NCBI RefSeq assembly: GCF_000725425.1
Contig: NZ_CP006019.1
Coordinates: 1,178,001-1,242,000, forward strand
Direction: 5' to 3'
Origin: Palaeococcus pacificus DY20341
GTDB lineage: Archaea > Methanobacteriota_B > Thermococci > Thermococcales > Thermococcaceae
Length of the DNA: 64,000 bases
A program made the position numbers and the translations under genes. Below, piece after piece: positions 1 to 64,000 of the stretch. The first letter of the stretch is position 1. The number at the start of each line of letters is the position of its first letter. The notes under the pieces are model-generated. The model had not been told where the DNA came from. It made no database searches and saw only the letters and a list, made by a program, of their open reading frames with translations.

Positions 1-226
1 CTATTTCCTCATCGCTCTCCATGCCTATGTAGAGCACATAACCTCCCATTTGAACGACCATAACAAACTCATTTTCACTTATTTCAATGAATGAGAAATT
101 GTAGTTTTTTGAGTTTGAGACTGCTATCATAGCCCCTTTAATGGATAAAACAACGCTTTCGCCATCTATCTCAAATATTAAATCTTTTGCCAGCTCTCTC
201 TGTGCTATACCATATAAGTTTAGCAT
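1..226 (-). CDS. Unknown protein, N-terminal 75 residues only
   Basis: This reading frame starts at an ATG at 226 and runs off the left edge, so the C-terminus is not visible. The upstream sequence GAGGGATG lies a few bases before the start and can act as a ribosome binding site. The visible part begins MLNLYGIAQRELAKDL and continues as alternating short beta-like stretches with no cysteine cluster, P-loop or membrane segment. The pattern loosely resembles a small profilin-like or roadblock-like fold, but I do not recognise the family and assign no function. It diverges from the gene at 329. Confidence 0.6.
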   Translation of the reverse strand, partial: MLNLYGIAQRELAKDLIFEIDGESVVLSIKGAMIAVSNSKNYNFSFIEISENEFVMVVQMGGYVLYIGMESDEEI

Positions 227-328
227 TTACATCCCTCGTTTATTATTCCACTTACAGTACCCTTTAAGCTTTTGGATTGGGGATTAAATTTAAATCCATG
301 AAAATTTTTTCATGATTATGTGAGATCC

Positions 329-655
329 ATGTGGAAGAAACGCCTTAAAGAGACGGGCGTCTTAACCACGGGAGAATTTTTGATTGAAGTGAGCGTTGAC
401 TCTGAGTGTCCCTGTAAAGACGATGAGCTCTATCCATCTATCCTCGTTTATGATTCAAAAAGCGAGGAGTGGTACTACATCGATGAGCCTTTTGAACCTG
501 TAAGAAACTTTAGAGAGGCTTTTGAGGAAGCCGTGGAAATCCTTGAGGAGTATATGGATGGAAAGCCGCCACGTTTGAAGAGAAGTCCAAAGGTTTTTGC
601 ACCTAGTGAGGTTGTGGAGCGATTTGTGAAGGCGTTGAATCGGTTGAAAAGCTAA
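329..655 (+). CDS. Hypothetical acidic protein, 108 aa
   Basis: I do not recognise this soluble, charged protein. The ATG at 329 was preferred over the in-frame GTG at 320 because GTGAG just upstream of 329 looks like a ribosome binding site and the GTG has none. The middle carries a CPC pair (SECPCKDDELYPS) followed by an acidic helix (FREAFEEAVEILEEYMDG), and the C-terminus is basic and helical. The single CxC is not enough to claim metal binding. It stands alone between a divergent gene and a convergent membrane-protein gene. It is probably real, given its codon use and length. Confidence 0.6.
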   Translation: MWKKRLKETGVLTTGEFLIEVSVDSECPCKDDELYPSILVYDSKSEEWYYIDEPFEPVRNFREAFEEAVEILEEYMDGKPPRLKRSPKVFAPSEVVERFVKALNRLKS

Positions 656-723
656 ATTATTTTGTTAATCAACAGCAAAATAAGTGAGTAGCTAGTACCA
701 TTTCTACGGGAATATTCTCTGTA

Positions 724-1869
724 TCATTCATAAATTTCTATGTACTTAATGTCTTCCCAGGGAATATAGATATGCCTAGTTCGTATAACACCATCCTCAT
801 CTTGTTCTTTACATTTTAAATGTAAAAATACTGGATCAAATAAATCCCAAAGTTTACCATAGAATTCTTTGCTATTGTTCGTGTGGATACGGAGATATGG
901 GAAATCTTTGCGGAAATATTCTATGTCAGAAACATGTAACGAAATGGGGGTTTTGAGAAATAACAAGGCCATATTATTAAATCGTTTAGCTAAAATTATA
1001 TTAATGTTTATGATATTCATGTGAAGCTTGTATACATATCTGGATAATCTGGTACTACTTAACAGAGGTTCATCCTCCTGTTTAAATTTTGTTTTTTGAT
1101 GTTTTTTAAAAACCAGTGAACTTGGATACTCCTCCCATAATTTCATGCGCATATTAATCCAAGATTCAACATACAATCTGTCTATAAATCGTGTTGTTAT
1201 AACACTTATGACTAAAAAGAATATGAATAGCCATAGGGGGTACTTTTTATCCGGCCAGATGTAAGAAAAAATATAGATGGGAAGAAATGTATACATACCA
1301 AAGACAGAATATGCAAATGTGAAACTAGGAAGGTATCCTTTACCTTTAAAGCTAAATTTGAATAGCATGAAAGATATGATCCAAATAATGAAAGAGGCTA
1401 AAACATTAATAGGATATTGTAAGACTTTTGTGATCCATATTGGAAGGGTAATACCAACAAAAAATAGGAGAAGGTTGCAAATATTATCCTGTGATGTGTT
1501 TCTTAAAAAGAACGTGGCACTTATTTTGTAATCTAGATACTTAAGCACCTTTTGAACTGCTATATTTTTTTGAATAATCTGTGCAATCCGGACGTTTACA
1601 TTCCCCATTGGTAATTCTTTAGGAAATTTTAAGAATATGACAGAAAAGATGGAACGTAAAATCCTGACTGCTTCTTTAGACCACAAAATGAAGTAGAGAA
1701 TAGCTTCAAATGCGGGCTTTAATAATACCAGTATAAATAAGAATATCAGCACATCCACTAGGGTGGGATGAGTATTAAGGGATTCTTGGAATATCCTAAA
1801 CAGTGGGCTTTTATTAAGTAAGCTCTCTAAAACTGTGGTATTTGACAGGAGTATCTCTATGATATCCAT
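724..1869 (-). CDS. Orphan multi-pass membrane protein, 381 aa
   Basis: This is a membrane protein of unknown function. Hydrophobic segments lie at about residues 38-62, 128-150, 155-172, 183-205 and 212-230, followed by a cytosolic-looking charged tail of about 140 residues ending DIKYIEIYE. No catalytic motif or transporter signature is visible. The ATG at 1869 has AGAGGG a few bases upstream. The gene and its 117-base upstream gap are distinctly more AT-rich than the neighbouring moeA, which fits recent acquisition. It lies convergent with the 329 gene and downstream of moeA on the same strand, but the wide gap argues against co-transcription. Confidence 0.6.
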   Translation of the reverse strand: MDIIEILLSNTTVLESLLNKSPLFRIFQESLNTHPTLVDVLIFLFILVLLKPAFEAILYFILWSKEAVRILRSIFSVIFLKFPKELPMGNVNVRIAQIIQKNIAVQKVLKYLDYKISATFFLRNTSQDNICNLLLFFVGITLPIWITKVLQYPINVLASFIIWIISFMLFKFSFKGKGYLPSFTFAYSVFGMYTFLPIYIFSYIWPDKKYPLWLFIFFLVISVITTRFIDRLYVESWINMRMKLWEEYPSSLVFKKHQKTKFKQEDEPLLSSTRLSRYVYKLHMNIININIILAKRFNNMALLFLKTPISLHVSDIEYFRKDFPYLRIHTNNSKEFYGKLWDLFDPVFLHLKCKEQDEDGVIRTRHIYIPWEDIKYIEIYE

Positions 1870-1986
1870 TGATTATTCCCTCTATAATTAATATGAAGTA
1901 TCTTAAAAGATTTACTTTCGAAAAAATATTATACACTAAACACTACTATATAAATATATGATGAAAGTAAATAACTAAAAATAAAG

Positions 1987-3177
1987 TTAATAAAACACCA
2001 CCTCTACCTCCTCTCCCTCCCTGTGCCCTTCGCTGTCTTCCGGAATTATCAGATAAGCATTGCTCTCCACAAGTGCGCTTATTATTCCACTTCCCTTCTT
2101 CTTTATTGGGAGCACCTCACCGTTCTCATAGTATACTTTAACGAATTCATGGCGGCCTAAGGAAGAGGCGACCTTATTCTTAAGCTTGGCCTTTATCGTT
2201 ACGGGCTTGTAGTTCGCTCCCACAAGCTTTGCGAGTGCATACTTGACGAAGAGGTGGAACTGGGCAAAGACAGCTGAGGGATAGCCACTCATAACAAAAA
2301 CTCTCTCTCCGTAGCCTACTGGCCTTCCAGGCTTTATCGTCGTGCCGTGGAAGAGGAGCTTAACGAACTTATGCGCGTAGTCCTTTTCACCAAATGCACT
2401 CCCGCCTGTGATTAGAACGAGGTCGCACTCTCTCTTCGCCCTTTCAATGGCCTCTTTAATTTTGGCTTCATCGTCGGGAATAACTCCATAAAAGTGCGGC
2501 TCTCCAAAATACTCTCTAATTAGGCCTTTTAGCATCGCGGAGTTGCTCTCAAGGATTTTGCCGCTTATCAGTTCCTCTTCATTGAGCTCCTCAATGAGCT
2601 CGTCTCCTGTGACAATTATCCCCACGAGAGGCTTTTTCTTGACTTTGACACTCTTAAATCCAAGCGCTTTTAGGATGGCGAGGTCCTGAGGCCTTAGGAT
2701 TTGTCCTTTCTTGAGAACTACCTCGTCCTTTTTAACATCCTCACCTTTAAAGGATACGTTTTGTCCTGGAGCAACTGGCCTTAGGACGTAAATAGTGTTG
2801 CCCTCGCGCTTTACCATTTCTTGCATTATTACCGCGTTTGCGCCCTTTGGCATTTTATTGCCCGTCATCAATTTTACTGCCTTTCCGTTCGTTACTTCCT
2901 CTTTGCTCTCCATTCCTGCGGTGATTTCATCTATTACTTCAAGCTTGATTGGACTGTATTCACGCGCTTGGAATGTGTCTTCAGCCCTAACCGCATATCC
3001 ATCCACTGCACTCCTATCACATGGAGGCACATCTATTGGCGCATGTATATCCTCAGCTAAAACTCGCCCAAGAGCCCCATCGAGGAGCATTTCTTCAACA
3101 TTTTGGAGCTCTTCAATATCGTTAATCATCATGTTAAAGGCATCTCTATAGGGTGTAAGCCTTTTAAATTCGCGCAT
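1987..3177 (-). CDS. moeA: Molybdopterin molybdenumtransferase MoeA
   Basis: MoeA inserts molybdate or tungstate into adenylylated molybdopterin, the last step of pyranopterin cofactor synthesis. In Thermococcales the product is normally a tungsten cofactor for ferredoxin oxidoreductases. The family shows here as the substrate motif around DGYA (residues 59-62), the TGNKMPKGANAV segment near 105-116, the TGDEL loop near 190, the GGSAFGEKDY loop near 260, and a beta-rich domain IV to the end. At 396 aa it is full length. It begins two bases after the moaB stop, with GGGAG as its ribosome binding site, so the two genes form an operon. Confidence 0.93.
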   Translation of the reverse strand: MREFKRLTPYRDAFNMMINDIEELQNVEEMLLDGALGRVLAEDIHAPIDVPPCDRSAVDGYAVRAEDTFQAREYSPIKLEVIDEITAGMESKEEVTNGKAVKLMTGNKMPKGANAVIMQEMVKREGNTIYVLRPVAPGQNVSFKGEDVKKDEVVLKKGQILRPQDLAILKALGFKSVKVKKKPLVGIIVTGDELIEELNEEELISGKILESNSAMLKGLIREYFGEPHFYGVIPDDEAKIKEAIERAKRECDLVLITGGSAFGEKDYAHKFVKLLFHGTTIKPGRPVGYGERVFVMSGYPSAVFAQFHLFVKYALAKLVGANYKPVTIKAKLKNKVASSLGRHEFVKVYYENGEVLPIKKKGSGIISALVESNAYLIIPEDSEGHREGEEVEVVFY

Positions 3178-3179
3178 TT

Positions 3180-3689
3180 TTACTCCCTCGCGTGCTTTAA
3201 TATATGATACGCCTCATGTTTTATTATCTCCATGGCAGTTTTTACGGCGTTTAAGCTCCCCGGGAGGCAGAAAACGACTTTGCTCTCTTTATCCCTTATT
3301 ATCCCTGCAGTTGCTCTGCTAAGAACTGCAGCTGTTCCAACTTCTTCATAGCTTTTAAGCCTAAATATTTCTCCAAATCCGACTAATTCTTTATCGAAGA
3401 GCGGCCTTATGGTTTCTATCGTAACGTCTCTCCTCGTTATTCCTGTCCCTCCTGTGGTAATCACCACATCAGCTTTTTCTAAAGCTTCGAGAAGAGCTTT
3501 TAGGATAGATAACTTTTCATCGGGTACAATTTTGTAGTAGACATTTTCGTTTCCAGCTTTTTTAAGCTCTTCAATTATGTAATAACCGCTTAAATCTTCT
3601 CTTTTCCCCTGACTCCCCTTATCGCTGACAGTTATCACAGCGAACTTGAAAGTTTTTGGCGCTTTAGCCTTGTGTTCCTTAACTCCCAT
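3180..3689 (-). CDS. moaB: MoaB/MogA molybdopterin adenylyltransferase
   Basis: The archaeal MoaB/MogA protein adenylylates molybdopterin before MoeA inserts the metal. It has the family's MPT-binding fold: KFAVITVSDKGSQG at the N-terminus, VVITTGGTGITRRDVTIE near the middle (the conserved TGGTG loop), and FCLPGSLNAVKTA near the C-terminus. A longer frame reaches 3755, but the ATG at 3689 sits behind GGTGAT with a three-base gap, the standard arrangement in this genome, and gives the usual size of about 169 aa. It is followed immediately by moeA. Confidence 0.92.
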   Translation of the reverse strand: MGVKEHKAKAPKTFKFAVITVSDKGSQGKREDLSGYYIIEELKKAGNENVYYKIVPDEKLSILKALLEALEKADVVITTGGTGITRRDVTIETIRPLFDKELVGFGEIFRLKSYEEVGTAAVLSRATAGIIRDKESKVVFCLPGSLNAVKTAMEIIKHEAYHILKHARE

Positions 3690-3792
3690 GCTATCACCAA
3701 GGATGATTGAGCGTTTGAAGTTAAAATTTTTTCTTAAAGTTCTGAGGATATCCAAAAGAAAGAGATATAAACCCCTCTGCTAAGCCTCCATC

Positions 3793-4212
3793 ATGCTCAT
3801 GGAGAAAATAATCTGCTGGGGGCATGAAAACGTCAGAGCCACACATAAGTCAACGCTTGAGTTTACAAAGGAGGACTTTCTAACGCCGAGAGGTGATTGC
3901 ATCCTATGCATTAACGCAGATAAAGGAATAGATGACTTAAGTGAAGAGTTTAAAAATGCTTTAAAAGCTGGAAAAAAGCTTAGGATCCGGATAATCGTGG
4001 ATGAGCTGGTTGATGAAGTTGTTGCCTATGGAGACGAGCGCCTAATCTTAGAACATCCCTTCTCAATGGTGATTAGGAAGAGTGAGTACGTAGATGGAAG
4101 AACGCTTGCGGTAAGAGCCAATAAAGCAGCGAGAGATATAAAAAGGGAAATTGTGGAGAGGCTCAAAAATCCGGAACAAAAGGCCGTTGTGGAGCTAATA
4201 ATCGAGGAGTAG
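3793..4212 (+). CDS. DUF371 family protein
   Basis: This is a conserved archaeal protein of about 139 residues, assigned to DUF371 by its opening WGHENVRATHKSTLEFTKED and the centre GDCILCINADKGI. The function is not known. Family members are small soluble proteins, and nothing here suggests membrane or DNA binding. A TATA-like AGATATAAACC at about 3761 places the transcript start near 3788, so the mRNA from ATG 3793 would be nearly leaderless, consistent with the lack of a ribosome binding site. An alternative ATG lies two codons later. It is divergent from moaB. Confidence 0.8.
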   Translation: MLMEKIICWGHENVRATHKSTLEFTKEDFLTPRGDCILCINADKGIDDLSEEFKNALKAGKKLRIRIIVDELVDEVVAYGDERLILEHPFSMVIRKSEYVDGRTLAVRANKAARDIKREIVERLKNPEQKAVVELIIEE

Positions 4213-4260
4213 CTGTTTTCAAGTTTCGGGACAATCTTTAAAATCTAATAAGATAAAGAT

Positions 4261-4278
4261 TTTTAGGGTGACCTAAAA
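4261..4278. promoter_or_regulatory. DtxR-like palindromic operator of the metal-binding protein gene
   Basis: TTTTAGGGTGACCTAAAA is a perfect palindrome with 7-base arms and a 4-base centre. It ends on the first base of the ATG at 4278 and contains the GGGTGA ribosome binding site. A TATA-like TTTAAAAT lies about 25 bases upstream, so the palindrome covers the likely transcript start. The TTAGG-N4-CCTAA core is the type bound by DtxR/IdeR-family metal repressors. A near copy stands before znuC at 20510. Confidence 0.75.
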
Positions 4279-5282
4279 TGAGATCTCTGGCGAGCAGGTG
4301 GGGAACTTTTGCACTCATCATGCTGCTTACTGTTAGCCTAGCCCCTAGTGTTCTCGCGGAGGAGAAGCCCCTTGTAATAGCGAGCATTCCTTCATTAGCC
4401 GAGATAGTAAAAGAGGCTTTTGGAGATAGCGTAAGAGTTGAGATTCTCGTTCCATTGGGAGTTGATCCTCACGAGTATCAGCTCAGCCCAGAGCAGGTGG
4501 AAAAAGCACAAAGCGCTCTTGTGATAGTTACCACGGGAGGTCACTTGCCTGCAGAGAAGAAGCTCAGAGAGTTAAGCGAAAAAGGGGAGATAAGCGCTAA
4601 AGTTCTTGGGATTGAGGACTACCAAAAAGAGGGTTTTAGGTTCGTAGAGAAGAGCTGGATGGGTGGGAGCAACGAACACGGGACATGGATGGATCCAAAC
4701 AATGCGCTTGCAATAGCAAAAGCAACAAAAGAAGCGCTAATTGAAAGTGATCCAAGAAACAAGGATGTCTATGAGAGGGAGTATGGTGTTTTTGAAGAGC
4801 GTGTGAGAACCATAGTGGAAGCATATAAGGTGATATTTGAAAATATGGGGAAGAAAAAAGCAATAATCGAGCTCCCAGCTCATCAATATGCTCTAAATTG
4901 GCTTGGTGTGAAAGTTGTCGATGCTATCAAGCCCGAGGAAGAGGCGCCTGCAAAAAGTGTAGATGTTCTACTGTCGGCTGTTGAAGATGTGGACTTCATT
5001 GTTTATTCCAAAAACAGCCCCGACCCTCTAAAAAATGCCGCTATGGAGCTTTCCCAAAGGAGCGGAAGACCTTTAGCAAACATAGTGTATATGTGGACAA
5101 ACGAGGAATATACCAAAGTTTTGGAGGAGAACACCGCGGAGATTTTGAAAGCTTTGAGCAGCCAAGAGAGCCAGCCAAAAACTGTTGAGCTCAAGCAAGG
5201 AGTGAGTGAAATTTATGTGCTTTTGGCAATGATTATTGGCATTGTTTTGGGATTTGCAGTGGGAATGTTCATAAAAGAATGA
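4278..5282 (+). CDS. znuA: Metal ABC transporter substrate-binding protein (ZnuA/TroA family)
   Basis: This is an extracytoplasmic receptor for zinc or manganese uptake. It has a signal peptide (about residues 1-27, ending SVLA), a TroA-type domain with probable metal ligands in VDPHEYQL, HGTWMDP and LPAHQYAL, and a C-terminal membrane anchor (about residues 312-332), which replaces the lipobox used by bacteria. There is no histidine-rich loop, so the sequence does not settle the metal. No ATPase or permease is adjacent; the likely partners are znuC-znuB at 20.5-22.1 kb, which share its operator. Repression by a metal sensor is inferred from the overlapping palindrome. Confidence 0.88.
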   Translation: MRSLASRWGTFALIMLLTVSLAPSVLAEEKPLVIASIPSLAEIVKEAFGDSVRVEILVPLGVDPHEYQLSPEQVEKAQSALVIVTTGGHLPAEKKLRELSEKGEISAKVLGIEDYQKEGFRFVEKSWMGGSNEHGTWMDPNNALAIAKATKEALIESDPRNKDVYEREYGVFEERVRTIVEAYKVIFENMGKKKAIIELPAHQYALNWLGVKVVDAIKPEEEAPAKSVDVLLSAVEDVDFIVYSKNSPDPLKNAAMELSQRSGRPLANIVYMWTNEEYTKVLEENTAEILKALSSQESQPKTVELKQGVSEIYVLLAMIIGIVLGFAVGMFIKE

Positions 5283-5287
5283 AAAGC

Positions 5288-6574
5288 TTAAGGAGCTTTC
5301 TTTCTCCTTCCAAACCTCACTTTTGCTGTGAGGATTTTCTCCGTTGTGAAGAACTTTGCGGTTATGTAGAGAGTTGTTAGTGCAAGTATAGCTAGGTATG
5401 CAACACTCGCATACATTCTGGAGTACTGGCCCATGAGCATTGCCCTAAAAGCTAAAATTGGATGACTAAAGGGAAGTGCCATGAGGATGTATCTGAGAGC
5501 TGTTGGAAGGGTTTCAATGTCTGTGAACATTAGCACAAAGGTTGGAAAGGCCAAGGGCATTATTCCCGCGCTCACCACAGTGTTGGCACTTTGAACATCT
5601 TCTGCGAAGATTGCCAACAGCATCGCCAAACTTAGAGCAAATGCTATAGCTAAAAACATTGTTAATGCAAATAACAAGGCTCCTTTAGGGGTAATTGCAA
5701 GCCCAAGTTCTTCAAAGGAAATACCTGAGCCAGCATCTTGTGGTATGAGCGAGCCCATATAATAGCGCATACCGATCATGTAGGTTATTGACGCTATTAG
5801 TCCCATAATTGCGGTTCCAGTTATTTTTCCTGCTACGATAGTTATCCTCTTGACTGGGAGCGTTAAGAGCGTTTCGAGCGTCTTGTTCTCCTTTTCCATG
5901 GCCATCGTTCCAGCGGCCATTTGAGCAATGATGATAACCATTAGAAATATTATGAGAGGTATTGAGAAAGCCTGCGCTGCTATTATACTTGAAACTACAG
6001 AAGGCGGAACCTCCACAATCCTGTCCTTTATGATGGAGTAGCTTTGGGCATCTATTGGATGGAGAATCGCATCAGGATCCCCTTCCACCCTGTCCTTAAT
6101 TTTGAGCTTTGCCAGATATTCGTTTAAAACGCTTACAACGGCATTTATGCGTCCTTCGCTTACGCTTTCCCTCATTCCAGCACTCACACCCTTAAAAATA
6201 GCATAAATTTCCACATTTGTTTTTTCATTCATTTCAATGCGCTGAGAAAAGTCTTTCGGTATAACCACGACAACGTTATAGTCTTTTTCCTTTGCCTTTT
6301 CTATTGCGTCGTTTAAGTCTTTAGCCTCTATCTGTGTCACAGTGACGTTTGGAGCCACTTCAAGGGCTTTTATGAGATAACTCCCGTATTCGCCGGTGTC
6401 AAAGTTCACAAGAACGACTTTCGTCTCTTCTTGGGCCTGCTCTATACCTATTTGCATCAATTGACCCAACGCTGGGTAGAGTATTAAAGGTACAATGATT
6501 ATTCCAAAGAGAAGTCCTTTGTCCCTGAGCATGTGTTTAAGTTCTTTCATCACAATTATCCAAAAGTCGCTCAT
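5288..6574 (-). CDS. ABC-2 type permease (NatB-like)
   Basis: This is the membrane subunit of an ABC exporter. It has one N-terminal membrane segment (GLLFGIIIVPLILYPALGQ), an external domain of about 170 residues, then about five membrane segments from residue 205. That is the NatB/YhaP layout of ABC-2 permeases. The conserved NKTLETLLTLPVKR cytoplasmic loop, which contacts the ATPase, is present near residue 228. Its ATG is the last gene start of a six-gene minus-strand operon and overlaps the stop of the ATPase gene by one base. The substrate is unknown; NatAB relatives export sodium, drugs or peptides. Confidence 0.87.
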   Translation of the reverse strand: MSDFWIIVMKELKHMLRDKGLLFGIIIVPLILYPALGQLMQIGIEQAQEETKVVLVNFDTGEYGSYLIKALEVAPNVTVTQIEAKDLNDAIEKAKEKDYNVVVVIPKDFSQRIEMNEKTNVEIYAIFKGVSAGMRESVSEGRINAVVSVLNEYLAKLKIKDRVEGDPDAILHPIDAQSYSIIKDRIVEVPPSVVSSIIAAQAFSIPLIIFLMVIIIAQMAAGTMAMEKENKTLETLLTLPVKRITIVAGKITGTAIMGLIASITYMIGMRYYMGSLIPQDAGSGISFEELGLAITPKGALLFALTMFLAIAFALSLAMLLAIFAEDVQSANTVVSAGIMPLAFPTFVLMFTDIETLPTALRYILMALPFSHPILAFRAMLMGQYSRMYASVAYLAILALTTLYITAKFFTTEKILTAKVRFGRRKKAP

Positions 6575-7329
6575 TAATAGCCACCTCCAACCGGCTCGCT
6601 TATCTTTGCACCAACTACTGTCATAAAAACCTCTTCGAGATTTTCCACATCGTATTTTTCCTTGAGTTCTCTTGGAGCTCCAGTTTCCACAATAACCCCT
6701 TTGTTAATTAAAGCCACTCTGTCGCAGAGATACTCGACTTCAAGCATGTTGTGGCTCGAAACTAAGAATGTAACTCCCTCTCTCCTTGCGAAGTCCTTTA
6801 TGGTCTTCCTAATTGTATAGGCATTCACGATATCCAGTCCGGAAGCGGGCTCATCTAAAATTGCCAGCTTAGGTCTCACCATCAAAGCCCTCGCCAGGAG
6901 GAGCTTACGTGTCATACCCTTCGAATAAGTCGAGACTTTATCCCTAAGTCTATCCCCTAAGCCGCTTATCTCGACACCGAGCTTGAGCATCTCCTCAACG
7001 CTTTTGCCCGTTTTAGCATAAAGCTTGGCCATAAACTCGAGGTATTCCATCCCCGTGAGGTTTTTATAGGCGCCTGCCTCCTCCGGCAGGTAGCTTATAA
7101 GCTTTCTCACATCATCGGCATCTCTGACAACATCCTTTCCAAAGACTTCTGCGCTTCCTCCAGTTGGTGTTAACAATGTAGCGAGAATTTTTAAAGTAGT
7201 GCTTTTTCCAGCCCCATTGGGCCCAATGAGACCAAAAATCTCCCCTTCCTTAACTTCAAAACTAATTCCTTTTAATGCTTTAACTTTTCCATAATCTTTC
7301 TCAAGATCTTTAACTTTAACTGCTGGCAA
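6574..7329 (-). CDS. ABC transporter ATP-binding protein (NatA-like)
   Basis: This is the ATPase of the exporter whose permease follows. Walker A is GPNGAGKST (near residue 37), the signature is STYSKGMTRK (a degenerate LSGGQ, common in NatA-type proteins), Walker B is LAILDEPASGLD, and the switch histidine is in VSSHNM. The TTG at 7329 was chosen because GGAGGTGA lies six bases before it. Earlier in-frame TTG and GTG codons at 7344 and 7338 overlap that ribosome binding site. The start overlaps the end of the CPBP protease gene, so the two are translated from one message. Confidence 0.88.
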   Translation of the reverse strand: MPAVKVKDLEKDYGKVKALKGISFEVKEGEIFGLIGPNGAGKSTTLKILATLLTPTGGSAEVFGKDVVRDADDVRKLISYLPEEAGAYKNLTGMEYLEFMAKLYAKTGKSVEEMLKLGVEISGLGDRLRDKVSTYSKGMTRKLLLARALMVRPKLAILDEPASGLDIVNAYTIRKTIKDFARREGVTFLVSSHNMLEVEYLCDRVALINKGVIVETGAPRELKEKYDVENLEEVFMTVVGAKISEPVGGGY

Positions 7330-8011
7330 AATTTTCACCTCCAAGCCAAATTTGAGGGGTCAATGTTAAGTACAAACCGACAAAGAGTACAACAGCGGCA
7401 GAGATGTAAATTTCACTGATTCCGCCCGCTGTGATTAAAATGTCTCTAAAGCCATTCCAAAGAGCGTGGTAAAGTATTGAAACCGCGAGGCCCCCTTTAT
7501 AATAGAAATATGCAAAAAGAGAAGCATGAACAAAAGTTCCTAAAAAATCAACAGTGGGCTCTAGCTTCCCCGGACTTAAAGCGAGCAATATTGGGATGTG
7601 CCAAACTGCCCATATTGCATTGTGAATTAGAAGAGCCTTTGATGGCTCATACTGTTCAAGAAGCTTAGGGAACATGTATCCCCTCCACCCAATCTCCTCA
7701 CCATATGCATAAACCAGATATAGCAAAACTTGAAGAACCACAGTGCTCAAAAGGCTCAAAACTCCTCTGCTGGACAAAAACACTCTAAAAGCGCTCGAAG
7801 CCCAAAACGCAGGGGCATAAACTACTATAATGAATCCTACGACCATTAACACATAGCGTTTTCCATTATAAGTGAAGCTGGGATAAAAATCTCCCTCAAT
7901 ATGCACCGTGATGAGTGTTCCCAGAGCTACGGCAAGCATCGAGGCATGAGGATAGCCCAAGAACTGGAGAGGCCATGAGAGGGCAAAAACTATGAGGAGG
8001 AACTTTAGCAT
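7316..8011 (-). CDS. CPBP family intramembrane metalloprotease
   Basis: This is a membrane protease of the CPBP (CAAX protease and bacteriocin-processing, Abi) family. It shows the three family motifs: EEIGWRGY with the paired glutamates and arginine, HNAIWAVWHIP with the second histidine, and YHALWNGF with a third histidine and asparagine. About seven hydrophobic segments span 231 residues. The ATG at 8011 overlaps the stop of the XRE gene and has AAGGTGA five bases upstream; a longer frame to 8044 lies inside that gene. Relatives process prenylated proteins or give immunity to bacteriocins. The substrate here is unknown. Confidence 0.88.
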   Translation of the reverse strand: MLKFLLIVFALSWPLQFLGYPHASMLAVALGTLITVHIEGDFYPSFTYNGKRYVLMVVGFIIVVYAPAFWASSAFRVFLSSRGVLSLLSTVVLQVLLYLVYAYGEEIGWRGYMFPKLLEQYEPSKALLIHNAIWAVWHIPILLALSPGKLEPTVDFLGTFVHASLFAYFYYKGGLAVSILYHALWNGFRDILITAGGISEIYISAAVVLFVGLYLTLTPQIWLGGENFASS

Positions 8012-8012
8012 T

Positions 8013-8210
8013 TCATTCACCTTCGTAGATGAATATGTCTTCAATCTTAACGTTAAAAAACCTCGCCATCTTGAAGGCCAGCTCGAGTGAAGGATTGTAC
8101 TTACCTTTTTCTATAGCTATGATCGTCTGCCTTGTAACGCCCAAGGCTCTGGCTAAGTCCTCCTGCGTAAGCCCCTTCCACTCCCTAAGCTCCCTCAGAC
8201 GGTTCTTCAC
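8013..8210 (-). CDS. XRE-family HTH regulator, 65 aa
   Basis: This is a minimal Cro/CI-type repressor that is all helix-turn-helix: LTQEDLARALGVTRQTIIAIEKGKYNPS occupies about residues 14-41, followed by a short helix. Proteins of this size (YozG/Xre-like) commonly sit beside small membrane proteins and repress their own operon. The GTG at 8210 directly follows the TGA of the DUF2178 gene and has GGTGATGTGA ahead of it. Its most likely operator is the tandem palindrome at 8968-8999 at the head of the operon, which is an inference. Confidence 0.9.
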   Translation of the reverse strand: MKNRLRELREWKGLTQEDLARALGVTRQTIIAIEKGKYNPSLELAFKMARFFNVKIEDIFIYEGE

Positions 8211-8573
8211 TCACATCACCCTGTCGTAGTAATAATGGGAGATTAGGAGTATTGCCGCTCCAAGAGCTAGGGGAATTATAAGCTTCGTTGCCACCTCGAC
8301 GTTTCCCCTGCTGTACTCCCAGAGGTATTCGGCAAAGAGGAAAAAGCTCATCACCGCGTAGCCGTTCCTCGCGCTCTTCGCGCTTATGAGCTCTGTCCTC
8401 TCGTCCTCAACCCTCTCAACCTTCGAGTTGTAGTACCACGTGAGCAAATAGCTAAGCAAAAAGCCTGCTACAAAGATCCCTACAGCTAAAAGAGCCCTCC
8501 CGGACTTCGTTGAGTAAGCCAGTCCGATTATCATGCCCGTAACGAGAATTCCCAGCAAGTGTTCGTACTTCAT
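8211..8573 (-). CDS. DUF2178 family membrane protein (second copy)
   Basis: This small membrane protein of 120 aa has about four hydrophobic segments, two on each side of a charged central loop (SKVERVEDERTELISAKSARNGYA). The VEDERT motif with following charged residues is the feature I use to place it in DUF2178. No enzymatic residue is evident. It is the second of two homologous genes one base apart, and its stop abuts the XRE start. DUF2178 proteins in archaea are regularly found with XRE regulators; their role is not established. Confidence 0.8.
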   Translation of the reverse strand: MKYEHLLGILVTGMIIGLAYSTKSGRALLAVGIFVAGFLLSYLLTWYYNSKVERVEDERTELISAKSARNGYAVMSFFLFAEYLWEYSRGNVEVATKLIIPLALGAAILLISHYYYDRVM

Positions 8574-8574
8574 C

Positions 8575-8967
8575 TCACATCACCTTTGAGTAGTAGTGCC
8601 TCAGCGAGAGTTTGATGATGGAAGTTATGACCATTAGAACTATGGAGAGGTAATAGGCGCTCTTCAACCCCTGCCTGTCCTGGGAGAGGATTGCAAGGAA
8701 AACGACGGTAAAGGCCAGCACAAGGATGAGCATCTGAAGAGTCCTGCGCGAGGCCATTTCTTCTATCCTAAGTGTCCTCTCATCCTGAAGAACCTCTCCG
8801 CGCCGTTTCAGCCATTCCACATAGGCGTAGGAGAGAGCCATCGCCATGGCCAGAACACCCAAAGCGAGGGCAATACTTCCCACCCTAAGAGCCACCATCA
8901 ACATGAGGGTGGTTCCCACAGGTATCGCATATCTTGCAAGCTTCCATCTTTCCACATTTATCACCAT
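8575..8967 (-). CDS. DUF2178 family membrane protein (first copy, operon head)
   Basis: This homologue of the next gene has the same layout: two hydrophobic segments, a charged loop with LQDERTLRIEEMASRRT, and two more hydrophobic segments, ending HYYSKVM compared with HYYYDRVM in its partner. It is the first gene of the six-gene operon. The ATG at 8967 is given as start. An in-frame GTG at 8955 has a better ribosome binding site (GGTGAT, four bases away) and may be the real one, because the predicted transcript start is only about 12-15 bases before 8967. Confidence 0.8.
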   Translation of the reverse strand: MVINVERWKLARYAIPVGTTLMLMVALRVGSIALALGVLAMAMALSYAYVEWLKRRGEVLQDERTLRIEEMASRRTLQMLILVLAFTVVFLAILSQDRQGLKSAYYLSIVLMVITSIIKLSLRHYYSKVM

Positions 8968-8999
8968 GTAAAGTTTCCTTTACGTAAAGGTTCCTTTAC
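8968..8999. promoter_or_regulatory. Two tandem 16-base palindromes, probable operator
   Basis: GTAAAGTTTCCTTTAC (8968-8983) is followed without a gap by GTAAAGGTTCCTTTAC (8984-8999). The second is a palindrome with perfect 7-base arms; the first has one mismatch. Both lie between the operon's TATA box (9002-9009, minus strand) and the first start codon, so bound repressor would cover the transcript start. The small XRE regulator in the same operon is the obvious candidate ligand. Confidence 0.75.
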
Positions 9000-9001
9000 A
9001 T

Positions 9002-9009
9002 CTATATAA
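9002..9009 (-). promoter_or_regulatory. TATA box of the DUF2178/XRE/CPBP/ABC operon
   Basis: On the minus strand the sequence reads TTATATAG, preceded by the purine/C stretch AAAGCC expected of a BRE. The predicted transcript start, about 25 bases on, falls near 8980 inside the tandem palindromes. Confidence 0.65.
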
Positions 9010-9055
9010 GGCTTTCGGTGTATGAGAAATTGGAAAATAAAAAAAGATTATCGGT

Positions 9056-10321
9056 TTATTCCACGAGCTCGCCCATCAAATAGGTCGCCGTTGCCTTTGT
9101 GACCTTCACTTTAACGAACTCGCCCACTGGTGCCCCTGGAAGGATTATGTCTTTGTAGTTCATAGTCCTTCCTTCAATTCCGCCTTTTTGTCCTTGGCCG
9201 TGCGTTAGGACTTCCAATTCTCGTCCAACGAGCTTTTTGTTAATTTCATAGCTTATGCTCAAACGCAGGCGGTGCAAATAGCGAGAGCGCTCTTTAGCCC
9301 TCCACCCAACCACCTGATTTTTCATCTTAGCCGCTAAAGTTCCGGGCCTCGGTGAGAAGCGTGAGACGTTTATCTTGTCTGGCCTAACCCTCTCAATGAG
9401 AGCAACGGTATTTTGAAAAGCCTCCTCCGTCTCACCGGGGAAGCCGACTATAATGTCGGTGTTTAAGTTAAGCCCCGGGATTTTCCTCCTAAATGCTCCA
9501 ACTATCTCTTCAAACTCCTCAACGGTGTACGTCCTCGCCATGAGCCTCAAAATTTCATTATCTCCGCTCTGCACAGGGAGGTGGAGGAACTTGTAGATTT
9601 TTTCGTCTTTATATACATCCACTAGCTCATCGAGGAACTTTATTACATGGTTTGGGTTCATCATGCCTACCCTGACCCTAAACTCGCCCTCAATGGCAGT
9701 AATTTCATCTAAAAGCTCCGCTAAGTTGGTTCCTATATCAAAGCCGTAGCATCCGGTATCCTCTGAGCTTAGCTGGATTTCTTTATAGCCTCTAGCTAAA
9801 GCTTCCTTAACCCACTTAACCACCTTTTCCGGGGCATAGCTCTTCAAAACACCTCTCGCAAAGCGCGTTCCACAGTAGGTGCACGCGTTTAAGCAGCCTT
9901 CGCTGATAGGAACTACAAATGCAACACTGCTTTTCCAAATTCTGGGGAGCTCGAGCTTATCTACGCTCCTCTGTTCTATGGAAATCAGCTTTTCTCCCTC
10001 TTCCGCAAGTCTAATTGCATCCCCTATTCTATCTATGCTCTTAACCCCCAAAATTGCGGAAACTCTCTCATCGATAACTTTAGGGTTAATGTGGGGCAAA
10101 CAGCCTGTAACGATAACTCTCTTTCCGCCATCTAAGAGCTCTTTAATCCTTCTGCTCATGTGATGCTCCGTAGGATCTTTGACGGCGCAGGTATTAACGA
10201 TTACATAGTCCGCACTATCCAAATCACTAATTTCATAGCCCGCGTTAAGCAAGAGGGCTTCCATAATCTCCGCATCTGCCTTATTCCTCGTGCATCCGTA
10301 GGTTTCGATATGTATCCTCAT
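9056..10321 (-). CDS. tRNA t6A37 methylthiotransferase (MtaB-like radical SAM)
   Basis: This enzyme adds a methylthio group to threonylcarbamoyladenosine at tRNA position 37, the archaeal and eukaryotic e-MtaB/CDKAL1 activity. The N-terminal domain holds three cluster cysteines (ETYGCTRNKAD, VNTCAVKD, TGCLPHINP). The radical SAM CxxxCxxC is CLNACTYC near residue 141, and a TRAM-like RNA-binding domain occupies the last 60 residues (LEVLTHGQGQKGGIEGRT). At 421 aa it is full length. It is transcribed alone. The assignment to the t6A-acting branch rather than MiaB rests on the archaeal context and overall similarity. Confidence 0.92.
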   Translation of the reverse strand: MRIHIETYGCTRNKADAEIMEALLLNAGYEISDLDSADYVIVNTCAVKDPTEHHMSRRIKELLDGGKRVIVTGCLPHINPKVIDERVSAILGVKSIDRIGDAIRLAEEGEKLISIEQRSVDKLELPRIWKSSVAFVVPISEGCLNACTYCGTRFARGVLKSYAPEKVVKWVKEALARGYKEIQLSSEDTGCYGFDIGTNLAELLDEITAIEGEFRVRVGMMNPNHVIKFLDELVDVYKDEKIYKFLHLPVQSGDNEILRLMARTYTVEEFEEIVGAFRRKIPGLNLNTDIIVGFPGETEEAFQNTVALIERVRPDKINVSRFSPRPGTLAAKMKNQVVGWRAKERSRYLHRLRLSISYEINKKLVGRELEVLTHGQGQKGGIEGRTMNYKDIILPGAPVGEFVKVKVTKATATYLMGELVE

Positions 10322-10424
10322 GACAAGAGGGCGTAGGCTTTGGCATTTAAAAAGCTAACTCCACGACTTTGGGTATTTGGAAAAAGTTAAAGAACACTTC
10401 CACCAATATCTTGAGGGGATGAAA

Positions 10425-11588
10425 ATGAAAGAGGTAGTACTTTTAACCGGTGCACCGCTTAACGGGAGAGACGAGTACATTGAGGAAGCATTAAAAATCG
10501 CTCAAGGCGAGAGCTACGCCTACTATCACGTTTTTGATTACATAAAGTGTGTCGCAAAGGAGAGAGGATACAAAATCACGCGCAAAAACGTTCTTGACTT
10601 TGCGCTCAACCATCCAGAGCTCATGAATGATATACGGGATGAATCCTTTGAAAGAATAAGAAAAGAGATTGATGAAAGCGACAAAAAAGTCCACCTTGTT
10701 TCTACGCCAGCGCTCTTTAGATGGGGGAGCGGGAGCGTTTTGGGCTTCACTTTAAGCAATTTAAAGCTTTTAAAGCCCAACCGCGTTATAATAGTCCTCG
10801 ACGACATATTGAGCGTTAGGAGAAGAATAATAAGCGACCCGGAGTGGTTCGAGCGCTTTGGAAACGACAAGGACAATATAAAGCTGACTACCCTTGTGAT
10901 GTGGCGTGAAGATGCAATAAATCATGTGAAAACGCTCGTTCACGAGCTTAAGAAGGAAGGCATAGAGGTTCGCTACGTTCTGCAGTTCGGCATAAGACAC
11001 CCATACGAAACGTTTCTCGATTTAATCTTCCGCGAAAAGGAGAAGCCACTCATTTATCTGAGCTATCCAATGACAGGCCACGAGGAGGAGTACTACCAAA
11101 GGGTTAGGGGCTTCTATGCTAAGCTGAGCGAGCACTTCACAGTCCTTGACCCCGGTGCGCTGGATGATTGGTGGGTCGTTGCCGAATATGACAGCCAAGT
11201 GGAAAAAGACCCCAACGTAAGGAAAATCAAAATAACAGAGATATTCGATGGGCATGCAGTTGAGGAGCTTGATAGGGAAGACATAGAGCAGGCAACGGAT
11301 ATACTGAGGAGACAGCTCGTTGATAGAGACTTCAACCTTGTTAGAGTTAGCAAGGCGATAGCGGTTTATCACTACACCAAAGAGGTCTCTGCAGGGGTTA
11401 TAAGTGAGATGGCAGAGGCCCATAGGAACCTAGTGGCAATTTACCTCTATTACCCCTTCAAGCGTCGCCCAAGTCCATTTATGGAGTACTATGGCATGCA
11501 AAACCCCTCGAGGAGGACTATGTATAAAAATGAGGATGAAATGATCAGAGCAATGATTGAAGAAAAAGAGTATTGGACCAAAGCATAG
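10425..11588 (+). CDS. Two-domain protein: adenylate-kinase-like P-loop plus deoxyribosyltransferase-like region
   Basis: The function is not known. The N-terminal half resembles a nucleotide-kinase fold with a degenerate P-loop (VVLLTGAPLNGRDEY) and VLDDILSVRRR. The C-terminal half opens with LIYLSYPMTG and has SKAIAVYHYTKEVSAGVISEMAEAHRN, reminiscent of the nucleoside 2-deoxyribosyltransferase active site, where a glutamate lies in an E-x-x-x-A helix. The ATG at 10425 was chosen for GAGGGGATGA just upstream; the frame extends to a TTG at 10377. It lies nine bases before dph5 and is probably co-transcribed with it, which hints at a translation or nucleotide link. A TATA-like CATTTAAAAA precedes it at about 10341. 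Confidence 0.75.
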   Translation: MKEVVLLTGAPLNGRDEYIEEALKIAQGESYAYYHVFDYIKCVAKERGYKITRKNVLDFALNHPELMNDIRDESFERIRKEIDESDKKVHLVSTPALFRWGSGSVLGFTLSNLKLLKPNRVIIVLDDILSVRRRIISDPEWFERFGNDKDNIKLTTLVMWREDAINHVKTLVHELKKEGIEVRYVLQFGIRHPYETFLDLIFREKEKPLIYLSYPMTGHEEEYYQRVRGFYAKLSEHFTVLDPGALDDWWVVAEYDSQVEKDPNVRKIKITEIFDGHAVEELDREDIEQATDILRRQLVDRDFNLVRVSKAIAVYHYTKEVSAGVISEMAEAHRNLVAIYLYYPFKRRPSPFMEYYGMQNPSRRTMYKNEDEMIRAMIEEKEYWTKA

Positions 11589-11597
11589 GTGGTTGAG

Positions 11598-12392
11598 ATG
11601 GCAATATACTTCATTGGCTTGGGATTGTACGATGAGAAGGATATAACTCTCAAAGGTCTTGAGATAGCGAGGAAGTGTGATTTGGTCTTTGCTGAGTTCT
11701 ACACTTCTCTGCTGGCAGGGACAACGATCGAAAAAATTCAAGAGCAGCTGGGAAAGCCAATAACGCTTTTAAACAGAGAAGATGTTGAGCTTAACTTCGA
11801 GCGCATAGTTCTAAAAGAAGCCAAAGACAAGGATGTTGCATTTTTAACAGCTGGAGACCCAATGGTTGCCACGACTCACTCGGATTTGAGGATAAGGGCA
11901 AAGCAGATGGGGATTGAGAGCTACATTATTCACGCACCCTCAATTTATTCAGCCATAGCCGTAACCGGCCTCCACATATATAAGTTTGGAAAGAGCGCTA
12001 CAGTTGCTTACCCTGAAAAGAACTGGTTCCCAACGAGCCACTACGATGTGATAAGAGAAAACAAGGAGCATAACTTACACACGCTTTTATTCCTCGACAT
12101 AAAAGCTGACCAAGGGAGATACATGACGGCAAACGAGGCCATGGAAATCCTCCTTCAAGTGGAGGAGATGAAGAAACAAAACGTCTTCACACAGGACACT
12201 CTAGTGGTGGTTCTGGCTAGAGCGGGTTCACTGAGCCCAACGCTTAAAGCGGGCTACGTTAAGGATATGATTAAAGAGGACTTTGGAAAGCAGCCACATA
12301 TAATGATTGTTCCAGGAAAGCTCCACATAGTTGAGGCTGAATACTTGGTAGAGTTCGCTGACGCTCCCAAGGAGATTTTAGATGAAGTTTAG
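11598..12392 (+). CDS. dph5: Diphthine synthase Dph5
   Basis: Dph5 methylates the modified histidine of elongation factor 2 to make diphthine. It belongs to the tetrapyrrole-methylase fold: YFIGLGLYDEKDITLKGLE at the N-terminus, FLTAGDPMVATTHSDLR (the SAM-binding GDP loop) near residue 85, and the HAPSIYSAIAVTGLHIYKFG stretch typical of Dph5. The length of 264 aa matches the family. The ATG at 11598 has AGGTGG upstream; an in-frame GTG at 11589 overlaps that site. It is the second gene of the transcript starting at 10425. Confidence 0.95.
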   Translation: MAIYFIGLGLYDEKDITLKGLEIARKCDLVFAEFYTSLLAGTTIEKIQEQLGKPITLLNREDVELNFERIVLKEAKDKDVAFLTAGDPMVATTHSDLRIRAKQMGIESYIIHAPSIYSAIAVTGLHIYKFGKSATVAYPEKNWFPTSHYDVIRENKEHNLHTLLFLDIKADQGRYMTANEAMEILLQVEEMKKQNVFTQDTLVVVLARAGSLSPTLKAGYVKDMIKEDFGKQPHIMIVPGKLHIVEAEYLVEFADAPKEILDEV

Positions 12393-12450
12393 GCCATCAG
12401 ATTTTCCACAACCTTTTTCTACTTTTAAAGCGATTTATTTTGGTGGTCTT

Positions 12451-12606
12451 ATGTGCTATGAGCTTACGGTGGAAAAGCTCGCAAAGCTCCTTCGGGAAGC
12501 GGAGAAGGCACATGCTTCCTATGAGAAAAAGCTTGGGCATAGAGATGAGGACTGGCCAGAGTGGTACGCGAAGTATATAATTCAAATGCTTGAGAAGGAG
12601 CACTAG
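12451..12606 (+). CDS. Small conserved protein, 51 aa
   Basis: This is a small helical protein containing LREAEKAHASYEKKLGHRDEDWPEWYAKYI. The H-x-Y/H-E-...-D-x-x-WP-x-WYA pattern recalls short domains I remember from bacterial proteins, where they occur alone or at the end of glyoxalase-like proteins, but the function is unknown. A longer frame to 12382 overlaps dph5. The ATG at 12451 is preferred because GGTGGT precedes it and a TATA-like ACTTTTAAAG at about 12421 gives it its own promoter. It is followed by the tRNA promoter. Confidence 0.65.
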   Translation: MCYELTVEKLAKLLREAEKAHASYEKKLGHRDEDWPEWYAKYIIQMLEKEH

Positions 12607-12614
12607 CACGAAAA

Positions 12615-12625
12615 CTTTATAAAAG
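12615..12625 (+). promoter_or_regulatory. tRNA-Val promoter (TATA box)
   Basis: CTTTATAAAAG stands about 40 bases before the mature tRNA 5' end, giving a transcript start near 12648 and a short 5' leader for RNase P to remove. Confidence 0.55.
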
Positions 12626-12658
12626 GAAACTTGAAAAGAGAAGGTTGGCGTTTTGGGC

Positions 12659-12735
12659 GGGCCCGTGGTCTAGATGGTTATGACGCCACCCTTACGAGGT
12701 GGAGGTCCGGGGTTCGAATCCCCGCGGGCCCACCA
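12659..12735 (+). tRNA. tRNA-Val (anticodon TAC)
   Basis: The seven-base acceptor stem GGGCCCG pairs with CGGGCCC at 12725-12731. The anticodon stem CCACC/GGTGG closes the loop CTTACGA, so the anticodon is TAC, reading GUA valine codons. The T arm is GGGG-TTCGAAT-CCCC. The discriminator is A at 12732, and CCA is encoded at 12733-12735. No intron is present. An accessory island begins directly after its 3' end, which suits its use as an integration site. Confidence 0.95.
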
Positions 12736-12765
12736 GAAGATGAACCCCCTTCCAAAACAACTTTT

Positions 12766-12864
12766 TTAAAACATAACCACTCTAAAAACTGCAATCTTTC
12801 GCAACTCCTCCTTCAACTCCACACTCACCCAGATTGTGGTTTTCCGCTCGCTCTCAACCCCCAT
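12766..12864 (-). pseudogene. Truncated ribbon-helix-helix-like protein, 32 codons
   Basis: An ATG at 12864 has GGAGGT seven bases upstream and opens a short frame with KTTIWVSVELKEELRKIA, which looks like the beta strand and first helix of a ribbon-helix-helix (antitoxin-type) DNA-binding protein. It stops at 12766 after only 32 residues, before a second helix could form. An upstream frame encoding a hydrophobic segment (about 12870-12960, minus strand) ends at a TGA overlapping this start. I read the pair as the remains of a two-gene unit. It may instead be a genuine very small gene. Confidence 0.4.
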
Positions 12865-13015
12865 TGTCAGTACCTCCAACTATAGAGCCTATAACCCCTA
12901 TGGCGATTATACTACAAACAATAGTAAATGATATTAACTCAGATATATATCTTTTGCCAAAGCGGAGGAAAGTCTTAAATCTTCTTTGAAAGATAAAAAG
13001 AGTGGAGGTAGAACC

Positions 13016-13981
13016 ATGCCTACACTATTCTCTGAGAGAGAAGGAATTATAGAGAAAGAGTTACAGGTAGGATACATTAATAAAAATCTACGAACCCGAC
13101 TATGGAATTGTCTCGAAAGATACTATTGGAAGTACATTAAGAAGGAAAGTTTGACAGATTGGAAAACTAGAAAATACAGACGAGATTGGGGATATTTTCC
13201 ATACCTTGCTAAAAGAACTCAACCAAGTAAAGAGGAGAGTAACCGATTAGAACGTCCTCTCAGGGAATATCGCAAAATTGGAAAATTTATCCATGAACTA
13301 TGGGACAGCTACTTCCGACTTCCCTTAAACAAATTAAGAGAAGACTGGACAGAGGATTGGAAAGAATTATATGAAATGCTAGAGAATTATTTCTTTGGCT
13401 GTGAATGGTATGAAGTCTATGATTTTCTAGAATTCGTTGTTAACAATTGGCCTGACCAAGAAAGAAACAGAGAATTCATGGAGTGTTGTAACCGTGTATT
13501 AGAGGAAGAAAATGCAGGATACAGATTCATTAATGGCATGATTGTGCCTATCTTTGAGAAAACTGAAATTTCAGAAATTGAAACTGCTTTTGAAAATGTA
13601 AAACCTTGGAAGGGCGTCTATGATGACTTGTTTTCAGCTCTAAAGCACTTATCTGATAGAGAACATCCAAACTACAAAGACTCGGTTGTGGCGTCTATTA
13701 GGGCTGTTGAAGGAGTAGCGAAACTAATTACACATAGACATGGAACACTAGGAGAACTTATGCCCAAAGTACAGCAAGTCTTAGAACTTGATGAGCATTT
13801 TGCTAAGGCTATTGGACAATTGTGGAGATACACAAATACAGTTGCTAGGCACTCAGACCCAGAAGGAGAGAAAATGCCTGAATTTGAAGAAGCTAAGTTT
13901 GTTCTTGTAACTTCCTGTGCAATAATCAATTATCTCATCACCAAAGCAAACAAGAAAGGAGTAGAATTAAAGCTGGAATGA
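13016..13981 (+). CDS. AbiJ-like (AbiJ-NTD4 type) abortive-infection protein
   Basis: This is a probable anti-phage or anti-plasmid protein of 321 aa. The N-terminus LFSEREG...LRTRLWNCLERYYW matches the opening of AbiJ N-terminal domain 4 proteins as I know them. The C-terminus has IRAVEGVAKLIT, then WRYTNTVARHSDPEG and VLVTSCAIINYLI, the RH-containing HEPN-like end seen in this family, expected to act as a ribonuclease. The ATG at 13016 has GGAGGT six bases upstream; the longer TTG frame to 12986 lacks one. It is AT-rich and lies between tRNA-Val and a broken integrase. The family call is from recall, not a search. Confidence 0.68.
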   Translation: MPTLFSEREGIIEKELQVGYINKNLRTRLWNCLERYYWKYIKKESLTDWKTRKYRRDWGYFPYLAKRTQPSKEESNRLERPLREYRKIGKFIHELWDSYFRLPLNKLREDWTEDWKELYEMLENYFFGCEWYEVYDFLEFVVNNWPDQERNREFMECCNRVLEEENAGYRFINGMIVPIFEKTEISEIETAFENVKPWKGVYDDLFSALKHLSDREHPNYKDSVVASIRAVEGVAKLITHRHGTLGELMPKVQQVLELDEHFAKAIGQLWRYTNTVARHSDPEGEKMPEFEEAKFVLVTSCAIINYLITKANKKGVELKLE

Positions 13982-14174
13982 GGTGAGAAAGATAAGAGAT
14001 ACAAAAGAGCAACGTGTAGATCTTATAGTTTTTTGGTGAAAAAGCTGGTTGTATTGGTTATGACTTACCATAGACACAAACCTAGGACAGTATGGATGAA
14101 TCGGTGCCATATAGGTGACAGATAGGTATATTTACCCGTAGAAACATAAATGCATATTGGGGAGGTGAGCGGGC

Positions 14175-14279
14175 ATGAACAAAGTTGTCGGAATTATTAC
14201 CGCAACGGCAGCTCTTCTAGTTGGAGGGATAGTAGTAGCGGTCATCTACATAGTAGCGCAGTGGATAGGCTTAATCTGA
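14175..14279 (+). CDS. 34-residue single-pass membrane peptide
   Basis: This short gene has a near-ideal ribosome binding site, GGAGGTGAG, six bases before the ATG. It encodes a peptide starting MNKVVGIITATAALL and ending AQWIGLI, in effect one membrane helix with a single basic residue near the N-terminus. A TATA-like AGGTATATTTACC sits at about 14126. Its 3' end overlaps the end of the integrase remnant on the other strand. Hydrophobic peptides of this size can be toxins, small transporter subunits or regulators. Nothing in the sequence decides between these. Confidence 0.55.
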   Translation: MNKVVGIITATAALLVGGIVVAVIYIVAQWIGLI

Positions 14280-14750
14280 CTCTAACGACGCTCTTTCCAC
14301 TGGCATGAAGACATAGTAATGGATTTTTTCCTCCTCTCCTCTAACCACGCTTGTAGTAGGATATGTTGCCATCTATGTGAAGCTTGGCCTTATCAAACTC
14401 ATTAACAACTTGATAGCTTCTTTTATTCTTATGCTACTGAAGAGACAAAGTAAGCTGACAATTAACATTTCATCTCGCTTGACTTTGGCTAAGGCTTGCC
14501 TCACTTCCTTATCACTCGGTAATCTGACGTCAATTCTGTCTGGTCTTTCTGTTAGGAGATTCAAAAGGTTTGAGACAAATTGTTCACTAATCATGTTTTT
14601 CTCCAGTTGGGAGCGGATTGATGTTCTTATGCTCCTGAATGGAGAAATTGCAGCGTCTATACCTCTTTGCTTATTCGTTTGTTGAGGTAGTGAACAAACT
14701 CTTCTTGCATAATATCGGGAGAAGCTTGATCAACTTTTCCCCAGAAAAGG
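14271..14750 (-). pseudogene. Degraded archaeal tyrosine integrase
   Basis: The minus strand carries consecutive pieces of an integrase in shifting frames: LNNLFWGKVDQASPDIM and EEFVHYLNKRISKEV to a stop (about 14750-14650), then RLPSDKEVRQALAKV...SSIRIKEAIKL (14594-14395), then VNEFDKAKLHIDGNISYYK (about 14414-14355), then VVRGEEKIHYYVFMPVERA to a stop at 14271. The SxIRxKEA arginine box and the DGxxxYY...RGEEKxxYYxFMP region are those of archaeal SSV/pTN3-like integrases. At least three frameshifts separate the pieces, and the HxxR and tyrosine part is missing. The gene is dead and marks an old integrated element. Confidence 0.7.
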
Positions 14751-14753
14751 TTG

Positions 14754-15908
14754 TTAAGTCGCCTTCTTCTCCTCCTTTGGAAACTTCCATCCTCTGCTTA
14801 TCTTAGTAACCTGTCTAACCAAGACTTTTTCGTTTTTGTTCTTCTCCACGAGCGTCTCCATGAAAGAGATTAGTTCATCATACGTAGCCCGTTCTACAGG
14901 GAAGGGCACGCCGTCCTTGCCGCCAACGGCGTAGGTGAACTTAAAGGGGTCTGGCGGATGCGTTACCGGGTCTTTCCACGAGGGGTGGACGTCGTAGACA
15001 AGCTCCAAGACAAGTGAGAGAGCCCTCAAAGTGCTCGGGCCGAGCCCTTGGATTAAGAGGAGCTCATCATAGTTTGAAACCGAAAGCTCCCGAGCGAGGG
15101 TTAAAGCCCTCTTGTTTAGCTCCGCTTTGCCCAAGCTCTCATACCTGCGGAAAAGAGTAACCTCCCTTTTATCGTAAGGCTTGTAGTAAATTAGGGGCTT
15201 GTATCCCTTGGTCATGGCTTTAAGCGTCTCAAGCTCACGCTCAATCTTTCTTACATCTTCGGAGACAATATCCAAAAGAGTCTTTTGATACTCTTTAGCA
15301 TCTCTTGAGACCGTGTTTAGTGCATACTCCTCCTTAATTCCGCTTATGCCCTTGTGCGGCTCTACCGTAAAGCTCTCGACATTTTCAGAAAACCAGTGAT
15401 ACCTCCTCGCCATCTTGATGTTGGGGTTCATCCCCTGCTGCACAACCGTCCATCTCCCCTCTCTATCAACAAAAAACGTGTGATGATAGAGCTGATAGCC
15501 AGTTTGAAGAGCCACGGTGTCAACTTTAGCAACGAGCTTAGAGGTTTTTATGTAACTTTCCGCGTCAAGTTCATACTTTTTGCTTATCTCTCTCAGCTCA
15601 TAAGGAGTTTCTCTGCTCTTTGCTCCCTTCCCACCAGCAGCACTCACACCAAAGTCTTCCTTTAAGAGAACATCTTTCAATATTCCCGTCGTCACCGTCG
15701 TGCTGCCCGAAGAATCCCAATCCATGCCTATTAGGTTGTTCAGCGCTTGAAACCATACTGGGTCGGCTAAGCGCTCGAGAACTCCCTTCGTTCCATACTC
15801 ATCAACTAAGAGCTTTAGAACTAACCCCGCTAATTTTCTCATTCTAAGGGCGAGCCAAGGTGGGACATGACCGCCGTGAAGCGGCAGTTCAGCTACTCCT
15901 TTCTTCAT
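14754..15908 (-). CDS. DUF763 domain-containing protein
   Basis: This is a conserved protein of 384 aa in the DUF763 family, recognised by the opening AELPLHGGHVPPWLALRMRKL and the C-terminal LLLIQGLGPSTLRALSLVLELVY...SWKDPVTHPPDPFKFTYAVGGKDGVPFPV. The second segment is a helix-hairpin-helix-like GLGPSTLR followed by the family's DPxxHPPDPF motif. The family is widespread in archaea and some bacteria and has no established function; the HhH suggests nucleic-acid contact. The start at 15908 gives the family-typical N-terminus. It ends against the integrase remnant, so the accessory island stops here. Confidence 0.85.
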   Translation of the reverse strand: MKKGVAELPLHGGHVPPWLALRMRKLAGLVLKLLVDEYGTKGVLERLADPVWFQALNNLIGMDWDSSGSTTVTTGILKDVLLKEDFGVSAAGGKGAKSRETPYELREISKKYELDAESYIKTSKLVAKVDTVALQTGYQLYHHTFFVDREGRWTVVQQGMNPNIKMARRYHWFSENVESFTVEPHKGISGIKEEYALNTVSRDAKEYQKTLLDIVSEDVRKIERELETLKAMTKGYKPLIYYKPYDKREVTLFRRYESLGKAELNKRALTLARELSVSNYDELLLIQGLGPSTLRALSLVLELVYDVHPSWKDPVTHPPDPFKFTYAVGGKDGVPFPVERATYDELISFMETLVEKNKNEKVLVRQVTKISRGWKFPKEEKKAT

Positions 15909-16048
15909 GTCTATTTTATACTTTGCAAAGAAAGAATATAAGGCTTATCTATTAACCGGACGGAACAAAGACTTGAAAGTGTCAGAAGTAGGAATAAATT
16001 GATAGCCAATCAAAAGAGTTAAAATGGAGGAATAATATAGAATAAACC

Positions 16049-16891
16049 ATGATAGATTGGTCTGGTGTCATAATATCCATAGTTAATGCGATTATGCGTA
16101 TCATCCTTGCGGCGTTTACACTATGGACCAGAAAGGCATTTCATGAAAAATATCCACTCCTTGGCAAATTTTATGATTATATTACGGTTGGATTTGCTTT
16201 ATATGCAATTTCAAAACTCCTCTTTTTACCTTTGAATTTAGATAGGGCAGGTATAATACTCCTAAATAAAGATACTGCAAGGCTTTTGAACACTCTCGCC
16301 AATGCAGTTGTCTTCATGTTCACTTTGATATTTCTCTATGCATGGGTTTCTCTAATTCGCACCCTTACAAAGAGGTACGTGCTGATTCCGAGCATCGTAG
16401 AATTTCCTGGAACAACAAAAAAGGATATTCCTTCGGGGCTCTACCTATGCGGATGCCACGAAACTCCCAACCCGGAGATATACGAACTCCTAAAAGGTAG
16501 AGCTGGTGTTATAATTTCAAGAAGGCCCCCTGAAGTACTTAGAGAACAGTTGAAACTCAAAAAAGTCCCAATTTTATGGTTAACAAAAGTAGAAGGGGAT
16601 AACCATGTCCATCCACGCAGGCTGGAATATTTAATACAAAATCTGGTGGATTTTATGAAGAAGGACAACAAGCCAAAATTTATAGTCATTGATGGTCTGG
16701 AATATTTAATTATTGAAAATGGGTTTGAGAGCATCTTCAAGTTTTTAACTTTGCTTAAAGACTACAGTGTTTTTGATAACACGATAATTTTAGTTCCTGT
16801 GAATGAAAAGACTTTAAAATCCAAAGAATACTCCCTGCTGAAAAGGGAATTCCCAACACTTGAGGAATTCTTATCCTCCCAAAAGGGATAG
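16049..16891 (+). CDS. DUF835 membrane protein
   Basis: This protein of 280 aa has three or four N-terminal membrane helices (to about residue 112) and a cytosolic DUF835 domain. The domain is identifiable by PSGLYLCGCHE, AGVIISRRPPEVLREQLKLKKVPILWLTKVEGDNHVHPRRLEYL, and FIVIDGLEYLIIENGFESIFKFLTLLKDYS. DUF835 has a RecA/KaiC-like P-loop-less fold and is found mostly in Thermococcales, often attached to sensory modules, so a signalling role is possible but unproven. TTAAAATGGAGG lies before a start at 16049 with no closer ribosome binding site. It is convergent with the next gene. Confidence 0.82.
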   Translation: MIDWSGVIISIVNAIMRIILAAFTLWTRKAFHEKYPLLGKFYDYITVGFALYAISKLLFLPLNLDRAGIILLNKDTARLLNTLANAVVFMFTLIFLYAWVSLIRTLTKRYVLIPSIVEFPGTTKKDIPSGLYLCGCHETPNPEIYELLKGRAGVIISRRPPEVLREQLKLKKVPILWLTKVEGDNHVHPRRLEYLIQNLVDFMKKDNKPKFIVIDGLEYLIIENGFESIFKFLTLLKDYSVFDNTIILVPVNEKTLKSKEYSLLKREFPTLEEFLSSQKG

Positions 16892-16899
16892 AATGAGCT

Positions 16900-17700
16900 C
16901 TAAACTCTTACAACTTTCCACCCTTGCTTGTGAACCTCTATCCCCTCCGTTTTAATATTGAACCTTTTTATGCTGTCCTTCAGTTCTTTTATAAAGCTCC
17001 AGAACTTTTCTTCACCCACCATCGTTTCATAGCTCTCGGGAAAGTGCTCCTTCAAAAGTCTCTGGAACTCTCCTCCAGCAGCCCTTAGGTTGAGCACCTC
17101 AAAGAAGTAGTAGTCCACGAAATCCTTTGTTTCCCTCACAATCGCTTCAACATCTGTTAAATGTGGAATTATGGGGCTTATAAAGGCGTAGGTCGTCATG
17201 TTTTCTTCATGGAGCTCCTTAAGAACATCCACTCTAAGCTTCTGCGAAGGAGTTAGGGGCTCGATGAGTGCCTTTTCTTTTCCCTCAAAGCTGTTTATCG
17301 TTAGTCCTACCTCCACTTTCTCGAAGAGCTTTAAAAGGTCGATGTCTCTCAAGACAAGCGGCGATTTTGTGAGGATGCTCAGTTCATTGCGCTTGTCCAT
17401 GTACTGGAGCACTTTTCTCGTTAACTTTAGTTCTCTTTCAATGGGCTGATATGCGTCGCTTATGCTCGACATCACGACGCTTCCTTCAACACGCCTCCTC
17501 GCGAGCTCGGGAGCATTGACTTTGGTCTCTACCCACGTGCCCCACTCGCCATAGGGCTTCCATCTGCAGATAAACTTTGCATAGCAGTATTTACACGCAA
17601 ACTGGCATCCAGCGTATTGGTTTATCACGTAATCAACGCCGGGAATTTTGCTTTTGGTGTATATGCTCTTTGCTTTAGTTTTGATAATGTTAATCTCCAT
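16900..17700 (-). CDS. Radical SAM protein, SPL family (COG1533-like)
   Basis: This radical SAM protein belongs to the spore-photoproduct-lyase-like group. The cluster motif is CQFACKYC near residue 32, preceded by VINQYAGC and followed by YAKFICRWKPYG, and the core TIM-barrel markers VMSSISDAYQPIERE and SILTKSPLVLRDIDLL are present. At 266 aa it matches the archaeal members, most of which have unknown substrates. True SplB carries an extra conserved cysteine near the C-terminus, which is not apparent here, so I do not call it a photoproduct lyase. It is transcribed alone, from a TATA near 17720. Confidence 0.85.
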   Translation of the reverse strand: MEINIIKTKAKSIYTKSKIPGVDYVINQYAGCQFACKYCYAKFICRWKPYGEWGTWVETKVNAPELARRRVEGSVVMSSISDAYQPIERELKLTRKVLQYMDKRNELSILTKSPLVLRDIDLLKLFEKVEVGLTINSFEGKEKALIEPLTPSQKLRVDVLKELHEENMTTYAFISPIIPHLTDVEAIVRETKDFVDYYFFEVLNLRAAGGEFQRLLKEHFPESYETMVGEEKFWSFIKELKDSIKRFNIKTEGIEVHKQGWKVVRV

Positions 17701-17773
17701 GACCTAAACTAAGTGCTTCAAATATAAAAATCTCAGGGCAAGCCTTTTATTCTCTCTTCATTCACTTTAGTTC

Positions 17774-19408
17774 ATGAAAAGGCTCGCAGTAATCATGGTG
17801 CTGCTAATAGCGTTCTCACCTTTAGTTAGCGCAAAAACTCTTGTAGTAAGCTCATATCAGGATGAGACTATAGCGCGCTATTTAGCGAGCTATTTAAACG
17901 CAACTGTAGTTTTAATCCCTTGGGGAAGTCGAGATGTGCAGTATTTGGAGGAGATAAAGTCTCAAAACCCTGATAAGCTCATTATTGTAGGAGGGATATA
18001 CGCTGTCCCCAAAGATTTTGAGTTCGGCAGTTTTGAGCGCTATGGGGGAAAAGACAGGCTTGAGACGGCTAAGATAGTCTTAGAGTACTTTTTCAACTTT
18101 TCAAGTCCAAGCAACATTGTAGTTTATCCCTCTAAGGAAGCAGTTTGGGAGTACATCAAAGAAGGCGGCGAATGGGAGATAGTGGAGGGAAATTCGAGCG
18201 TAGCGCTTAGGTGGTCAAAGTTAATCCAAAATGAGCTTCACAAATATTCTGGGAAAGAAAAGAGGCTTGTTTTGGTAGGGAACGTCCAAAATAATGCTCT
18301 TTTGAACGAGACATGGAGCGAAATTGGTGAGTTGCCTGAAGTTTATACGCTCTATCCTTCGATAGTGCTTATGAATGGAACGCTCTTCATAACTGGGAGC
18401 GATGAGAACCTCCCTCTAATAGAGCGCTTTTTCGAAGAAAACAAGGACGTTGGGGGAGAGGATATTCTAAAATTCTCTCTTCTCCTTCTTGTGTTAGTTC
18501 TAGCTTTTTTCGTTGCACTCGATGACAGAAGGTTTTACTTGGCAGCGTTAATACTTACGGCCGTGTGGGTGCTCTACTCCATAGAGGCTTTTGTTTTGGC
18601 TTGGGATTCTCTCTTTGTATATTTCGACGGAGCGCTTTCTTTGAGTTATTTGGGACATTATGAGACTATCATAGGAGGTAGAGGCTTTCCAGGCCTGTCA
18701 TATCTCTTCCTCGCTTTCTTCCGCGTTTTTTCACCAACAGTTGAGAGCGTTATTCTATACCAAATATTCATGCTCTTTCTTCTCTTGAGCTCACTCTTCC
18801 TGTTTTTCAAGAATAAAGAGCTGGCTTTCATTTCTTACCTACTAATCCTCACGATCCCTCTGTTCAGACAGTACACATATACGATTTCAACGGAGCTGAC
18901 GTTTTTGACGTTTCTACTCCTGTCGCTGGCCTTTTTGAGATATAAAACTGCCAAAAGCACTATCCTAGCATCTGCTTCAGCATCGCTCGGTGCTTTAGTA
19001 AGGTTCCAAGCCCTAATACTGCCCCTAATTTCGTTGGCTCTATTTAGGGATGTGTATGGTATATTATTCATTTTAGCGTCTTTATCTTTCTACTTTGGGC
19101 TAACTTTTGTGACTCATAGGGGATTTTGGGGATACATAAGCGAGGCTTCCTCAAAGGGCATAACCTCTTCTTTAGTGGTGAGCAACGCTCAGTTCTACCT
19201 CCCAAAACTTCTTTTAAACGGGTTTGTTCCTATAGTGTTGCTGATATGGCACTTTGCGAAAGGTAAAAGAGGACTAACGCCTGTGTTGAGTTTGGCAATT
19301 TTTTATGCGCTGGCCCCTCTCGTTTGGGTTGCTCAAGATGAACGCTATTTGCTTCCGACCCTATTCCTCCTAGCGCTGGCCGCTTTTGAGAAGCTCGATG
19401 AAGAATAA
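17774..19408 (+). CDS. Membrane protein with cell-wall-binding-like ectodomain and GT-C-like membrane core
   Basis: A signal peptide (residues 1-20, ending VSA) leads to an external domain of about 210 residues. The domain includes KLIIVGGIYAVP and FERYGGKDRLETAKIV, which match the cell wall binding repeat 2 pattern (VGG...RxxGxDRxxTA). From about residue 235 there are 10-11 membrane segments. One loop has FDGALSLSYLGHYETIIGGRGFPGLSYLFLAFFR, resembling the first external loop of GT-C glycosyltransferases (ArnT/PMT-like), and AQDERYLLPTLFLLALAAFE is typical of the end of that fold. A surface glycan role is inferred. No neighbour supports a pathway. Confidence 0.65.
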   Translation: MKRLAVIMVLLIAFSPLVSAKTLVVSSYQDETIARYLASYLNATVVLIPWGSRDVQYLEEIKSQNPDKLIIVGGIYAVPKDFEFGSFERYGGKDRLETAKIVLEYFFNFSSPSNIVVYPSKEAVWEYIKEGGEWEIVEGNSSVALRWSKLIQNELHKYSGKEKRLVLVGNVQNNALLNETWSEIGELPEVYTLYPSIVLMNGTLFITGSDENLPLIERFFEENKDVGGEDILKFSLLLLVLVLAFFVALDDRRFYLAALILTAVWVLYSIEAFVLAWDSLFVYFDGALSLSYLGHYETIIGGRGFPGLSYLFLAFFRVFSPTVESVILYQIFMLFLLLSSLFLFFKNKELAFISYLLILTIPLFRQYTYTISTELTFLTFLLLSLAFLRYKTAKSTILASASASLGALVRFQALILPLISLALFRDVYGILFILASLSFYFGLTFVTHRGFWGYISEASSKGITSSLVVSNAQFYLPKLLLNGFVPIVLLIWHFAKGKRGLTPVLSLAIFYALAPLVWVAQDERYLLPTLFLLALAAFEKLDEE

Positions 19409-19520
19409 TCAACAAAACTCCCTGTTCTTTGACGTCCAGCCAAATATTCCACTAAATTCTGCATGAAGAGACGACGATAGAGTTTTATGCAAGAGATGAG
19501 TGTTAAATTTTGGTGGTGCT

Positions 19521-20099
19521 ATGCATCCAGAGGGATTTTTGGAAGTTATCACAGGACCAATGTTTGCGGGTAAGACTACAGAGCTCATTAAGAGGGTTGA
19601 GCGTCAAATCTTTGCTAAAAGGAAAGCAGCCCTTTTTAAGCCTGCCATAGACAACCGCTACAGCGAAAACCATGTTGTGGCACACAATGGCCTTAAGTAC
19701 GAAGCTTTTGTTATTCCTACCGATGAGGAAGGTGTTAGGCAGATTTATGAGATAACGAAGAGGGAAGGCTTTGAAGTGATTGGCGTTGATGAGGTCCAGT
19801 TTTTCCCGATTTCAATTGTTGAAGCTTTAAACACGCTCGCAGATGAGGGTGTTTATGTTATAGCAAGCGGCTTAAACTTGGACTTCAAAGGGGATCCGTT
19901 TGAGGTTACGAGAGAGCTTTTGGTAAGAGCCGACAACATAGTTTACCTAACTGCAATATGCACTATATGCGGTGCTCCAGCCACAAGAAGTCAAAGGCTT
20001 ATAGATGGAAAGCCGGCGCCGAGGGATTCCCCCATAATATTGGTAGGGGGTCAGGAGGCGTATGAGGCGAGGTGTAGAAGGCACCACATAGTGCCGTGA
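19521..20099 (+). CDS. tdk: Thymidine kinase (type II)
   Basis: This enzyme phosphorylates thymidine for salvage. The P-loop is GPMFAGKTTE, the lid region is LIKRVERQIFAKRKAALFKP, the Walker B is IGVDEVQFF, and a structural zinc site is formed by CTICGAPA and the later CRRHH. The length of 192 aa suits the type II (TK1-like) family. The ATG at 19521 has GGTGGT upstream; the frame continues to 19500 without a signal. It is followed nine bases later by the PTPS-like gene and is probably co-transcribed with it. Confidence 0.94.
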   Translation: MHPEGFLEVITGPMFAGKTTELIKRVERQIFAKRKAALFKPAIDNRYSENHVVAHNGLKYEAFVIPTDEEGVRQIYEITKREGFEVIGVDEVQFFPISIVEALNTLADEGVYVIASGLNLDFKGDPFEVTRELLVRADNIVYLTAICTICGAPATRSQRLIDGKPAPRDSPIILVGGQEAYEARCRRHHIVP

Positions 20100-20108
20100 G
20101 GTGAGTTT

Positions 20109-20459
20109 ATGCGGGCTCGTATCAGGGAGAAGTTTAAATTTGAAGCAGCCCATGCCGTTGCTATTAATGGGGGTTTGGAAGAGATTCATGGACACACATA
20201 CCGCTTGGAAGTCTTTGTTGAAGGTGAGCTGAAGGAAGGCTATGTCATGGACTTTCTAGAGCTCAGGCGCATTGTTGAGAGGGAAGTAATAGAAAAGCTC
20301 GACCACAAAAACTTGAACCGACTCTTCAATAATCCAACAACAGAGAACATAGCGCTTTGGATAGCTGAACGCATAAGAGAAGCTCTGCCAGCTGAATCTA
20401 GACTTTACAAGGTTGTTCTTTGGGAAGGAGACGACAACGGGGTTGAGTTCGAGTTTTAA
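20109..20459 (+). CDS. queD: 6-pyruvoyl-tetrahydropterin synthase-like protein (PTPS-III/QueD type)
   Basis: This is a small T-fold enzyme of 116 aa. Zinc ligands are in FEAAHAV and EIHGHTY. The catalytic cysteine of classical PTPS is absent, and glutamates in GGLEEIHGH occupy the region, as in PTPS-III/QueD-like members. LDHKNLN and PTTENIALWIAERI are family signatures. In Thermococcales the likely pathways are archaeosine (preQ0) precursor or pterin synthesis, and the sequence alone does not decide. The start at 20109 has GAGGTGAG. It is downstream of tdk. Confidence 0.85.
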   Translation: MRARIREKFKFEAAHAVAINGGLEEIHGHTYRLEVFVEGELKEGYVMDFLELRRIVEREVIEKLDHKNLNRLFNNPTTENIALWIAERIREALPAESRLYKVVLWEGDDNGVEFEF

Positions 20460-20509
20460 TTTTTGCTTTCTTCTAAGAAAAAGCTTTAAAAATTTGGAGT
20501 TGTAGGATT

Positions 20510-20525
20510 TTTAGGTGAGCCTAAA
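20510..20525. promoter_or_regulatory. DtxR-like palindromic operator of znuC-znuB
   Basis: TTTAGGTGAGCCTAAA has perfect 6-base arms around a 4-base centre and matches the operator at 4261 in arms and spacing. A TATA-like TTTAAAAAT lies about 27 bases upstream, so the palindrome spans the expected transcript start, 13 bases before the znuC ATG. Confidence 0.75.
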
Positions 20526-20538
20526 TCGGGGTGAGAGC

Positions 20539-21330
20539 ATGGAAGCAGTTATTGCGAAGAATGTCAGCATTTACTACAATGGCCAAAAAGCAGTGGAAGA
20601 GCTATCCTTTAAGCTCGAGGAGGAAGAAACATTACTGCTCATGGGGCCAAATGGTGCAGGAAAAACGACACTGCTCAGGACAATAGCGGGCTTTCATAAA
20701 AATTACGGTGGGGAGCTTTTGGTGTTTAACAAGCCTCCTGGTGAAGCTAAAGAGCTTATCTCTTATGTCCCCCAAAGTTACAGCTTAAATGAGCGTGTTC
20801 CCCTCAAAGCTTTGGAAGTCGTTGCTATAGGCGGGATTTATAAGAAGGGATTCGTACACACTAAGCTCTCAAAAGAAGTGTGTCAAAGTGCTGAAGAGGC
20901 TTTGGAGTTTGTAGGATTAAGCCAAGTAAAGGATAAACCCTTTAGCGAGCTCAGCGGGGGTCAAAAGCAGAGAGTTCTGCTGGCTAGAGCACTTATATCT
21001 AATCCCAGGCTCCTTCTCTTAGATGAACCGCTATCAGCTTTGGATCCTTCCGCAAGGGTGGAAGTAGCAAATGTTTTGGGAAAGATAAAACAAGAGAAGG
21101 GAATATCCATGATTATTACCACTCACGACGTTAATCCTTTAACGGAGATTGGAGACAAAGTGATGCTCCTAAACAGGCGTTTGGTGGCGTTTGGTACTCC
21201 TGATGAAGTCCTGAGGGATGAGATTATAAGCGAGGTTTATGGGCCATTCTCAAAAGCTGTACGGGTTGGAAACAGGCTTTACTGTATAATTGGGGATGTG
21301 CACATCCACAAAGGGGGTGCTAGGGAATGA
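20539..21330 (+). CDS. znuC: Metal ABC transporter ATP-binding protein (ZnuC-like)
   Basis: This is the ATPase for zinc or manganese import. Walker A is GPNGAGKTT, the Q-loop is SYVPQSYSLNERVPLKALEVV (typical of ZnuC/TroB), the signature is LSGGQKQR, Walker B is LLLLDEPLSALD, and the switch histidine is in TTHD. The ATG at 20539 has GGGGTGAG four bases upstream. A frame reaching a GTG at 20515 begins inside the operator and is rejected. The stop overlaps the znuB start (ATGA). The substrate protein is probably the one encoded at 4278. Confidence 0.9.
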   Translation: MEAVIAKNVSIYYNGQKAVEELSFKLEEEETLLLMGPNGAGKTTLLRTIAGFHKNYGGELLVFNKPPGEAKELISYVPQSYSLNERVPLKALEVVAIGGIYKKGFVHTKLSKEVCQSAEEALEFVGLSQVKDKPFSELSGGQKQRVLLARALISNPRLLLLDEPLSALDPSARVEVANVLGKIKQEKGISMIITTHDVNPLTEIGDKVMLLNRRLVAFGTPDEVLRDEIISEVYGPFSKAVRVGNRLYCIIGDVHIHKGGARE

Positions 21331-22148
21331 TCCCAGAGTACCTGTTGAGGGCCCTTTTAGCGAGCGTTATGATAAGCGTCCTCCTCGGACTCCTGAGTCC
21401 TTTGATAAACATGAAAGGGCTGGCTTTCCTCACGCACGCCACGTTTCACTCCCTCCTCTTTGGTGCGGTTTTGGGCATGATATTTGGCTTAATAATCGAA
21501 AACCTTGGGATAGTGGTTTGGGTTGCGCTGATGGTTACCATAGCGGTGGTCACTTTAATAGCATGGCTTGAGAATAGGGGCTTTACAAGCGATACCGCCG
21601 TGGGGATTATCTCAAGCTTCGTTGCCGGCGCTACGGTTCTTAGCTTTGGCATACTTTACAAGATAATGGCGACAAGGCCGTACTTTGCTTTCTCCCAGAG
21701 CATAGTTTCCTATCTCACGGGAGAAGTGTTTTTAATAACCGTGAACGACCTCTTAATGCTCGTTTTGGGAGGAGCATTAATATTTTTCATAATGGCATTC
21801 TTCTATAGGGACTTCCTCTACGTAAGCTTTGATCCAGCGGGTGTTGAGAGCTATGGTGGTAATGTCCGAGCTTATTTGATGCTCCTTTATGTAATAGTGG
21901 GTTCTATTGGAGCCCTTATCGTGAAAACCGTTGGATTAATAACTCTTCAAGTTATAGCCGTTCTGCCAGGGGCCATAGCGCTGATGCTAAGCGACGATTT
22001 AAGGAGGATTATTGGAATAAGTATTTTCTTAACACTTGGGGTTGAGGTGGCCTCTGTAGTCTTAGCATACTATACGAACATTCCTCCCAGCGGGATAGCC
22101 ACGATTTTTTTAGGCATAGTCTACGGCATATTAGTCCTAAAAAGATAG
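21327..22148 (+). CDS. znuB: Metal ABC transporter permease (ZnuB-like)
   Basis: This is a 273-residue membrane permease of the ABC-3 family with eight or nine hydrophobic segments. Family markers are FLTHATFHSLLFGAVLGM near residue 30 (the conserved ALSHA-like segment), GFTSDTAVGIISS, and VGLITLQVIAVLPGAIALMLSDDLRR near residue 195, which contains the coupling region. The gene overlaps znuC by four bases, so translation is coupled. Metal identity is not visible. A 73-base gap separates it from dacZ, which has its own TATA. Confidence 0.9.
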   Translation: MIPEYLLRALLASVMISVLLGLLSPLINMKGLAFLTHATFHSLLFGAVLGMIFGLIIENLGIVVWVALMVTIAVVTLIAWLENRGFTSDTAVGIISSFVAGATVLSFGILYKIMATRPYFAFSQSIVSYLTGEVFLITVNDLLMLVLGGALIFFIMAFFYRDFLYVSFDPAGVESYGGNVRAYLMLLYVIVGSIGALIVKTVGLITLQVIAVLPGAIALMLSDDLRRIIGISIFLTLGVEVASVVLAYYTNIPPSGIATIFLGIVYGILVLKR

Positions 22149-22221
22149 CTCTCCCCATATTTTTGCACATCAAACTAAAAGTTTATAAACAATTGCCGAA
22201 ATACTATAGCTTGGTGTAAAT

Positions 22222-23025
22222 ATGGCAAACGGGGAGAACTTTGAGAAGCTAATCTTAAAGGGACTTGAGCTGGCCGTTGATGTTGATGCTAAAGCATTAG
22301 TTGTTCTAAATCCGGGATTGCCTTTAGAAATTCCTGAAGTTGATATGCCCATCATCGTAACAGGAAAAACCTTTGAAATGCATGATAAATATATCTCCAT
22401 ACCTGTTCCTCTGGAACTTGGGTTAGAAAACGTTCTAAATTTAATTTCGGCCTTTTTGATGGAGCACAAGATAATTGGAACGGGTGAAAGCTTTGTTTAT
22501 GTAACCACAGACCTCATTGGAATTAGGGAGGCAAAGAAGGGAGGAATTCTATCTAAAACATTCTTTTCAACCACCCAAAACGTGATTCAAGAGCTTTTGG
22601 AAATAGCCATAGAGCTCAGCACTGAAGGGAGGGAAGGAATGCCCGTCGGTACAATCTTCGTCTTTGGAGACACCAACAACGTCCTAAAGCACTCTCATCA
22701 AATGATCCCTAACCCCTTCAAGGGCTACAAGCTCAATATTCTCGATAAAAATGTGAAGGAAGTTGTGAAGGAGTTTTCCTTTCTCGATGGGGCGTTTATA
22801 ATTTCAAAAACCGGCAGGGTGGTAGCTGCAGGCAGGTATTTGGATGTGGATACTAAAAAGCTTAAAATAGACATTCCTAGAGGCTTGGGGAGCAGGCACA
22901 TAGCTGCAGCTGCAATAACAAAAATAACAAAAGCTATAGCAATTACCATCTCAGAGACGGGGGTAATAAGAGTATTTAAAGATGGAGATATAATTTTGGA
23001 GTACAACCCCAAGATACGCTATTAG
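22222..23025 (+). CDS. dacZ: Diadenylate cyclase DacZ (c-di-AMP synthase)
   Basis: This enzyme makes cyclic di-AMP from two ATP, a signal that in archaea is linked to osmotic and potassium balance. The DAC domain fills the C-terminal half: DGAFIISKTGRVVAAGRYLD (DGA motif) and RGLGSRHIAAAAITK (the RHxxA catalytic motif), followed by VIRVFKDGDIILEYNP. The N-terminal 110 residues are the archaeal DacZ extension, related to pyruvate-kinase C-domains. At 267 aa it is full length. A TATA-like GTTTATAAAC sits at about 22181. The 3' end overlaps the convergent gene by four bases. Confidence 0.92.
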   Translation: MANGENFEKLILKGLELAVDVDAKALVVLNPGLPLEIPEVDMPIIVTGKTFEMHDKYISIPVPLELGLENVLNLISAFLMEHKIIGTGESFVYVTTDLIGIREAKKGGILSKTFFSTTQNVIQELLEIAIELSTEGREGMPVGTIFVFGDTNNVLKHSHQMIPNPFKGYKLNILDKNVKEVVKEFSFLDGAFIISKTGRVVAAGRYLDVDTKKLKIDIPRGLGSRHIAAAAITKITKAIAITISETGVIRVFKDGDIILEYNPKIRY

Positions 23026-23309
23026 TCCTTTCCGTTCTCTTCGCTCTTTATGTATGGCTTTCCTATTGCAATGCTGAAGCCTTTGAACGAGTCGTCCTTT
23101 TTGTTGAACTCCAACGCTAAGGGGAGGCCGTTGTCTTCGTTTATCACAATTCTAACAATCCTGGCCCTTGAGTGTTCATTTAAATAGCTTTCTTTGAGCT
23201 GCTCATAGTTTTCCAAGGCGCTGTTGACGCTTTCTTCATGCATGCTGTAAATTTCCTTCGAATAGTTGCTGTGCGATTTAATCTTCTTTATCATCTCATC
23301 TCTATCCAA
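23022..23309 (-). CDS. Hypothetical protein, 95 aa
   Basis: I do not recognise this charged soluble protein. The N-terminal half is helical (EMIKKIKSHSNYSKEIYSMHEESVNSALENYEQL) and the C-terminal half looks like a small beta sheet (ARIVRIVINEDNGLPLALEF). The start is a TTG at 23309 behind GATGTGAT; an ATG at 23294 is the alternative. It follows the phosphoribosyltransferase gene by 13 bases and is probably co-transcribed with it, and it is convergent with dacZ. Confidence 0.6.
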   Translation of the reverse strand: MDRDEMIKKIKSHSNYSKEIYSMHEESVNSALENYEQLKESYLNEHSRARIVRIVINEDNGLPLALEFNKKDDSFKGFSIAIGKPYIKSEENGKD

Positions 23310-23322
23310 TTTATCACATCCA

Positions 23323-23970
23323 TCAGATTTTGATCCAGCTCTCCCCCTCTTTTTTAAATATTCCTCTCTTTTCGGCCAGAGTTAAAGCCTCTTCAAGCCT
23401 CTCCTTTGGAACCTCTATGCCGTGAAGCTTTTTGAGGAGCTCAATTATTTCCTCAGGGGTGAGCTTTTCATTCTCCTCAAAGAGGTTGCCCACGAGGTTT
23501 ATCATATCCTCAACAAAGTTCCATGGGAAGATTATCCAGGCCCAGTCTATCTCTTCACTAAAGTATTCAGGCCTGAATTTGCATGTATTTATCATCAAAA
23601 GCGTCGCAACTCTAACCTCCGCGGGCTTTTGGCCCTCGACATAGTTCTTTGCCAAGGTTAAGCTTTCCCCGGTGTCGGCTATATCATCAACAATTAGAAC
23701 CTTCTTACCGCTTAGGTCGTAGTTAGAACCGTACCTAAGCTTTGCTTTCCCGTCGGGCGCTGCTGTTACTCCCCAGTGCTCTACTTTTAAGCTTATTAAA
23801 TCTTTAATGCCCAAGTAGTCGCAGTAGAGACGTGCAGCGACCCATCCTCCGCGTGCGAGCCCTACTATAACATCTGGCCTCCAACCTTCCTCTAGAATCT
23901 TAAAAGCTCCTTCCTTTGCCCACTTCTCGATGTCTCCCCAAGATGCCAAATAAGCTGGAAACTCCTTCAT
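23323..23970 (-). CDS. Purine-type phosphoribosyltransferase (COG2236-like)
   Basis: This is a type I phosphoribosyltransferase for base salvage, probably acting on guanine, xanthine or hypoxanthine. The PRPP motif is VLIVDDIADTGESL near residue 92, the pyrophosphate loop is VGLARGGWVAARL near residue 36, and the aromatic base-stacking region is WAWIIFPWNFVEDM. A C-terminal helical tail of about 60 residues (LTPEEIIELLKKLHGIEVPKERLEEAL) exceeds the catalytic core. The ATG at 23970 has a leader of only about 10-15 bases, judged from a TATA at about 24005. An inverted repeat lies over the transcript start. Confidence 0.85.
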   Translation of the reverse strand: MKEFPAYLASWGDIEKWAKEGAFKILEEGWRPDVIVGLARGGWVAARLYCDYLGIKDLISLKVEHWGVTAAPDGKAKLRYGSNYDLSGKKVLIVDDIADTGESLTLAKNYVEGQKPAEVRVATLLMINTCKFRPEYFSEEIDWAWIIFPWNFVEDMINLVGNLFEENEKLTPEEIIELLKKLHGIEVPKERLEEALTLAEKRGIFKKEGESWIKI

Positions 23971-23974
23971 TGCA

Positions 23975-23993
23975 TTTCCCTTATTAGGGGAAA
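23975..23993. promoter_or_regulatory. Inverted repeat at the phosphoribosyltransferase transcript start
   Basis: TTTCCC (23975-23980) and GGGAAA (23988-23993) flank a 7-base AT-rich centre, TTATTAG. On the minus strand the repeat lies between the TATA-like CTTAAATAC (about 24003-24011) and the ATG at 23970, over the expected transcript start. This is a typical archaeal repressor position. The regulator is unknown. Confidence 0.4.
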
Positions 23994-24038
23994 ATAAAAA
24001 GAGTATTTAAGTTTTTCCAAGGTGTACAAGTTGCTATA

Positions 24039-24091
24039 ATGAGGGTTAATACTTCAATGTTTTCCCGATTTTTGAAAAGAGAACCCCTCAT
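24039..24091. other. Imperfect long hairpin in the cysS-phosphoribosyltransferase gap
   Basis: ATGAGGGTT (24039-24047) can pair with AACCCCTCAT (24082-24091) with one bulge, and TTCAA can pair inside with TTGAA, leaving a loop of about 16 bases. It sits downstream of cysS (minus strand) in a 225-base gap. It may stabilise the 3' end of that message or be part of a small RNA. No run of T directly follows on the minus strand. Confidence 0.3.
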
Positions 24092-24195
24092 ATTTTTTAA
24101 TACTCTGTGCATCTCTCTTTAAATGCCCGTTAAGGACGTTTTCTCCCAAAGAAATTATTTTTCGTTGAGAAAAGAAGAGAATGGAGGGGCATTCA

Positions 24196-25635
24196 TTAAA
24201 CAGTAACTTTCTTCCAAATAGTTCCCTTCGGCGTATCCTCTAATTGAATACCGAGCTCCCTAAGCTTCGCCCTAATCTCATCCGCTAAGGCAAAGTTTTT
24301 CTGCTTTCTAAGCTCTGCCCTCACTTGGATTAAAAGCTCAATTAGCTCTTCCTCTTTGCTTTCTCCCTTGTCCTCCTTGAAGTAGTCTTCGAAGAGGCCA
24401 AACACCTCGCCGACCATCTTGAAGAACTCCAAAGCCTTTCTAAGCACGCTCTCCTTCGGCTTCTCAACCTTCGTTAGATACGCGTTTACGGCATTTGAAA
24501 CCTCGAATATCGGCTTCATGGCTTCGGCAGTGTTAAAGTCATCATCCATCGCTTCATAGAACTTCCTTTTAGCCTTTCTGATGGTCTCGTAGAGCTCGAA
24601 CTCTTCTTCACCCCACTTGAAGGGTGTCTTCGCATTTTTGAGGGCTATCCTAATGTTTTCTATCGTGTTGTAGAGCCTTTCAAGGTTGTTCTTCGCATGC
24701 TGTATTCCCTCTTCGGTATAGTCTAAAGGTGAGCGGTAGTGCCTCTGGAGGACAAAGAAGCGGAGTACTTCCGGTGAATACCTATCCAAAAGCTCTCTAA
24801 TAGTGACGAAGTTGCCTAAGCTCTTGCTCATCTTTTCTCCTCTTACCATGACGAAACCTGTGTGGAGCCAATACTTGACCCATGGGATCTTTCCAGTGCA
24901 TGCTTCGGTTTGAGCAATCTCGTTCTCGTGGTGGGGGAAGATTAAGTCGTTTCCTCCGCCGTGGATGTCGAACTGCTCTCCTAAGTACTTTGTGCTCATC
25001 GTTGAGCACTCTATATGCCAGCCAGGCCTTCCCTCTCCCCAAGGACTTTCCCACTTAGGTTCTCCTGGCTTGGCTTTCTTCCAAAGGGCGAAATCCTCGG
25101 GGTTTTTCTTTCCCTCGCCAGGCTCAACACGAGCTCCAGCGGTGAGCTCTTCGAGGTTTATCTTACCGAGTTTGCCGTAGTCTTTGAATTTTTTAACTTC
25201 AAAATAAACTCCGTCGCTTCCTTCATAGGCGTATCCTTTTTCTTCCAGCTTTTCAACAAAGCTAATAATCTCTTGGATATGCTCGGTAACCCTTGGATAA
25301 ATGTCGGCTGGCTTTACCTTCAAAGCTGCCATATCCTCTAGGAAGTAGTGCATAAATTTATCGGCAAGCTTTTTAGGGTCTTCTCCTGTTTCATTTGCCC
25401 TCCTTATTATTTTGTCATCTATGTCCGTGAAGTTCATCACCATCAGAACAGAGTAGCCCTTGTGCTCCAAATAGCGTCTTATCACATCAAAAGCTACGTA
25501 AGTCCTCGCGTGGCCTAGATGAGTGTAATCATAAACTGTTGGACCGCAGACATACATCCTAACTTCTCCTTCTCTTAAAGGTACAAACTCCTCTTTCTCC
25601 CTCGTTAACGTGTTGTAAACCTTCACAGTCACCAC
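24196..25635 (-). CDS. cysS: Cysteinyl-tRNA synthetase
   Basis: This is a class I aminoacyl-tRNA synthetase that charges tRNA-Cys. The HIGH-type motif lies in GPTVYDYTHLGHARTY (about residues 31-46). Zinc ligands are the Cys of MYVCGPT, the Cys of HIECSTMS, and the His-Glu of FPHHENEIAQ. The KMSKS loop is EKMSKSLGN near residue 270. The anticodon-binding helical bundle and a C-terminal segment NFALADEIRAKLRELGIQLEDTPKGT complete a full-length enzyme of 479 aa. The ATG at 25635 has GGTGGTGA nearby. It is transcribed alone. Confidence 0.97.
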   Translation of the reverse strand: MVTVKVYNTLTREKEEFVPLREGEVRMYVCGPTVYDYTHLGHARTYVAFDVIRRYLEHKGYSVLMVMNFTDIDDKIIRRANETGEDPKKLADKFMHYFLEDMAALKVKPADIYPRVTEHIQEIISFVEKLEEKGYAYEGSDGVYFEVKKFKDYGKLGKINLEELTAGARVEPGEGKKNPEDFALWKKAKPGEPKWESPWGEGRPGWHIECSTMSTKYLGEQFDIHGGGNDLIFPHHENEIAQTEACTGKIPWVKYWLHTGFVMVRGEKMSKSLGNFVTIRELLDRYSPEVLRFFVLQRHYRSPLDYTEEGIQHAKNNLERLYNTIENIRIALKNAKTPFKWGEEEFELYETIRKAKRKFYEAMDDDFNTAEAMKPIFEVSNAVNAYLTKVEKPKESVLRKALEFFKMVGEVFGLFEDYFKEDKGESKEEELIELLIQVRAELRKQKNFALADEIRAKLRELGIQLEDTPKGTIWKKVTV

Positions 25636-25695
25636 CTAAGAAGAGTTCAGCAAAGTCTTTTATTAGAGTATCGCTTGGGGCAAAAAAGAAAAAAA

Positions 25696-27747
25696 TCAGG
25701 GTTGATTAACTAGCCATAGAAGGACTCCTTTTAGGAACGGCCAGTTGCTGTCTATATAACTCCTCGTCTCTCCCTCGTAATAGAAGGAAGTGTCCGTTAA
25801 GGCTTTGCTTGAGCCGTAAGCCACTACTCTTCCCTCGCCAACTTCAACAGCGGCCGCAATTATTGGCTTTGAGCCTTTTTCTTTGATGATATTACCGCTC
25901 TCATCAGTAGCATATGAGGTTTCGTAGCCTCTAATCAGCCATACTGCATCGCCGCTTATGTCTAACGTATCGCCATCGAAGAACATCTCGCTATCGTTCG
26001 TGAGGTACTTCATTGATGGGTGCTCCAGGTTGAATATTCCAATTATTGGATAATAAGATTTCCCTGTGTTTTTCTCGTCATCTTTAAGTTCATCGTCATT
26101 GAATTTAATTCCAAAAGCCTCAACAACCTTGTTTAAGCTTTTATCATAGACATACTTATAGTAGTTTCCAGTTATGAGCAGGCCTCCCCCTTGCTTCACG
26201 TATTCTTGAAGGGCTTTAGCTTCGTCATCTGTTATATCCTTTCCGGGGTTTGTGATTATAACTACCGCATATCCCTGGAGCTTTTCGAGGGTGAAGGGTT
26301 CGTTGTTTACCTCAACCTCCCAGCCGAGCTCACTCTTTATTTTCTCTATGAGGCCTAGCATTTTTGCACTGTTGTAGTACTGGTTGTGTGCATTGTCTAT
26401 GAGGACTTTGGTGACCTCCGGCTTTTCAAAGCTGACCTCTTCCCCTGCTTTGGCCTTTTCCAAAGCATCTTCCAAAACTGGGATTATGGCGTTGAGCTGT
26501 TCAATAAGCTCGCTTTGAAGCACGCTCGCTTTTCTTGTGGCTATAAAGTATTTGGTTGAGAGGTAAGCAGGGAGATATGGCGTTTGAAGCTCTAGTACCC
26601 AGGCATGATACTTATCCATATCCTCTTTTGTACTCTCAATTCTGTCGATATCAGCCTGTATTGGGCCTAAATCAACGTTGTATGTTTGAAGTTCCTCGGT
26701 TAGGTTCCTAAACCTGCTGTAAAGCTCATCTACAAATGGAGACTGCTTTGAGTAGCGGTAGGCATAGTATCTTGAGAACGTGCTTACTATTGTGGTGGGA
26801 TTCTCATAAACTGTAGTGTATGCATATTTGACATCATAGTTCACTATCTCCGCTTTTATTGTGTGATCACCGAGTGTTTGAGGTGTCCAGTTGTAGGATA
26901 CGGCTTCCTTGTTACCAGCAGCGATTTCTACAGTCTGGTTCAAGACCAAGGAACCATCTATAGAGAGAATAAACGTGATATTTTCATCAAAGCTCCCATC
27001 GTTCTCCAAAACAGCAGTTATGGTCATAGGCATGCCTCTAATCCCCGAAGTGGGTACATCTAGGGATGACACTTTTATCAGAGGGACGTACTCTTTAATA
27101 TCCTCAGCATCCCTTGGTTCTAGTTTGAAATCACCGTAGGAATAGTAAACGACACCTATTATCCAGTCAAATTTTTGTCCCATCTCGGGGGAATAGGCAT
27201 AAATTAAATCATCAACCACTAAAGTTCCACTGCCGTCATTAATCTCCCATTCTCCATATCCAAGGTCAGGGTCTGTCACTTCAACATTCTCCACTTTAAC
27301 CAGAACACCTTCCCACTTCTCTTGAGAGACATTGCCTGTTGGGAGAAGCACCGGTTCTGGAAGAGGAGCACTTCCAATGACTTGTACGTAATCACCATAA
27401 CTAAGACTAACAGATATCTCAGTTAATCCCCAATATTCTTTTATGTAACCTTTGACTTCAACCACATCTCCCGGATTAACACTCGGTGATGAGCCGAGGT
27501 ATACGTATATACCATCCCATGCACCCGTTCCATTCTGGATAAAAAACCCTTTAGAAGCAACAGCTGTGACGACACCACTTGTGATAACAGTCTGTCCTGC
27601 ATATGGAGAGTCTCCACTTGGATCGGTTGTGTACTGGATGTCATGTATTGAAACGTATGGAACTGCTGCTTTAACAATCCCAATTCCCGTGGCTGGAACC
27701 AGACTTAGAAGCATTACTACAACCAAAAACAAACTCCATCTCTTCAT
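25696..27747 (-). CDS. Secreted multidomain protein: OB-fold, CARDB-like and GATase-like domains
   Basis: This is a large exported protein of 683 aa with a signal peptide (residues 1-27). First comes an OB-fold-like domain of the kind found in secreted nucleases (YAGQTVITSGVVTAVASKGFFIQNGTGAWDGIYVY, repeated more weakly to about residue 215). Next is a CARDB-type immunoglobulin-like domain (about 228-320, VPTSGIRGMPMTITAVLENDGSFDENITF). Then a helical region follows, and finally a DUF4350-type flavodoxin/GATase-like domain (about 445-683, VLIDNAHNQYYN...GGGLLITGNYYKY). No nuclease catalytic domain is present. The function is unknown; extracellular or S-layer-associated location is inferred. 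Confidence 0.75.
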   Translation of the reverse strand: MKRWSLFLVVVMLLSLVPATGIGIVKAAVPYVSIHDIQYTTDPSGDSPYAGQTVITSGVVTAVASKGFFIQNGTGAWDGIYVYLGSSPSVNPGDVVEVKGYIKEYWGLTEISVSLSYGDYVQVIGSAPLPEPVLLPTGNVSQEKWEGVLVKVENVEVTDPDLGYGEWEINDGSGTLVVDDLIYAYSPEMGQKFDWIIGVVYYSYGDFKLEPRDAEDIKEYVPLIKVSSLDVPTSGIRGMPMTITAVLENDGSFDENITFILSIDGSLVLNQTVEIAAGNKEAVSYNWTPQTLGDHTIKAEIVNYDVKYAYTTVYENPTTIVSTFSRYYAYRYSKQSPFVDELYSRFRNLTEELQTYNVDLGPIQADIDRIESTKEDMDKYHAWVLELQTPYLPAYLSTKYFIATRKASVLQSELIEQLNAIIPVLEDALEKAKAGEEVSFEKPEVTKVLIDNAHNQYYNSAKMLGLIEKIKSELGWEVEVNNEPFTLEKLQGYAVVIITNPGKDITDDEAKALQEYVKQGGGLLITGNYYKYVYDKSLNKVVEAFGIKFNDDELKDDEKNTGKSYYPIIGIFNLEHPSMKYLTNDSEMFFDGDTLDISGDAVWLIRGYETSYATDESGNIIKEKGSKPIIAAAVEVGEGRVVAYGSSKALTDTSFYYEGETRSYIDSNWPFLKGVLLWLVNQP

Positions 27748-27892
27748 AGTATCACCAAAAAGCTGGTATAAACTTTAATGTTAATAACTTTTCCCCAATG
27801 TCTAACAATGACCCTTGATGTTAGAAACATGTCTTTGTTGTACAAAGGCAAAAGTGATAAAATTTGAGCTCCTAATCACTTTGGGTGGTCAT

Positions 27893-28414
27893 ATGGGTAT
27901 TACAACAAAAACTGGGGATAAGGGAACGACAGGGATATTTACAGGTGAACGGTTGACGAAGTTTTCCCCCATAGTTGAAGCCAACGGCACGATAGACGAG
28001 CTCAGTGCATTTATCGGTGAAGCAAAGCACTACGTTGAGGATGAGGAGCTTAAAGAGATTCTTGAAAAGCTTCAAGTGGAGCTCTACTCTCTCATGGCAG
28101 AGATTGCAAGCAAAGGGGAGTATAAAAAAGTAGGAAAAGAGGAAGTTAAGTGGATGGAAAATTTAATTCACAAATTTGAAGGGCAGGTTAAGATTGAAGG
28201 ATTCGTAATTCCCGGCTCCACTGTGGCAAGTGCTAAATTAGACATCTGTAGGACAATAGCAAGAAGGGCGGAAAGGAAAGTGGCAAGGGTGTTTCTTGAA
28301 TATGGTATTGGGGAAGATGCACTAAAGTACCTTAATCGCCTAAGCGACCTGCTTTTTGTAATGGCGCGGTATGTTGAGTGGAAGGACGGAAAGATTAAGT
28401 ATGCCAAAGATTAA
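27893..28414 (+). CDS. Corrinoid adenosyltransferase (PduO type)
   Basis: This enzyme transfers adenosyl from ATP to cob(I)alamin or cob(I)yrinic acid diamide. The N-terminal ATP-binding motif is [19 protein letters not shown], and conserved helices include [18 protein letters not shown] and [25 protein letters not shown] (the RxxxRRxER motif). [17 protein letters not shown] ends the fold. The length of 173 aa is normal. The ATG at 27893 has GGGTGGT upstream; the longer frame to 27815 runs through the promoter. It is followed ten bases later by the racemase gene, probably as one transcript. Confidence 0.93.
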
Positions 28415-28424
28415 GGGGTTAAAC

Positions 28425-29126
28425 ATGAGGGAAGAAAAGATCATAGGAATTTTAGGTGGAATGGGACCGTTAGCAACCGTCGAGCTATTTAAGCGCATAG
28501 TTCTAAAAACACCAGCTCAAAGAGATCAAGAGCATCCGAGGATTTTAATCTACAACAACCCAAAGATACCTGATAGAACTGCTTATTTGCTTGGAAAAGG
28601 GGAGAGTCCTCTTTCAGCATTGATAGACGGTGCTAAGGGGCTCGAAGAATGGGGAGCTGACTTTATAATAATGCCCTGCAACACGGCTCATTTTTTTGCG
28701 AGGGAGATTCAAAAAGCGATAAGCATACCTCTTGTTAATATGATTGAAAAAACAGCTGAGCATATAGACACGCTTGGTATAAAAAAAGTAGGGCTTTTAG
28801 CAACGGATGGAACGATAAAGGGCATGGTTTATCATGAAGCTTTATTAAATATGGGAATTGAAATTGCTTTGCCTGACAGAGATGACCAAAGGAAAGTGAT
28901 GCGTGCTATATACGAAGGTGTAAAGGCAGGAAACGTGGAATGGGGGAGGGCTATTCTCTTAAGGATAGCAAAAAAGCTTGAAAAGAGAAGCGAAGGGTTA
29001 ATAGCAGGATGCACTGAAGTGAGCGTTGCTTTGAAAAGAGGAGACTTCAACGTGCCTTTAATAGATCCTATGGATGTGATAGCGGAGAAGGCGGTAAAGA
29101 TTGCTTTGGGGATAGAAGAACTTTAG
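28425..29126 (+). CDS. Aspartate/glutamate racemase family protein
   Basis: This is a cofactor-independent racemase of the Asp/Glu family. The glycine-rich start is [20 protein letters not shown]. The first catalytic cysteine is in [11 protein letters not shown] near residue 84, and the second is in [12 protein letters not shown] near residue 193. D-aspartate is known from Thermococcales and Desulfurococcus, where such racemases are active on aspartate; glutamate cannot be excluded. The ATG at 28425 has AAGGGG upstream, whereas the frame to 28371 overlaps the preceding gene. The length of 233 aa is typical. Confidence 0.9.
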
Positions 29127-29237
29127 AATTTTATTATTTAAAAGCTTGTTAAAGAGCATTAGGTGTCAAATTTATGGCAATTGCACACTTCCATAAGCGT
29201 TATTAATGCGTAGAGTGAGTTAGGAAGGGGTGGTTGT

Positions 29238-30290
29238 ATGGAGCCAATTGAAGTTTCAAGGATAGTTATGAGGGACGTTTTGGATGTTCAAGAAGGAGAA
29301 GAGATTTTAATAATCACAAATCCCGGAGAGGTCTTGGGGATTTCGTTAAGCTTATTCGATGCTGCTAAGGAGTTTAAAGCTAGACCAAGTATAGTGGTTC
29401 AAGAGCCCAAAGGAACTCTGGATTATGCTGAGAGAAGCGTTATTGAAGCTATAAAAAGCGGCCCGGACGTTGTAATTTCAATAAGTGAGAAAAAACTCGG
29501 CAAAGATGCCTATGGCTTGAACATAGGTTACGTTGGAAGAGACAATAAGAAGTATACACACATCTTTGAAAAGCTCCTCTGGGGTGATAAAAGAATACGC
29601 TCCTTCTGGAGCCCCGGCATAGATGTTTACATGTATTTGAGGGCCGTCCCCATTGACTACAAGAAGCTGAGAGAGGAAGCTGGAATTTTGGGCGATATCC
29701 TTGATAAGGGCAGTGAAGTGCATATAACGAGCGAAAAAGGGACGGACTTATGGATTAGCATCAAAGGCAGAAAAGCCCTCAGAGATGATGGGGACTTTAG
29801 AAGGCCTGGAAGCGGGGGCAATCTCCCAGCAGGCGAGGTTTTCATTTCACCCGCTGTTGGAAAGAGCGAAGGAGTAATTGTGTTCGACGGCACTCTCGGA
29901 TTAGGAGGAAAGAGTGTAGTTCCAAAGGAGCCTGTAAAAGTTTACGTTGAAGATGGGTTTGTTAAGAGGATTGAAGGGGGAGAAGATGCCAAAAAGCTTG
30001 AAAATGCCATAAAAGAGGCGGAAAAAAGAGCTCTGGAAATGGGCAAAGAAGAACTCGCCAAAAACTCATGGCATTTAGGTGAACTCGGCATAGGGCTAAA
30101 TCCAAAAGCTATAATGAGTGGGAAGCTCTTGGAGGACGAGAAGCTTAGGAACACCATACACATTGCAATAGGAGCAAACTACGACAACGATGCTCCCGCT
30201 TTGAACCACTTTGACTGTCTCGTCATGAACCCGACGGTTGAAGTTGATGGGGAAAAGATAATGGAGAAAGGCAAGTTCTTAATCTTTTGA
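29238..30290 (+). CDS. Aminopeptidase (M29/thermophilic leucyl aminopeptidase family)
   Basis: This is a metallo-aminopeptidase of the M29-like family. Conserved parts are VQEGEEILIITNPGEVLGI near the N-terminus, FRRPGSGGNLPAGEVFISP near residue 195 (metal-binding glutamate), SWHLGELGIGLNPKA near residue 282 and HIAIGANYDNDAP near residue 312. ALNHFDCLVMNPTVEVDGEKIMEKGKF is the usual end. The length of 350 aa is normal. It has its own promoter, and GGAAGGGGTGG precedes the ATG. Archaeal members are mostly uncharacterised, so activity is inferred from the family. Confidence 0.85.
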   Translation: MEPIEVSRIVMRDVLDVQEGEEILIITNPGEVLGISLSLFDAAKEFKARPSIVVQEPKGTLDYAERSVIEAIKSGPDVVISISEKKLGKDAYGLNIGYVGRDNKKYTHIFEKLLWGDKRIRSFWSPGIDVYMYLRAVPIDYKKLREEAGILGDILDKGSEVHITSEKGTDLWISIKGRKALRDDGDFRRPGSGGNLPAGEVFISPAVGKSEGVIVFDGTLGLGGKSVVPKEPVKVYVEDGFVKRIEGGEDAKKLENAIKEAEKRALEMGKEELAKNSWHLGELGIGLNPKAIMSGKLLEDEKLRNTIHIAIGANYDNDAPALNHFDCLVMNPTVEVDGEKIMEKGKFLIF

Positions 30291-30307
30291 ACTCTTTTTT
30301 CAATTTA

Positions 30308-31480
30308 TTAGTGCATTTTAAAGCTCCAAGTTAAAAGGGAAGGTGTTATTAGCGTGGTAAGTATCGTCATAGCGACACCGATAGAGAAGAGATTCTGATC
30401 AAAGACGCCGCTTACCCTCGCTATGTTGACCATTATTAATCCTACTTCCATTCTTGGAATCATGCCAATTCCAATTCTAAGAGCTTCTTTTGGCTTGAAG
30501 TTCATTGCTAAAGCTCCAGCACCACAGCCCAAAATCTTACTAAAGATAGCTACAATGGAGTATATCGCTATTAAAGCCAGTGTTGAAAGTCCAGCTTTGT
30601 AAAAAATGCCTATATCCGTGTGGATTCCAATTCCAACCAAAAAAACAGGTATTGGAAGAGCATATGCGATAGTAACAATTTTATCGTTTATTCTTCTCGC
30701 TTCATCCGTTTGTCCCAATAAAAGACCCGCTAAATACGCCCCTGTAATGCTGGCCACTTTAAACTCCTCAGCAAAAAAAGCGAAGAGCATGACTATCGCG
30801 AGGGCAAAAGCCGTCGTTGATTCGGGTAAATCGAGCTTTGAAGAAAATTTGACAAGCTTTTGAACAAAAGGCATTCCCACAAATATGCTAACTCCAAAGA
30901 AGATAATTATCTCCACGAGGAGCTTTAAGACCCTTTCCACTTCAATGTGGCCTGTTTTGTTGAGGGCTACAAGAACTGTCAGAACCACGATGCCCAAAAC
31001 ATCGTCTACAACAGCAGCCGCTAAAATCGTGGCCCCTTCTTTGCTCCTCAGCTTTTTCATTTCCATTAAAACGCTCGCCGTTAGGCTAACGCTCGTGGCC
31101 GTTAGTGCACCGCCTAAGAAAAGGGATTTCATCGTGTCATGGGTAAAGGGGAGTGTTGCGAAGTAGCCGAGTATGAATGGAACAAACACACCACCAACGG
31201 CGATTAAAAAAGCAGGACCACCAACGCGCTTGAACTCCTCAATATCGGTCTCAAGACCTGCTAAAAAGAGAAGTAAAACAACTCCAAGCTCACTTAAAAA
31301 GTAGAGACTCTCCCCTATATCAATTATGTTTAGAAAAGATACTCCAACGAGCATTCCTCCGATGATTTCACCTATGGCAGAGGGCTGATTCATTTTAGTG
31401 AAGAGGTACCCAAACGTCTTTGAAACCATTAGTATAATGGCCAAGGAAATAAATGGATCGGTGAGATGGAGAAGCTCCAT
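30308..31480 (-). CDS. Cation:proton antiporter, CPA2 family
   Basis: This 390-residue membrane protein has about 12 hydrophobic segments and fits the NapA/KefB-type Na+(K+)/H+ antiporter fold. The N-terminal MNQPSAIGEIIGGMLVGVSFL and the paired aspartates in AAAVVDDVLGIVVLTVL (the DD ion-binding motif of electrogenic CPA2 members) are clear. LLFLAGLETDIEEFKR is another signature. No TrkA-N regulatory domain follows, so this is a bare transporter. The ATG at 31480 has GGAGGCGAT ahead. It helps keep sodium low or adjust pH; the exact ion is not visible. Confidence 0.9.
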   Translation of the reverse strand: MELLHLTDPFISLAIILMVSKTFGYLFTKMNQPSAIGEIIGGMLVGVSFLNIIDIGESLYFLSELGVVLLLFLAGLETDIEEFKRVGGPAFLIAVGGVFVPFILGYFATLPFTHDTMKSLFLGGALTATSVSLTASVLMEMKKLRSKEGATILAAAVVDDVLGIVVLTVLVALNKTGHIEVERVLKLLVEIIIFFGVSIFVGMPFVQKLVKFSSKLDLPESTTAFALAIVMLFAFFAEEFKVASITGAYLAGLLLGQTDEARRINDKIVTIAYALPIPVFLVGIGIHTDIGIFYKAGLSTLALIAIYSIVAIFSKILGCGAGALAMNFKPKEALRIGIGMIPRMEVGLIMVNIARVSGVFDQNLFSIGVAMTILTTLITPSLLTWSFKMH

Positions 31481-31634
31481 GAGATCGCCTCCACGAGCCG
31501 CTGAAGTTAAGCCAATCCTCTTTGGAGTGTAACGATAACGTGTATATAACTGTTATGATTCAAAAGGTTGTTTTAATCGGTGGACACACTTAATCTTTTA
31601 TACCTTCGGGGGTTAGAAATAAAGGGGTGGTATC

Positions 31635-32828
31635 ATGGAGATAGGTGTTGTTGGAAAACCAAACGTCGGGAAATCCACATTTTTCTCTGCTGCGACGCTT
31701 GCAGAAGCTCAAATCGCAAATTATCCCTTCACCACTATTGATGCTAATGTTGGGGTAAGCTATGCGATAGCTGAGCATCCTTGCAAAGAGCTGGGCTGCA
31801 CCCCAAATCCCCAAAATTATGAATACAAAAATGGAGTGGCATTAATCCCTATAAAAATGATTGATGTTGCTGGACTTGTTCCTGGAGCTCATGAAGGTAG
31901 AGGATTAGGAAACAAGTTCCTCGACGATTTGAGGATGGCATCGGCACTAATTCACATTATAGATGCAAGTGGAAAAACGGACGAAGAGGGGAGGCCAGTT
32001 GATACCTACGATCCAGTGAATGATATGGATTTCCTTGAAAAGGAAATTGACTATTGGATTTACGGCATACTCCACAAGAACTGGCACAAATTTGCTAAGA
32101 GAATAAAGATGCAGAACTTAAAGCTTTCAAAAGCAATAGCAGAGCAGCTGACTGGTATTGGAGTGAGCGAGGATGATGTTCTCGAGGCCATGCACAAGAC
32201 TGATTTAAGAGATGACCCGACGAAATGGAGCGAAGAGGATATAATGCACTTTGTCAGCGAGCTTAGGAAGATAAACAAGCCTATAATCATAGCCGCGAAC
32301 AAGGCGGACAGGGCTAGCGATGAGCAAATTGAAAGGCTCATAGAGGAAGGGAAAAAGAGGGGCTACATTGTGATTCCAACCTCAGCAGCTGCAGAGCTAA
32401 CGCTTAGAAAAGCTGCTAAAGCCGGATTTATAGATTACACCCCTGGCAATGGGGACTTTGAAATCTTAAAACCCCTCAATGAGAAGCAGAGAAAAGGACT
32501 AGAACTCATAAAGGAGCGTGTTTTGGATAGGTTTGGCTCTACAGGAGTGCAGGAGGTAATAAACAAAGCTACCTTTGAGCTTCTTCAGCTAATTCCAGTC
32601 TATCCTGTTGAGGATGAGCATAAACTAACAGACCAGTTCGGCAACGTTCTACCTCATGTTTTCCTCATGAGGAAAGGCTCAACGCCAAGAGACTTAGCGT
32701 TTAAGGTGCACACAGACCTAGGAAAAACCTTCCTATATGCTGTGAATGCAAAAACTCACAGACGGGTTGGAGAAGACCACGAGCTCGAGTTCAATGACAT
32801 AATAAAAATAGTCGCCACTGCTAAGTGA
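31635..32828 (+). CDS. ychF: Redox-regulated ATPase YchF (Obg-like)
   Basis: This is a translation-associated P-loop protein of the Obg/YchF group that binds ribosomes. G1 is GKPNVGKSTFFSAAT, G2 is NYPFTTIDANVGV, G3 is DVAGLVPGAHEGRGLGN, and the base-specificity motif is NKAD. A coiled helical insertion and a C-terminal TGS domain (LPHVFLMRKGSTPRDLAFKVHTDLGKTF) follow. The length of 397 aa is that of archaeal members. GGGGTGGT precedes the ATG. The 3' end overlaps the convergent CYTH gene by eight bases. Confidence 0.94.
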   Translation: MEIGVVGKPNVGKSTFFSAATLAEAQIANYPFTTIDANVGVSYAIAEHPCKELGCTPNPQNYEYKNGVALIPIKMIDVAGLVPGAHEGRGLGNKFLDDLRMASALIHIIDASGKTDEEGRPVDTYDPVNDMDFLEKEIDYWIYGILHKNWHKFAKRIKMQNLKLSKAIAEQLTGIGVSEDDVLEAMHKTDLRDDPTKWSEEDIMHFVSELRKINKPIIIAANKADRASDEQIERLIEEGKKRGYIVIPTSAAAELTLRKAAKAGFIDYTPGNGDFEILKPLNEKQRKGLELIKERVLDRFGSTGVQEVINKATFELLQLIPVYPVEDEHKLTDQFGNVLPHVFLMRKGSTPRDLAFKVHTDLGKTFLYAVNAKTHRRVGEDHELEFNDIIKIVATAK

Positions 32829-33333
32829 TTTTCTTTTTTTCTTCCAAAAGCTCTTGGTATAACCTTGGCTCTACATCACTCTCACTTAGGCCCAGTGCTT
32901 TGGCGGTTTCCCAAATAATCTCTTTTGCTTTTTTAATGTCATCGCTTATAACCTCAATGTCAAGGAAATCTCCCAATTCTTCGACACGGTTGAGCTCAAA
33001 GGTAATCCTCCCAAGCTTGTAAACGTAGCGGTGTTTTTTGACCCAGACGTCCTCCTCAAACCCAAGCCTCTTGAGAATATCTCTCATTTTGTCGAAGTCT
33101 TCAACTTTGACCTCAATCTCATCGAACTCCTCATTTCGTTCGTCTTTGATTTCTTTATATCCAAGAATAACTTCCCCCAAATTGGTTATTTTCCTAATGC
33201 GGAGAAGATGTTTTGGAGGAAGAGAGAAATAGATATCCTCTTGAAATTCCTCCCGAATTAAATCAGCATTTAACCCTTCGATTTTTTCTTTAATTGTTTC
33301 AAAATCAACTCTAAATTTTATCTCCACTTCCAT
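32821..33333 (-). CDS. CYTH domain protein (class IV adenylate cyclase-like)
   Basis: This 170-residue triphosphate-tunnel enzyme is recognised by the N-terminal ExExK motif (MEVEIKFR) and later alternating charged strands HLLRIRKI, EVILGYKEIK, VWVKKHRYVYKL, ITFELNRVEELGDFLDIEV. The family includes class IV adenylate cyclases (CyaB) and thiamine triphosphatases; the archaeal substrate is unsettled. The gene begins one base after the Lrp regulator's stop, so the two share a transcript together with ubiX. Confidence 0.88.
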   Translation of the reverse strand: MEVEIKFRVDFETIKEKIEGLNADLIREEFQEDIYFSLPPKHLLRIRKITNLGEVILGYKEIKDERNEEFDEIEVKVEDFDKMRDILKRLGFEEDVWVKKHRYVYKLGRITFELNRVEELGDFLDIEVISDDIKKAKEIIWETAKALGLSESDVEPRLYQELLEEKKKIT

Positions 33334-33334
33334 A

Positions 33335-33817
33335 TCAAATCTCCGCTAAAAATCCTATTAAATCCGCTCCCTTCTTGAACTCTCTAACTGGGAGAACGAT
33401 GACTTCTTTCAATGTAGGTATTGTTTTTATGTTGTCTTCAATGAAGCGTTCAAGCTTTTCTTGTGTTTCTTCCCCAACCAGTGCAATTATATAATCCTCT
33501 TTACTCTTTGCCACCGCTAAAACATTTGGTAGCATTGATAATGTCTTTGTTATATACTCGAGATAACGCTCTAAGAAGTCTTCAATTACAGGTTTCTCAA
33601 CTCTCAGCACTAGAAAAGCAGTATGTTTCGGCTTTATCTCGTCTCCAAGAATTATGCTATACTTCTCGATAATTCCCTTTTCTTGGAGCTTTTTGATCCT
33701 AAAGTGGATAGTTGACTCGGGCTTGCCCAATTTGGAGCTTATTTCGGAGATTGTTAGCCTCGCATCGCTTTTTAGGAGCTTTATTATTGCTCTGTCTAAA
33801 TCATCAAGTTTTAACAT
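33335..33817 (-). CDS. Lrp/AsnC family transcriptional regulator
   Basis: This is a DNA-binding regulator of 160 aa. A winged helix-turn-helix fills the first 60 residues (LDDLDRAIIKLLKSDARLTISEISSKLGKPESTIHFRIKKLQEKGIIE), and an RAM-type ligand-binding and oligomerisation domain follows (HTAFLVLRVEKPVIEDFLERYLEYI...LALVGEETQEKLERFIEDNI). Lrp proteins of this order often sense amino acids. It lies between ubiX and the CYTH gene with gaps of 10 and 1 bases, so it is probably co-transcribed. No target can be read from the sequence. Confidence 0.92.
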   Translation of the reverse strand: MLKLDDLDRAIIKLLKSDARLTISEISSKLGKPESTIHFRIKKLQEKGIIEKYSIILGDEIKPKHTAFLVLRVEKPVIEDFLERYLEYITKTLSMLPNVLAVAKSKEDYIIALVGEETQEKLERFIEDNIKTIPTLKEVIVLPVREFKKGADLIGFLAEI

Positions 33818-33827
33818 ACCTTACACC

Positions 33828-34361
33828 TCACATGCCCCATCTTTTGTATAAATTATTATAAACTCCCAAACAGTCTAGTATCTTTCCTATTATAAATTTT
33901 ATCATATCGTTCAAATTTTTAGGTTTATGGTAAAATGCTGGAGATGCTGGCATAACTATTCCGCCTGCTTGAGTAACCTTCAACATATTTTCTATATGAA
34001 TTAGGTTCAATGGTGTTTCCCTTATTAATAAAACCAGTTTTTTGCGCTCTTTTAGTGCCACATCAGCAACTCGAGTGATTAAATTGTCAGCATAGCCGTT
34101 AGCAATAGCACTTAAAGTCTTCATTGAACACGGGGCTATAACCACAGCATCAAATGGGTACGACCCTGACGCTACGGGTGCAAAGAGGTCATCCTCTCCA
34201 TAATCATACTCAATATCAACACCAACTTCATACTTCGCAACTTCGATTCCTGTTTTTGATGCGATAACAATAACCTCGTGGCCCAGCTCTTTGAGCGCTT
34301 TAATAAGCTCTAAGCCATAAATGCTCCCACTCGCTCCTGTTATTCCAACCACTATCCTCAC
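33828..34361 (-). CDS. ubiX: Flavin prenyltransferase UbiX
   Basis: UbiX prenylates FMN to make the cofactor of UbiD-type decarboxylases. The flavin-binding N-terminus is [50 protein letters not shown] and [40 protein letters not shown] are the family signatures. The length of 177 aa is typical. GGTGATTTGAG precedes the ATG at 34361. A partner UbiD is not in the window; in archaea it is often unlinked. It is the first gene of the ubiX-lrp-CYTH set. Confidence 0.93.
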
Positions 34362-34481
34362 TCAAATCACCAGCACAAATTGGTTATGATATTTTAAATT
34401 ATATCGCTTCATCCCTTAAACTTTCCTTAAAAGAGAAAAGGTTTTATCTAGCTTGTCTATAAATAAACTTTAGGTGATAAC

Positions 34482-34781
34482 ATGGACTTCAATTTAAGTG
34501 GAATTGCTGGTGATATGGGTGTTGGTGGTATTGTTGGCTTCATCACTGGATACGCTTTGAAAAAGTTCATAAAACTAGTTTTAGCGCTGATGGGTGCTTA
34601 CATTATAAGTCTGTTCTGGCTCCAGCAGAAGGGAGTAATAACAATAAACACAGATGCCCTGTTTAATTTGACGGAGAAAACAGCTGGACAAGCTCTTGGC
34701 TTAGGAGACAAAATTTTAGGAATTCTCCCTGGAGGAGGAGCTTTTGTAGTGGCATTCTACTTAGGCTTCACAAAGGGGTAA
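34482..34781 (+). CDS. FUN14 family membrane protein
   Basis: This small membrane protein of 99 aa shows the FUN14 pattern: an N-terminal glycine-rich helix (GDMGVGGIVGFITGYALKKFIKLVLALMGAYIISLFWLQQKGVITIN) and a second hydrophobic helix near the C-terminus (GILPGGGAFVVAFYLGFTKG). In eukaryotes FUN14 proteins act in mitochondria; the archaeal role is unknown. TTTAGGTGATAAC gives a good ribosome binding site, and a TATA-like GTTTTATC lies near 34440. It stands before the flippase gene. Confidence 0.82.
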   Translation: MDFNLSGIAGDMGVGGIVGFITGYALKKFIKLVLALMGAYIISLFWLQQKGVITINTDALFNLTEKTAGQALGLGDKILGILPGGGAFVVAFYLGFTKG

Positions 34782-34813
34782 AGGTTAAATTCCATTGAGC
34801 TTTTCTTTTTTCT

Positions 34814-36136
34814 ATGAACTATGAGAGAAAAGTGATAATCAAGCATTCATTGGCGAGCATCGTAGCGTTGGCACTCTTTGGGATTAGCAGATTCATCTAT
34901 AGTGTTTTAATCTCTAGAAAATTTGGATTAGAAACACTGGGAGTTGCAAATTCACTCATAAGCCAGGCTTTCCTTCTCGCAATGCCTTTAAGCTTTTTTG
35001 CCATTGCTTTAGGCAAATACTCTGCTGAATTCTTAGGGAGAGGTGAAGATAAGCGAATAAAGTCTGCTGCGACAATAGGCTTCTTTTCAGCAATTTTTGG
35101 TCTCCTTTTGCTTCCTTTCAACGTTTATATTGCCCTCCTAAGCACTTTGAGAGCATTTCAGCTTACGCTTAGGAGTTTCCTCTACGGAATCCACAGAGGG
35201 GAAATCTATGCCTATGTGACGGTAACTGCATTTATAGCGTTTCTTCTATCTTTTGCAGTTCCAAATCCCTACGCCCCTTATTTAGCCCTCTTAGGGGGAA
35301 TAACTATTGTAGGATTGGCTTATCTTCTAAAGAATGACTTCTTTGCGAGGCCCAACATTAGAGAGTTTAAAATTCTCCTTGAGTACTCTTCTATGGCATT
35401 TTTAGGAACTCTTGCAGGGGTGTTTTTAGTTCAGGGACCGTATTTTATGAGTGAAAAACTCGGAAGTGCAGCAGTAGCTGGAAAGGTTTCCGCATCACTC
35501 TCCGCAGCTTTTTTATTAACTTATCTTCCTCAAGTCCTCCAATCTGCAATAATGCCCCTCTACGCATATAAGTACGGACAAAATGACATGACTTACGTTA
35601 AAAAGCTCGCAGAAGATACAACCGAGGTTTTGACTTACACAATAGCCATAATAACCTTTGGAAGCCTCATTGTAGGGAGGGAAATCCTATCATACCTCTT
35701 CGGGTTTTCGCTTGGAGATGAGTTTTACATTGCTCTAATCGCTATTGAGGTGTACATTTCTTACAATCCCTCTATAGTGGCACTATCCTCAACGAGATAC
35801 ATAAAACAGAGCACTTTCCTTGCTATATTGGGAAGTATACTTACTCTGCTCTCATGGATTTTCCTAGTTCCAAAGATGGGCGAAAATGGGACTATGATTG
35901 GCCTTTTAATTGGATATGCCACAATATTCCTTGGGGTCGCATTAGTTTCAAAGAAAAAACTTGGAGTGTCAATCTCTTCATATAAGCCACTTTTAATAGC
36001 TCTGCCTCTCCAGATGAGCTTCTTCCTTTCTAAATCTCTCCTCATACTTGCTCTGATATTATACCTTATCATTACAAGAACCCACCTGAGAAGAATCTTG
36101 AAACTCCTTGGGAACATAAGAAGTGATCAGTTTTGA
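34814..36136 (+). CDS. Polysaccharide/lipid-linked glycan flippase (Wzx-like, MVF/MATE superfamily)
   Basis: This 440-residue protein has 12-14 membrane segments and the polysaccharide-synthesis flippase pattern: ALFGISRFIYSVLISRKFGLETLGVANSLISQAFLLAMPLSFFAIALGKYSAEFLGRGE at the N-terminus and YLPQVLQSAIMPLYAYKYGQ in the middle. It would move lipid-linked sugars across the membrane. There is no ribosome binding site before the ATG. A TATA-like GGTTAAATTC at about 34786 puts the transcript start at or next to 34814, so the message is probably leaderless. Glycan genes are not adjacent, although glmS-aglB lie 19 kb downstream. Confidence 0.83.
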   Translation: MNYERKVIIKHSLASIVALALFGISRFIYSVLISRKFGLETLGVANSLISQAFLLAMPLSFFAIALGKYSAEFLGRGEDKRIKSAATIGFFSAIFGLLLLPFNVYIALLSTLRAFQLTLRSFLYGIHRGEIYAYVTVTAFIAFLLSFAVPNPYAPYLALLGGITIVGLAYLLKNDFFARPNIREFKILLEYSSMAFLGTLAGVFLVQGPYFMSEKLGSAAVAGKVSASLSAAFLLTYLPQVLQSAIMPLYAYKYGQNDMTYVKKLAEDTTEVLTYTIAIITFGSLIVGREILSYLFGFSLGDEFYIALIAIEVYISYNPSIVALSSTRYIKQSTFLAILGSILTLLSWIFLVPKMGENGTMIGLLIGYATIFLGVALVSKKKLGVSISSYKPLLIALPLQMSFFLSKSLLILALILYLIITRTHLRRILKLLGNIRSDQF

Positions 36137-36186
36137 CCGATATTCCTTTATACAATAACACCCAGAATTTGATATTAGTGGTCAAC

Positions 36187-36630
36187 ATGGCGGATGACAA
36201 AGAAGTCGAGAGACTTGCAAAAGAGCTTGAAAGCCTCAGAACGGCCATGAGCCAGCTCATGAAAAGCTTTGAAATAGCCTCACAGCTTGCACAGAACTAC
36301 TTAAAGCTTGTAAATATCTATGCCCAGCACGGAGACCTAAGCATTGATGTGGTTATCCCCCAAATAAGGCACGACCAAATTGCCCGTGATATAGTCAAAA
36401 TTCTTTTTGATACTAAAGGGGGCAACATAAGCCAAATAGCAAGGGAATTAAAAGCCAAACGAGGGAAAGCTTCTAGGAACACAGTTAGGGAAAAAATAAA
36501 GCATCTCGTGGAGATTGGTGTCGTGGATGAGGTCAACAGTGAAAAAGGGAAAACCTACACCTTGCGAAAAGAAGTGATCAATAAGTGGTTAGAATTAATC
36601 GGTATTCCCATCAAGTTTGACCAACTATAG
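36187..36630 (+). CDS. Winged-helix regulator with N-terminal coiled coil
   Basis: The N-terminal 45 residues form a coiled coil (DKEVERLAKELESLRTAMSQLMKSFEIASQLAQNYLKLV). The C-terminal 80 form a winged helix (HDQIARDIVKILFDTKGGNISQIARELKAKRGKASRNTVREKIKHLVEIGVV). It looks like a DNA-binding regulator or an archaeal chromosome-associated protein, with unknown target. The ATG at 36187 was preferred over 36133 because a TATA-like CTTTATACAA at about 36147 falls inside the longer frame. It begins a three-gene unit with the next two genes. Confidence 0.78.
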   Translation: MADDKEVERLAKELESLRTAMSQLMKSFEIASQLAQNYLKLVNIYAQHGDLSIDVVIPQIRHDQIARDIVKILFDTKGGNISQIARELKAKRGKASRNTVREKIKHLVEIGVVDEVNSEKGKTYTLRKEVINKWLELIGIPIKFDQL

Positions 36631-36650
36631 TTATTAGTGAGGTGATTGAT

Positions 36651-37220
36651 ATGGAATTTGATGAGAAGGAGTTTGAAAGGGAAATAAAAAAGAAGGTTTT
36701 AATGGCCATGGAGAGCAAGCAGGGGGCCCAAAAGCTTATAGAGGAAACTTTAAGGGAATTAACAGACCAGCTTAAGGAGGCAAAGAGCGAAGAAGATTTA
36801 AAGCTCATTGAAAGGAAGATCGACCTGCTCCAAGACATCCTTGAGGACATGGGGGAAAAGGAAAGTAAGGAGGATGTTGAAGAACTTAAAGAAGTGTTGG
36901 GGACAGTGTCAGAGTATTTGCCCACCATAATGGACTCAATATTTAACCCCATAAAGGATCTTCTGAACGACATCTACGACCCAGATAAGGCGGAGAAGCT
37001 GGGTAAGAATGTTGCTACTTTCTACAAAGAGCTCGTTGCCGCAGGAATGGATCCGGATAAAGCATTCGAGCTCACAAAGGAGTACATGGATAGTGTAAAC
37101 GTTATTAAAACCCTCGCTGCCGCATTTATGAAAAAAGGTATGGGCGGCATAGAGGGCATAAACGAACTGAAAAAACTAGGAAAGAAGAAAATAAGTGTGG
37201 ATTTTGAGGAGGAGCTCTGA
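36651..37220 (+). CDS. Helical protein of unknown function, 189 aa
   Basis: This is a very acidic, largely helical protein with predicted coiled-coil stretches (LIEETLRELTDQLKEAKSEEDLKLIERKIDLLQDIL) and a second helical domain (KLGKNVATFYKELVAAGMDPDKAFELTKEYMDSVNVI). I do not recognise a family. The ATG at 36651 has GAGGTGAT four bases upstream; the GTG at 36642 lies within that site. The stop overlaps the next start (TGATG), so translation is coupled. Its constant partner appears to be the winged-helix protein before it. Confidence 0.7.
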   Translation: MEFDEKEFEREIKKKVLMAMESKQGAQKLIEETLRELTDQLKEAKSEEDLKLIERKIDLLQDILEDMGEKESKEDVEELKEVLGTVSEYLPTIMDSIFNPIKDLLNDIYDPDKAEKLGKNVATFYKELVAAGMDPDKAFELTKEYMDSVNVIKTLAAAFMKKGMGGIEGINELKKLGKKKISVDFEEEL

Positions 37221-37537
37221 TGATTCTCCCCATTTTTAGGCTTTTGTTTATGGTTCCCAAGTTCCTGTGGGAATTGGCAGGAATGAAGAGAACTCTAAAA
37301 AGAAGCAGGCGAGCTTTTAAAAGAGGCCTGCTGAGGAACGGCATGCCAAAAGAGCTTGCAGAAGAGCTTGTGAGAGAATATGATCAATTAGATGAAATTT
37401 TAAGTCCTGGTTTAATGTTAAAATACACACGCTCATTGGCCGATTCAAGGCGCCATTCGGGAGGTTTTTCAGCACATAGGAGTAAAGGAGACTTTTCTTT
37501 TCCACCTGAGGGATTCTTGGGTAAAATGGACGCATGA
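37220..37537 (+). CDS. Small basic protein of unknown function, 105 aa
   Basis: The N-terminus is hydrophobic (ILPIFRLLFMVPKFLWELAGM) and is followed by a strongly basic helix (KRTLKRSRRAFKRGLLRNGMPKELAEEL). The C-terminal 40 residues (SLADSRRHSGGFSAHRSKG onward) look disordered. A peripheral membrane or nucleic-acid contact is possible from the charge pattern. The ATG overlaps the previous stop. Charge complements the acidic partner encoded upstream, so a complex is conceivable, but this is inference only. Confidence 0.65.
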   Translation: MILPIFRLLFMVPKFLWELAGMKRTLKRSRRAFKRGLLRNGMPKELAEELVREYDQLDEILSPGLMLKYTRSLADSRRHSGGFSAHRSKGDFSFPPEGFLGKMDA

Positions 37538-37560
37538 TCTAAATTTCACCCACCGAAAAA

Positions 37561-37592
37561 CTTAAGTTATAAATTTTCTTAACCTTAAGTTA
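37561..37592. promoter_or_regulatory. phr promoter with paired CTTAAGTTA repeats
   Basis: CTTAAGTTA occurs at 37561-37569 and again at 37584-37592, on one face of the helix roughly two turns apart. The TATA box TTATAAATT (37567-37575) overlaps the first copy, and the second copy lies just before the expected transcript start. Phr is known to repress its own gene, so these repeats are candidate sites. A strong GGGGTGAGG ribosome binding site follows. Confidence 0.5.
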
Positions 37593-37609
37593 GAATAGGG
37601 GGTGAGGGC

Positions 37610-38227
37610 ATGGGCTCAAATATAGAGATGGGGAGACTTTTGGATGTGTTGGGGAATGAGACGAGACGGAGAATACTCCTCATGCTCACTAAGAGGCCAT
37701 ACTTTGTTAGCGAGCTTTCTCAGGAGCTTAAGGTAGGACAAAAAGCTGTCCTAGAGCATTTAAAAATTTTGGAAGAAGCTGGCCTCATAGAGGGGAGGGT
37801 TGAAAAGATACCTAGGGGGAGGCCCAGAAAGTACTACGAGATAAAGCGCGGCTTTAGGCTGGAAGTTCTCCTAACTCCACACTTGTTCGGCACTGAGATG
37901 TACGAACCAGGGAAGCCAAAGAGAGCAGGAGAGTACGAACACGCTAAGGCCTTAATAAAGGCTCAGGAACCCATAGAGGTCAAGATGAAGGAGATATCTA
38001 ACTTTTTGATGGAGATTGAAGACAAGATACAGGAGTATCTTAAAATGAAGGCTGAGCTTGAAGAGGTCAGGCTTTTAATGGAGAGTTATCTGGACAACTT
38101 AATGAGACGGCTGGCTCAAGAAAGCGAAGAGGAATTTGAGAGAGTGTGGCGTGAAATAGAAAAAACCCTCCCAGATGATATTCTCAAGGAAGTAAAAAGG
38201 ATTAGAAAGGAAATTTACAGACTTTAG
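37610..38227 (+). CDS. phr: Heat-shock transcriptional regulator Phr-like
   Basis: This is the archaeal heat-shock repressor. In Pyrococcus, Phr represses its own gene, hsp20 and an AAA ATPase gene at normal temperature. The ArsR-type winged helix is [54 protein letters not shown], followed by the characteristic [13 protein letters not shown] wing. A linker and a C-terminal coiled-coil dimerisation domain (residues 120-205) follow. The length of 205 aa is close to the P. furiosus protein (about 200). The identification is from strong recalled similarity. The gene is convergent with rps17e and overlaps it by four bases. Confidence 0.88.
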
Positions 38228-38427
38228 AGTATCTTCCCTTCTTCTTTCATTCTAACGAGTTTAGTAATGTATCCGGCTATTCTGTTCCTAATGGTCTTGC
38301 TTGTGACGTTTGTTAGCTCTTCGATCTTCTTCTTGTTGTGCTCAAAGTCCCTTGTGAACTCATTTGGGTACCTGTCGAAAAGCTCTCTAGCAGTCCTTTT
38401 AATGAAACCTTGCCTGATGTTTCCCAT
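38224..38427 (-). CDS. rps17e: 30S ribosomal protein S17e
   Basis: This is an archaeal and eukaryotic small-subunit protein, here 67 residues. The sequence [55 protein letters not shown] is diagnostic of S17e. The length is that of other archaeal S17e proteins. GAGGGGTGTG precedes the ATG. It is transcribed alone, convergent with phr. Confidence 0.96.
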
Positions 38428-38613
38428 TTCACACCCCTCCTAAGCTTTTTCAAATGGTTATCATTATTCATAAAGCAATCAAACATCACCGTTTTAAAGC
38501 TTTTCCCTAAGCCAGCTGAGCAAAAATCAAAAGTGGCGAAGATATCTTATTTAGGAAAGATTTATAAATTCTACACTCCTTTAATCGTTTAGACATCAAT
38601 CTAAGTGATGGTT

Positions 38614-39978
38614 ATGGATGGTGAGCTTAGGAAGAGGCTCTGGGCACTGGCATGGCCTGCCATATTAGCCAACATCTCCTCCACTTTAGTCAACTTAGTG
38701 GACATGATAATGGTAGGTCAGCTTGGCTCTCTAGCAATTGCGAGCGTTGGTCTTGGAGGCCAGTTCTCGTGGTTCATGATGCCCTTAATGTTCGCAGTTT
38801 CATCAGGAACTCTCGCTTTAGTTGCAAGATTTGTAGGTGCCAAAGACTTTGAAAAAGCAGAGGAAGTCTTAGAGCAGAGCATCTACTTGGCTTTCTTAAT
38901 GGGCATTCCGGTTCTCCTCTTAGGAGTCTTCTTTGGTGATGATGCGCTGAAGCTTATGGGAGCGAGTGAAGAAGTGATTGAGCTCGGCTATTCATATATC
39001 AAAATCTTCTTCATGTTTTACCCCATCAATTTCTTAAGCTTTGCGGCTTTCTCAGCTCTCAGAGGTGCAGGAGACACAAAGACTCCCATGAAGTTGAGTC
39101 TCCTAATGAATGCCGCAAATGTTGTCTTGAATTACCTTTTAATCTTTGGAAAGTTTGGCTTCCCAAGGTTAGAGGTTAAGGGGGCGGCTTTAGCATCTGG
39201 CATTTCCATAGCCCTAGCATTCATTGTGGGACTCTTCCTCTTTCTAAGTGGTAGCTTGGTATTGAAGCTCGAACCTAAGTTCAAGTTTGAGGTAGATATG
39301 GTTAGGAGAATCCTCAGAATTGGAATTCCGGCAACAATAGAGAGAATCTTATTCAGCTTCTATGGCTTTCTTTATATAAGTATAGTCACTCGCTTTGGAA
39401 CGATAGCTTTGGCAGCTCACCAGATGGGCCTTAGGGTGGAGAGCATAGCGTACATGCCTGCCTTTGGGTTTAACGTTGCCACCTCCGCTTTGGTTGGGCA
39501 GTCTTTGGGAGAGAAAAATCCAGAGAAAGCCGAAAAAGTCGTGTATGAAGCGTTAAAGATGGTATCTCTATTTATGGGCATTATGGGGCTGGTTTTAATT
39601 GTCTTCCCAAGATACTTGGTTATGCCATTCATAACCAGGAACGACCCGAACTACGCTGAAGTCCTCCGCCTTGCGGCAATATACCTCATAATCGTCGGAA
39701 TAAGCGAAATCCCATTGGGCTGGATTTTTGTTCTAAGTGGAGCTCTTAGAGGTGCAGGGGATACAAAGAGCCCCATGTATGTAACTGCAATAAGCAAGCT
39801 CCTCTTTAGAATATTGCCCTCATACATCTTTGGTTTTGGGATAAGCCTTTGGATAATTCACATAAAAGGAATGGGCGTTATAGCTGCTTGGCTCGCAATG
39901 ACTCTCGAGACGTTCACAAGCGCAGCTATGTTCTGGTGGATATTCAAGAGGGGCAGGTGGAAGGAGATTGAGGTTTAG
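38614..39978 (+). CDS. MATE family efflux transporter
   Basis: This 454-residue, 12-helix exporter of the MATE/NorM type has internal duplication: VDMIMVGQLGSLAIASVGLGGQ in the first half, matched by VTRFGTIALAAHQMGLRVESIAYMPAFGFNVATSALVGQSLG in the second, and twin GALRGAGDTKSPMYV / SALRGAGDTKTPMKL loops. It would export organic cations or drugs by sodium or proton antiport. The ATG at 38614 has AAGTGATG upstream; GTG 38605 and ATG 38608 overlap that site. A TATA-like TTTATAAATT is at 38561. Confidence 0.92.
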   Translation: MDGELRKRLWALAWPAILANISSTLVNLVDMIMVGQLGSLAIASVGLGGQFSWFMMPLMFAVSSGTLALVARFVGAKDFEKAEEVLEQSIYLAFLMGIPVLLLGVFFGDDALKLMGASEEVIELGYSYIKIFFMFYPINFLSFAAFSALRGAGDTKTPMKLSLLMNAANVVLNYLLIFGKFGFPRLEVKGAALASGISIALAFIVGLFLFLSGSLVLKLEPKFKFEVDMVRRILRIGIPATIERILFSFYGFLYISIVTRFGTIALAAHQMGLRVESIAYMPAFGFNVATSALVGQSLGEKNPEKAEKVVYEALKMVSLFMGIMGLVLIVFPRYLVMPFITRNDPNYAEVLRLAAIYLIIVGISEIPLGWIFVLSGALRGAGDTKSPMYVTAISKLLFRILPSYIFGFGISLWIIHIKGMGVIAAWLAMTLETFTSAAMFWWIFKRGRWKEIEV

Positions 39979-40029
39979 TAAAATTGAATTTTGATGTAAA
40001 AATGGCCTGAAAATTATCCTTTTGGCCCT

Positions 40030-40719
40030 TTAAGGGTTACCTATCTTTTTAAGTGCCTCAAAGAGAGTTCCCATCTCTCCAAAATCTAGCACTTCATCTT
40101 CGAGTGGAACTAAAACCTTAGCTCTTTTTGTGTCAAATTTTTTCAGGAATGGCGAGATTATCTCTCTCGACACGTCGTTTCCGTAGGCCCAGGGCGTAAA
40201 TGCAGGCAGAACTATTAGTTTAGCATCCACCAAAAATACAGGCACCTTTATCAAAGCTCCTACTTCGTCTCTAAGCCTTACTGCAGGGTGCTCGTGACCT
40301 ATGATAAAGCGCTCTCCATCGACCAGCTTATCCCCATGAACAACTGTCCATCCCCTAAGCTCAAGATGATCCATAATCTCAATACCAAGTTCCCTAATCC
40401 ATCCTATTCCAACGTCGTGGTTTCCTTTTACTACCACAATCTCCTTCACAAGAGGAGAAACCTCTTCAAAAAACGTTTTAAGCTCAAGTTTTTCTCTTTT
40501 AAAAGGCACAAATGAGTGTTTTAAATCTCCGTTTATGATAAGCCTCTTTGGCTTCTCTTTCATGAGGAGGGAGTTTAGGTCATCTAAAATTTCCTGAAAT
40601 GCTTTTGGAATGTAATTCCCTTCTCTAACGAGGGCCTCTTCGTAGCCTAAATGGAGGTCAGCTATTATCAAGTTATTGCCGAGTTTAAGCGCCTTTTGAG
40701 GCAGAGGCTTTAATCTCAT
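40030..40719 (-). CDS. Metallophosphoesterase (COG1407-like)
   Basis: This calcineurin-like phosphoesterase of 229 aa has its motifs in order: IIADLHLGYEE, IINGDLKHS, VKGNHDVG, VVHGDKLV and IGHEHPAV. The DxHxG variant and the short C-terminal domain (KRAKVLVPLEDEVLDF) are those of the archaeal COG1407 group. This group is repeatedly found next to Lhr-type helicases, as here, where the two genes diverge across 118 bases. Substrate unknown; a nucleic-acid end is suggested by the context. Confidence 0.88.
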   Translation of the reverse strand: MRLKPLPQKALKLGNNLIIADLHLGYEEALVREGNYIPKAFQEILDDLNSLLMKEKPKRLIINGDLKHSFVPFKREKLELKTFFEEVSPLVKEIVVVKGNHDVGIGWIRELGIEIMDHLELRGWTVVHGDKLVDGERFIIGHEHPAVRLRDEVGALIKVPVFLVDAKLIVLPAFTPWAYGNDVSREIISPFLKKFDTKRAKVLVPLEDEVLDFGEMGTLFEALKKIGNP

Positions 40720-40837
40720 ATCCGAATCTTAGCGAGGTTTATTTTTAAACTTATTGAAGTTCGCTAAGCCATCAAAAAAATTTTAAAACCAAACACCCGA
40801 GGTTGGAACAGATGAAAATACCGGAAACGGTGGTGTA

Positions 40838-43456
40838 ATGGTAAGACTTGCCCAGAGAGCCTACACAGATGAAGAGATTTACGAGATATTAGTCGATCCA
40901 GTTAGGGAATGGTTTAAGCGAAAGTTCAAAACTTTCACGCCTCCCCAGAGGTATGCAGTTGTGGAAATTCACAAAGGGGAGAATGTTTTAATTTCTTCGC
41001 CAACAGGGAGTGGAAAAACCCTCTCAGCTTTTTTAGCAGCAATTAACGAGCTTATTCTCCTCGGCAAAGAGGGCAAGCTTGAGGATAAAATTTACGTTCT
41101 TTACATTTCACCTCTTAGGGCTCTAAACAACGACATTAGGAGAAACCTGGAGGAGCCGCTTAGGGAAATCAGAGAGGTTGCAAAGGAGCTCGGCTACGAA
41201 TTACCCGAGATTAGGGTTGCTGTCAGAACAAGCGACACGTCTAGCTATCAAAAGCAGAAGATGGTTAAAAAGCCTCCGCACATCTTAATCACAACTCCTG
41301 AGAGTCTTGCAATTGCTTTAAACGCCCCCAAGTTCAGCCAAAGGCTGAAAACGGTTAAATACGTCATAGTTGATGAAGTCCACGCTTTAGCCGAGAATAA
41401 GCGCGGCACACACTTAGCCCTAAGCTTGGAGAGATTGCAGAATTTAGCTGGCGAATTTGTGAGAATTGGATTAAGCGCTACAATCCACCCCCTTGAAGAG
41501 GTAGCTAAGTTCGTCTTCGGATTTAATGACGACGAAACGCCGAGGAGTGGGCTAATCGTTGATGTAAGCTTTGCAAAAAAGACGGAAATAAAGGTTGAGA
41601 GCGTCGTTGAAGACTTGGTTTACACAGATGCTGGAACATTAAGTGAAGCTCTCTACAGGAGGTTAGATGGACTAATTGAGAAGCATAGAACCGTTTTAAT
41701 TTTCACGAACACGAGGAGCGGAGCTGAGAGAGTAGCCTATCACTTGAAGAAGCGCTTTCCAAAATATGCCGAGCTGATAGAGGCTCATCACTCGAGTCTC
41801 TCAAGAGATGTTCGTTTGGAAGTTGAGGAGAGGTTGAAGAGAGGAGAGCTCAGGGCTGTTGTATCTTCAACAAGCTTGGAGTTGGGGATAGACATTGGAA
41901 GCATTGACCTCGTCGTCTTAATCGGCTCTCCAAAGAGCGTAAACAGGGCTTTGCAGAGAATTGGAAGGGCAGGTCATAGGCTTCACGAGATCAGTAAAGG
42001 GGCAATTATCGTGTTAGATAGAGATGATTTGGTAGAGTGCACGGTTTTAGCTCACAATGCGAGGAATAAGCGTTTGGATAGAATTAGGATACCTCAAAAT
42101 TCACTGGATGTTTTAGTTCAGCACGTCTTAGGAATGGCTCTTGAGGGAGTTTGGGAGGTTGAAGATGCTTACAAGCTCGTGAGGAGAGCTTATCCCTACA
42201 GAAACTTGAGCTTTGAGGACTTCATGAGCGTGCTTAGATATCTGGCGGGAGAATATGCTGGACTTGAGGAGAAGAAAGTTTATGCAAAGATTTGGCTCGA
42301 TGAAGAGGAAGGAAAGTTTGGAAGAAGGGGCAAGATGACGAGAGCGATTTACTACATGAACATCGGCACAATCCCAGATGAAGCTAAAATTGATGTCTAT
42401 ACTTTGGATAAACGTTTTATCGGGACAGTTGAGGAAGAATTTGCTGAGCGCTTGATGCCAGGGGATATTTTCGTTTTAGCGGGCAGAACTTATGAGTTCA
42501 AGAAGTCAAGAGGAAATAGAATATACGTGCAGTCCAGGGAGGGTGCAAAGCCCACTATTCCCGCTTGGTTCTCCGAAATGCTTCCTCTCAGTTTTGATTT
42601 AGCCTTAGATGTCCAAAAGTTTAGAAGGGAAGTGAAGCAGCTCTTAGAAAACCGGAGAACCAAGAGGTTTTTGATGAAAAAGTACGGTATTGATGAAAAA
42701 GCCGCCAGAGCAATTCTCGGCTACTTTAGAGAGCAGGCCAAGTACTCAATTATCCCGGACGATGAGACGCTTTTGGTGGAGGAAGTTTTGGAGGAAAATA
42801 GGGCCAAATACTTCTTCCACACGCTTATTGGAAGGAGAGCTAATGAAGCATTGAGCAGGACATTCGCCTACCTTGTGAGCAAAAAGAAGAGGACAAACGT
42901 TGGAATTGCTATATCAGACAACGGCTTTATGTTGATTCTCCCAAGAAACAAGAAATTAAGCGAGGAAGAAATTAAAGCGCTCTTCCAGATTAGAGATCTC
43001 AGAGAAACATTGAAGAAAGCCTTAGACAACACGGAGCTTTTGAAAAGGCGCTTTAGGCACGTTGCTAACCGCGGATTGTTAATCTTGAGGCGCTACATGG
43101 GAAGAAAAAAGAGCTTAAGCAGGCAACAATTAAATGCTCAAACTCTCCTCCGCTTGTTGAAAAAGAACCATCCGGACTTCCCGCTCCTTAAAGAAGTTTA
43201 TCGCGAAATAATGGAAGACAAGATGGACATAGAAAATGCCGAGCTTTTTTTGAGCTGGGTTAAAGAAGGAAAAATCAAAGTCGTTTTTGAGAGGAACGAG
43301 CTGCCAAGTCCGTTTGCATTCAACTTAGAGGTCATTGGAGCGAGCGACGTGGTTTTGATGGAAGACAGGAGAGAATTAATTAAACAATTGCACAAAAAGA
43401 TAATGGCAATGATAAAGGAAGGAGAAAAGACTAAAGCTCAACTCCCAGCGTCTTAA
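40838..43456 (+). CDS. lhr: Lhr-type ATP-dependent helicase
   Basis: This is a large superfamily 2 helicase of 872 aa. Walker A is SSPTGSGKTLSAFLAA (about residues 53-68), motif Ia is YISPLRALNNDI, Walker B is VIVDEVHAL (a DEVH box), motif III is GLSATI, and the C-terminal helicase domain has TLIFTNTRSGAER-like VLIFTNTRSGAER, SSTSLELGIDIG and QRIGRAGHR. A winged-helix and Lhr-specific C-terminal domain follow, as in archaeal Lhr-Core proteins, which act in DNA repair and branched-DNA unwinding. GGTGGTGTA precedes the ATG. Its end overlaps the convergent peptidase gene by 26 bases. Confidence 0.93.
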   Translation: MVRLAQRAYTDEEIYEILVDPVREWFKRKFKTFTPPQRYAVVEIHKGENVLISSPTGSGKTLSAFLAAINELILLGKEGKLEDKIYVLYISPLRALNNDIRRNLEEPLREIREVAKELGYELPEIRVAVRTSDTSSYQKQKMVKKPPHILITTPESLAIALNAPKFSQRLKTVKYVIVDEVHALAENKRGTHLALSLERLQNLAGEFVRIGLSATIHPLEEVAKFVFGFNDDETPRSGLIVDVSFAKKTEIKVESVVEDLVYTDAGTLSEALYRRLDGLIEKHRTVLIFTNTRSGAERVAYHLKKRFPKYAELIEAHHSSLSRDVRLEVEERLKRGELRAVVSSTSLELGIDIGSIDLVVLIGSPKSVNRALQRIGRAGHRLHEISKGAIIVLDRDDLVECTVLAHNARNKRLDRIRIPQNSLDVLVQHVLGMALEGVWEVEDAYKLVRRAYPYRNLSFEDFMSVLRYLAGEYAGLEEKKVYAKIWLDEEEGKFGRRGKMTRAIYYMNIGTIPDEAKIDVYTLDKRFIGTVEEEFAERLMPGDIFVLAGRTYEFKKSRGNRIYVQSREGAKPTIPAWFSEMLPLSFDLALDVQKFRREVKQLLENRRTKRFLMKKYGIDEKAARAILGYFREQAKYSIIPDDETLLVEEVLEENRAKYFFHTLIGRRANEALSRTFAYLVSKKKRTNVGIAISDNGFMLILPRNKKLSEEEIKALFQIRDLRETLKKALDNTELLKRRFRHVANRGLLILRRYMGRKKSLSRQQLNAQTLLRLLKKNHPDFPLLKEVYREIMEDKMDIENAELFLSWVKEGKIKVVFERNELPSPFAFNLEVIGASDVVLMEDRRELIKQLHKKIMAMIKEGEKTKAQLPAS

Positions 43457-45284
43457 ACACAAAAGCTATCAAGTCCGTTAGTTCCTTAACCCTTGTCTCC
43501 GGCGAGGCTCCCATGTGGCCGCTCTTCGTCTCAACTCTCAAATAAAGGGGAGCATTGACTTCTTTGAGCTTAGCTGCAAACTTGAATGCATGAGCGGGAT
43601 GTACTCTATCATCGTAAAGTCCCGTGTAAATCATCGTAGGTGGATACTTTTGGGATTTAACGTTGTGGTAGGGGGAATATTTGAGCAAAAACTCTCTATC
43701 TTTTGGATTATCTGGGTCGCCATATTCTGTGGTCCAGACTTTGCCGATGTAGAGCTTATGGAAGCGGAGCATGTCTATAACAGGATAGCCTATCAAAGCT
43801 GCATCCATGACGTCTGGCCTTTGCGTGAGCGTTGCCGAGACGAGCAAACCTCCATTGCTCCTTCCCCATGCTGCAACTTTATATCCTTCATGCTTTAGCT
43901 TCTCAAGGACGGCTATAAAGTCATCAAAGACGTTCTGCTTGTTTTCTCTCATTCCTGCTCTGTGCCACTTTTCTCCGTATTCACTTCCCCCTCTTAAGTT
44001 GGGCATAACAAAAGTTCCTCCTCTTTCGAGGAAAGGAACTACATGAGGGAAGAACCTTGGTGTTAGTGCGATTGCAAATCCGCCGTAGCCGAAGACCAAG
44101 GCTTTATCGCTTCTCATGTTTTTCTTTTTGACAAGGAAATAGTGGATTTTTGTGCCGTCTTTTGAAGTGGCAAAGTCTTCACTTATTTCGTAATCTCCTT
44201 CGAGCTTGATCTCATCAAGAAGCTCAAGCTTTCCTTTGAAGCGGTAGAGACGGTAGGGGATTGTAAAGGTCTCAAATTTAAGGAGGGCTTCATCTCCGCT
44301 TTTATCCAGCAGAGTTAATGTGCCCAGCACATCAAAGCTGGTCTCCTCTAAGAGCTCCCCATTTAGTGTGAATATCCTCAAGCGTGAGGAAGCGTCAACC
44401 AAATAGCTCGCCAAGAGTTTATCTCCTACAACTGCAGCCCATTCGAGGGGATATTCCCATTCTGGGATTATTTCCTTTTCTTCTCTACCGTCTTCAATTG
44501 CTATAACCCTTCCCATACCTTCTTTGTCGTAGGTCAGGATGTAGAGCTTTCCATCAACATAATCTATTGGCCCTGCTCTAAACTGGCTTTCATAAACCCT
44601 CTTCCACTCCTCCGGCCTCTCCAGCGGCCCAAAATAGATGTCGCTCTTAGTCCAGCCAAAGGAAACGGTAGTTAGAATGTATTTCTCATCGCTGCTCTTT
44701 TTCATAGAGATAAAGTAGCTTTGTGGCAGACCTTTTCCAAAGACCATTTCGTGTTTATCTCCTTTCTTCAGGAAAATTCTCTCCGCTGGCGCCTCGACTC
44801 CATCTGGAGTTCTCTCCTTTCTGAAGAATCTTGCATAATAATAACCATCCTCTAACCAGATGATGTTCCACACTGATGGTTTAAGCTCCTCCAAAATTTC
44901 GCCGCTGTCAACGTCAATTACCCTCGTTATCCCCTCATCGGCTCCACCTATTGAAAAGCTGTAGGCTAAGCGCTTTCCTTCTTTATCAACCGTAAATCCT
45001 TGAAGAAGAACATCTTCCCCGAGCTCCTTTGAATCTACTATGACCTTATTTTCATCCAAGAGCTTTATTACCTGCCTGTCAGCTTCGTTTATTTGAAGGA
45101 AAACCCCTCTCTTTGTTATTGCTCCCATCCTAATATTGGGAAGGAAATAGTACTTTCTGACCTCTCCGCCCAGCTTTTCTGGTAGATCCCCTAAAAACTC
45201 TCTAAAGCGCTTGTTCTCTTCATTAACAAACTTCAAGACCCTTTCATCCCTTAGGTTTTTCATCCAAGTGAACTCATCTTCCAT
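43431..45284 (-). CDS. Prolyl oligopeptidase (S9A)
   Basis: This serine peptidase cleaves after proline in short peptides. An N-terminal segment MEDEFTWMKNLRDERVLKFV leads into a beta-propeller (about residues 70-370) and an alpha/beta hydrolase domain. The nucleophile lies in WGRSNGGLL (about residue 475), the aspartate in YDDRVHP (about 557) and the histidine in KSGHMGA (about 590). It closely resembles the P. furiosus enzyme and has the usual size (617 aa). The ATG at 45284 has AGGTGGAG upstream; the GTG at 45293 is inside that site. Confidence 0.94.
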   Translation of the reverse strand: MEDEFTWMKNLRDERVLKFVNEENKRFREFLGDLPEKLGGEVRKYYFLPNIRMGAITKRGVFLQINEADRQVIKLLDENKVIVDSKELGEDVLLQGFTVDKEGKRLAYSFSIGGADEGITRVIDVDSGEILEELKPSVWNIIWLEDGYYYARFFRKERTPDGVEAPAERIFLKKGDKHEMVFGKGLPQSYFISMKKSSDEKYILTTVSFGWTKSDIYFGPLERPEEWKRVYESQFRAGPIDYVDGKLYILTYDKEGMGRVIAIEDGREEKEIIPEWEYPLEWAAVVGDKLLASYLVDASSRLRIFTLNGELLEETSFDVLGTLTLLDKSGDEALLKFETFTIPYRLYRFKGKLELLDEIKLEGDYEISEDFATSKDGTKIHYFLVKKKNMRSDKALVFGYGGFAIALTPRFFPHVVPFLERGGTFVMPNLRGGSEYGEKWHRAGMRENKQNVFDDFIAVLEKLKHEGYKVAAWGRSNGGLLVSATLTQRPDVMDAALIGYPVIDMLRFHKLYIGKVWTTEYGDPDNPKDREFLLKYSPYHNVKSQKYPPTMIYTGLYDDRVHPAHAFKFAAKLKEVNAPLYLRVETKSGHMGASPETRVKELTDLIAFVFKTLGVEL

Positions 45285-45334
45285 ATGCTCCACCTTAGTA
45301 TATAATTTGGAAAGTTACCCTCTTTAAGTTTTTC

Positions 45335-45350
45335 GTCTTAACGTTAAGAC
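45335..45350. promoter_or_regulatory. Perfect 16-base palindrome between peptidase and GH57 genes
   Basis: GTCTTAACGTTAAGAC is a perfect palindrome in the 205-base divergent gap. It lies just upstream of the TATA-like CTTAAAG of the peptidase promoter (minus strand) and about 85 bases before the GH57 TATA (GGTTAAATAC, about 45433). That position suits an activator of the peptidase gene. No known site was recognised. Confidence 0.4.
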
Positions 45351-45489
45351 AAACCTGGGAGATTTTTTGATAAAATAATTTTACACGTATAAACCATTTT
45401 TGGATTGTAAAAGCATTTTCGTGGCCGAAACGGTTAAATACTCGAATATAAGAAGAGAATTCAAGAAATTCTAAAAAGAGGTGGCTTTA

Positions 45490-47448
45490 ATGGTTAAGGG
45501 ATACTTTGGGCTTGTGCTCCATACGCACATTCCCTACGTGAGGAAGCACGGCAGGTGGCCTTTTGGAGAGGAGTGGGTCTTTGAAGCAATTGCGGAGACA
45601 TATATCCCTCTCTTGATGGCATTTGAAGAGCTTAAAGAGAAAGGAGTTAGATTTAGCCTTACTATTGGCATTACGCCGGTTTTAATGGAACAGCTCAGCG
45701 ATGAGTATATGAAGAAAGAGTTCGAGGCTTACATGGAGCGCAAGTTGGGGGCTATGGAAGAGGACTTAACAAAGTACGACGGCGAGCTTAAAAGAGCGGT
45801 TGAGTATATGCTGGGATATTTTAGCGACGTTTATAACTATTGGAAGAGGATAAATGGTGATATATTAGGAGAGCTCAAAAAACTCCAAGACGAAGGATAC
45901 ATTGAGGTCATAACTTCAGCCGCTACTCATGGCTATTTGCCGCTCCTCGAGAGGGACGAAGCTATAGAGGCCCAAATAGCGAACGGCATTTTAACTTACG
46001 AGAAATACTTTGGGAGAAAGTCAAGGGGAATTTGGCTCCCGGAGTGTGCTTATAGGCCAGAAGGATTTTGGCAGAGCCCAAGCAGTGGAGAGGTAATTTG
46101 GAGAAAAGGCCTTGAGAAAATTTTGGAAAAGTATGGAATAGAGTTCTTCTTCGTGGAGAGCCACATTATAGACGAAGGGCCAGCGAGCTTTGGTTATGGG
46201 CAAGTTATACCCGCTAAAAGGCCAAAGTCGACTTTGAGGCCCTATTTCATAAAAGGAACTAACATCGCAGTCTTTGGAAGGAATAGAGAAACCGGGCATC
46301 AAGTCTGGAGCGCCGATATAGGCTATCCTGGAGACTTTTGGTACCGCGAATTCCACAAGAAGGCCCCAAAGAGCGGAGGACAGTATTGGAGGATTACTTC
46401 AAAAGACGTGGATCTTGGGGACAAAGAGCCCTACGTTCCAGATAAGGCACTTGAAAGGGTTGAAGAGCACGCAAGGCACTTTGTGAACCTTGTAAAGGGG
46501 CTTTTAGAAGATTATGAAAGGAAATATGGTGAGGAGGGAATAATAGTCGCGCCCTACGATACCGAGCTTTACGGGCACTGGTGGTTTGAGGGAATAAAGT
46601 GGATTGCTAGGATATTTGAGCTCATGGAAGAGGAAGGCATTGAGACCACGAGCATTTCAAAGTTTTTAGACCATTATAAGGGCGAGAAGTATGAGATTGA
46701 ACTCCCAGAGGGCTCTTGGGGAATGTATGGGACGCACTACACTTGGTGGAACAGCGAAGTTGAGTGGATGTGGGAGTACGTCCACTTTGCAGAGAGAAGG
46801 ATGGTTGCTTTGGCGAGCAAGTACCTCGGAGAGGACGAGCTGGGCGATAGAATCTTAGAGCAGCTGGGGAGAGAGCTCCTCCTTTTAGAGAGTAGCGACT
46901 GGCAGTTCCTAATCACAACGGGCCAGGCTAAGTCCTATGGGAAGAGGAGGCTTTTGGAGCATGCTAATGCCTTCCATCGCCTAGCAAATGCTCTAGAGGC
47001 CTATTTCGAAAACGGAAAATTTGAAGAGATGGAATTTTTAGAAGAGCTTGAAGAAAGGGACAACCCCTTCAGGCCAATAAAAATTGATGTCTATGTTAGT
47101 GAAGACTCCATTGAAGTGCCCAAATATGCAGAACCTCCCGAAATTCATGCAAATATCGAGGGAAGCACTAAGGTTGCGAAGGAAAGTTCATATCCTTTTG
47201 TGGCCGTATGTGAGGAAATCAAGGTGGATGGACAGTTCGAGATTCAGAAGGCGGAGCTTAAAGAAGAACGAGAGGATTTTGAAGCAAAGCTTTTAGCAAT
47301 AAAAGGCATAGGGCCTAAAACGGTTGAAAAGCTGAAAAAGGCCGGGATAAAGAGCGTTGAGGATTTAAAGAAGGCTGACCTAAAGGTCCTTTCCAAGAAA
47401 ACAAGAGTGCCCCTAAAGAGGCTCCAAAGGGCTGTAAAGAGACTTTAG
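45490..47448 (+). CDS. GH57 1,4-alpha-glucan branching enzyme
   Basis: This cytoplasmic enzyme introduces alpha-1,6 branches into glycogen-like glucan. It is very close in sequence to Thermococcus kodakarensis TK1436 as I remember it. The catalytic nucleophile is Glu185 in WLPECAYRP, and the acid/base is Asp357 in APYDTELYGHWW; VLHTHIPYVRKHG opens the GH57 barrel. After the central helical domain there is a linker, then helix-hairpin-helix repeats (KGIGPKTVEKLKKAGIKSVEDLKKADL) over the last 60 residues. The ATG at 45490 has GAGGTGG. The promoter has a BRE/TATA at about 45425-45445. Confidence 0.93.
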   Translation: MVKGYFGLVLHTHIPYVRKHGRWPFGEEWVFEAIAETYIPLLMAFEELKEKGVRFSLTIGITPVLMEQLSDEYMKKEFEAYMERKLGAMEEDLTKYDGELKRAVEYMLGYFSDVYNYWKRINGDILGELKKLQDEGYIEVITSAATHGYLPLLERDEAIEAQIANGILTYEKYFGRKSRGIWLPECAYRPEGFWQSPSSGEVIWRKGLEKILEKYGIEFFFVESHIIDEGPASFGYGQVIPAKRPKSTLRPYFIKGTNIAVFGRNRETGHQVWSADIGYPGDFWYREFHKKAPKSGGQYWRITSKDVDLGDKEPYVPDKALERVEEHARHFVNLVKGLLEDYERKYGEEGIIVAPYDTELYGHWWFEGIKWIARIFELMEEEGIETTSISKFLDHYKGEKYEIELPEGSWGMYGTHYTWWNSEVEWMWEYVHFAERRMVALASKYLGEDELGDRILEQLGRELLLLESSDWQFLITTGQAKSYGKRRLLEHANAFHRLANALEAYFENGKFEEMEFLEELEERDNPFRPIKIDVYVSEDSIEVPKYAEPPEIHANIEGSTKVAKESSYPFVAVCEEIKVDGQFEIQKAELKEEREDFEAKLLAIKGIGPKTVEKLKKAGIKSVEDLKKADLKVLSKKTRVPLKRLQRAVKRL

Positions 47449-47515
47449 GTTTTATATTTTAATTTTTACAAAAGGTTTATTTTGTTTTGGGGACATAGAT
47501 ACTATTGGTGGTTCT

Positions 47516-47833
47516 ATGAAGAAGATTGAGGCTATTATAAGGGAGGAGGATTTTGAAAGGGTTAAAAGTGCTCTGAAGGCGATTGGGATAATACCCCTAA
47601 CTGTTTACCCTGTGAAGGGGAGGGGAGTTCAAGGAGGTGTTCCGCCCTACGACCTCCTTCCGAAAATGAAGCTTGAGCTTTTCGTTAAAGATGAAGATGT
47701 AGAACATGTGGTTGAAACAATAATTCAAAACGCTAGACGGGGAATTCCCGGTGATGGGAAGATAATTATTATGCCAATTGAAGAGGCTGTAAGAGTTAGG
47801 ACAGGCGAAAGAGGAAAGCAAGCGCTCTACTAG
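47516..47833 (+). CDS. PII-like protein with shortened T-loop
   Basis: This 105-residue protein has the PII (GlnB/GlnK) fold: MKKIEAIIREEDFERVKSALKAIGI, then KGRGVQGG, DLLPKMKLELFVKDEDVEHVVETII and GIPGDGKIIIMPIEEAVRVRTGE. Between KGRGVQGG and DLLPK there are only four residues (VPPY), where GlnB has twelve including the modified Tyr51. The T-loop is thus largely missing. ATP-binding residues in the B and C loops are retained. No amtB or glutamine synthetase is adjacent. The target must differ from the AmtB channel; it is unknown. GGTGGT precedes the ATG. Confidence 0.85.
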   Translation: MKKIEAIIREEDFERVKSALKAIGIIPLTVYPVKGRGVQGGVPPYDLLPKMKLELFVKDEDVEHVVETIIQNARRGIPGDGKIIIMPIEEAVRVRTGERGKQALY

Positions 47834-47936
47834 CGTGTTCAATTTTCAATTTTGGAAAAACTTACTGAGATAGTTCACATCTTTACATCCAAAACGCTTA
47901 TTAGAGTTTTTCTTAATCTCTCTTAAGGTGATGTGA

Positions 47937-48731
47937 ATGTCAATCAGCCAGGAGATATACAACTTTCTCTGGAACTACTTTATAAGACCCATGTACACGA
48001 GGGAAGGCTACAACCCGTATAACACTCTTGTCTATGGTTTCCTCTTGGGGTTGGGCATCATTCTGACCTACGATCACATAATCAAGCGCTTTAAAATCAA
48101 AGTGGATGAGCGCTTAATCTATGCAACCGCCCCAATGGTAGTATTTGGCTCGACAATGAGAGCCCTCGTCGATGGCAAGGTTCTAAATCCAAACCCCCTA
48201 ATCTTGACGCCTGGAATATTCTTCACGGCATTCTTCCTTATCCTCCCAGCTTTAGTAGCTGATGTTAAACTTAAGAAATACCCAAAAATAACTGTCTCTT
48301 GGGGACTCTTACTCTCAACATATCCCCTCTATCTGTTTCTAACTAATATGGTGAGGCCCCAAGCCTACGCATTAACACTTCTCTATACGGTGCTCTTTTC
48401 TGTGCCTGTAGTGGTTTACTACAAGTTCAAGCCTTTTGATAGGGTGTTCTTTTTAGCCACGCTGGCTCACATGTATGATCTCGCTTCAACGGTCGTTGCT
48501 ATCTACTACTACAACCACTACGAAGTTCACTGGATTGAGGGAATACTCAGCGAGCACTTTGGGCCTTTCATACTCTACCCATGGAAGCTTCTGATTTTGG
48601 GGATAGTTTACTATGGAGTTAAATACCTCATCCCCAATGAAAATGAGAGAAAGTACTGGTATTTTGCGACATTTGTACTGGGCTTTGCTCCCGGAGTTAG
48701 GGATCCAACACAACTGACGCTTGGAGCTTGA
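47937..48731 (+). CDS. DUF63 family membrane protein
   Basis: This is a multi-pass membrane protein of 264 aa with about seven hydrophobic segments, placed in DUF63 by NTLVYGFLLGLGIILTYDHIIKRFKIKVDERLIYATAPMVVFGSTMRALVDG and the C-terminal FATFVLGFAPGVRDPTQLTLG. The family is restricted to archaea and has no known function. HMYDLASTVVAIYYYNHYEVHWIEG holds conserved histidines and an aspartate that might be catalytic. AAGGTGATG precedes the ATG. It is followed by the MinD pair after 118 bases. Confidence 0.85.
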   Translation: MSISQEIYNFLWNYFIRPMYTREGYNPYNTLVYGFLLGLGIILTYDHIIKRFKIKVDERLIYATAPMVVFGSTMRALVDGKVLNPNPLILTPGIFFTAFFLILPALVADVKLKKYPKITVSWGLLLSTYPLYLFLTNMVRPQAYALTLLYTVLFSVPVVVYYKFKPFDRVFFLATLAHMYDLASTVVAIYYYNHYEVHWIEGILSEHFGPFILYPWKLLILGIVYYGVKYLIPNENERKYWYFATFVLGFAPGVRDPTQLTLGA

Positions 48732-48849
48732 TTTTTAAATTATTTTCTAATTTTCACTTTGTTTTTTGACCTCAGTACATTTATATTACAAGGTTATGTG
48801 ATACGGTAAACTTTTTGTCCTTGAAGAACATAAATAGAAGTTGATAGAC

Positions 48850-49662
48850 ATGGTTGGAGTGGTGATTACTGGAAGGGGTGGTGCTGGGAAAACTACCCTC
48901 ACCGCTAATTTAGGTGTGTATTTTGCCAGACAAAAGTATAAAACGATAGTTATTGATGGTGACCTCTATCTTCCCAAGCTTGGACTTCACTTTGGGCTGG
49001 ACAATCCAAGATACAACATTCACTCCATCCTAATGGACGATAGCTTAGATCCTCAAGTAGCGGTTTATGAAGATAGAGAAAGCAATTTGTTTATCCTTCC
49101 AGGGAGCACGAAATTTTACGATGTGCTGAGAGTTCCCCATGAGAAGTTGAAGAACTCAATAGGAAACGTCATGAAAAAGTTTGCACTTTCTATTGTCGAC
49201 TCTCCAACAGGAATTCCTTTTGATACTATGCCTTTGTTTTCTCTCTCGCAGTATCAGATAGTGGTAGTTGAAATTGAGCGCTCTCCAATATATTCTTTTG
49301 AGACGTTGGTTAAAAACGAAATTTTAAAGCTCAAAGCATTAGGAGATATATATGGTCTTAGGGTGGGTGTTATTCTGAACAAAGTTAGAGAATCCGCTGA
49401 TAACATGGAGAGAATTCTAAAGTTCTTGGATGAAACTGTAAAGGTGGATGTTTTAGGAGTTGTGCCTTTTGATGGAAATGTTCCCGATGCAATAAATGTC
49501 GGGAGGCCGATATTGGCATATAACCTTAATTCTCCAGCTTCGAGGGCATTTGCAAAATGTGGAGAAGTCCTGGAAGAATGGATCTTCGGGAGAAATGTGG
49601 GGACTAAAATAATTGATGAGGTAATAGGGGAGCTAGAAGAGGAGGAGAAGAGATGGCGTTAG
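48850..49662 (+). CDS. MinD/ParA-like ATPase, first of a tandem pair
   Basis: This is a deviant-Walker ATPase of 270 aa. The P-loop is TGRGGAGKTTLTANLG (about residues 7-22) with the signature lysine position taken by Gly/Arg rather than the KGG of true MinD. Switch regions are IDGDLYLPKLGLHFGL and IVDSPTGIPFDTMPL; NKVRES gives the base-recognition Asn. It lacks the C-terminal amphipathic MinD membrane helix in an obvious form. The ATG at 48850 is preceded by GTTGATAG; a TTG at 48841 is an alternative. It overlaps the second copy by ten bases. Cargo unknown. Confidence 0.85.
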   Translation: MVGVVITGRGGAGKTTLTANLGVYFARQKYKTIVIDGDLYLPKLGLHFGLDNPRYNIHSILMDDSLDPQVAVYEDRESNLFILPGSTKFYDVLRVPHEKLKNSIGNVMKKFALSIVDSPTGIPFDTMPLFSLSQYQIVVVEIERSPIYSFETLVKNEILKLKALGDIYGLRVGVILNKVRESADNMERILKFLDETVKVDVLGVVPFDGNVPDAINVGRPILAYNLNSPASRAFAKCGEVLEEWIFGRNVGTKIIDEVIGELEEEEKRWR

Positions 49663-50389
49663 TATTGGTAACCGGGCCTGGAGGAACAGGTAAGAGTGTT
49701 CTTACTCTAAATTTGGCTGCATATTTGGCTAAAAGGTATTACAATGTCCTAATGGTCGATGGGGATTTGTTCCTTCCAGATTTAGCCGACTATATGAATT
49801 TGGGGAACGTCAAGTACACCCTTCACAAGCTATTAACAGATTCTTCTCTCGAAGCGAAAGCTGCGGTTTATAAAAATAAAAAACAAAAGTCAGCATTTTG
49901 CCGGGGGATAAAGAATTAGGCTCGTTGGTAGGCATATATCTGCCCCTGCTTACTCATATCTTGGAAGATTTATCAAGGCAATATGCTGTAACATTCATTG
50001 ATACTCCTAGTGGCATTCCCCTAGAAGAGCTGGAACTCTATACTATTGCAACTCATCAGATAATTGTCTTAGAGCTTGAGAGGGTTCCAAAAAACGAGAT
50101 TGGGGTTTATATCTACAATGAGCTTGAGAAATATCTCAACTTAGACATGGATGGGAGAATGGAGCATGGAGTAATACTAAACAAGGTGGACAAGCTGAGT
50201 CAAAAATACATAATTGACTATATTGAAGAAAACCTTGAAATCCCCGTTTTGGGGGTTATACCGTTAGATGGTGCTGTTGTTGAATCCATATCCTTAAAGA
50301 GCCCTTTTTTGTTTGAATTCCCTCATAGTGATGCTTCAATAGCGCTGAAAGATTGTGGAAAAGTGCTGGAGAAGTGGCTCTTCGAATAG
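49653..50389 (+). pseudogene. Second MinD/ParA-like ATPase, interrupted by a frameshift
   Basis: This is a paralogue of the preceding gene. Frame one runs from ATG 49653 (GAGGAGGAG upstream) with P-loop TGPGGTGKSVLTLNLA to a stop at 49919. The remainder continues in the -1 frame from about 49884 with SILPGDKELG to 50389. A single -1 shift in the six-A tract at 49878-49883 joins the parts into 245 codons, and AVYKNKKTKVSILPG then aligns without a gap to AVYEDRESNLFILPG of the first copy. The break is a sequencing error, a recent mutation or a programmed slip. All later motifs (IDTPSGIPLEE, NKVDK) are intact. Confidence 0.8.
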
Positions 50390-52891
50390 CTACCTCCTAA
50401 TGGTTCTTCCCTCCTCCAGCTCTCTCTTGAGTATTTTTGCCTCCTCTTCAGCCCTTTTAGCCCTGAATACCTTGGCTATTCTCTCCACAGCGTCGAGCTT
50501 TCTGATAGTTCCATCGAGCCAGGTGAACACATCTCCCGGGTAAACGATGAGGGAGTAGTGTTCTCTGAAGTAGCGCGCTATTTGAGAGGGGTGCTTTCCT
50601 TGGCGTCTGAGCTCTATTATCTCATTGCTGAAGCGCTCCATCGCGTGTTCGGTGCACTCCTCCTCTTCGCACATGAAAAAGTCTTGGTAAATCATGAAGA
50701 GCTTCTCTTGAACGTTTGGACTGACTTCAGGCAAAACCTTATCGAGCTCGCTTAAAATTGACGTAAAGCTCGGTGAAAAGATGTTGCTCGAAACTCTGCC
50801 CCTAACGGCCCCATTGAGCTCGCTCTGCATAACTCCACTCAAATAGACATTCTCAAAGGGCAAAAGCTTTACTGCAATCTCTCTTGGGTGCATTTTTTTG
50901 AGATTCTCCCGTATGAATGCAGCTTCTTTTGGAAGGAGGAAGCTCATGCTTACAGCTCTTCCATAGGGGGTAACGCTCACCAAACTGCCTCTAATCTCGA
51001 CGAATTCATACTCCATAAGCTTTTCCAAAACGGACTTAGCGCTTTGGTTTGCCCCTAGGCAGCTGGCCTGCACCTCCTCTATTATCTCCATGTGCGAAAA
51101 CAGGCAGGAGTGGGCTAAAACTTGATCCTGCTCAAGCTCATCACTCCACTCTACGTCTACAGGTTCTATAGGTGCACTTAAGAGTTTAAATGCTACTTCA
51201 TCTTCGCTCCCTTCCATTTGGGCAGAATACTTCTTTCCGGGCTCAATAATTAGATAAACCTTTCCTTTTTCGTGGTATAGCGGTCTTCCAGCCCTGCCAA
51301 GCATTTGGTGGAACTCTCTAACGGTCAGCCACTTATTGCCCATAGCTAAGCTCTCAAAAAGCACTTGGGATGCTGGAAAGTCAACACCCGCTCCTAATGC
51401 TGCAGTAGTAACCACAACGTCGAGCTTTTGCTTTTGGAACTCAAGCTCTGTTATCTTTCTTTGAGTGTAAGGAAGACCGCTGTGGTAGGGTTTTGCTTTT
51501 AAACCCTTGCTCGTTAAATAGCTTGCTAACTCATGGCACCTCTTCCTTGAGAATGTAAACACTATCGTCTGCCCTTTAAATCCTTGTGGAGACTTTCTCA
51601 TTGCTTCTGCCTTTGTCAATTGAGCTATATATCCCCACTTCTCACTTTCACTCCTTGCTAGAATTATGTGTCTCTCTAAAGCTACAGGCCTTTCGTCGTA
51701 TAGCACCAGCTTTAAACCCAACTCTTTGGCAAGCTCTTCGGGATTTCCAATAGTGGCGCTTAATCCCAAAAATTGGGCCTTTGGATAGAGCTTCCTTAGG
51801 CGTGCAATTAGTCCATCCAAGCGTGGCCCTCTATCTTCATCATCTACCATGTGAATCTCATCTATCACAATAGTTCCAACATTCCCAATCCTACGCCCCG
51901 CCCTCAAAAGGTAGTCTATTCCCTCATATGTTCCCACTATAATATCTGCATCAATCCCGGTATCCACCACTACCAGCTCATCCTTCGTCTTTATCCTGCT
52001 CATTCCAACCCTTATGGCAACTTTTAAGCCAAGCCTGCCATAGCGACGCTTGAAGTCTTCATATTTTTGATTTGCGAGAGCCACCAGCGGAACTAAAAAG
52101 AGCATTTTTTGTCCTTTCATGGCTTTTGGAACTCCTGCAAGTTCACCTATCAGGGTTTTACCGCTGGCTGTGGCGGACACTATGAGAAGGCTTTCTCCAT
52201 CCAATAGGCCCTTTTGAATAGCCAAGCTCTGAACAGGGAGAAGTTCTTTAACTCCTTCACTTTTCAAGACTTGTTTAAACTCTCCAGGAATTTTCACTTC
52301 CTCCAGAGCAAGCTTTTTAATTTTAATCCTCTTTGGCTCCAGTTCGTCCCATTTTGTAATTTCTGGATGGCGTATGGGGTCAAACCTAGGGTCAAAAGTC
52401 ATTAGAACCTTATCTAAATCTTTAAAACGTTTTAACAAATTCTTTGCTTGGTCAAACATAGCTATGCTCCTAAACCTAAAGCGGAGCTCATTCTTAAGCT
52501 CTTCTTCCGCACAGCGCTCGCATATGTATTCGTTGTGATATTTTATTCTATTTCCTTCTGTCAGCACGGTTATTCTATCGCTCATAAGACAAAAGCGGCA
52601 GAGATCAGCTTTCTCAACACGCTTATTTTGAAGCCTCCTTTTGAAGTAGTCCTCATACTCTTCTCCCTCGATGAGAACTATTCTGGCCTGTCTCAAAAGC
52701 CGCTCAATCTCTTTTGGGTTTTTGTACTCGCTCCCCTCGAGAACTTTAAACAGCCTTCCCTCTCGCATTATTAAACGGTAACTCCTATCCACTTTAAGTC
52801 CCTGCATTTGAGAGAGCTTTTCAGGCTCGTGCTCAATAAAGTAGGCCTCAAGCTCGTTCTTTTTTCTTCCCTTGCGAATGATGAACAGCAT
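50390..52891 (-). CDS. Ski2-like DEAD/DEAH helicase with zinc-finger N-terminal domain (ASH-Ski2-like)
   Basis: This is an RNA helicase of 833 aa of the archaeal Ski2-like group; in Pyrococcus a similar protein works with the nuclease aRNase J and the exosome. The N-terminal 180 residues include a four-cysteine zinc site (LCRFC...ICERC) and RFRFRSIAMFDQAKNLLKRF. Walker A is VSATASGKTLIGE, Walker B is VIDEIHM, motif III is GLSATIG, and motifs V/VI are AALGAGVDFP and QMLGRAGRP. A ratchet-like helical domain completes it. The ATG at 52891 follows GGGGATAG; the longer frame to 52954 contains a TATA (TTTATAAACC). It abuts the convergent MinD gene. Confidence 0.88.
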   Translation of the reverse strand: MLFIIRKGRKKNELEAYFIEHEPEKLSQMQGLKVDRSYRLIMREGRLFKVLEGSEYKNPKEIERLLRQARIVLIEGEEYEDYFKRRLQNKRVEKADLCRFCLMSDRITVLTEGNRIKYHNEYICERCAEEELKNELRFRFRSIAMFDQAKNLLKRFKDLDKVLMTFDPRFDPIRHPEITKWDELEPKRIKIKKLALEEVKIPGEFKQVLKSEGVKELLPVQSLAIQKGLLDGESLLIVSATASGKTLIGELAGVPKAMKGQKMLFLVPLVALANQKYEDFKRRYGRLGLKVAIRVGMSRIKTKDELVVVDTGIDADIIVGTYEGIDYLLRAGRRIGNVGTIVIDEIHMVDDEDRGPRLDGLIARLRKLYPKAQFLGLSATIGNPEELAKELGLKLVLYDERPVALERHIILARSESEKWGYIAQLTKAEAMRKSPQGFKGQTIVFTFSRKRCHELASYLTSKGLKAKPYHSGLPYTQRKITELEFQKQKLDVVVTTAALGAGVDFPASQVLFESLAMGNKWLTVREFHQMLGRAGRPLYHEKGKVYLIIEPGKKYSAQMEGSEDEVAFKLLSAPIEPVDVEWSDELEQDQVLAHSCLFSHMEIIEEVQASCLGANQSAKSVLEKLMEYEFVEIRGSLVSVTPYGRAVSMSFLLPKEAAFIRENLKKMHPREIAVKLLPFENVYLSGVMQSELNGAVRGRVSSNIFSPSFTSILSELDKVLPEVSPNVQEKLFMIYQDFFMCEEEECTEHAMERFSNEIIELRRQGKHPSQIARYFREHYSLIVYPGDVFTWLDGTIRKLDAVERIAKVFRAKRAEEEAKILKRELEEGRTIRR

Positions 52892-52996
52892 TTCTATCCC
52901 CGAGATATTCTTTTTAAAGCGGTTTATAAAAATTAGCTCGATTTTAAAACCCATTCTTGCTCATGCTCAAATGAGACTAAAACAGTAGGTTAATGC

Positions 52997-53194
52997 CTAG
53001 TCGCTTGCTTCTATTACCTTTGCATTTCTAATTCTTTTTGAGCCAATTCTGAGGGATCTAAAGAAGCGTATGTGCTCATCAGGCAAAAAAGAATCTAGGT
53101 TGATCTCTTTAAGCCTCTTCTTTTTTGGTCTATTCATTGGCTCTTTATTTTTTACGGGAGCATTATTTAAGAATTCATCGAGCGTTTTATCCAT
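52997..53194 (-). CDS. Small basic protein of unknown function, 65 aa
   Basis: This is a short, lysine-rich protein: [15 protein letters not shown], a basic linker [10 protein letters not shown], then [34 protein letters not shown] do not recognise it, though it looks like an adaptor or nucleic-acid-associated peptide. The ATG at 53194 has GGGTGG upstream, and a TATA-like CCTATATAGC at about 53226 gives a nine- to ten-base leader. It precedes the Ski2-like helicase by 105 bases on the same strand. Confidence 0.65.
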
Positions 53195-53242
53195 GATTCC
53201 ACCCAAAAAATCTGGGCCTCAATGCTATATAGGTTTTTTGAT

Positions 53243-53326
53243 TCAGATTAAAAATAGAAGAGCTAAGCTTTTGGCGTGTGAGGCTATTAACACCACCATC
53301 CTAATCGTTTCTCCGTTGGAAATCAT
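53243..53326 (-). CDS. Possible 27-residue peptide
   Basis: A short frame starts at ATG 53326 with AGGAGG six bases upstream and ends at 53243. It encodes a peptide beginning MISNGETIRMVVLIAS with a hydrophobic end, LALLFLI. A TATA-like CTTAATTTAATA at about 53366-53377 is well placed for a transcript start near 53346. It has expression signals but no recognised homologue, and could be a leader peptide for the downstream 65-residue gene or chance. Confidence 0.25.
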   Translation of the reverse strand: MISNGETIRMVVLIASHAKSLALLFLI

Positions 53327-53459
53327 TATAAACCTCCTAACATGAAAAGCAACTGTTGACAAATGCTTATTAAATTAAGCCGCAATCATTTTGCAGAAAC
53401 CCTTTTAATGAATGACTATGCTTTACTTATTGAGATGATAACCTTTTGAGGGATGCCGA

Positions 53460-55268
53460 ATGTGCGGAATAATTGCATACATCGGAGAAAGAAAAGCTAG
53501 TGAGGTTCTAATTAATGGGTTAAAGAGGCTTGAATATAGAGGATATGATTCTGCAGGGATAGCAATAAACGACAAAGAAGAAATTGAGGTTAAAAAAGGT
53601 GCAGGAAGGTTAGATGAACTTAATGAGAAGCTAAAATTTTCCGAAATTGGAGGAAGAACTGGAATTGCCCAAACACGTTGGGCGACCCACGGAGAACCCA
53701 ATGATGTTAATGCTCATCCCCATATGGACTGTATAGGAGAAATAGCTTTAGTCCACAACGGCATTATAGAGAACTACCTCGAGCTTAAGGAGGAGCTTTT
53801 GAAGAAGGGGCATGTATTTAAAAGCGAGACTGATACCGAGGTTATCGCGCATTTAATTGAGGAGGAGCTTAAAAGCAGCCAAGACTTTGAGGAAGCGCTT
53901 AGAAAAGCGTTGTTGAAGCTTAAAGGTTCATTTGCTCTGGCTATTGTTTATAAGAATGATACAGATCACATCTACTTAGTTAGAAATGAAAGTCCCCTAG
54001 TTTTAGGAGTAGGGAATGGAGAGATGTTTGCTGCTTCTGATGTTCCTGCATTTTTGGCTTATACAAATAAGGTGATTTTTCTCGATGATGGAGAATATGC
54101 TATTATAAGCAAGGACTCTTTCTTAGTAAAGGATATTAAAACTGGGAAGCTCAAGAGAAAAGAAATTCAAGAAATCACTTGGACCCTTGAAATGGCTGAG
54201 AAGCAGGGCTTTCCTCACTTTATGCTCAAGGAGATTTATGAGCAGCCGAACGCAGTGAGAGAAGCTATTTATGGCAATGCTGAAACTATAGCAAGAATTG
54301 CTGAAGAAATAGCAAACTACGAGAAAATATTCATAGTTGCAATGGGTACTTCCTATCATGCTGCCCTCTACGCTAAATATCTATTCCAGCGCTTGGCAAA
54401 AAGAGTTCCTATAGTTGAGGAAGCTAGTGAGTTTAGGTATGAGGCTGAAGAGCTAATAGATGACAAAACCCTTGTTATAGCCATAACCCAAAGCGGTGAA
54501 ACAGCTGATACCCTCGCGGCGATAAAGCTCGCTAAGAAAAAGGGAGCGAAAGTTTTGAGTATAGTCAATGTTGTGGGAAGCATGGCAACACGTTTGAGTG
54601 ATCTTGTTGTTTACACATTTGCAGGGCCTGAGATAGGCGTTGCAGCGACTAAAACATACACTACACAGCTGACAGTTTTGGCTATGCTAATCACAGCCTT
54701 GGCGAGACATTTAAGAACAGCTGATGAAAGGTATTTAACCCAATTAGAGGAGCAGCTCACCCAGTTGCCATCATTCATTGAGGAAGTTTTAGAGTATGAC
54801 GGGGAGCTCAAAAAACTAGCTGAAGAGTTAAAAGATAGAAAAGACTTCTTCTATATTGGAAGGGGTGTAAGTGTTCCAACAGCATTAGAGGGGGCGCTAA
54901 AGCTTAAAGAAATAAGCTATATCCATGCCGAAGGACTGTCAGCAGGAGAGCTAAAGCACGGTCCATTGGCACTAATCGAAGAAGGCGTTCCCGTGGTGGC
55001 GGTGGCACCTAACGGCAAGCTTTTAGAGAAGATGATTTCAAACATAAAAGAGGTAAACGCAAGGAAAGGTTTCATAATTAGCCTTGGAGACAGTGATGAG
55101 CTCTCAAAGGTAAGCGATGTATTTTTGAAAATGCCAAAGATCGATGAACTCTTAAGCCCAGTTGTTTATGTAGTTCCCCTCCAAATATTGGCCTACCATT
55201 TGGCAGTTTTAAGAGGAAACGACCCTGACAAGCCGAGGAATTTGGCAAAATCCGTTACGGTTGAATGA
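53460..55268 (+). CDS. glmS: Glutamine-fructose-6-phosphate aminotransferase (isomerizing)
   Basis: GlmS makes glucosamine-6-phosphate from fructose-6-phosphate and glutamine, the entry to amino-sugar synthesis. The Ntn nucleophile is Cys2 ([13 protein letters not shown]). The glutaminase domain has [16 protein letters not shown] and [15 protein letters not shown]. Two SIS domains follow ([15 protein letters not shown]..., [13 protein letters not shown] and [43 protein letters not shown]), and the end [13 protein letters not shown] is canonical. The length of 602 aa is normal. GAGGGATG precedes the start. The stop is ten bases before the aglB start, so the two are in one operon. Confidence 0.97.
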
Positions 55269-55278
55269 GGTGGTAAAA

Positions 55279-58131
55279 ATGGTGAAAACAAAAGAAAAAG
55301 AGATGAGAGAAAAAGAGAAATCTCGAGAACCTTCTTCCTCTTTTAACTTTGAAAAAGCTCTGAGGATAGTAGTTCCTATTGTCGTTTTGATAGTTGCCTA
55401 TATAGGGTATACCATAAGAATGCAACCTTCAGCGACGAAGTACTTCATAGACCCCGACACGTTCTATCACTATGAGATATACAAGCTCACGATAAAGGAA
55501 TGGATTCCCAAGTATTATCCGCTTGCAGAAGCTCCTTTTGGTGCTAAAATAGGCGAGCCTTTGGGATTGTACATTGTTCCTGCAGTAATTTACAAAGTGC
55601 TCTCGGTTTTTGGAGTTAGTGTGTTCCAAGCATTTAAGATGTTTCCAGCATTAGTTGGGTTCTTCAGCATAATAGGGGTGTACTTACTCGGAAGAAAGCT
55701 TCATAACGAGTGGACAGGGCTTTGGAGCGCATTAGTCATGATGTTCTTAACTGCGCACTTTGTAAGGACTTTTTCGGGAAACAACAGAGGAGACGGTCTT
55801 TTCATGATGTTCTTCCTCTTTGCAGCAGCTTCAATGTTTTATTATCTGGAAGAACAAAAAAAGATTCTAAAATATGCCTATGGCGCGTTATTTATTCTCT
55901 TTGGAGTTCTAAGCTTAGCGGCTTGGAACGGTTCGCCCTTTGGCATAATGGTGTTCCTTGGGTTTGGTGCGCTAAATGCCATAGCACTCTTCATCTTTGG
56001 AGAGATTGATAGATTTAAAGCCTTTGTTAGAGACTTCTACCCGGCTTATGTTTTATTCTTGATAGTTGGCTATGCTTTAACTCCAAGCGGCATTGTCAGA
56101 GTTGCAGGACACATAAAGTTCGCCTTTGAAGCATTCTTGGGATTAACGGCTTTAACCATGGTAATGCTCTATGGTGAAAGGCTAAAGCTCAACTATGAAG
56201 ATAAGCTCCACCGCTTTGGAATTGTTGTTGTCATTATAGCAATTGGGCTTGTTGGGGCTCGCTTATATGTGGGTCCAAAGCTCTGGTCGCTCATGAGCGG
56301 TGCCTATCAATCGACACAGGTTTATGAGACCGTTCAAGAGCTTGCAAAGACTACAATGAACGACATAAAGGTATACTACAGTGTAAAAGGAAGTGATGGT
56401 ATAGTATTTTTCCTCTCGCTAGGAGGAGCTGCTTTGGCCATATTTAAGTTCCTACTTGAGCTCTTTAGGAATAATAAAGTAAATTCAAAGTTGTTGTTCC
56501 TTCTAACGCTCTATGGCATGTCTGTATACTTAATAGGGACAGCCGTGAGGTTTTTATTCCTGGCCTCTGCGGCGATAATCCTAGTGTTTGCTTATTTAAT
56601 TGGGGAAATATTTAACTACATAACTACTATGAAAGAGAAGCCATCAACCAAAGCTATGTTCACCATTGTGCTCCTTATACTATTGGTGCCCCTCCCAATT
56701 ACTGGGGCTGTCAACATGAACAATCAAGCTAAGGCAATGGGACTTCAAGATGCTGTGACTCCAAGCTGGGAAAAAACACTCAACTGGCTCAAGGAAAACT
56801 CAAACGAGCTTGATACTGCAACATCATGGTGGGACTATGGCTATTGGATTGAGAGTTCCCTCTTGAGTAATAGAAGGGCAAGTGCAGACGGGGGACATGC
56901 TAGGGATAGAGATCACATACTAGCCCAATTTTTAGCCAACAGTGGAAATAAGAGTGAGGTGGATTTTGAGAGCTGGCAGCTTAACTATTTCATTGTCTGG
57001 AATCAGGACATCTACAAGTTCAATGCCATAAGCTACCTCGGAGGAGCGATAAGCAGAAACGAGAGAGATAACATTTCGATGTTCATCCCCTTCCAAAAAG
57101 TGGCAGACAACCTCTACATGCTGGATGCCTATAGAAAGCTTGAAATAACGAGTGAAGGTGGTCAAAAGAAAGTGATAATAACCATTGGGAATCAGCAGGG
57201 AGAGCCAATACAGTCCATCTTTGTGGGTACAGGAGAAGTTGTAAGAGGAGCAGGAAGCTTTCCCTATGTGGCTTATATATTCCCCAACTATGCTGTTGTA
57301 GCATATTACAAAATAGCAGGAAGCAACTTCGTTGATTTAGCTTTCTTCGGAGCATCCCAGCTTCCGAACTTTAAGCTGGCTTACAACACAGGAGATGTGA
57401 ATACATATAAATTCATACCCTTTGTGCTCTATAGGCTTGATGTATATGAAAACGGTACTTGGAAGAGCGTTGGTAAGCTTACACCGGGCGAGTATAAGGC
57501 TAAGCTCTACATCTCAGCCTTTGGAAGGGACATTAAAGATGCCACGATTAAACTTCTTGCATACGACAATGATACGTTGATCAGCGAACAGATAATTGCA
57601 CAAAACGTTAATATTGACCACCTAAAAGAGGAACCAGTTGAAGTTAGCTTAAACGTTCCTAATGCAACTAAGTACAAGCTCGTTCTAATCCAAAAGGGAC
57701 CTGTGGGAGCGCTCACAGATGCACCTAAAGTTAACGGCAAAATTGCAAACCCCATACGTGTATTAAGCGAGGGACAAAGCGGCGAGCTAGAGATCAAGGC
57801 AGCATTTAGAAAGGACTACAATGATATGAGCCTTTACCTAAGGGCAACAGTGATTTATCTCGTTAGGACGCAGGGAACAAGCAATGATGACGTCAATGCA
57901 ATATTCGAGCCTCACATGGACATCATATATTATGAGAAGATTGCAGACGGCTTAAAGACAACAAACGAGGAGATTACATTTAAGGGCGATGCAGAGTTCC
58001 CAGAGGTAATCACACCTTACATCAACTCCCTGAAGGAGAAGTACGGTGCGGACAAGGTTACCGTGAGGGGCATAAGGGTTGAACCAGTGTTTATAGCGGA
58101 CAAGGAGTATACAATATACATGCAAGGCTAG
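55279..58131 (+). CDS. aglB: Oligosaccharyltransferase AglB (STT3)
   Basis: This membrane enzyme transfers a lipid-linked glycan to asparagine in N-x-S/T sequons of secreted proteins. A basic N-terminus precedes about 13 membrane segments (residues 35-475). The metal-binding aspartates are in YFIDPDTFYHYE (first external loop), and the catalytic WWDYG is at residues 517-521. A beta-rich periplasmic-side domain of about 430 residues completes the 950-residue long form (AglB-L type). The ATG at 55279 has GAGGTGG; a frame to 55261 overlaps glmS. Linkage to glmS suggests GlcNAc-containing glycan. Confidence 0.96.
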   Translation: MVKTKEKEMREKEKSREPSSSFNFEKALRIVVPIVVLIVAYIGYTIRMQPSATKYFIDPDTFYHYEIYKLTIKEWIPKYYPLAEAPFGAKIGEPLGLYIVPAVIYKVLSVFGVSVFQAFKMFPALVGFFSIIGVYLLGRKLHNEWTGLWSALVMMFLTAHFVRTFSGNNRGDGLFMMFFLFAAASMFYYLEEQKKILKYAYGALFILFGVLSLAAWNGSPFGIMVFLGFGALNAIALFIFGEIDRFKAFVRDFYPAYVLFLIVGYALTPSGIVRVAGHIKFAFEAFLGLTALTMVMLYGERLKLNYEDKLHRFGIVVVIIAIGLVGARLYVGPKLWSLMSGAYQSTQVYETVQELAKTTMNDIKVYYSVKGSDGIVFFLSLGGAALAIFKFLLELFRNNKVNSKLLFLLTLYGMSVYLIGTAVRFLFLASAAIILVFAYLIGEIFNYITTMKEKPSTKAMFTIVLLILLVPLPITGAVNMNNQAKAMGLQDAVTPSWEKTLNWLKENSNELDTATSWWDYGYWIESSLLSNRRASADGGHARDRDHILAQFLANSGNKSEVDFESWQLNYFIVWNQDIYKFNAISYLGGAISRNERDNISMFIPFQKVADNLYMLDAYRKLEITSEGGQKKVIITIGNQQGEPIQSIFVGTGEVVRGAGSFPYVAYIFPNYAVVAYYKIAGSNFVDLAFFGASQLPNFKLAYNTGDVNTYKFIPFVLYRLDVYENGTWKSVGKLTPGEYKAKLYISAFGRDIKDATIKLLAYDNDTLISEQIIAQNVNIDHLKEEPVEVSLNVPNATKYKLVLIQKGPVGALTDAPKVNGKIANPIRVLSEGQSGELEIKAAFRKDYNDMSLYLRATVIYLVRTQGTSNDDVNAIFEPHMDIIYYEKIADGLKTTNEEITFKGDAEFPEVITPYINSLKEKYGADKVTVRGIRVEPVFIADKEYTIYMQG

Positions 58132-58538
58132 CCTCTGTCTCTTACTATTTTTATATCGTCCAAGCTTTTTAGCCCCACTCTTTTTACGCTCTCTTCGATT
58201 TTTATCTCAACATCTTTTGTGGGTTTTAGTATTATGCACTCAACTTGAGAAAAGCCGAGTTTTTTTAGGGCAAACGCCCTATGGTGACCATCCAACACAT
58301 AGTAGCGTCCTTTGTAGTCGAGCACGATTATGGGGGCATCATAGCCGTGCTTAATCTCTTGAAGGACAACCAGCAACTTTGCCTCATTCAGCTCCCACTG
58401 CGTTGGGATTAGGATATTAAGGGGAAGATATTCCATTGTAAGTTCAAACTCAACACCATAGACTAACTCGTTTTCTTTTTTGATATGCTTTGCCTTTTCA
58501 AAAGTCTTTTCACGGGTTATTAATATTATATCATCCAT
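58128..58538 (-). CDS. ParB-like nuclease domain protein, 136 aa
   Basis: This is a small protein of the ParB/Srx fold. The signature is APIIVLDYKGRYYVLDGHHRAFALKKLG near residue 80, with DGHHR as the nucleotide-handling motif. Related archaeal proteins include an ADP-dependent serine kinase (SerK), which is larger and has an extra domain, so the activity here is open. ParB-like members can be kinases, nucleases or CTPases. The gene is convergent with aglB and overlaps it by four bases. Confidence 0.75.
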   Translation of the reverse strand: MDDIILITREKTFEKAKHIKKENELVYGVEFELTMEYLPLNILIPTQWELNEAKLLVVLQEIKHGYDAPIIVLDYKGRYYVLDGHHRAFALKKLGFSQVECIILKPTKDVEIKIEESVKRVGLKSLDDIKIVRDRG

Positions 58539-58570
58539 CTTTCATCAAAAATAAATTGTTTTCCCTCATA

Positions 58571-59257
58571 TTAAACAGTTTTGTCTTTCACGCCTCTAAC
58601 TGCTATAAAGGCCCCAATTTCTTTTAGTCTCTCGCTAAACCTTTCATCCATTTTCTCCGCAAGACTCAAGAAGGGGAAGAAAGAGGGGAAGTATATTATG
58701 CCTCTGCTCTCAACTTCTTTAAAGCCAGTTGATAATAAAATGTCCTCGAGCTCTTTTGGAGTGTAGAACCGAGCATATCTATAAGCGGTTTCAACAAAGA
58801 GGCTTTTCAAGCGCTTAAAGAAAAACCACGAGCTCCTCCCGTTCATAGTCCCAATGACAACTTCTCCATTGGGTTTAAGAACTCTATAAATTTCTTTCAC
58901 AGCTTTTTCTGGCTCTTTTAAAAACTCAAACATGGTAACGCTTAAAACTAAGTCAAAGCTCTCATCTTTAAAAGGTAAGTTGTACGCATTTGCCTTAATG
59001 AAAGGCACGTTTGGAAGCTTAGTTTTTGCTATCTTCAGCATCTCAAAGCTTAAATCTGTCCCAACAACATTAAATCCTCTTTTGTACAGCTCCAAAGTGT
59101 AGTTCCCTGTACCACAACCTAAATCCAATGCACGCCCTTTCTTGGTATGCATCATAGAAAAGATTAACCTTTTTTCAGTTCTATCGACATATTGTCCTGT
59201 TTTGGTTAGATACCAAGAATCATAGCGATTAGCTATTTTATTGAAGTACTCCGCCAT
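58571..59257 (-). CDS. Class I SAM-dependent methyltransferase
   Basis: This methyltransferase of 228 aa belongs to the Methyltransf_11/UbiE-like type. Motif I is ALDLGCGTGNYTLEL near residue 43, motif II is VVGTDLSFEMLKIAK, then NLPFKDESFDLVLSVTMFEFL and VLKPNGEVVIGTMNGRS. The N-terminal KIANRYDSWYLTKTGQYVD matches small-molecule methyltransferases. The substrate cannot be inferred. The ATG at 59257 has GGGGGTTAAG upstream; the GTG at 59272 is less likely. It follows rbcL on the other side by 51 bases but transcribes in the same direction, so read-through is possible. Confidence 0.85.
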   Translation of the reverse strand: MAEYFNKIANRYDSWYLTKTGQYVDRTEKRLIFSMMHTKKGRALDLGCGTGNYTLELYKRGFNVVGTDLSFEMLKIAKTKLPNVPFIKANAYNLPFKDESFDLVLSVTMFEFLKEPEKAVKEIYRVLKPNGEVVIGTMNGRSSWFFFKRLKSLFVETAYRYARFYTPKELEDILLSTGFKEVESRGIIYFPSFFPFLSLAEKMDERFSERLKEIGAFIAVRGVKDKTV

Positions 59258-59308
59258 CTTAACCCCCAACACCTGCAGTCAAAATAGAACAAAAAGGAGG
59301 TGAAGAGT

Positions 59309-60640
59309 TTAAACTGGAGTTACGTGGCCCCACTTCTCTAAAGCTCTTGCCAGCTCCTTATGAGTCTTGGCGTATTCGTCGAGCGGTGTTCCCTCTATGA
59401 TGGCATCTAGAGCTTGCCTAACTGCCATAGCTCCCGCCTTTGGTCCATCGGGGTGTCCGAGGGTTCCTCCTCCTATCTGCAGGACGATATCAGTTCCAAG
59501 GGCATCTATGACGGGTTTGAGGTTTCCGGGGTGGAGTCCGCCGGAGCTGGTCGGCATGGCCGGCTTTATGTGGTAGAACTTCTGCTCAAGGTGATAAACA
59601 TCGTTTTCATCCGGGACATAGTGCTCCTCCGTGAATATCCTCGCGTACTGGATGACGTCCCACTTTCCGCCCTCAAGCTTTCCTGCTCCTGCAGTTCCAA
59701 CGTGAAGCTGGTCAATACCTATAACACGGCATAACTTAGCAAGGACGAACATTGAAATGCCGTGGTAGGGGCTTCTTGTAAACGCGGCATGCATAGCTCT
59801 GTGACCGTGGATGGCTATGCCATAGTCAGCGGCAAGGTCGCGGATGTATTCGAGAGCACCCCATCCTGTAACGACAACATCGACCATTGCATGAGGATTG
59901 CCGTAGTCCGCTAAAAGCTCAAGCCTACGCTCCATCTCTCTAACATCGGCGGTTATGTTTGCGAACCATGACTTCTTCTCACCTGTCTCGTTTTCTACCT
60001 TTTCAATGACCTTCATGAGCACATCAGCTCTGTCCTCAAAGCGGTTGTACCATGGACTTGTGAGGTTTTCATCGTCCTTTACATAGTCCATTCCACCACT
60101 GAGGAGGTCATAAGCGAGCTTTTCAAGCTCTTCAGGGGAGTAACCAACTTTTGGCTTCGGGACGGTTCCAACTATGGGCCTATCCTTAACGCCAAAAATC
60201 TCTTTTACCCCTTTCTTTCCAAAGGCAGGGCCGCTGAAATCTCTAAGAAACCTCTCAGGAAGGTATAAGTCCTCAAGGCGGAGCCCTTTGACACGCTTCA
60301 TTCCAAAGATGTTACCCGCAACGGATGCAAGAAAGCCCGGAAGGTTACCCTCTTCGAAGAGGTGCATTGGATAGGCTATTCTAACAATCCATGAGCCATC
60401 TCCCATGTCGTGGAAGTAATATGCCTTGGCGGACATGTCGTCCCATCTTTCCTTTTCATACCATTGATAAAGGCTCGTCCACGTCCCCGTGGAACTTTCA
60501 GCGGCTACAGCCCCAGCAGCATCTTCAATGCTGAAGCCCTCTGCGGGGGTAATCCTAAACACTGCGATAACGTCCCTCTTTCTGTTTGGTTCATACTCTT
60601 TGTCCACATATATGTCGTATATCTCAAACTTTTCAGGCAT
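59309..60640 (-). CDS. rbcL: Type III ribulose-bisphosphate carboxylase
   Basis: Archaeal RuBisCO fixes CO2 onto ribulose bisphosphate made from AMP ribose, yielding two 3-phosphoglycerate (AMP degradation pathway). The active site has GTVPKPK (residues 158-164), the carbamylated Lys188 in DYVKDDE, HGHRAMHAAF and GGGTLGHPDGP. The length of 443 aa is that of the Thermococcus enzyme. The ATG at 60640 has GCAGGAGG just upstream; the longer frame to 60712 covers the promoter and leader. Partners AMP phosphorylase and ribose-bisphosphate isomerase are not in the window. Confidence 0.97.
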   Translation of the reverse strand: MPEKFEIYDIYVDKEYEPNRKRDVIAVFRITPAEGFSIEDAAGAVAAESSTGTWTSLYQWYEKERWDDMSAKAYYFHDMGDGSWIVRIAYPMHLFEEGNLPGFLASVAGNIFGMKRVKGLRLEDLYLPERFLRDFSGPAFGKKGVKEIFGVKDRPIVGTVPKPKVGYSPEELEKLAYDLLSGGMDYVKDDENLTSPWYNRFEDRADVLMKVIEKVENETGEKKSWFANITADVREMERRLELLADYGNPHAMVDVVVTGWGALEYIRDLAADYGIAIHGHRAMHAAFTRSPYHGISMFVLAKLCRVIGIDQLHVGTAGAGKLEGGKWDVIQYARIFTEEHYVPDENDVYHLEQKFYHIKPAMPTSSGGLHPGNLKPVIDALGTDIVLQIGGGTLGHPDGPKAGAMAVRQALDAIIEGTPLDEYAKTHKELARALEKWGHVTPV

Positions 60641-60663
60641 TTTTACAACCTCCTGCTGTTTTA

Positions 60664-60691
60664 GAGAAATATTCTTCTGGTCAATATTCTC
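60664..60691. promoter_or_regulatory. Inverted repeat in the rbcL 5' leader
   Basis: GAGAAATATT (60664-60673) and AATATTCTC (60683-60691) form a stem with one bulge and a nine-base loop. On the minus strand it lies after the predicted transcript start (TATA TTTTTATATAC at about 60717-60727, start near 60697) and before the ribosome binding site, so it would be a leader hairpin, or a DNA operator at the start site. Confidence 0.35.
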
Positions 60692-60770
60692 CAAGTAATA
60701 TATCAATTGCACTGATGTATATAAAAAGGCTACGGTACAGATATGTCCATAATAAAAAGAAGAGAGGGGG

Positions 60771-62246
60771 TCACTCCATAGCTTGCATGAGCTCTTCGAC
60801 GTTTTCAGGTGGCTTTGTGAGTAAGCTGACTATAATGGTGGCCAATAGAGAGAATAGGAACGCTGGAACTAGCTCGTAGATTCCAGTGGTTGCTTTTAAG
60901 TAGAGCTTCCATATTATAGTTGTCAGAGCACCCACAATCAATCCAGCAGCAACTCCCCATTTAGTGGTCCTCTTCCAATATAGGGATAATATTAGTGTTG
61001 GACCTATAGATGCTCCAAGGCCTCCCCATGCGAAGAGCACTAGCCAGAAAATAATGTCTTTGGCGAAGTAAGCTAATAGCATCGCTATAATTCCAGTAAT
61101 AATGACAATGGTCCTGCTGAGGAAGAGTACTTTCTTTTCGTCAATTTGTTCTCCTTTCTTCATAACCTCTTGGTAGAAATCTCTAACGATTGTCGAGGCA
61201 ACTACAAGCAATTGAGAATCTGCTGTGGAGAGTATGGCTGCAAAGACACCACCAATTAGGATTCCATAGAGCAGAGGTCCAAAGAAGTCTGAAGATAACA
61301 CGAGATAAATCATCTCTGAACTCTCGTTTGGTAGCATCGCTACATCAGGATACAGTGCTCTTCCGATTAATCCAACAAAGATAGCTCCCCATGCCAAAAC
61401 TACATTCCAAAACGTACCTATAACGGTGGATGCCCTAAGCCTGTCAGGGTCATCAATTGACATGTACCTAACTATTATGTGCGGCTGTCCTGGAGAACCC
61501 AAACCAATACCGAGGAATCCTATCAAACCGCCGAATCCAAGGGATAATGGGTCGATATACTTTGGATTAAGCTGCTGTAGAATGGTGAGCATAGCATCCA
61601 CGCCACCGACTTTAGCTATGGCAACTACTGGGAGGAGCACCAAACCAACTATCATTATAACTGCTCTAATAACATCGTTATATGCCACCGCAATGAAGCC
61701 ACCTAGTGCCATATAGACCAAAATCAATGTTGCTGATATTAGTAGAGCTACAAACATCGGTAATCCTAATGCTGTGCTTAGAGATTTAGCACCAGCGTTA
61801 AATTGTGCTCCGACATAGGCCGTCAAGAACAGCGCGATAATTATCGATACTAGAATTCTCAGCACTTTTGAATTGTCTCTAAATCTAGCTTCAAAGTAGT
61901 CTGGGACAGTTATACAATCGAATTTTTCGGAGAATCTCCTAAGCTTCATTCCCATGTAAACGAACTGAAACATCTCCATAACTATGTAACCCACTGCAGC
62001 CCACACCGCACTTACTCCTTTAACATATGCCATTCCACTGAGACCCAAGACTAACCATGATGACCTACCGGAGGAAACTGCTGAAAGAGCTACGACTATC
62101 TTGTTCATTGCTCTACCGCCAACGAAGAAGTCTTCTTCGGTCTTTGTTCTTCTCATGACGAAAAATCCAACAAACACCGGCAGCAATAAGGTAAATAAAA
62201 ATGCTACCAGTGCAACCGGGTTTTTCAACATTTCATATGCATCCAT
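60771..62246 (-). CDS. Sodium:solute symporter (SSS family, PutP-like)
   Basis: This is a 491-residue sodium symporter with 13 membrane segments. Family markers are TEEDFFVGGRAMNKIVVALSAVSSGRSSWLVLGLSG near residue 35, PDYFEARFRDNSKVLRI near residue 114, and GFGGLIGFLGIGLGSPGQPHIIVRYMSI near residue 240 (the region that binds sodium and proline in PutP). Proline is a reasonable guess for the substrate. GGGGGTAATAA precedes the ATG. The small membrane-protein gene directly upstream shares its transcript. Confidence 0.88.
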   Translation of the reverse strand: MDAYEMLKNPVALVAFLFTLLLPVFVGFFVMRRTKTEEDFFVGGRAMNKIVVALSAVSSGRSSWLVLGLSGMAYVKGVSAVWAAVGYIVMEMFQFVYMGMKLRRFSEKFDCITVPDYFEARFRDNSKVLRILVSIIIALFLTAYVGAQFNAGAKSLSTALGLPMFVALLISATLILVYMALGGFIAVAYNDVIRAVIMIVGLVLLPVVAIAKVGGVDAMLTILQQLNPKYIDPLSLGFGGLIGFLGIGLGSPGQPHIIVRYMSIDDPDRLRASTVIGTFWNVVLAWGAIFVGLIGRALYPDVAMLPNESSEMIYLVLSSDFFGPLLYGILIGGVFAAILSTADSQLLVVASTIVRDFYQEVMKKGEQIDEKKVLFLSRTIVIITGIIAMLLAYFAKDIIFWLVLFAWGGLGASIGPTLILSLYWKRTTKWGVAAGLIVGALTTIIWKLYLKATTGIYELVPAFLFSLLATIIVSLLTKPPENVEELMQAME

Positions 62247-62274
62247 TATTTATTACCCCCTATCTTATTGTTAT

Positions 62275-62367
62275 TCATTTCTTTTTTTCCGCAATATAGT
62301 AGATCAAAACTGAAGTTAGAACTATTGCCGTAGGCAGTACAAACAAGACTATCTTTGCACCAACCAT
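62275..62367 (-). CDS. 30-residue membrane protein encoded upstream of the SSS symporter
   Basis: This very short gene has a strong ribosome binding site, GGAGGTGA, eight bases before ATG 62367. It encodes one membrane helix with a basic tail, beginning MVGAKIVLFVLPTAIVL and ending YYIAEKKK. It ends 28 bases before the symporter ATG, so the two are co-transcribed. Small accessory subunits of about this size are known beside sodium:neurotransmitter-type and SSS symporters, and this is likely one. I know of no named family for it. Confidence 0.6.
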   Translation of the reverse strand: MVGAKIVLFVLPTAIVLTSVLIYYIAEKKK

Positions 62368-62368
62368 T

Positions 62369-62704
62369 GCACTGTTCACCTCCTTAGGACATTAGCGTCT
62401 TTATGTATGTAAACCCTTAGTATATAAGCGTTGTGGTGATAGACATCTGTCGAAGATTGATAAAGGTAGAGAGCGGAGATTATATCCAAATATGCTTGAG
62501 TAATCCATATTCGTTAGTGCTTGAGCATCCAAAAAATGGACATCATCCTTGTACTAGCATTACTTTTCATAAACTCTCGATTACTGTAAGAATACACGGC
62601 CAATATTTAGCTGAAAAGCCTCCATTTCCGAAAAGTTTATATATACCTTTGTTCAAAAATTAAAGTGCAAAAACCCATTTAACAAATGTTAGGAGGTATG
62701 TGGT
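62369..62704. other. Divergent promoter region between symporter operon and histone gene
   Basis: This 336-base gap holds, at the left, the symporter promoter (minus-strand TATA TTATATAC at about 62420-62427) and, at the right, the histone promoter. Between about 62440 and 62620 I see no tRNA, hairpin or convincing gene. A 76-codon plus-strand frame crosses it but runs through the histone TATA box. Confidence 0.5.
62628..62697 (+). promoter_or_regulatory. Histone promoter and ribosome binding site
   Basis: CCGAAAAG (BRE) is followed by TTTATATATA (62636-62645), a near-ideal archaeal promoter that gives a transcript start near 62667. The leader of about 38 bases ends in AGGAGGT (62691-62697), eight bases before the ATG. 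Such strong signals suit a very abundant protein. Confidence 0.75.
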
Positions 62705-62908
62705 ATGGCTGAGTTGCCAATTGCCCCAGTTGACAGATTGATTAGAAAGGCAGGTGCTCCAAGAGTTAGTGAGGAGGCCGCCAAGGTTCTCGCCGAGCAC
62801 CTTGAGGACAAGGCTATGGAAATCGCTAAGAAGGCTGTCGAGCTTGCCCACCACGCAGGCAGGAAGACAGTCAAGGCCGAGGACATTAAGTTGGCCATTA
62901 AGCAATGA
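62705..62908 (+). CDS. Archaeal histone
   Basis: This 67-residue histone-fold protein wraps and compacts DNA as tetramers and longer multimers. The sequence [34 protein letters not shown] and [15 protein letters not shown] is that of Thermococcales HpkA/HtkA histones, with the usual three helices, the sprocket arginines and RKT loop. There are no tails. It has a strong promoter and an AGGAGGT site. It is convergent with the phosphoesterase gene, 27 bases apart. Confidence 0.97.
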
Positions 62909-62935
62909 TTGCTTTTTTCTTTATCTTTTCTATCC

Positions 62936-63451
62936 TCAAGGCCATTTCCATCCTGTTTCCCAAGGTTTGAAAATTTTAAAATTAAATTTTTTATCTTTGA
63001 CTTCTCCAACTATAAATGTGGGATCACTTCTCCTTGGCACTGTAGGAGAGCCAGGGTTCAAGAGCATAACTTCTTTTTCACTAATACAATATTTATTAAA
63101 GAAGAACCTGTGCGTATGTCCAAATATGAGTAAATCAACATCCATTTCTAAGGCTTTATACTTTAAAACTTGGGAGTCAAGCGAAAGAAACTGATGGCCA
63201 TGAATAAGACCAATCTTCATACCTTCGACTTTCACAATTTCTTCCTCGGGAAAAATTAACTTGTCAAGATTCCCTCTAACTACAACCATCGGTGCTATAT
63301 CCTCAAAAGCTCTTTTGAGTTCTGGAGATGTTAGATCTCCTGCATGGAGTATTAGCTCAACCCTTTCTTTTCTAAATGTGTCAAATATTAAATCCGGTAC
63401 GTAAGAGGTTTTGTCCGGATAATGCGTGTCGCTTAAAATTCCTATTTTCAT
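62936..63451 (-). CDS. YfcE/MJ0936-like metallophosphoesterase
   Basis: This is a small phosphodiesterase of 171 aa. Metal-binding motifs are all present: ILSDTHYPD, ILHAGDLTS, VRGNLDK, GLIHGHQF and FGHTHRFF. The family hydrolyses phosphodiester substrates with manganese or nickel; the natural substrate is not known. The ATG at 63451 has AAGGTGAT three bases away, and that site contains the stop of the preceding GTPase gene, so the genes are translationally linked. The longer frame to 63517 lies inside the GTPase gene. Confidence 0.92.
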   Translation of the reverse strand: MKIGILSDTHYPDKTSYVPDLIFDTFRKERVELILHAGDLTSPELKRAFEDIAPMVVVRGNLDKLIFPEEEIVKVEGMKIGLIHGHQFLSLDSQVLKYKALEMDVDLLIFGHTHRFFFNKYCISEKEVMLLNPGSPTVPRRSDPTFIVGEVKDKKFNFKIFKPWETGWKWP

Positions 63452-63455
63452 GCTA

Positions 63456-64000
63456 TCACCTTTTAGTGTACTGGGCGTAATAAGTGAGGGCCTTAAGCAA
63501 GTCGTTGAACCCTTCAAGGGTAACTAAAGAGAGAGGTATAGCATCTTGCTCGAGTCTCTTTTTCACAAGCTCTCTAACTTTTTTTACCTGCTCCTTGGAA
63601 ACGAGGTCTATTTTGTTAATGACAACTATTATCGGCTTTTCGTATCTAAACTTGAGCAAATGGTGGAGCTTTTCCATTCCTCTGTGGAGACCCTGCTGAG
63701 CATCTATCATGTGAATAATTATATCCGCGGAGGATATCTCATTTAAAATTGCCTTAAACCTCTCTTCACTTAATACTTTTCCTCTAAACTCAAGTTTGGG
63801 ATCAAATAGCCCTGCTGTATCAATTAGAACTATCTCATCTGCTCCGCCAAATGGGTTTTTCATGCTCTTGGGTATTTTCACGATTCCAAATGCTCTCTTT
63901 ATAACTCCTCTGGTCGTGCCAGGAATAGGTGATGTTTCTGAGAGTGATTTGCCTAACAATGTGTTTAAAAGCGTGCTCTTACCCACGTTTTCTGCACCTA
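63456..64000 (-). CDS. Era/Der-like GTPase, N-terminus beyond the window
   Basis: This is a translational-type small GTPase of which the C-terminal 180 residues are visible. The P-loop is GAENVGKSTLLN, starting at the window edge, so the gene continues to the right. G2 is PGTTRGV, G3 is LIDTAGLFDP, and G4 is VINKIDLV; SLVTLEGFNDL corresponds to G5. There is no KH or second G domain after it. The frame ends in the ribosome binding site of the phosphoesterase gene. Relatives assist ribosome assembly, but this archaeal group is uncharacterised. Confidence 0.85.
   Translation of the reverse strand, partial: GAENVGKSTLLNTLLGKSLSETSPIPGTTRGVIKRAFGIVKIPKSMKNPFGGADEIVLIDTAGLFDPKLEFRGKVLSEERFKAILNEISSADIIIHMIDAQQGLHRGMEKLHHLLKFRYEKPIIVVINKIDLVSKEQVKKVRELVKKRLEQDAIPLSLVTLEGFNDLLKALTYYAQYTKR

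Follow-up and report, generated by a model that had tools for sequence, protein, structure and literature searches.

Tandem operator-like palindromes in front of an XRE regulator's own operon in Palaeococcus pacificus, with counterparts in other archaea and in bacteria

The operon and its promoter

We analysed a 64,000-nucleotide stretch of the Palaeococcus pacificus DY20341 genome (contig NZ_CP006019.1, positions 1,178,001 to 1,242,000), here called the window, and coordinates refer to it unless another locus is named. Its minus strand carries a six-gene operon that includes the gene of an XRE regulator, and an operator-like tandem palindrome lies at the promoter of this operon. The first two genes encode small DUF2178 membrane proteins, both with a DER motif (8575-8955, PF09946, E 5.9e-10, 39.6 bits; 8211-8573, E 1.6e-9, 38.2 bits; gathering cut-off 22.8 for both). 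The third encodes the XRE (HTH_3) regulator of 65 aa (8013-8210, PF01381, E 1.7e-21), which has the recognition helix TRQTII and is the proposed operator binder. With 76.4 bits against the Pfam HTH_3 cut-off of 23, it bears out the 65-residue XRE protein that the first-pass annotation had read in the operon, with its gene in third rather than first place. A CPBP/Rce1-like intramembrane protease (7316-8011, PF02517, E 3.7e-16), an ABC-type ATPase (6574-7344, PF00005, E 4.3e-29) and an ABC-2 type permease (5288-6574, PF12698, E 5.9e-43) complete the operon. The longest open reading frame of the protease begins with TTG at 8044, and the start at 8011 is probably the right one. Upstream, a gene on the same strand (9056-10321), which by eye resembles a tRNA methylthiotransferase gene, ends 56 bp before the palindromes.

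One or more small membrane proteins are encoded in the operon in archaea and bacteria alike. Several bacterial and other archaeal partners match DUF2178, DUF6442, DUF3796 or DUF6773 weakly and mostly below threshold, whereas the window proteins pass the DUF2178 cut-off. The Pfam description of DUF2178 records no function, and a search of open-licence papers found no mention of the family. The structure model of the first protein (pLDDT 80.6, pTM 0.53) has four predicted helices, the DER motif falling in the loop that joins helices 2 and 3; its best matches are varied helical bundles with Z up to 7.6 and single out no particular fold. The DER motif occurs in 206 of 240 proteins in an unpicked count over ten clusters; its conservation in our alignment A3 is partly circular, the rows from other loci having been chosen for DER. 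From the 79 family loci come 58 proteins of the ABC ATPase cluster and 57 of the ABC-2 permease cluster; the 69 other loci contribute 8 and 3, many stretches ending before these genes.

The element itself consists of two 16-bp palindromes with half-sites GTAAAG-N4-CTTTAC, which abut without an intervening base at 8968-8999. GTAAAGTTTCCTTTAC occupies 8968-8983 with arms of 6 bp, and GTAAAGGTTCCTTTAC occupies 8984-8999 with arms of 7 bp. Read along the minus strand, the TATA box TTATATA (9009-9003), with its 5' end 10 nt before the operator, is followed by TATA-proximal unit 1 (8999-8984; GTAAAGGAACCTTTAC on the transcribed strand), start-proximal unit 2 (8983-8968; GTAAAGGAAACTTTAC on the transcribed strand) and the Shine-Dalgarno-like GGTGA (8965-8961). 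The two units were delimited by sequence, motif scans and family comparison. The usual archaeal TATA-to-start distance places the predicted transcription start region at operator positions 17-21 (8979-8983, minus strand). Thus the coordinates and letters of the back-to-back palindromes between TATA box and operon start agree with the first-pass annotation, and so does their predicted position over the transcript start.

For the first gene, GTG at 8955 is the more likely start codon, in preference to ATG at 8967 of the open reading frame listing, because a GGTG or GGAG counterpart of the Shine-Dalgarno-like sequence sits 2 nt downstream of the operator in 61 of 79 relatives and because, as judged from their sequences, first genes of close relatives appear to begin at the residue aligned with GTG 8955.

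Allowing up to 3 mismatches, a scan of the window gave 33 matches against 24.75 expected and was not above chance. Exact GTAAAGN4CTTTAC occurs only twice in the whole 1,859,370-bp genome, as the two adjacent units (backwards control 1). For the exact 32-bp tandem pattern, about 0.0009 occurrences would be expected in a 257-Gb genome collection under uniform composition, against at least 120 stretches found.

Conservation among family relatives

The XRE query matched 89 of 94 family genomes, a few of these being weak matches to other HTH genes. For 86 family XRE loci, namely stretches from 85 relatives plus the window, we searched the preceding 2.5 kb for the operator and found the tandem pair at the operon head in 79. 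The absence of the palindromes from conserved operons, which the first-pass annotation had named as evidence against its proposal, is therefore not the pattern among these relatives. Five of the other seven loci (L093, L119, L138, L144, L155) lie on short contigs and two (L146, L161) have one unit.

Across the 79 loci, all 24 half-site bases are unchanged in 68, with one change in nine, two in one and five in one. Mean pairwise identity is 98.4% for the half-sites and 94.2% for the full 32 bp, compared with 75.6% for the XRE gene, 47.6% for its third codon positions and 32-43% for the 32-bp flanks. This contrast with third codon positions and flanks indicates that the half-sites are probably under purifying selection. 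As the first-pass annotation had anticipated for a real operator, the 4-bp spacers vary while the arms stay fixed. The TATA box begins 10 nt upstream of the operator in 65 of the 79. Gene order just past the operator varies among genomes, with one to several DUF2178-type genes, and the operator is therefore not kept merely as part of one gene start.

A few genomes depart from the common arrangement. G040 and G066 retain one unit; the G066 assembly is fragmented, so that repeat collapse is possible there. The locus with five changes, in G008, has an intact XRE gene and a degraded unit 1 (5 mismatches), and does not fit a strict requirement for two units. G005 gave no XRE match in the protein search. 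At its orthologous place (L178, 4306-4750), the ABC exporter genes are kept, the operator has decayed by four changes and the XRE gene, read by eye, is the stub MREFGDMFIYEED. This is a natural loss of most of the XRE gene with operator decay, and offers a natural experiment for derepression. Separately, one operon of G084 contains the complete tandem operator twice, at a distance of 900 bp (L405, 1501-1532 and 2401-2432).

Distribution, promoter layout and recognition helix in both domains

We scanned a species-genome collection for the exact 32-bp pattern and examined 80 loci from the at least 120 stretches that matched. They comprise 10 Thermococci, 5 other archaea (Thorarchaeota, Woesearchaeota, Nanoarchaeota and two named only 'archaeon') and 65 bacteria, nearly all Bacillales. 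A CylR2-like XRE gene lies downstream of the operator in 76 of the 80. For L202 and L253, the XRE gene is present in longer stretches of sequence (L104, L115), and L192 stops at a contig end. At L234 in Bacillus paralicheniformis, an exact tandem operator (5509-5540) has no XRE gene within the 8 kb examined. The viral collection contained no exact operator match, and we rejected a viral origin of the operator on that ground.

Sampling by genome gave the same association. In a bacterial-order sample drawn without regard to the protein, the operator (up to 2 mismatches) was found in 9 of 81 genomes, the centre included, and the backwards control gave 0. Nine of its ten places there adjoin an XRE gene; the tenth adjoins a truncated XRE start. 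At L391 of bacterium G202 (1472-1560), a second operator copy is followed by such a truncated start and is apparently a decaying duplicate. The Woesearchaeota-type DPANN phylum gave matches in 5 of 193 genomes and the Asgard phylum in 13 of 148, centres included, with controls of 0. Each of the 18 matches is followed 39-90 bp downstream by an XRE gene and has a TATA-like box immediately next to the operator; at least three had already appeared in the exact scan.

The promoter elements around the operator differ between the domains. Promoters were scanned at the 64 bacterial loci among the 76; the remaining 12 belong to Thermococci (7) and other archaea (5). For 50 of the 64, the top-scoring sigma-A promoter carries its -10 box at operator positions 7-12, which puts the start near position 19. 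TTGAC stands at -17/-18 in 44 of the 64, and this is the independent part of the result, since the fixed operator letters favour some -10 registers in the scan. Another nine promoters have the -35 box at operator positions 12-17, with both units upstream of the predicted start. A third site lies upstream in 42 of the 64 loci, in 41 of them at 28-29 bp and overlapping the -35 box. By sequence, transcription is predicted to begin near operator position 19-20 both in the archaea and in most of the bacteria examined, with different promoter elements around the start.

This layout bears on whether the element acts as RNA, unit 2 forming a leader hairpin that controls translation or decay, which we consider very improbable. 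Unit 2 does begin near the predicted transcript start, and it folds as a hairpin at 37 °C in three of four leaders, with minima of -4.6 to -7.2 kcal/mol. However, unit 1, whose half-sites are equally conserved, precedes the predicted start, and the nine bacterial promoters just described would transcribe neither unit. The GAAA loop changes among relatives (TAAA, AAAA, GAAG), and the A/U-rich 6-bp stem would be expected to melt at the growth temperature of a hyperthermophile. We rejected the leader hairpin as the main function because unit 1 falls outside the predicted transcript, as do both units in the 9 of 64 promoters.

Since the operator accompanies an XRE gene in both domains, the recognition helix of that protein is of interest. 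Among protein-selected XRE homologs, the site (up to 1 mismatch) was present in 27 of 29 with the helix [ST]RQ[TS][IV][IVG] and in 0 of 20 with other helices (TRQTIN, RRETI, SSRTII, VRQTIN; Fisher p 8e-12). These 49 loci lie outside the main Thermococcaceae locus, and matches of the bacterial-order sample were included where their locus was available. A tree of 95 XREs over 65 columns, built with every second bacterial row of the 76 and without short ones, has few starred branches and shows 4 changes of operator state, of which 1 independent pair falls on starred branches. The association between helix and operator is thus suggestive rather than proven, because independent changes on the tree are few, and with so few starred branches the tree favours no direction of transfer. 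L369 has a helix of the matching class without the site; like the operator at L234 with no XRE gene within 8 kb, it counts against the pairing. At L366 and L377 (n=2), the helix is SRQTIG and GGAAAG-type half-sites lie 46-49 bp apart upstream of the XRE gene, possibly a change of specificity. The window's own genome has a second XRE gene of the class, 9 kb outside the window (L181; G000 C1 1168733-1168924); this paralog has the helix RRETI and lacks the operator upstream.

These comparisons also limit two other accounts, in which another regulator binds the sites or the XRE protein acts as an activator; we regard them, taken together, as improbable. Linkage proves neither the identity of the binder nor the sign of its effect, and position alone is compatible with activation. 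Against another regulator, the sites accompany the XRE gene in both domains, and XRE paralogs that have a different recognition helix lack them upstream. Against an activator, the sites overlap the core promoter, a place where activators are rarely located.

Proposed autorepression and related systems

Taking these results together, we consider it very probable that the XRE protein of the operon binds the palindromes as its operator and acts as a dedicated autorepressor, blocking transcription start. The half-sites of each palindrome are one helical turn apart, which fits one XRE dimer on each GTAAAG-N4-CTTTAC. With both units filled, the DNA occupied by protein would begin immediately past the TATA box and reach about +12, and TBP, TFB and RNA polymerase could not then form or open the start complex. 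The operon, with its DER membrane proteins, regulator, CPBP protease and ABC-2 exporter, would thereby be held low. By analogy with CylR1, the DER-motif membrane protein may relieve this repression. In Bacillales, the same operator and regulator class would work at promoters with the predicted -10 box mostly inside unit 1 and the start near operator position 19. Of the self-repression proposed in the first-pass annotation, the part that stands is an operator-like element placed at the promoter, conserved with the operon and tied to the XRE class in two domains; the repression itself we infer.

The same annotation had described the repression as cooperative and switch-like, through contacts between dimers bound side by side, and this we hold as a doubtful addition to autorepression. 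It would fit the two sites kept in the 79 of 86 family loci, the two sites at the nine bacterial-sample places next to an intact XRE gene, and the third site 28-29 bp upstream in 41 of 64 bacterial loci. By simple arithmetic, however, a 16-bp repeat sets the dimers about 190 degrees apart, on opposite faces of the helix. Spacings in homologs (16, 17, 21, 27-29 and 33 bp) fit no single contact geometry, and two genomes, G040 and the fragmented G066, keep one unit. Lambda-like side-by-side contact is thus disfavoured as a general rule, and cooperativity mediated by the DNA is possible.

Autorepression of the operon appears to be the regulator's dedicated task. We found no second target in the window's genome, where only the two exact sites are present. 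Single-site counts with one mismatch in 14 genomes were mostly near the backwards control, though some exceeded it, for example with 6 against 1 in G022 and 4 against 1 in G008. We rejected a wider regulon on these counts. In one genus, g5, all three loci examined (L406, L407 and L409, near 1501) have a single exact site before an ABC-2 permease-like gene not linked to the operon, and a fourth extra exact site lies in G089. This permease-like gene is a possible second target.

A broader reading is that the XRE-operator pair covers the start itself and serves Bacteria and Archaea alike, the promoters being fitted around it, with the DER protein as membrane-bound antirepressor, in a portable circuit for envelope stress or export control that thermophilic, Asgard and DPANN archaea and Bacillales would have in common; we offer it tentatively, as rather less probable than not. 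Regulators often move between Bacteria and Archaea, and their binding sites are expected to be rebuilt as promoters differ. In the present case, the match between regulator and operator seems to have been retained in both domains with hardly a letter changed; such a circuit would work with either transcription machinery, and this can be tested directly. For a large and so far uncharacterised XRE class, the binding site would become predictable from the recognition helix, and widespread DUF2178-type membrane proteins would gain a place in a control circuit. Taken as a whole, the comparisons would suggest that a single self-repression switch, in wide use, governs membrane-protein and exporter genes. 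Our search of open-licence papers found no report of this operator, its link with a helix class, its presence in both domains or its relation to the start.

The lambda, 434 and P22 repressors and double dimers of the Fur/IdeR type are familiar examples of dimers bound to adjacent palindromes at a core promoter. The 434 and P22 repressor domains share the fold of the window XRE, which has a single domain and lacks the cooperativity domain of lambda repressor. In these systems the arrangement also differs from that in the window, where the 16-bp repeat sets the dimers on opposite faces. The XRE model (pLDDT 95.4) has its closest solved fold in DR_2454 of Deinococcus radiodurans (PDB 9k3w; Z 14.3, rmsd 0.6, 61% identity over 64 residues), which has the recognition helix SRQTIN, where the window protein has TRQTII.

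The nearest studied relative is the CylR1/CylR2 system of Enterococcus faecalis. CylR2 (PDB 1utx/2xiu) is a stand-alone XRE protein of 66 aa, like the 65-aa window protein; superposed over 65 residues, the two share 51% identity (Z 13.8-13.9, rmsd 0.8). CylR2 is described as binding and shutting a promoter, and CylR1 as its suspected membrane partner, needed for induction and thought to relay a signal (PMC3709268). CylR2 is encoded with a suspected small membrane protein, as the window XRE is with DUF2178 proteins. The two differ in the recognition helix, SRQTIN in CylR2 against TRQTII, and the QTIN homologs examined lack this operator. Moreover, CylR2 acts on a divergent toxin promoter, whereas the gene upstream in the window runs in the same direction as the operon; by Pfam, the window operon contains no lantibiotic genes, and has DUF2178, CPBP and ABC-2 genes instead. 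A small XRE repressor with a membrane partner is thus a kind of system already known from CylR1/CylR2.
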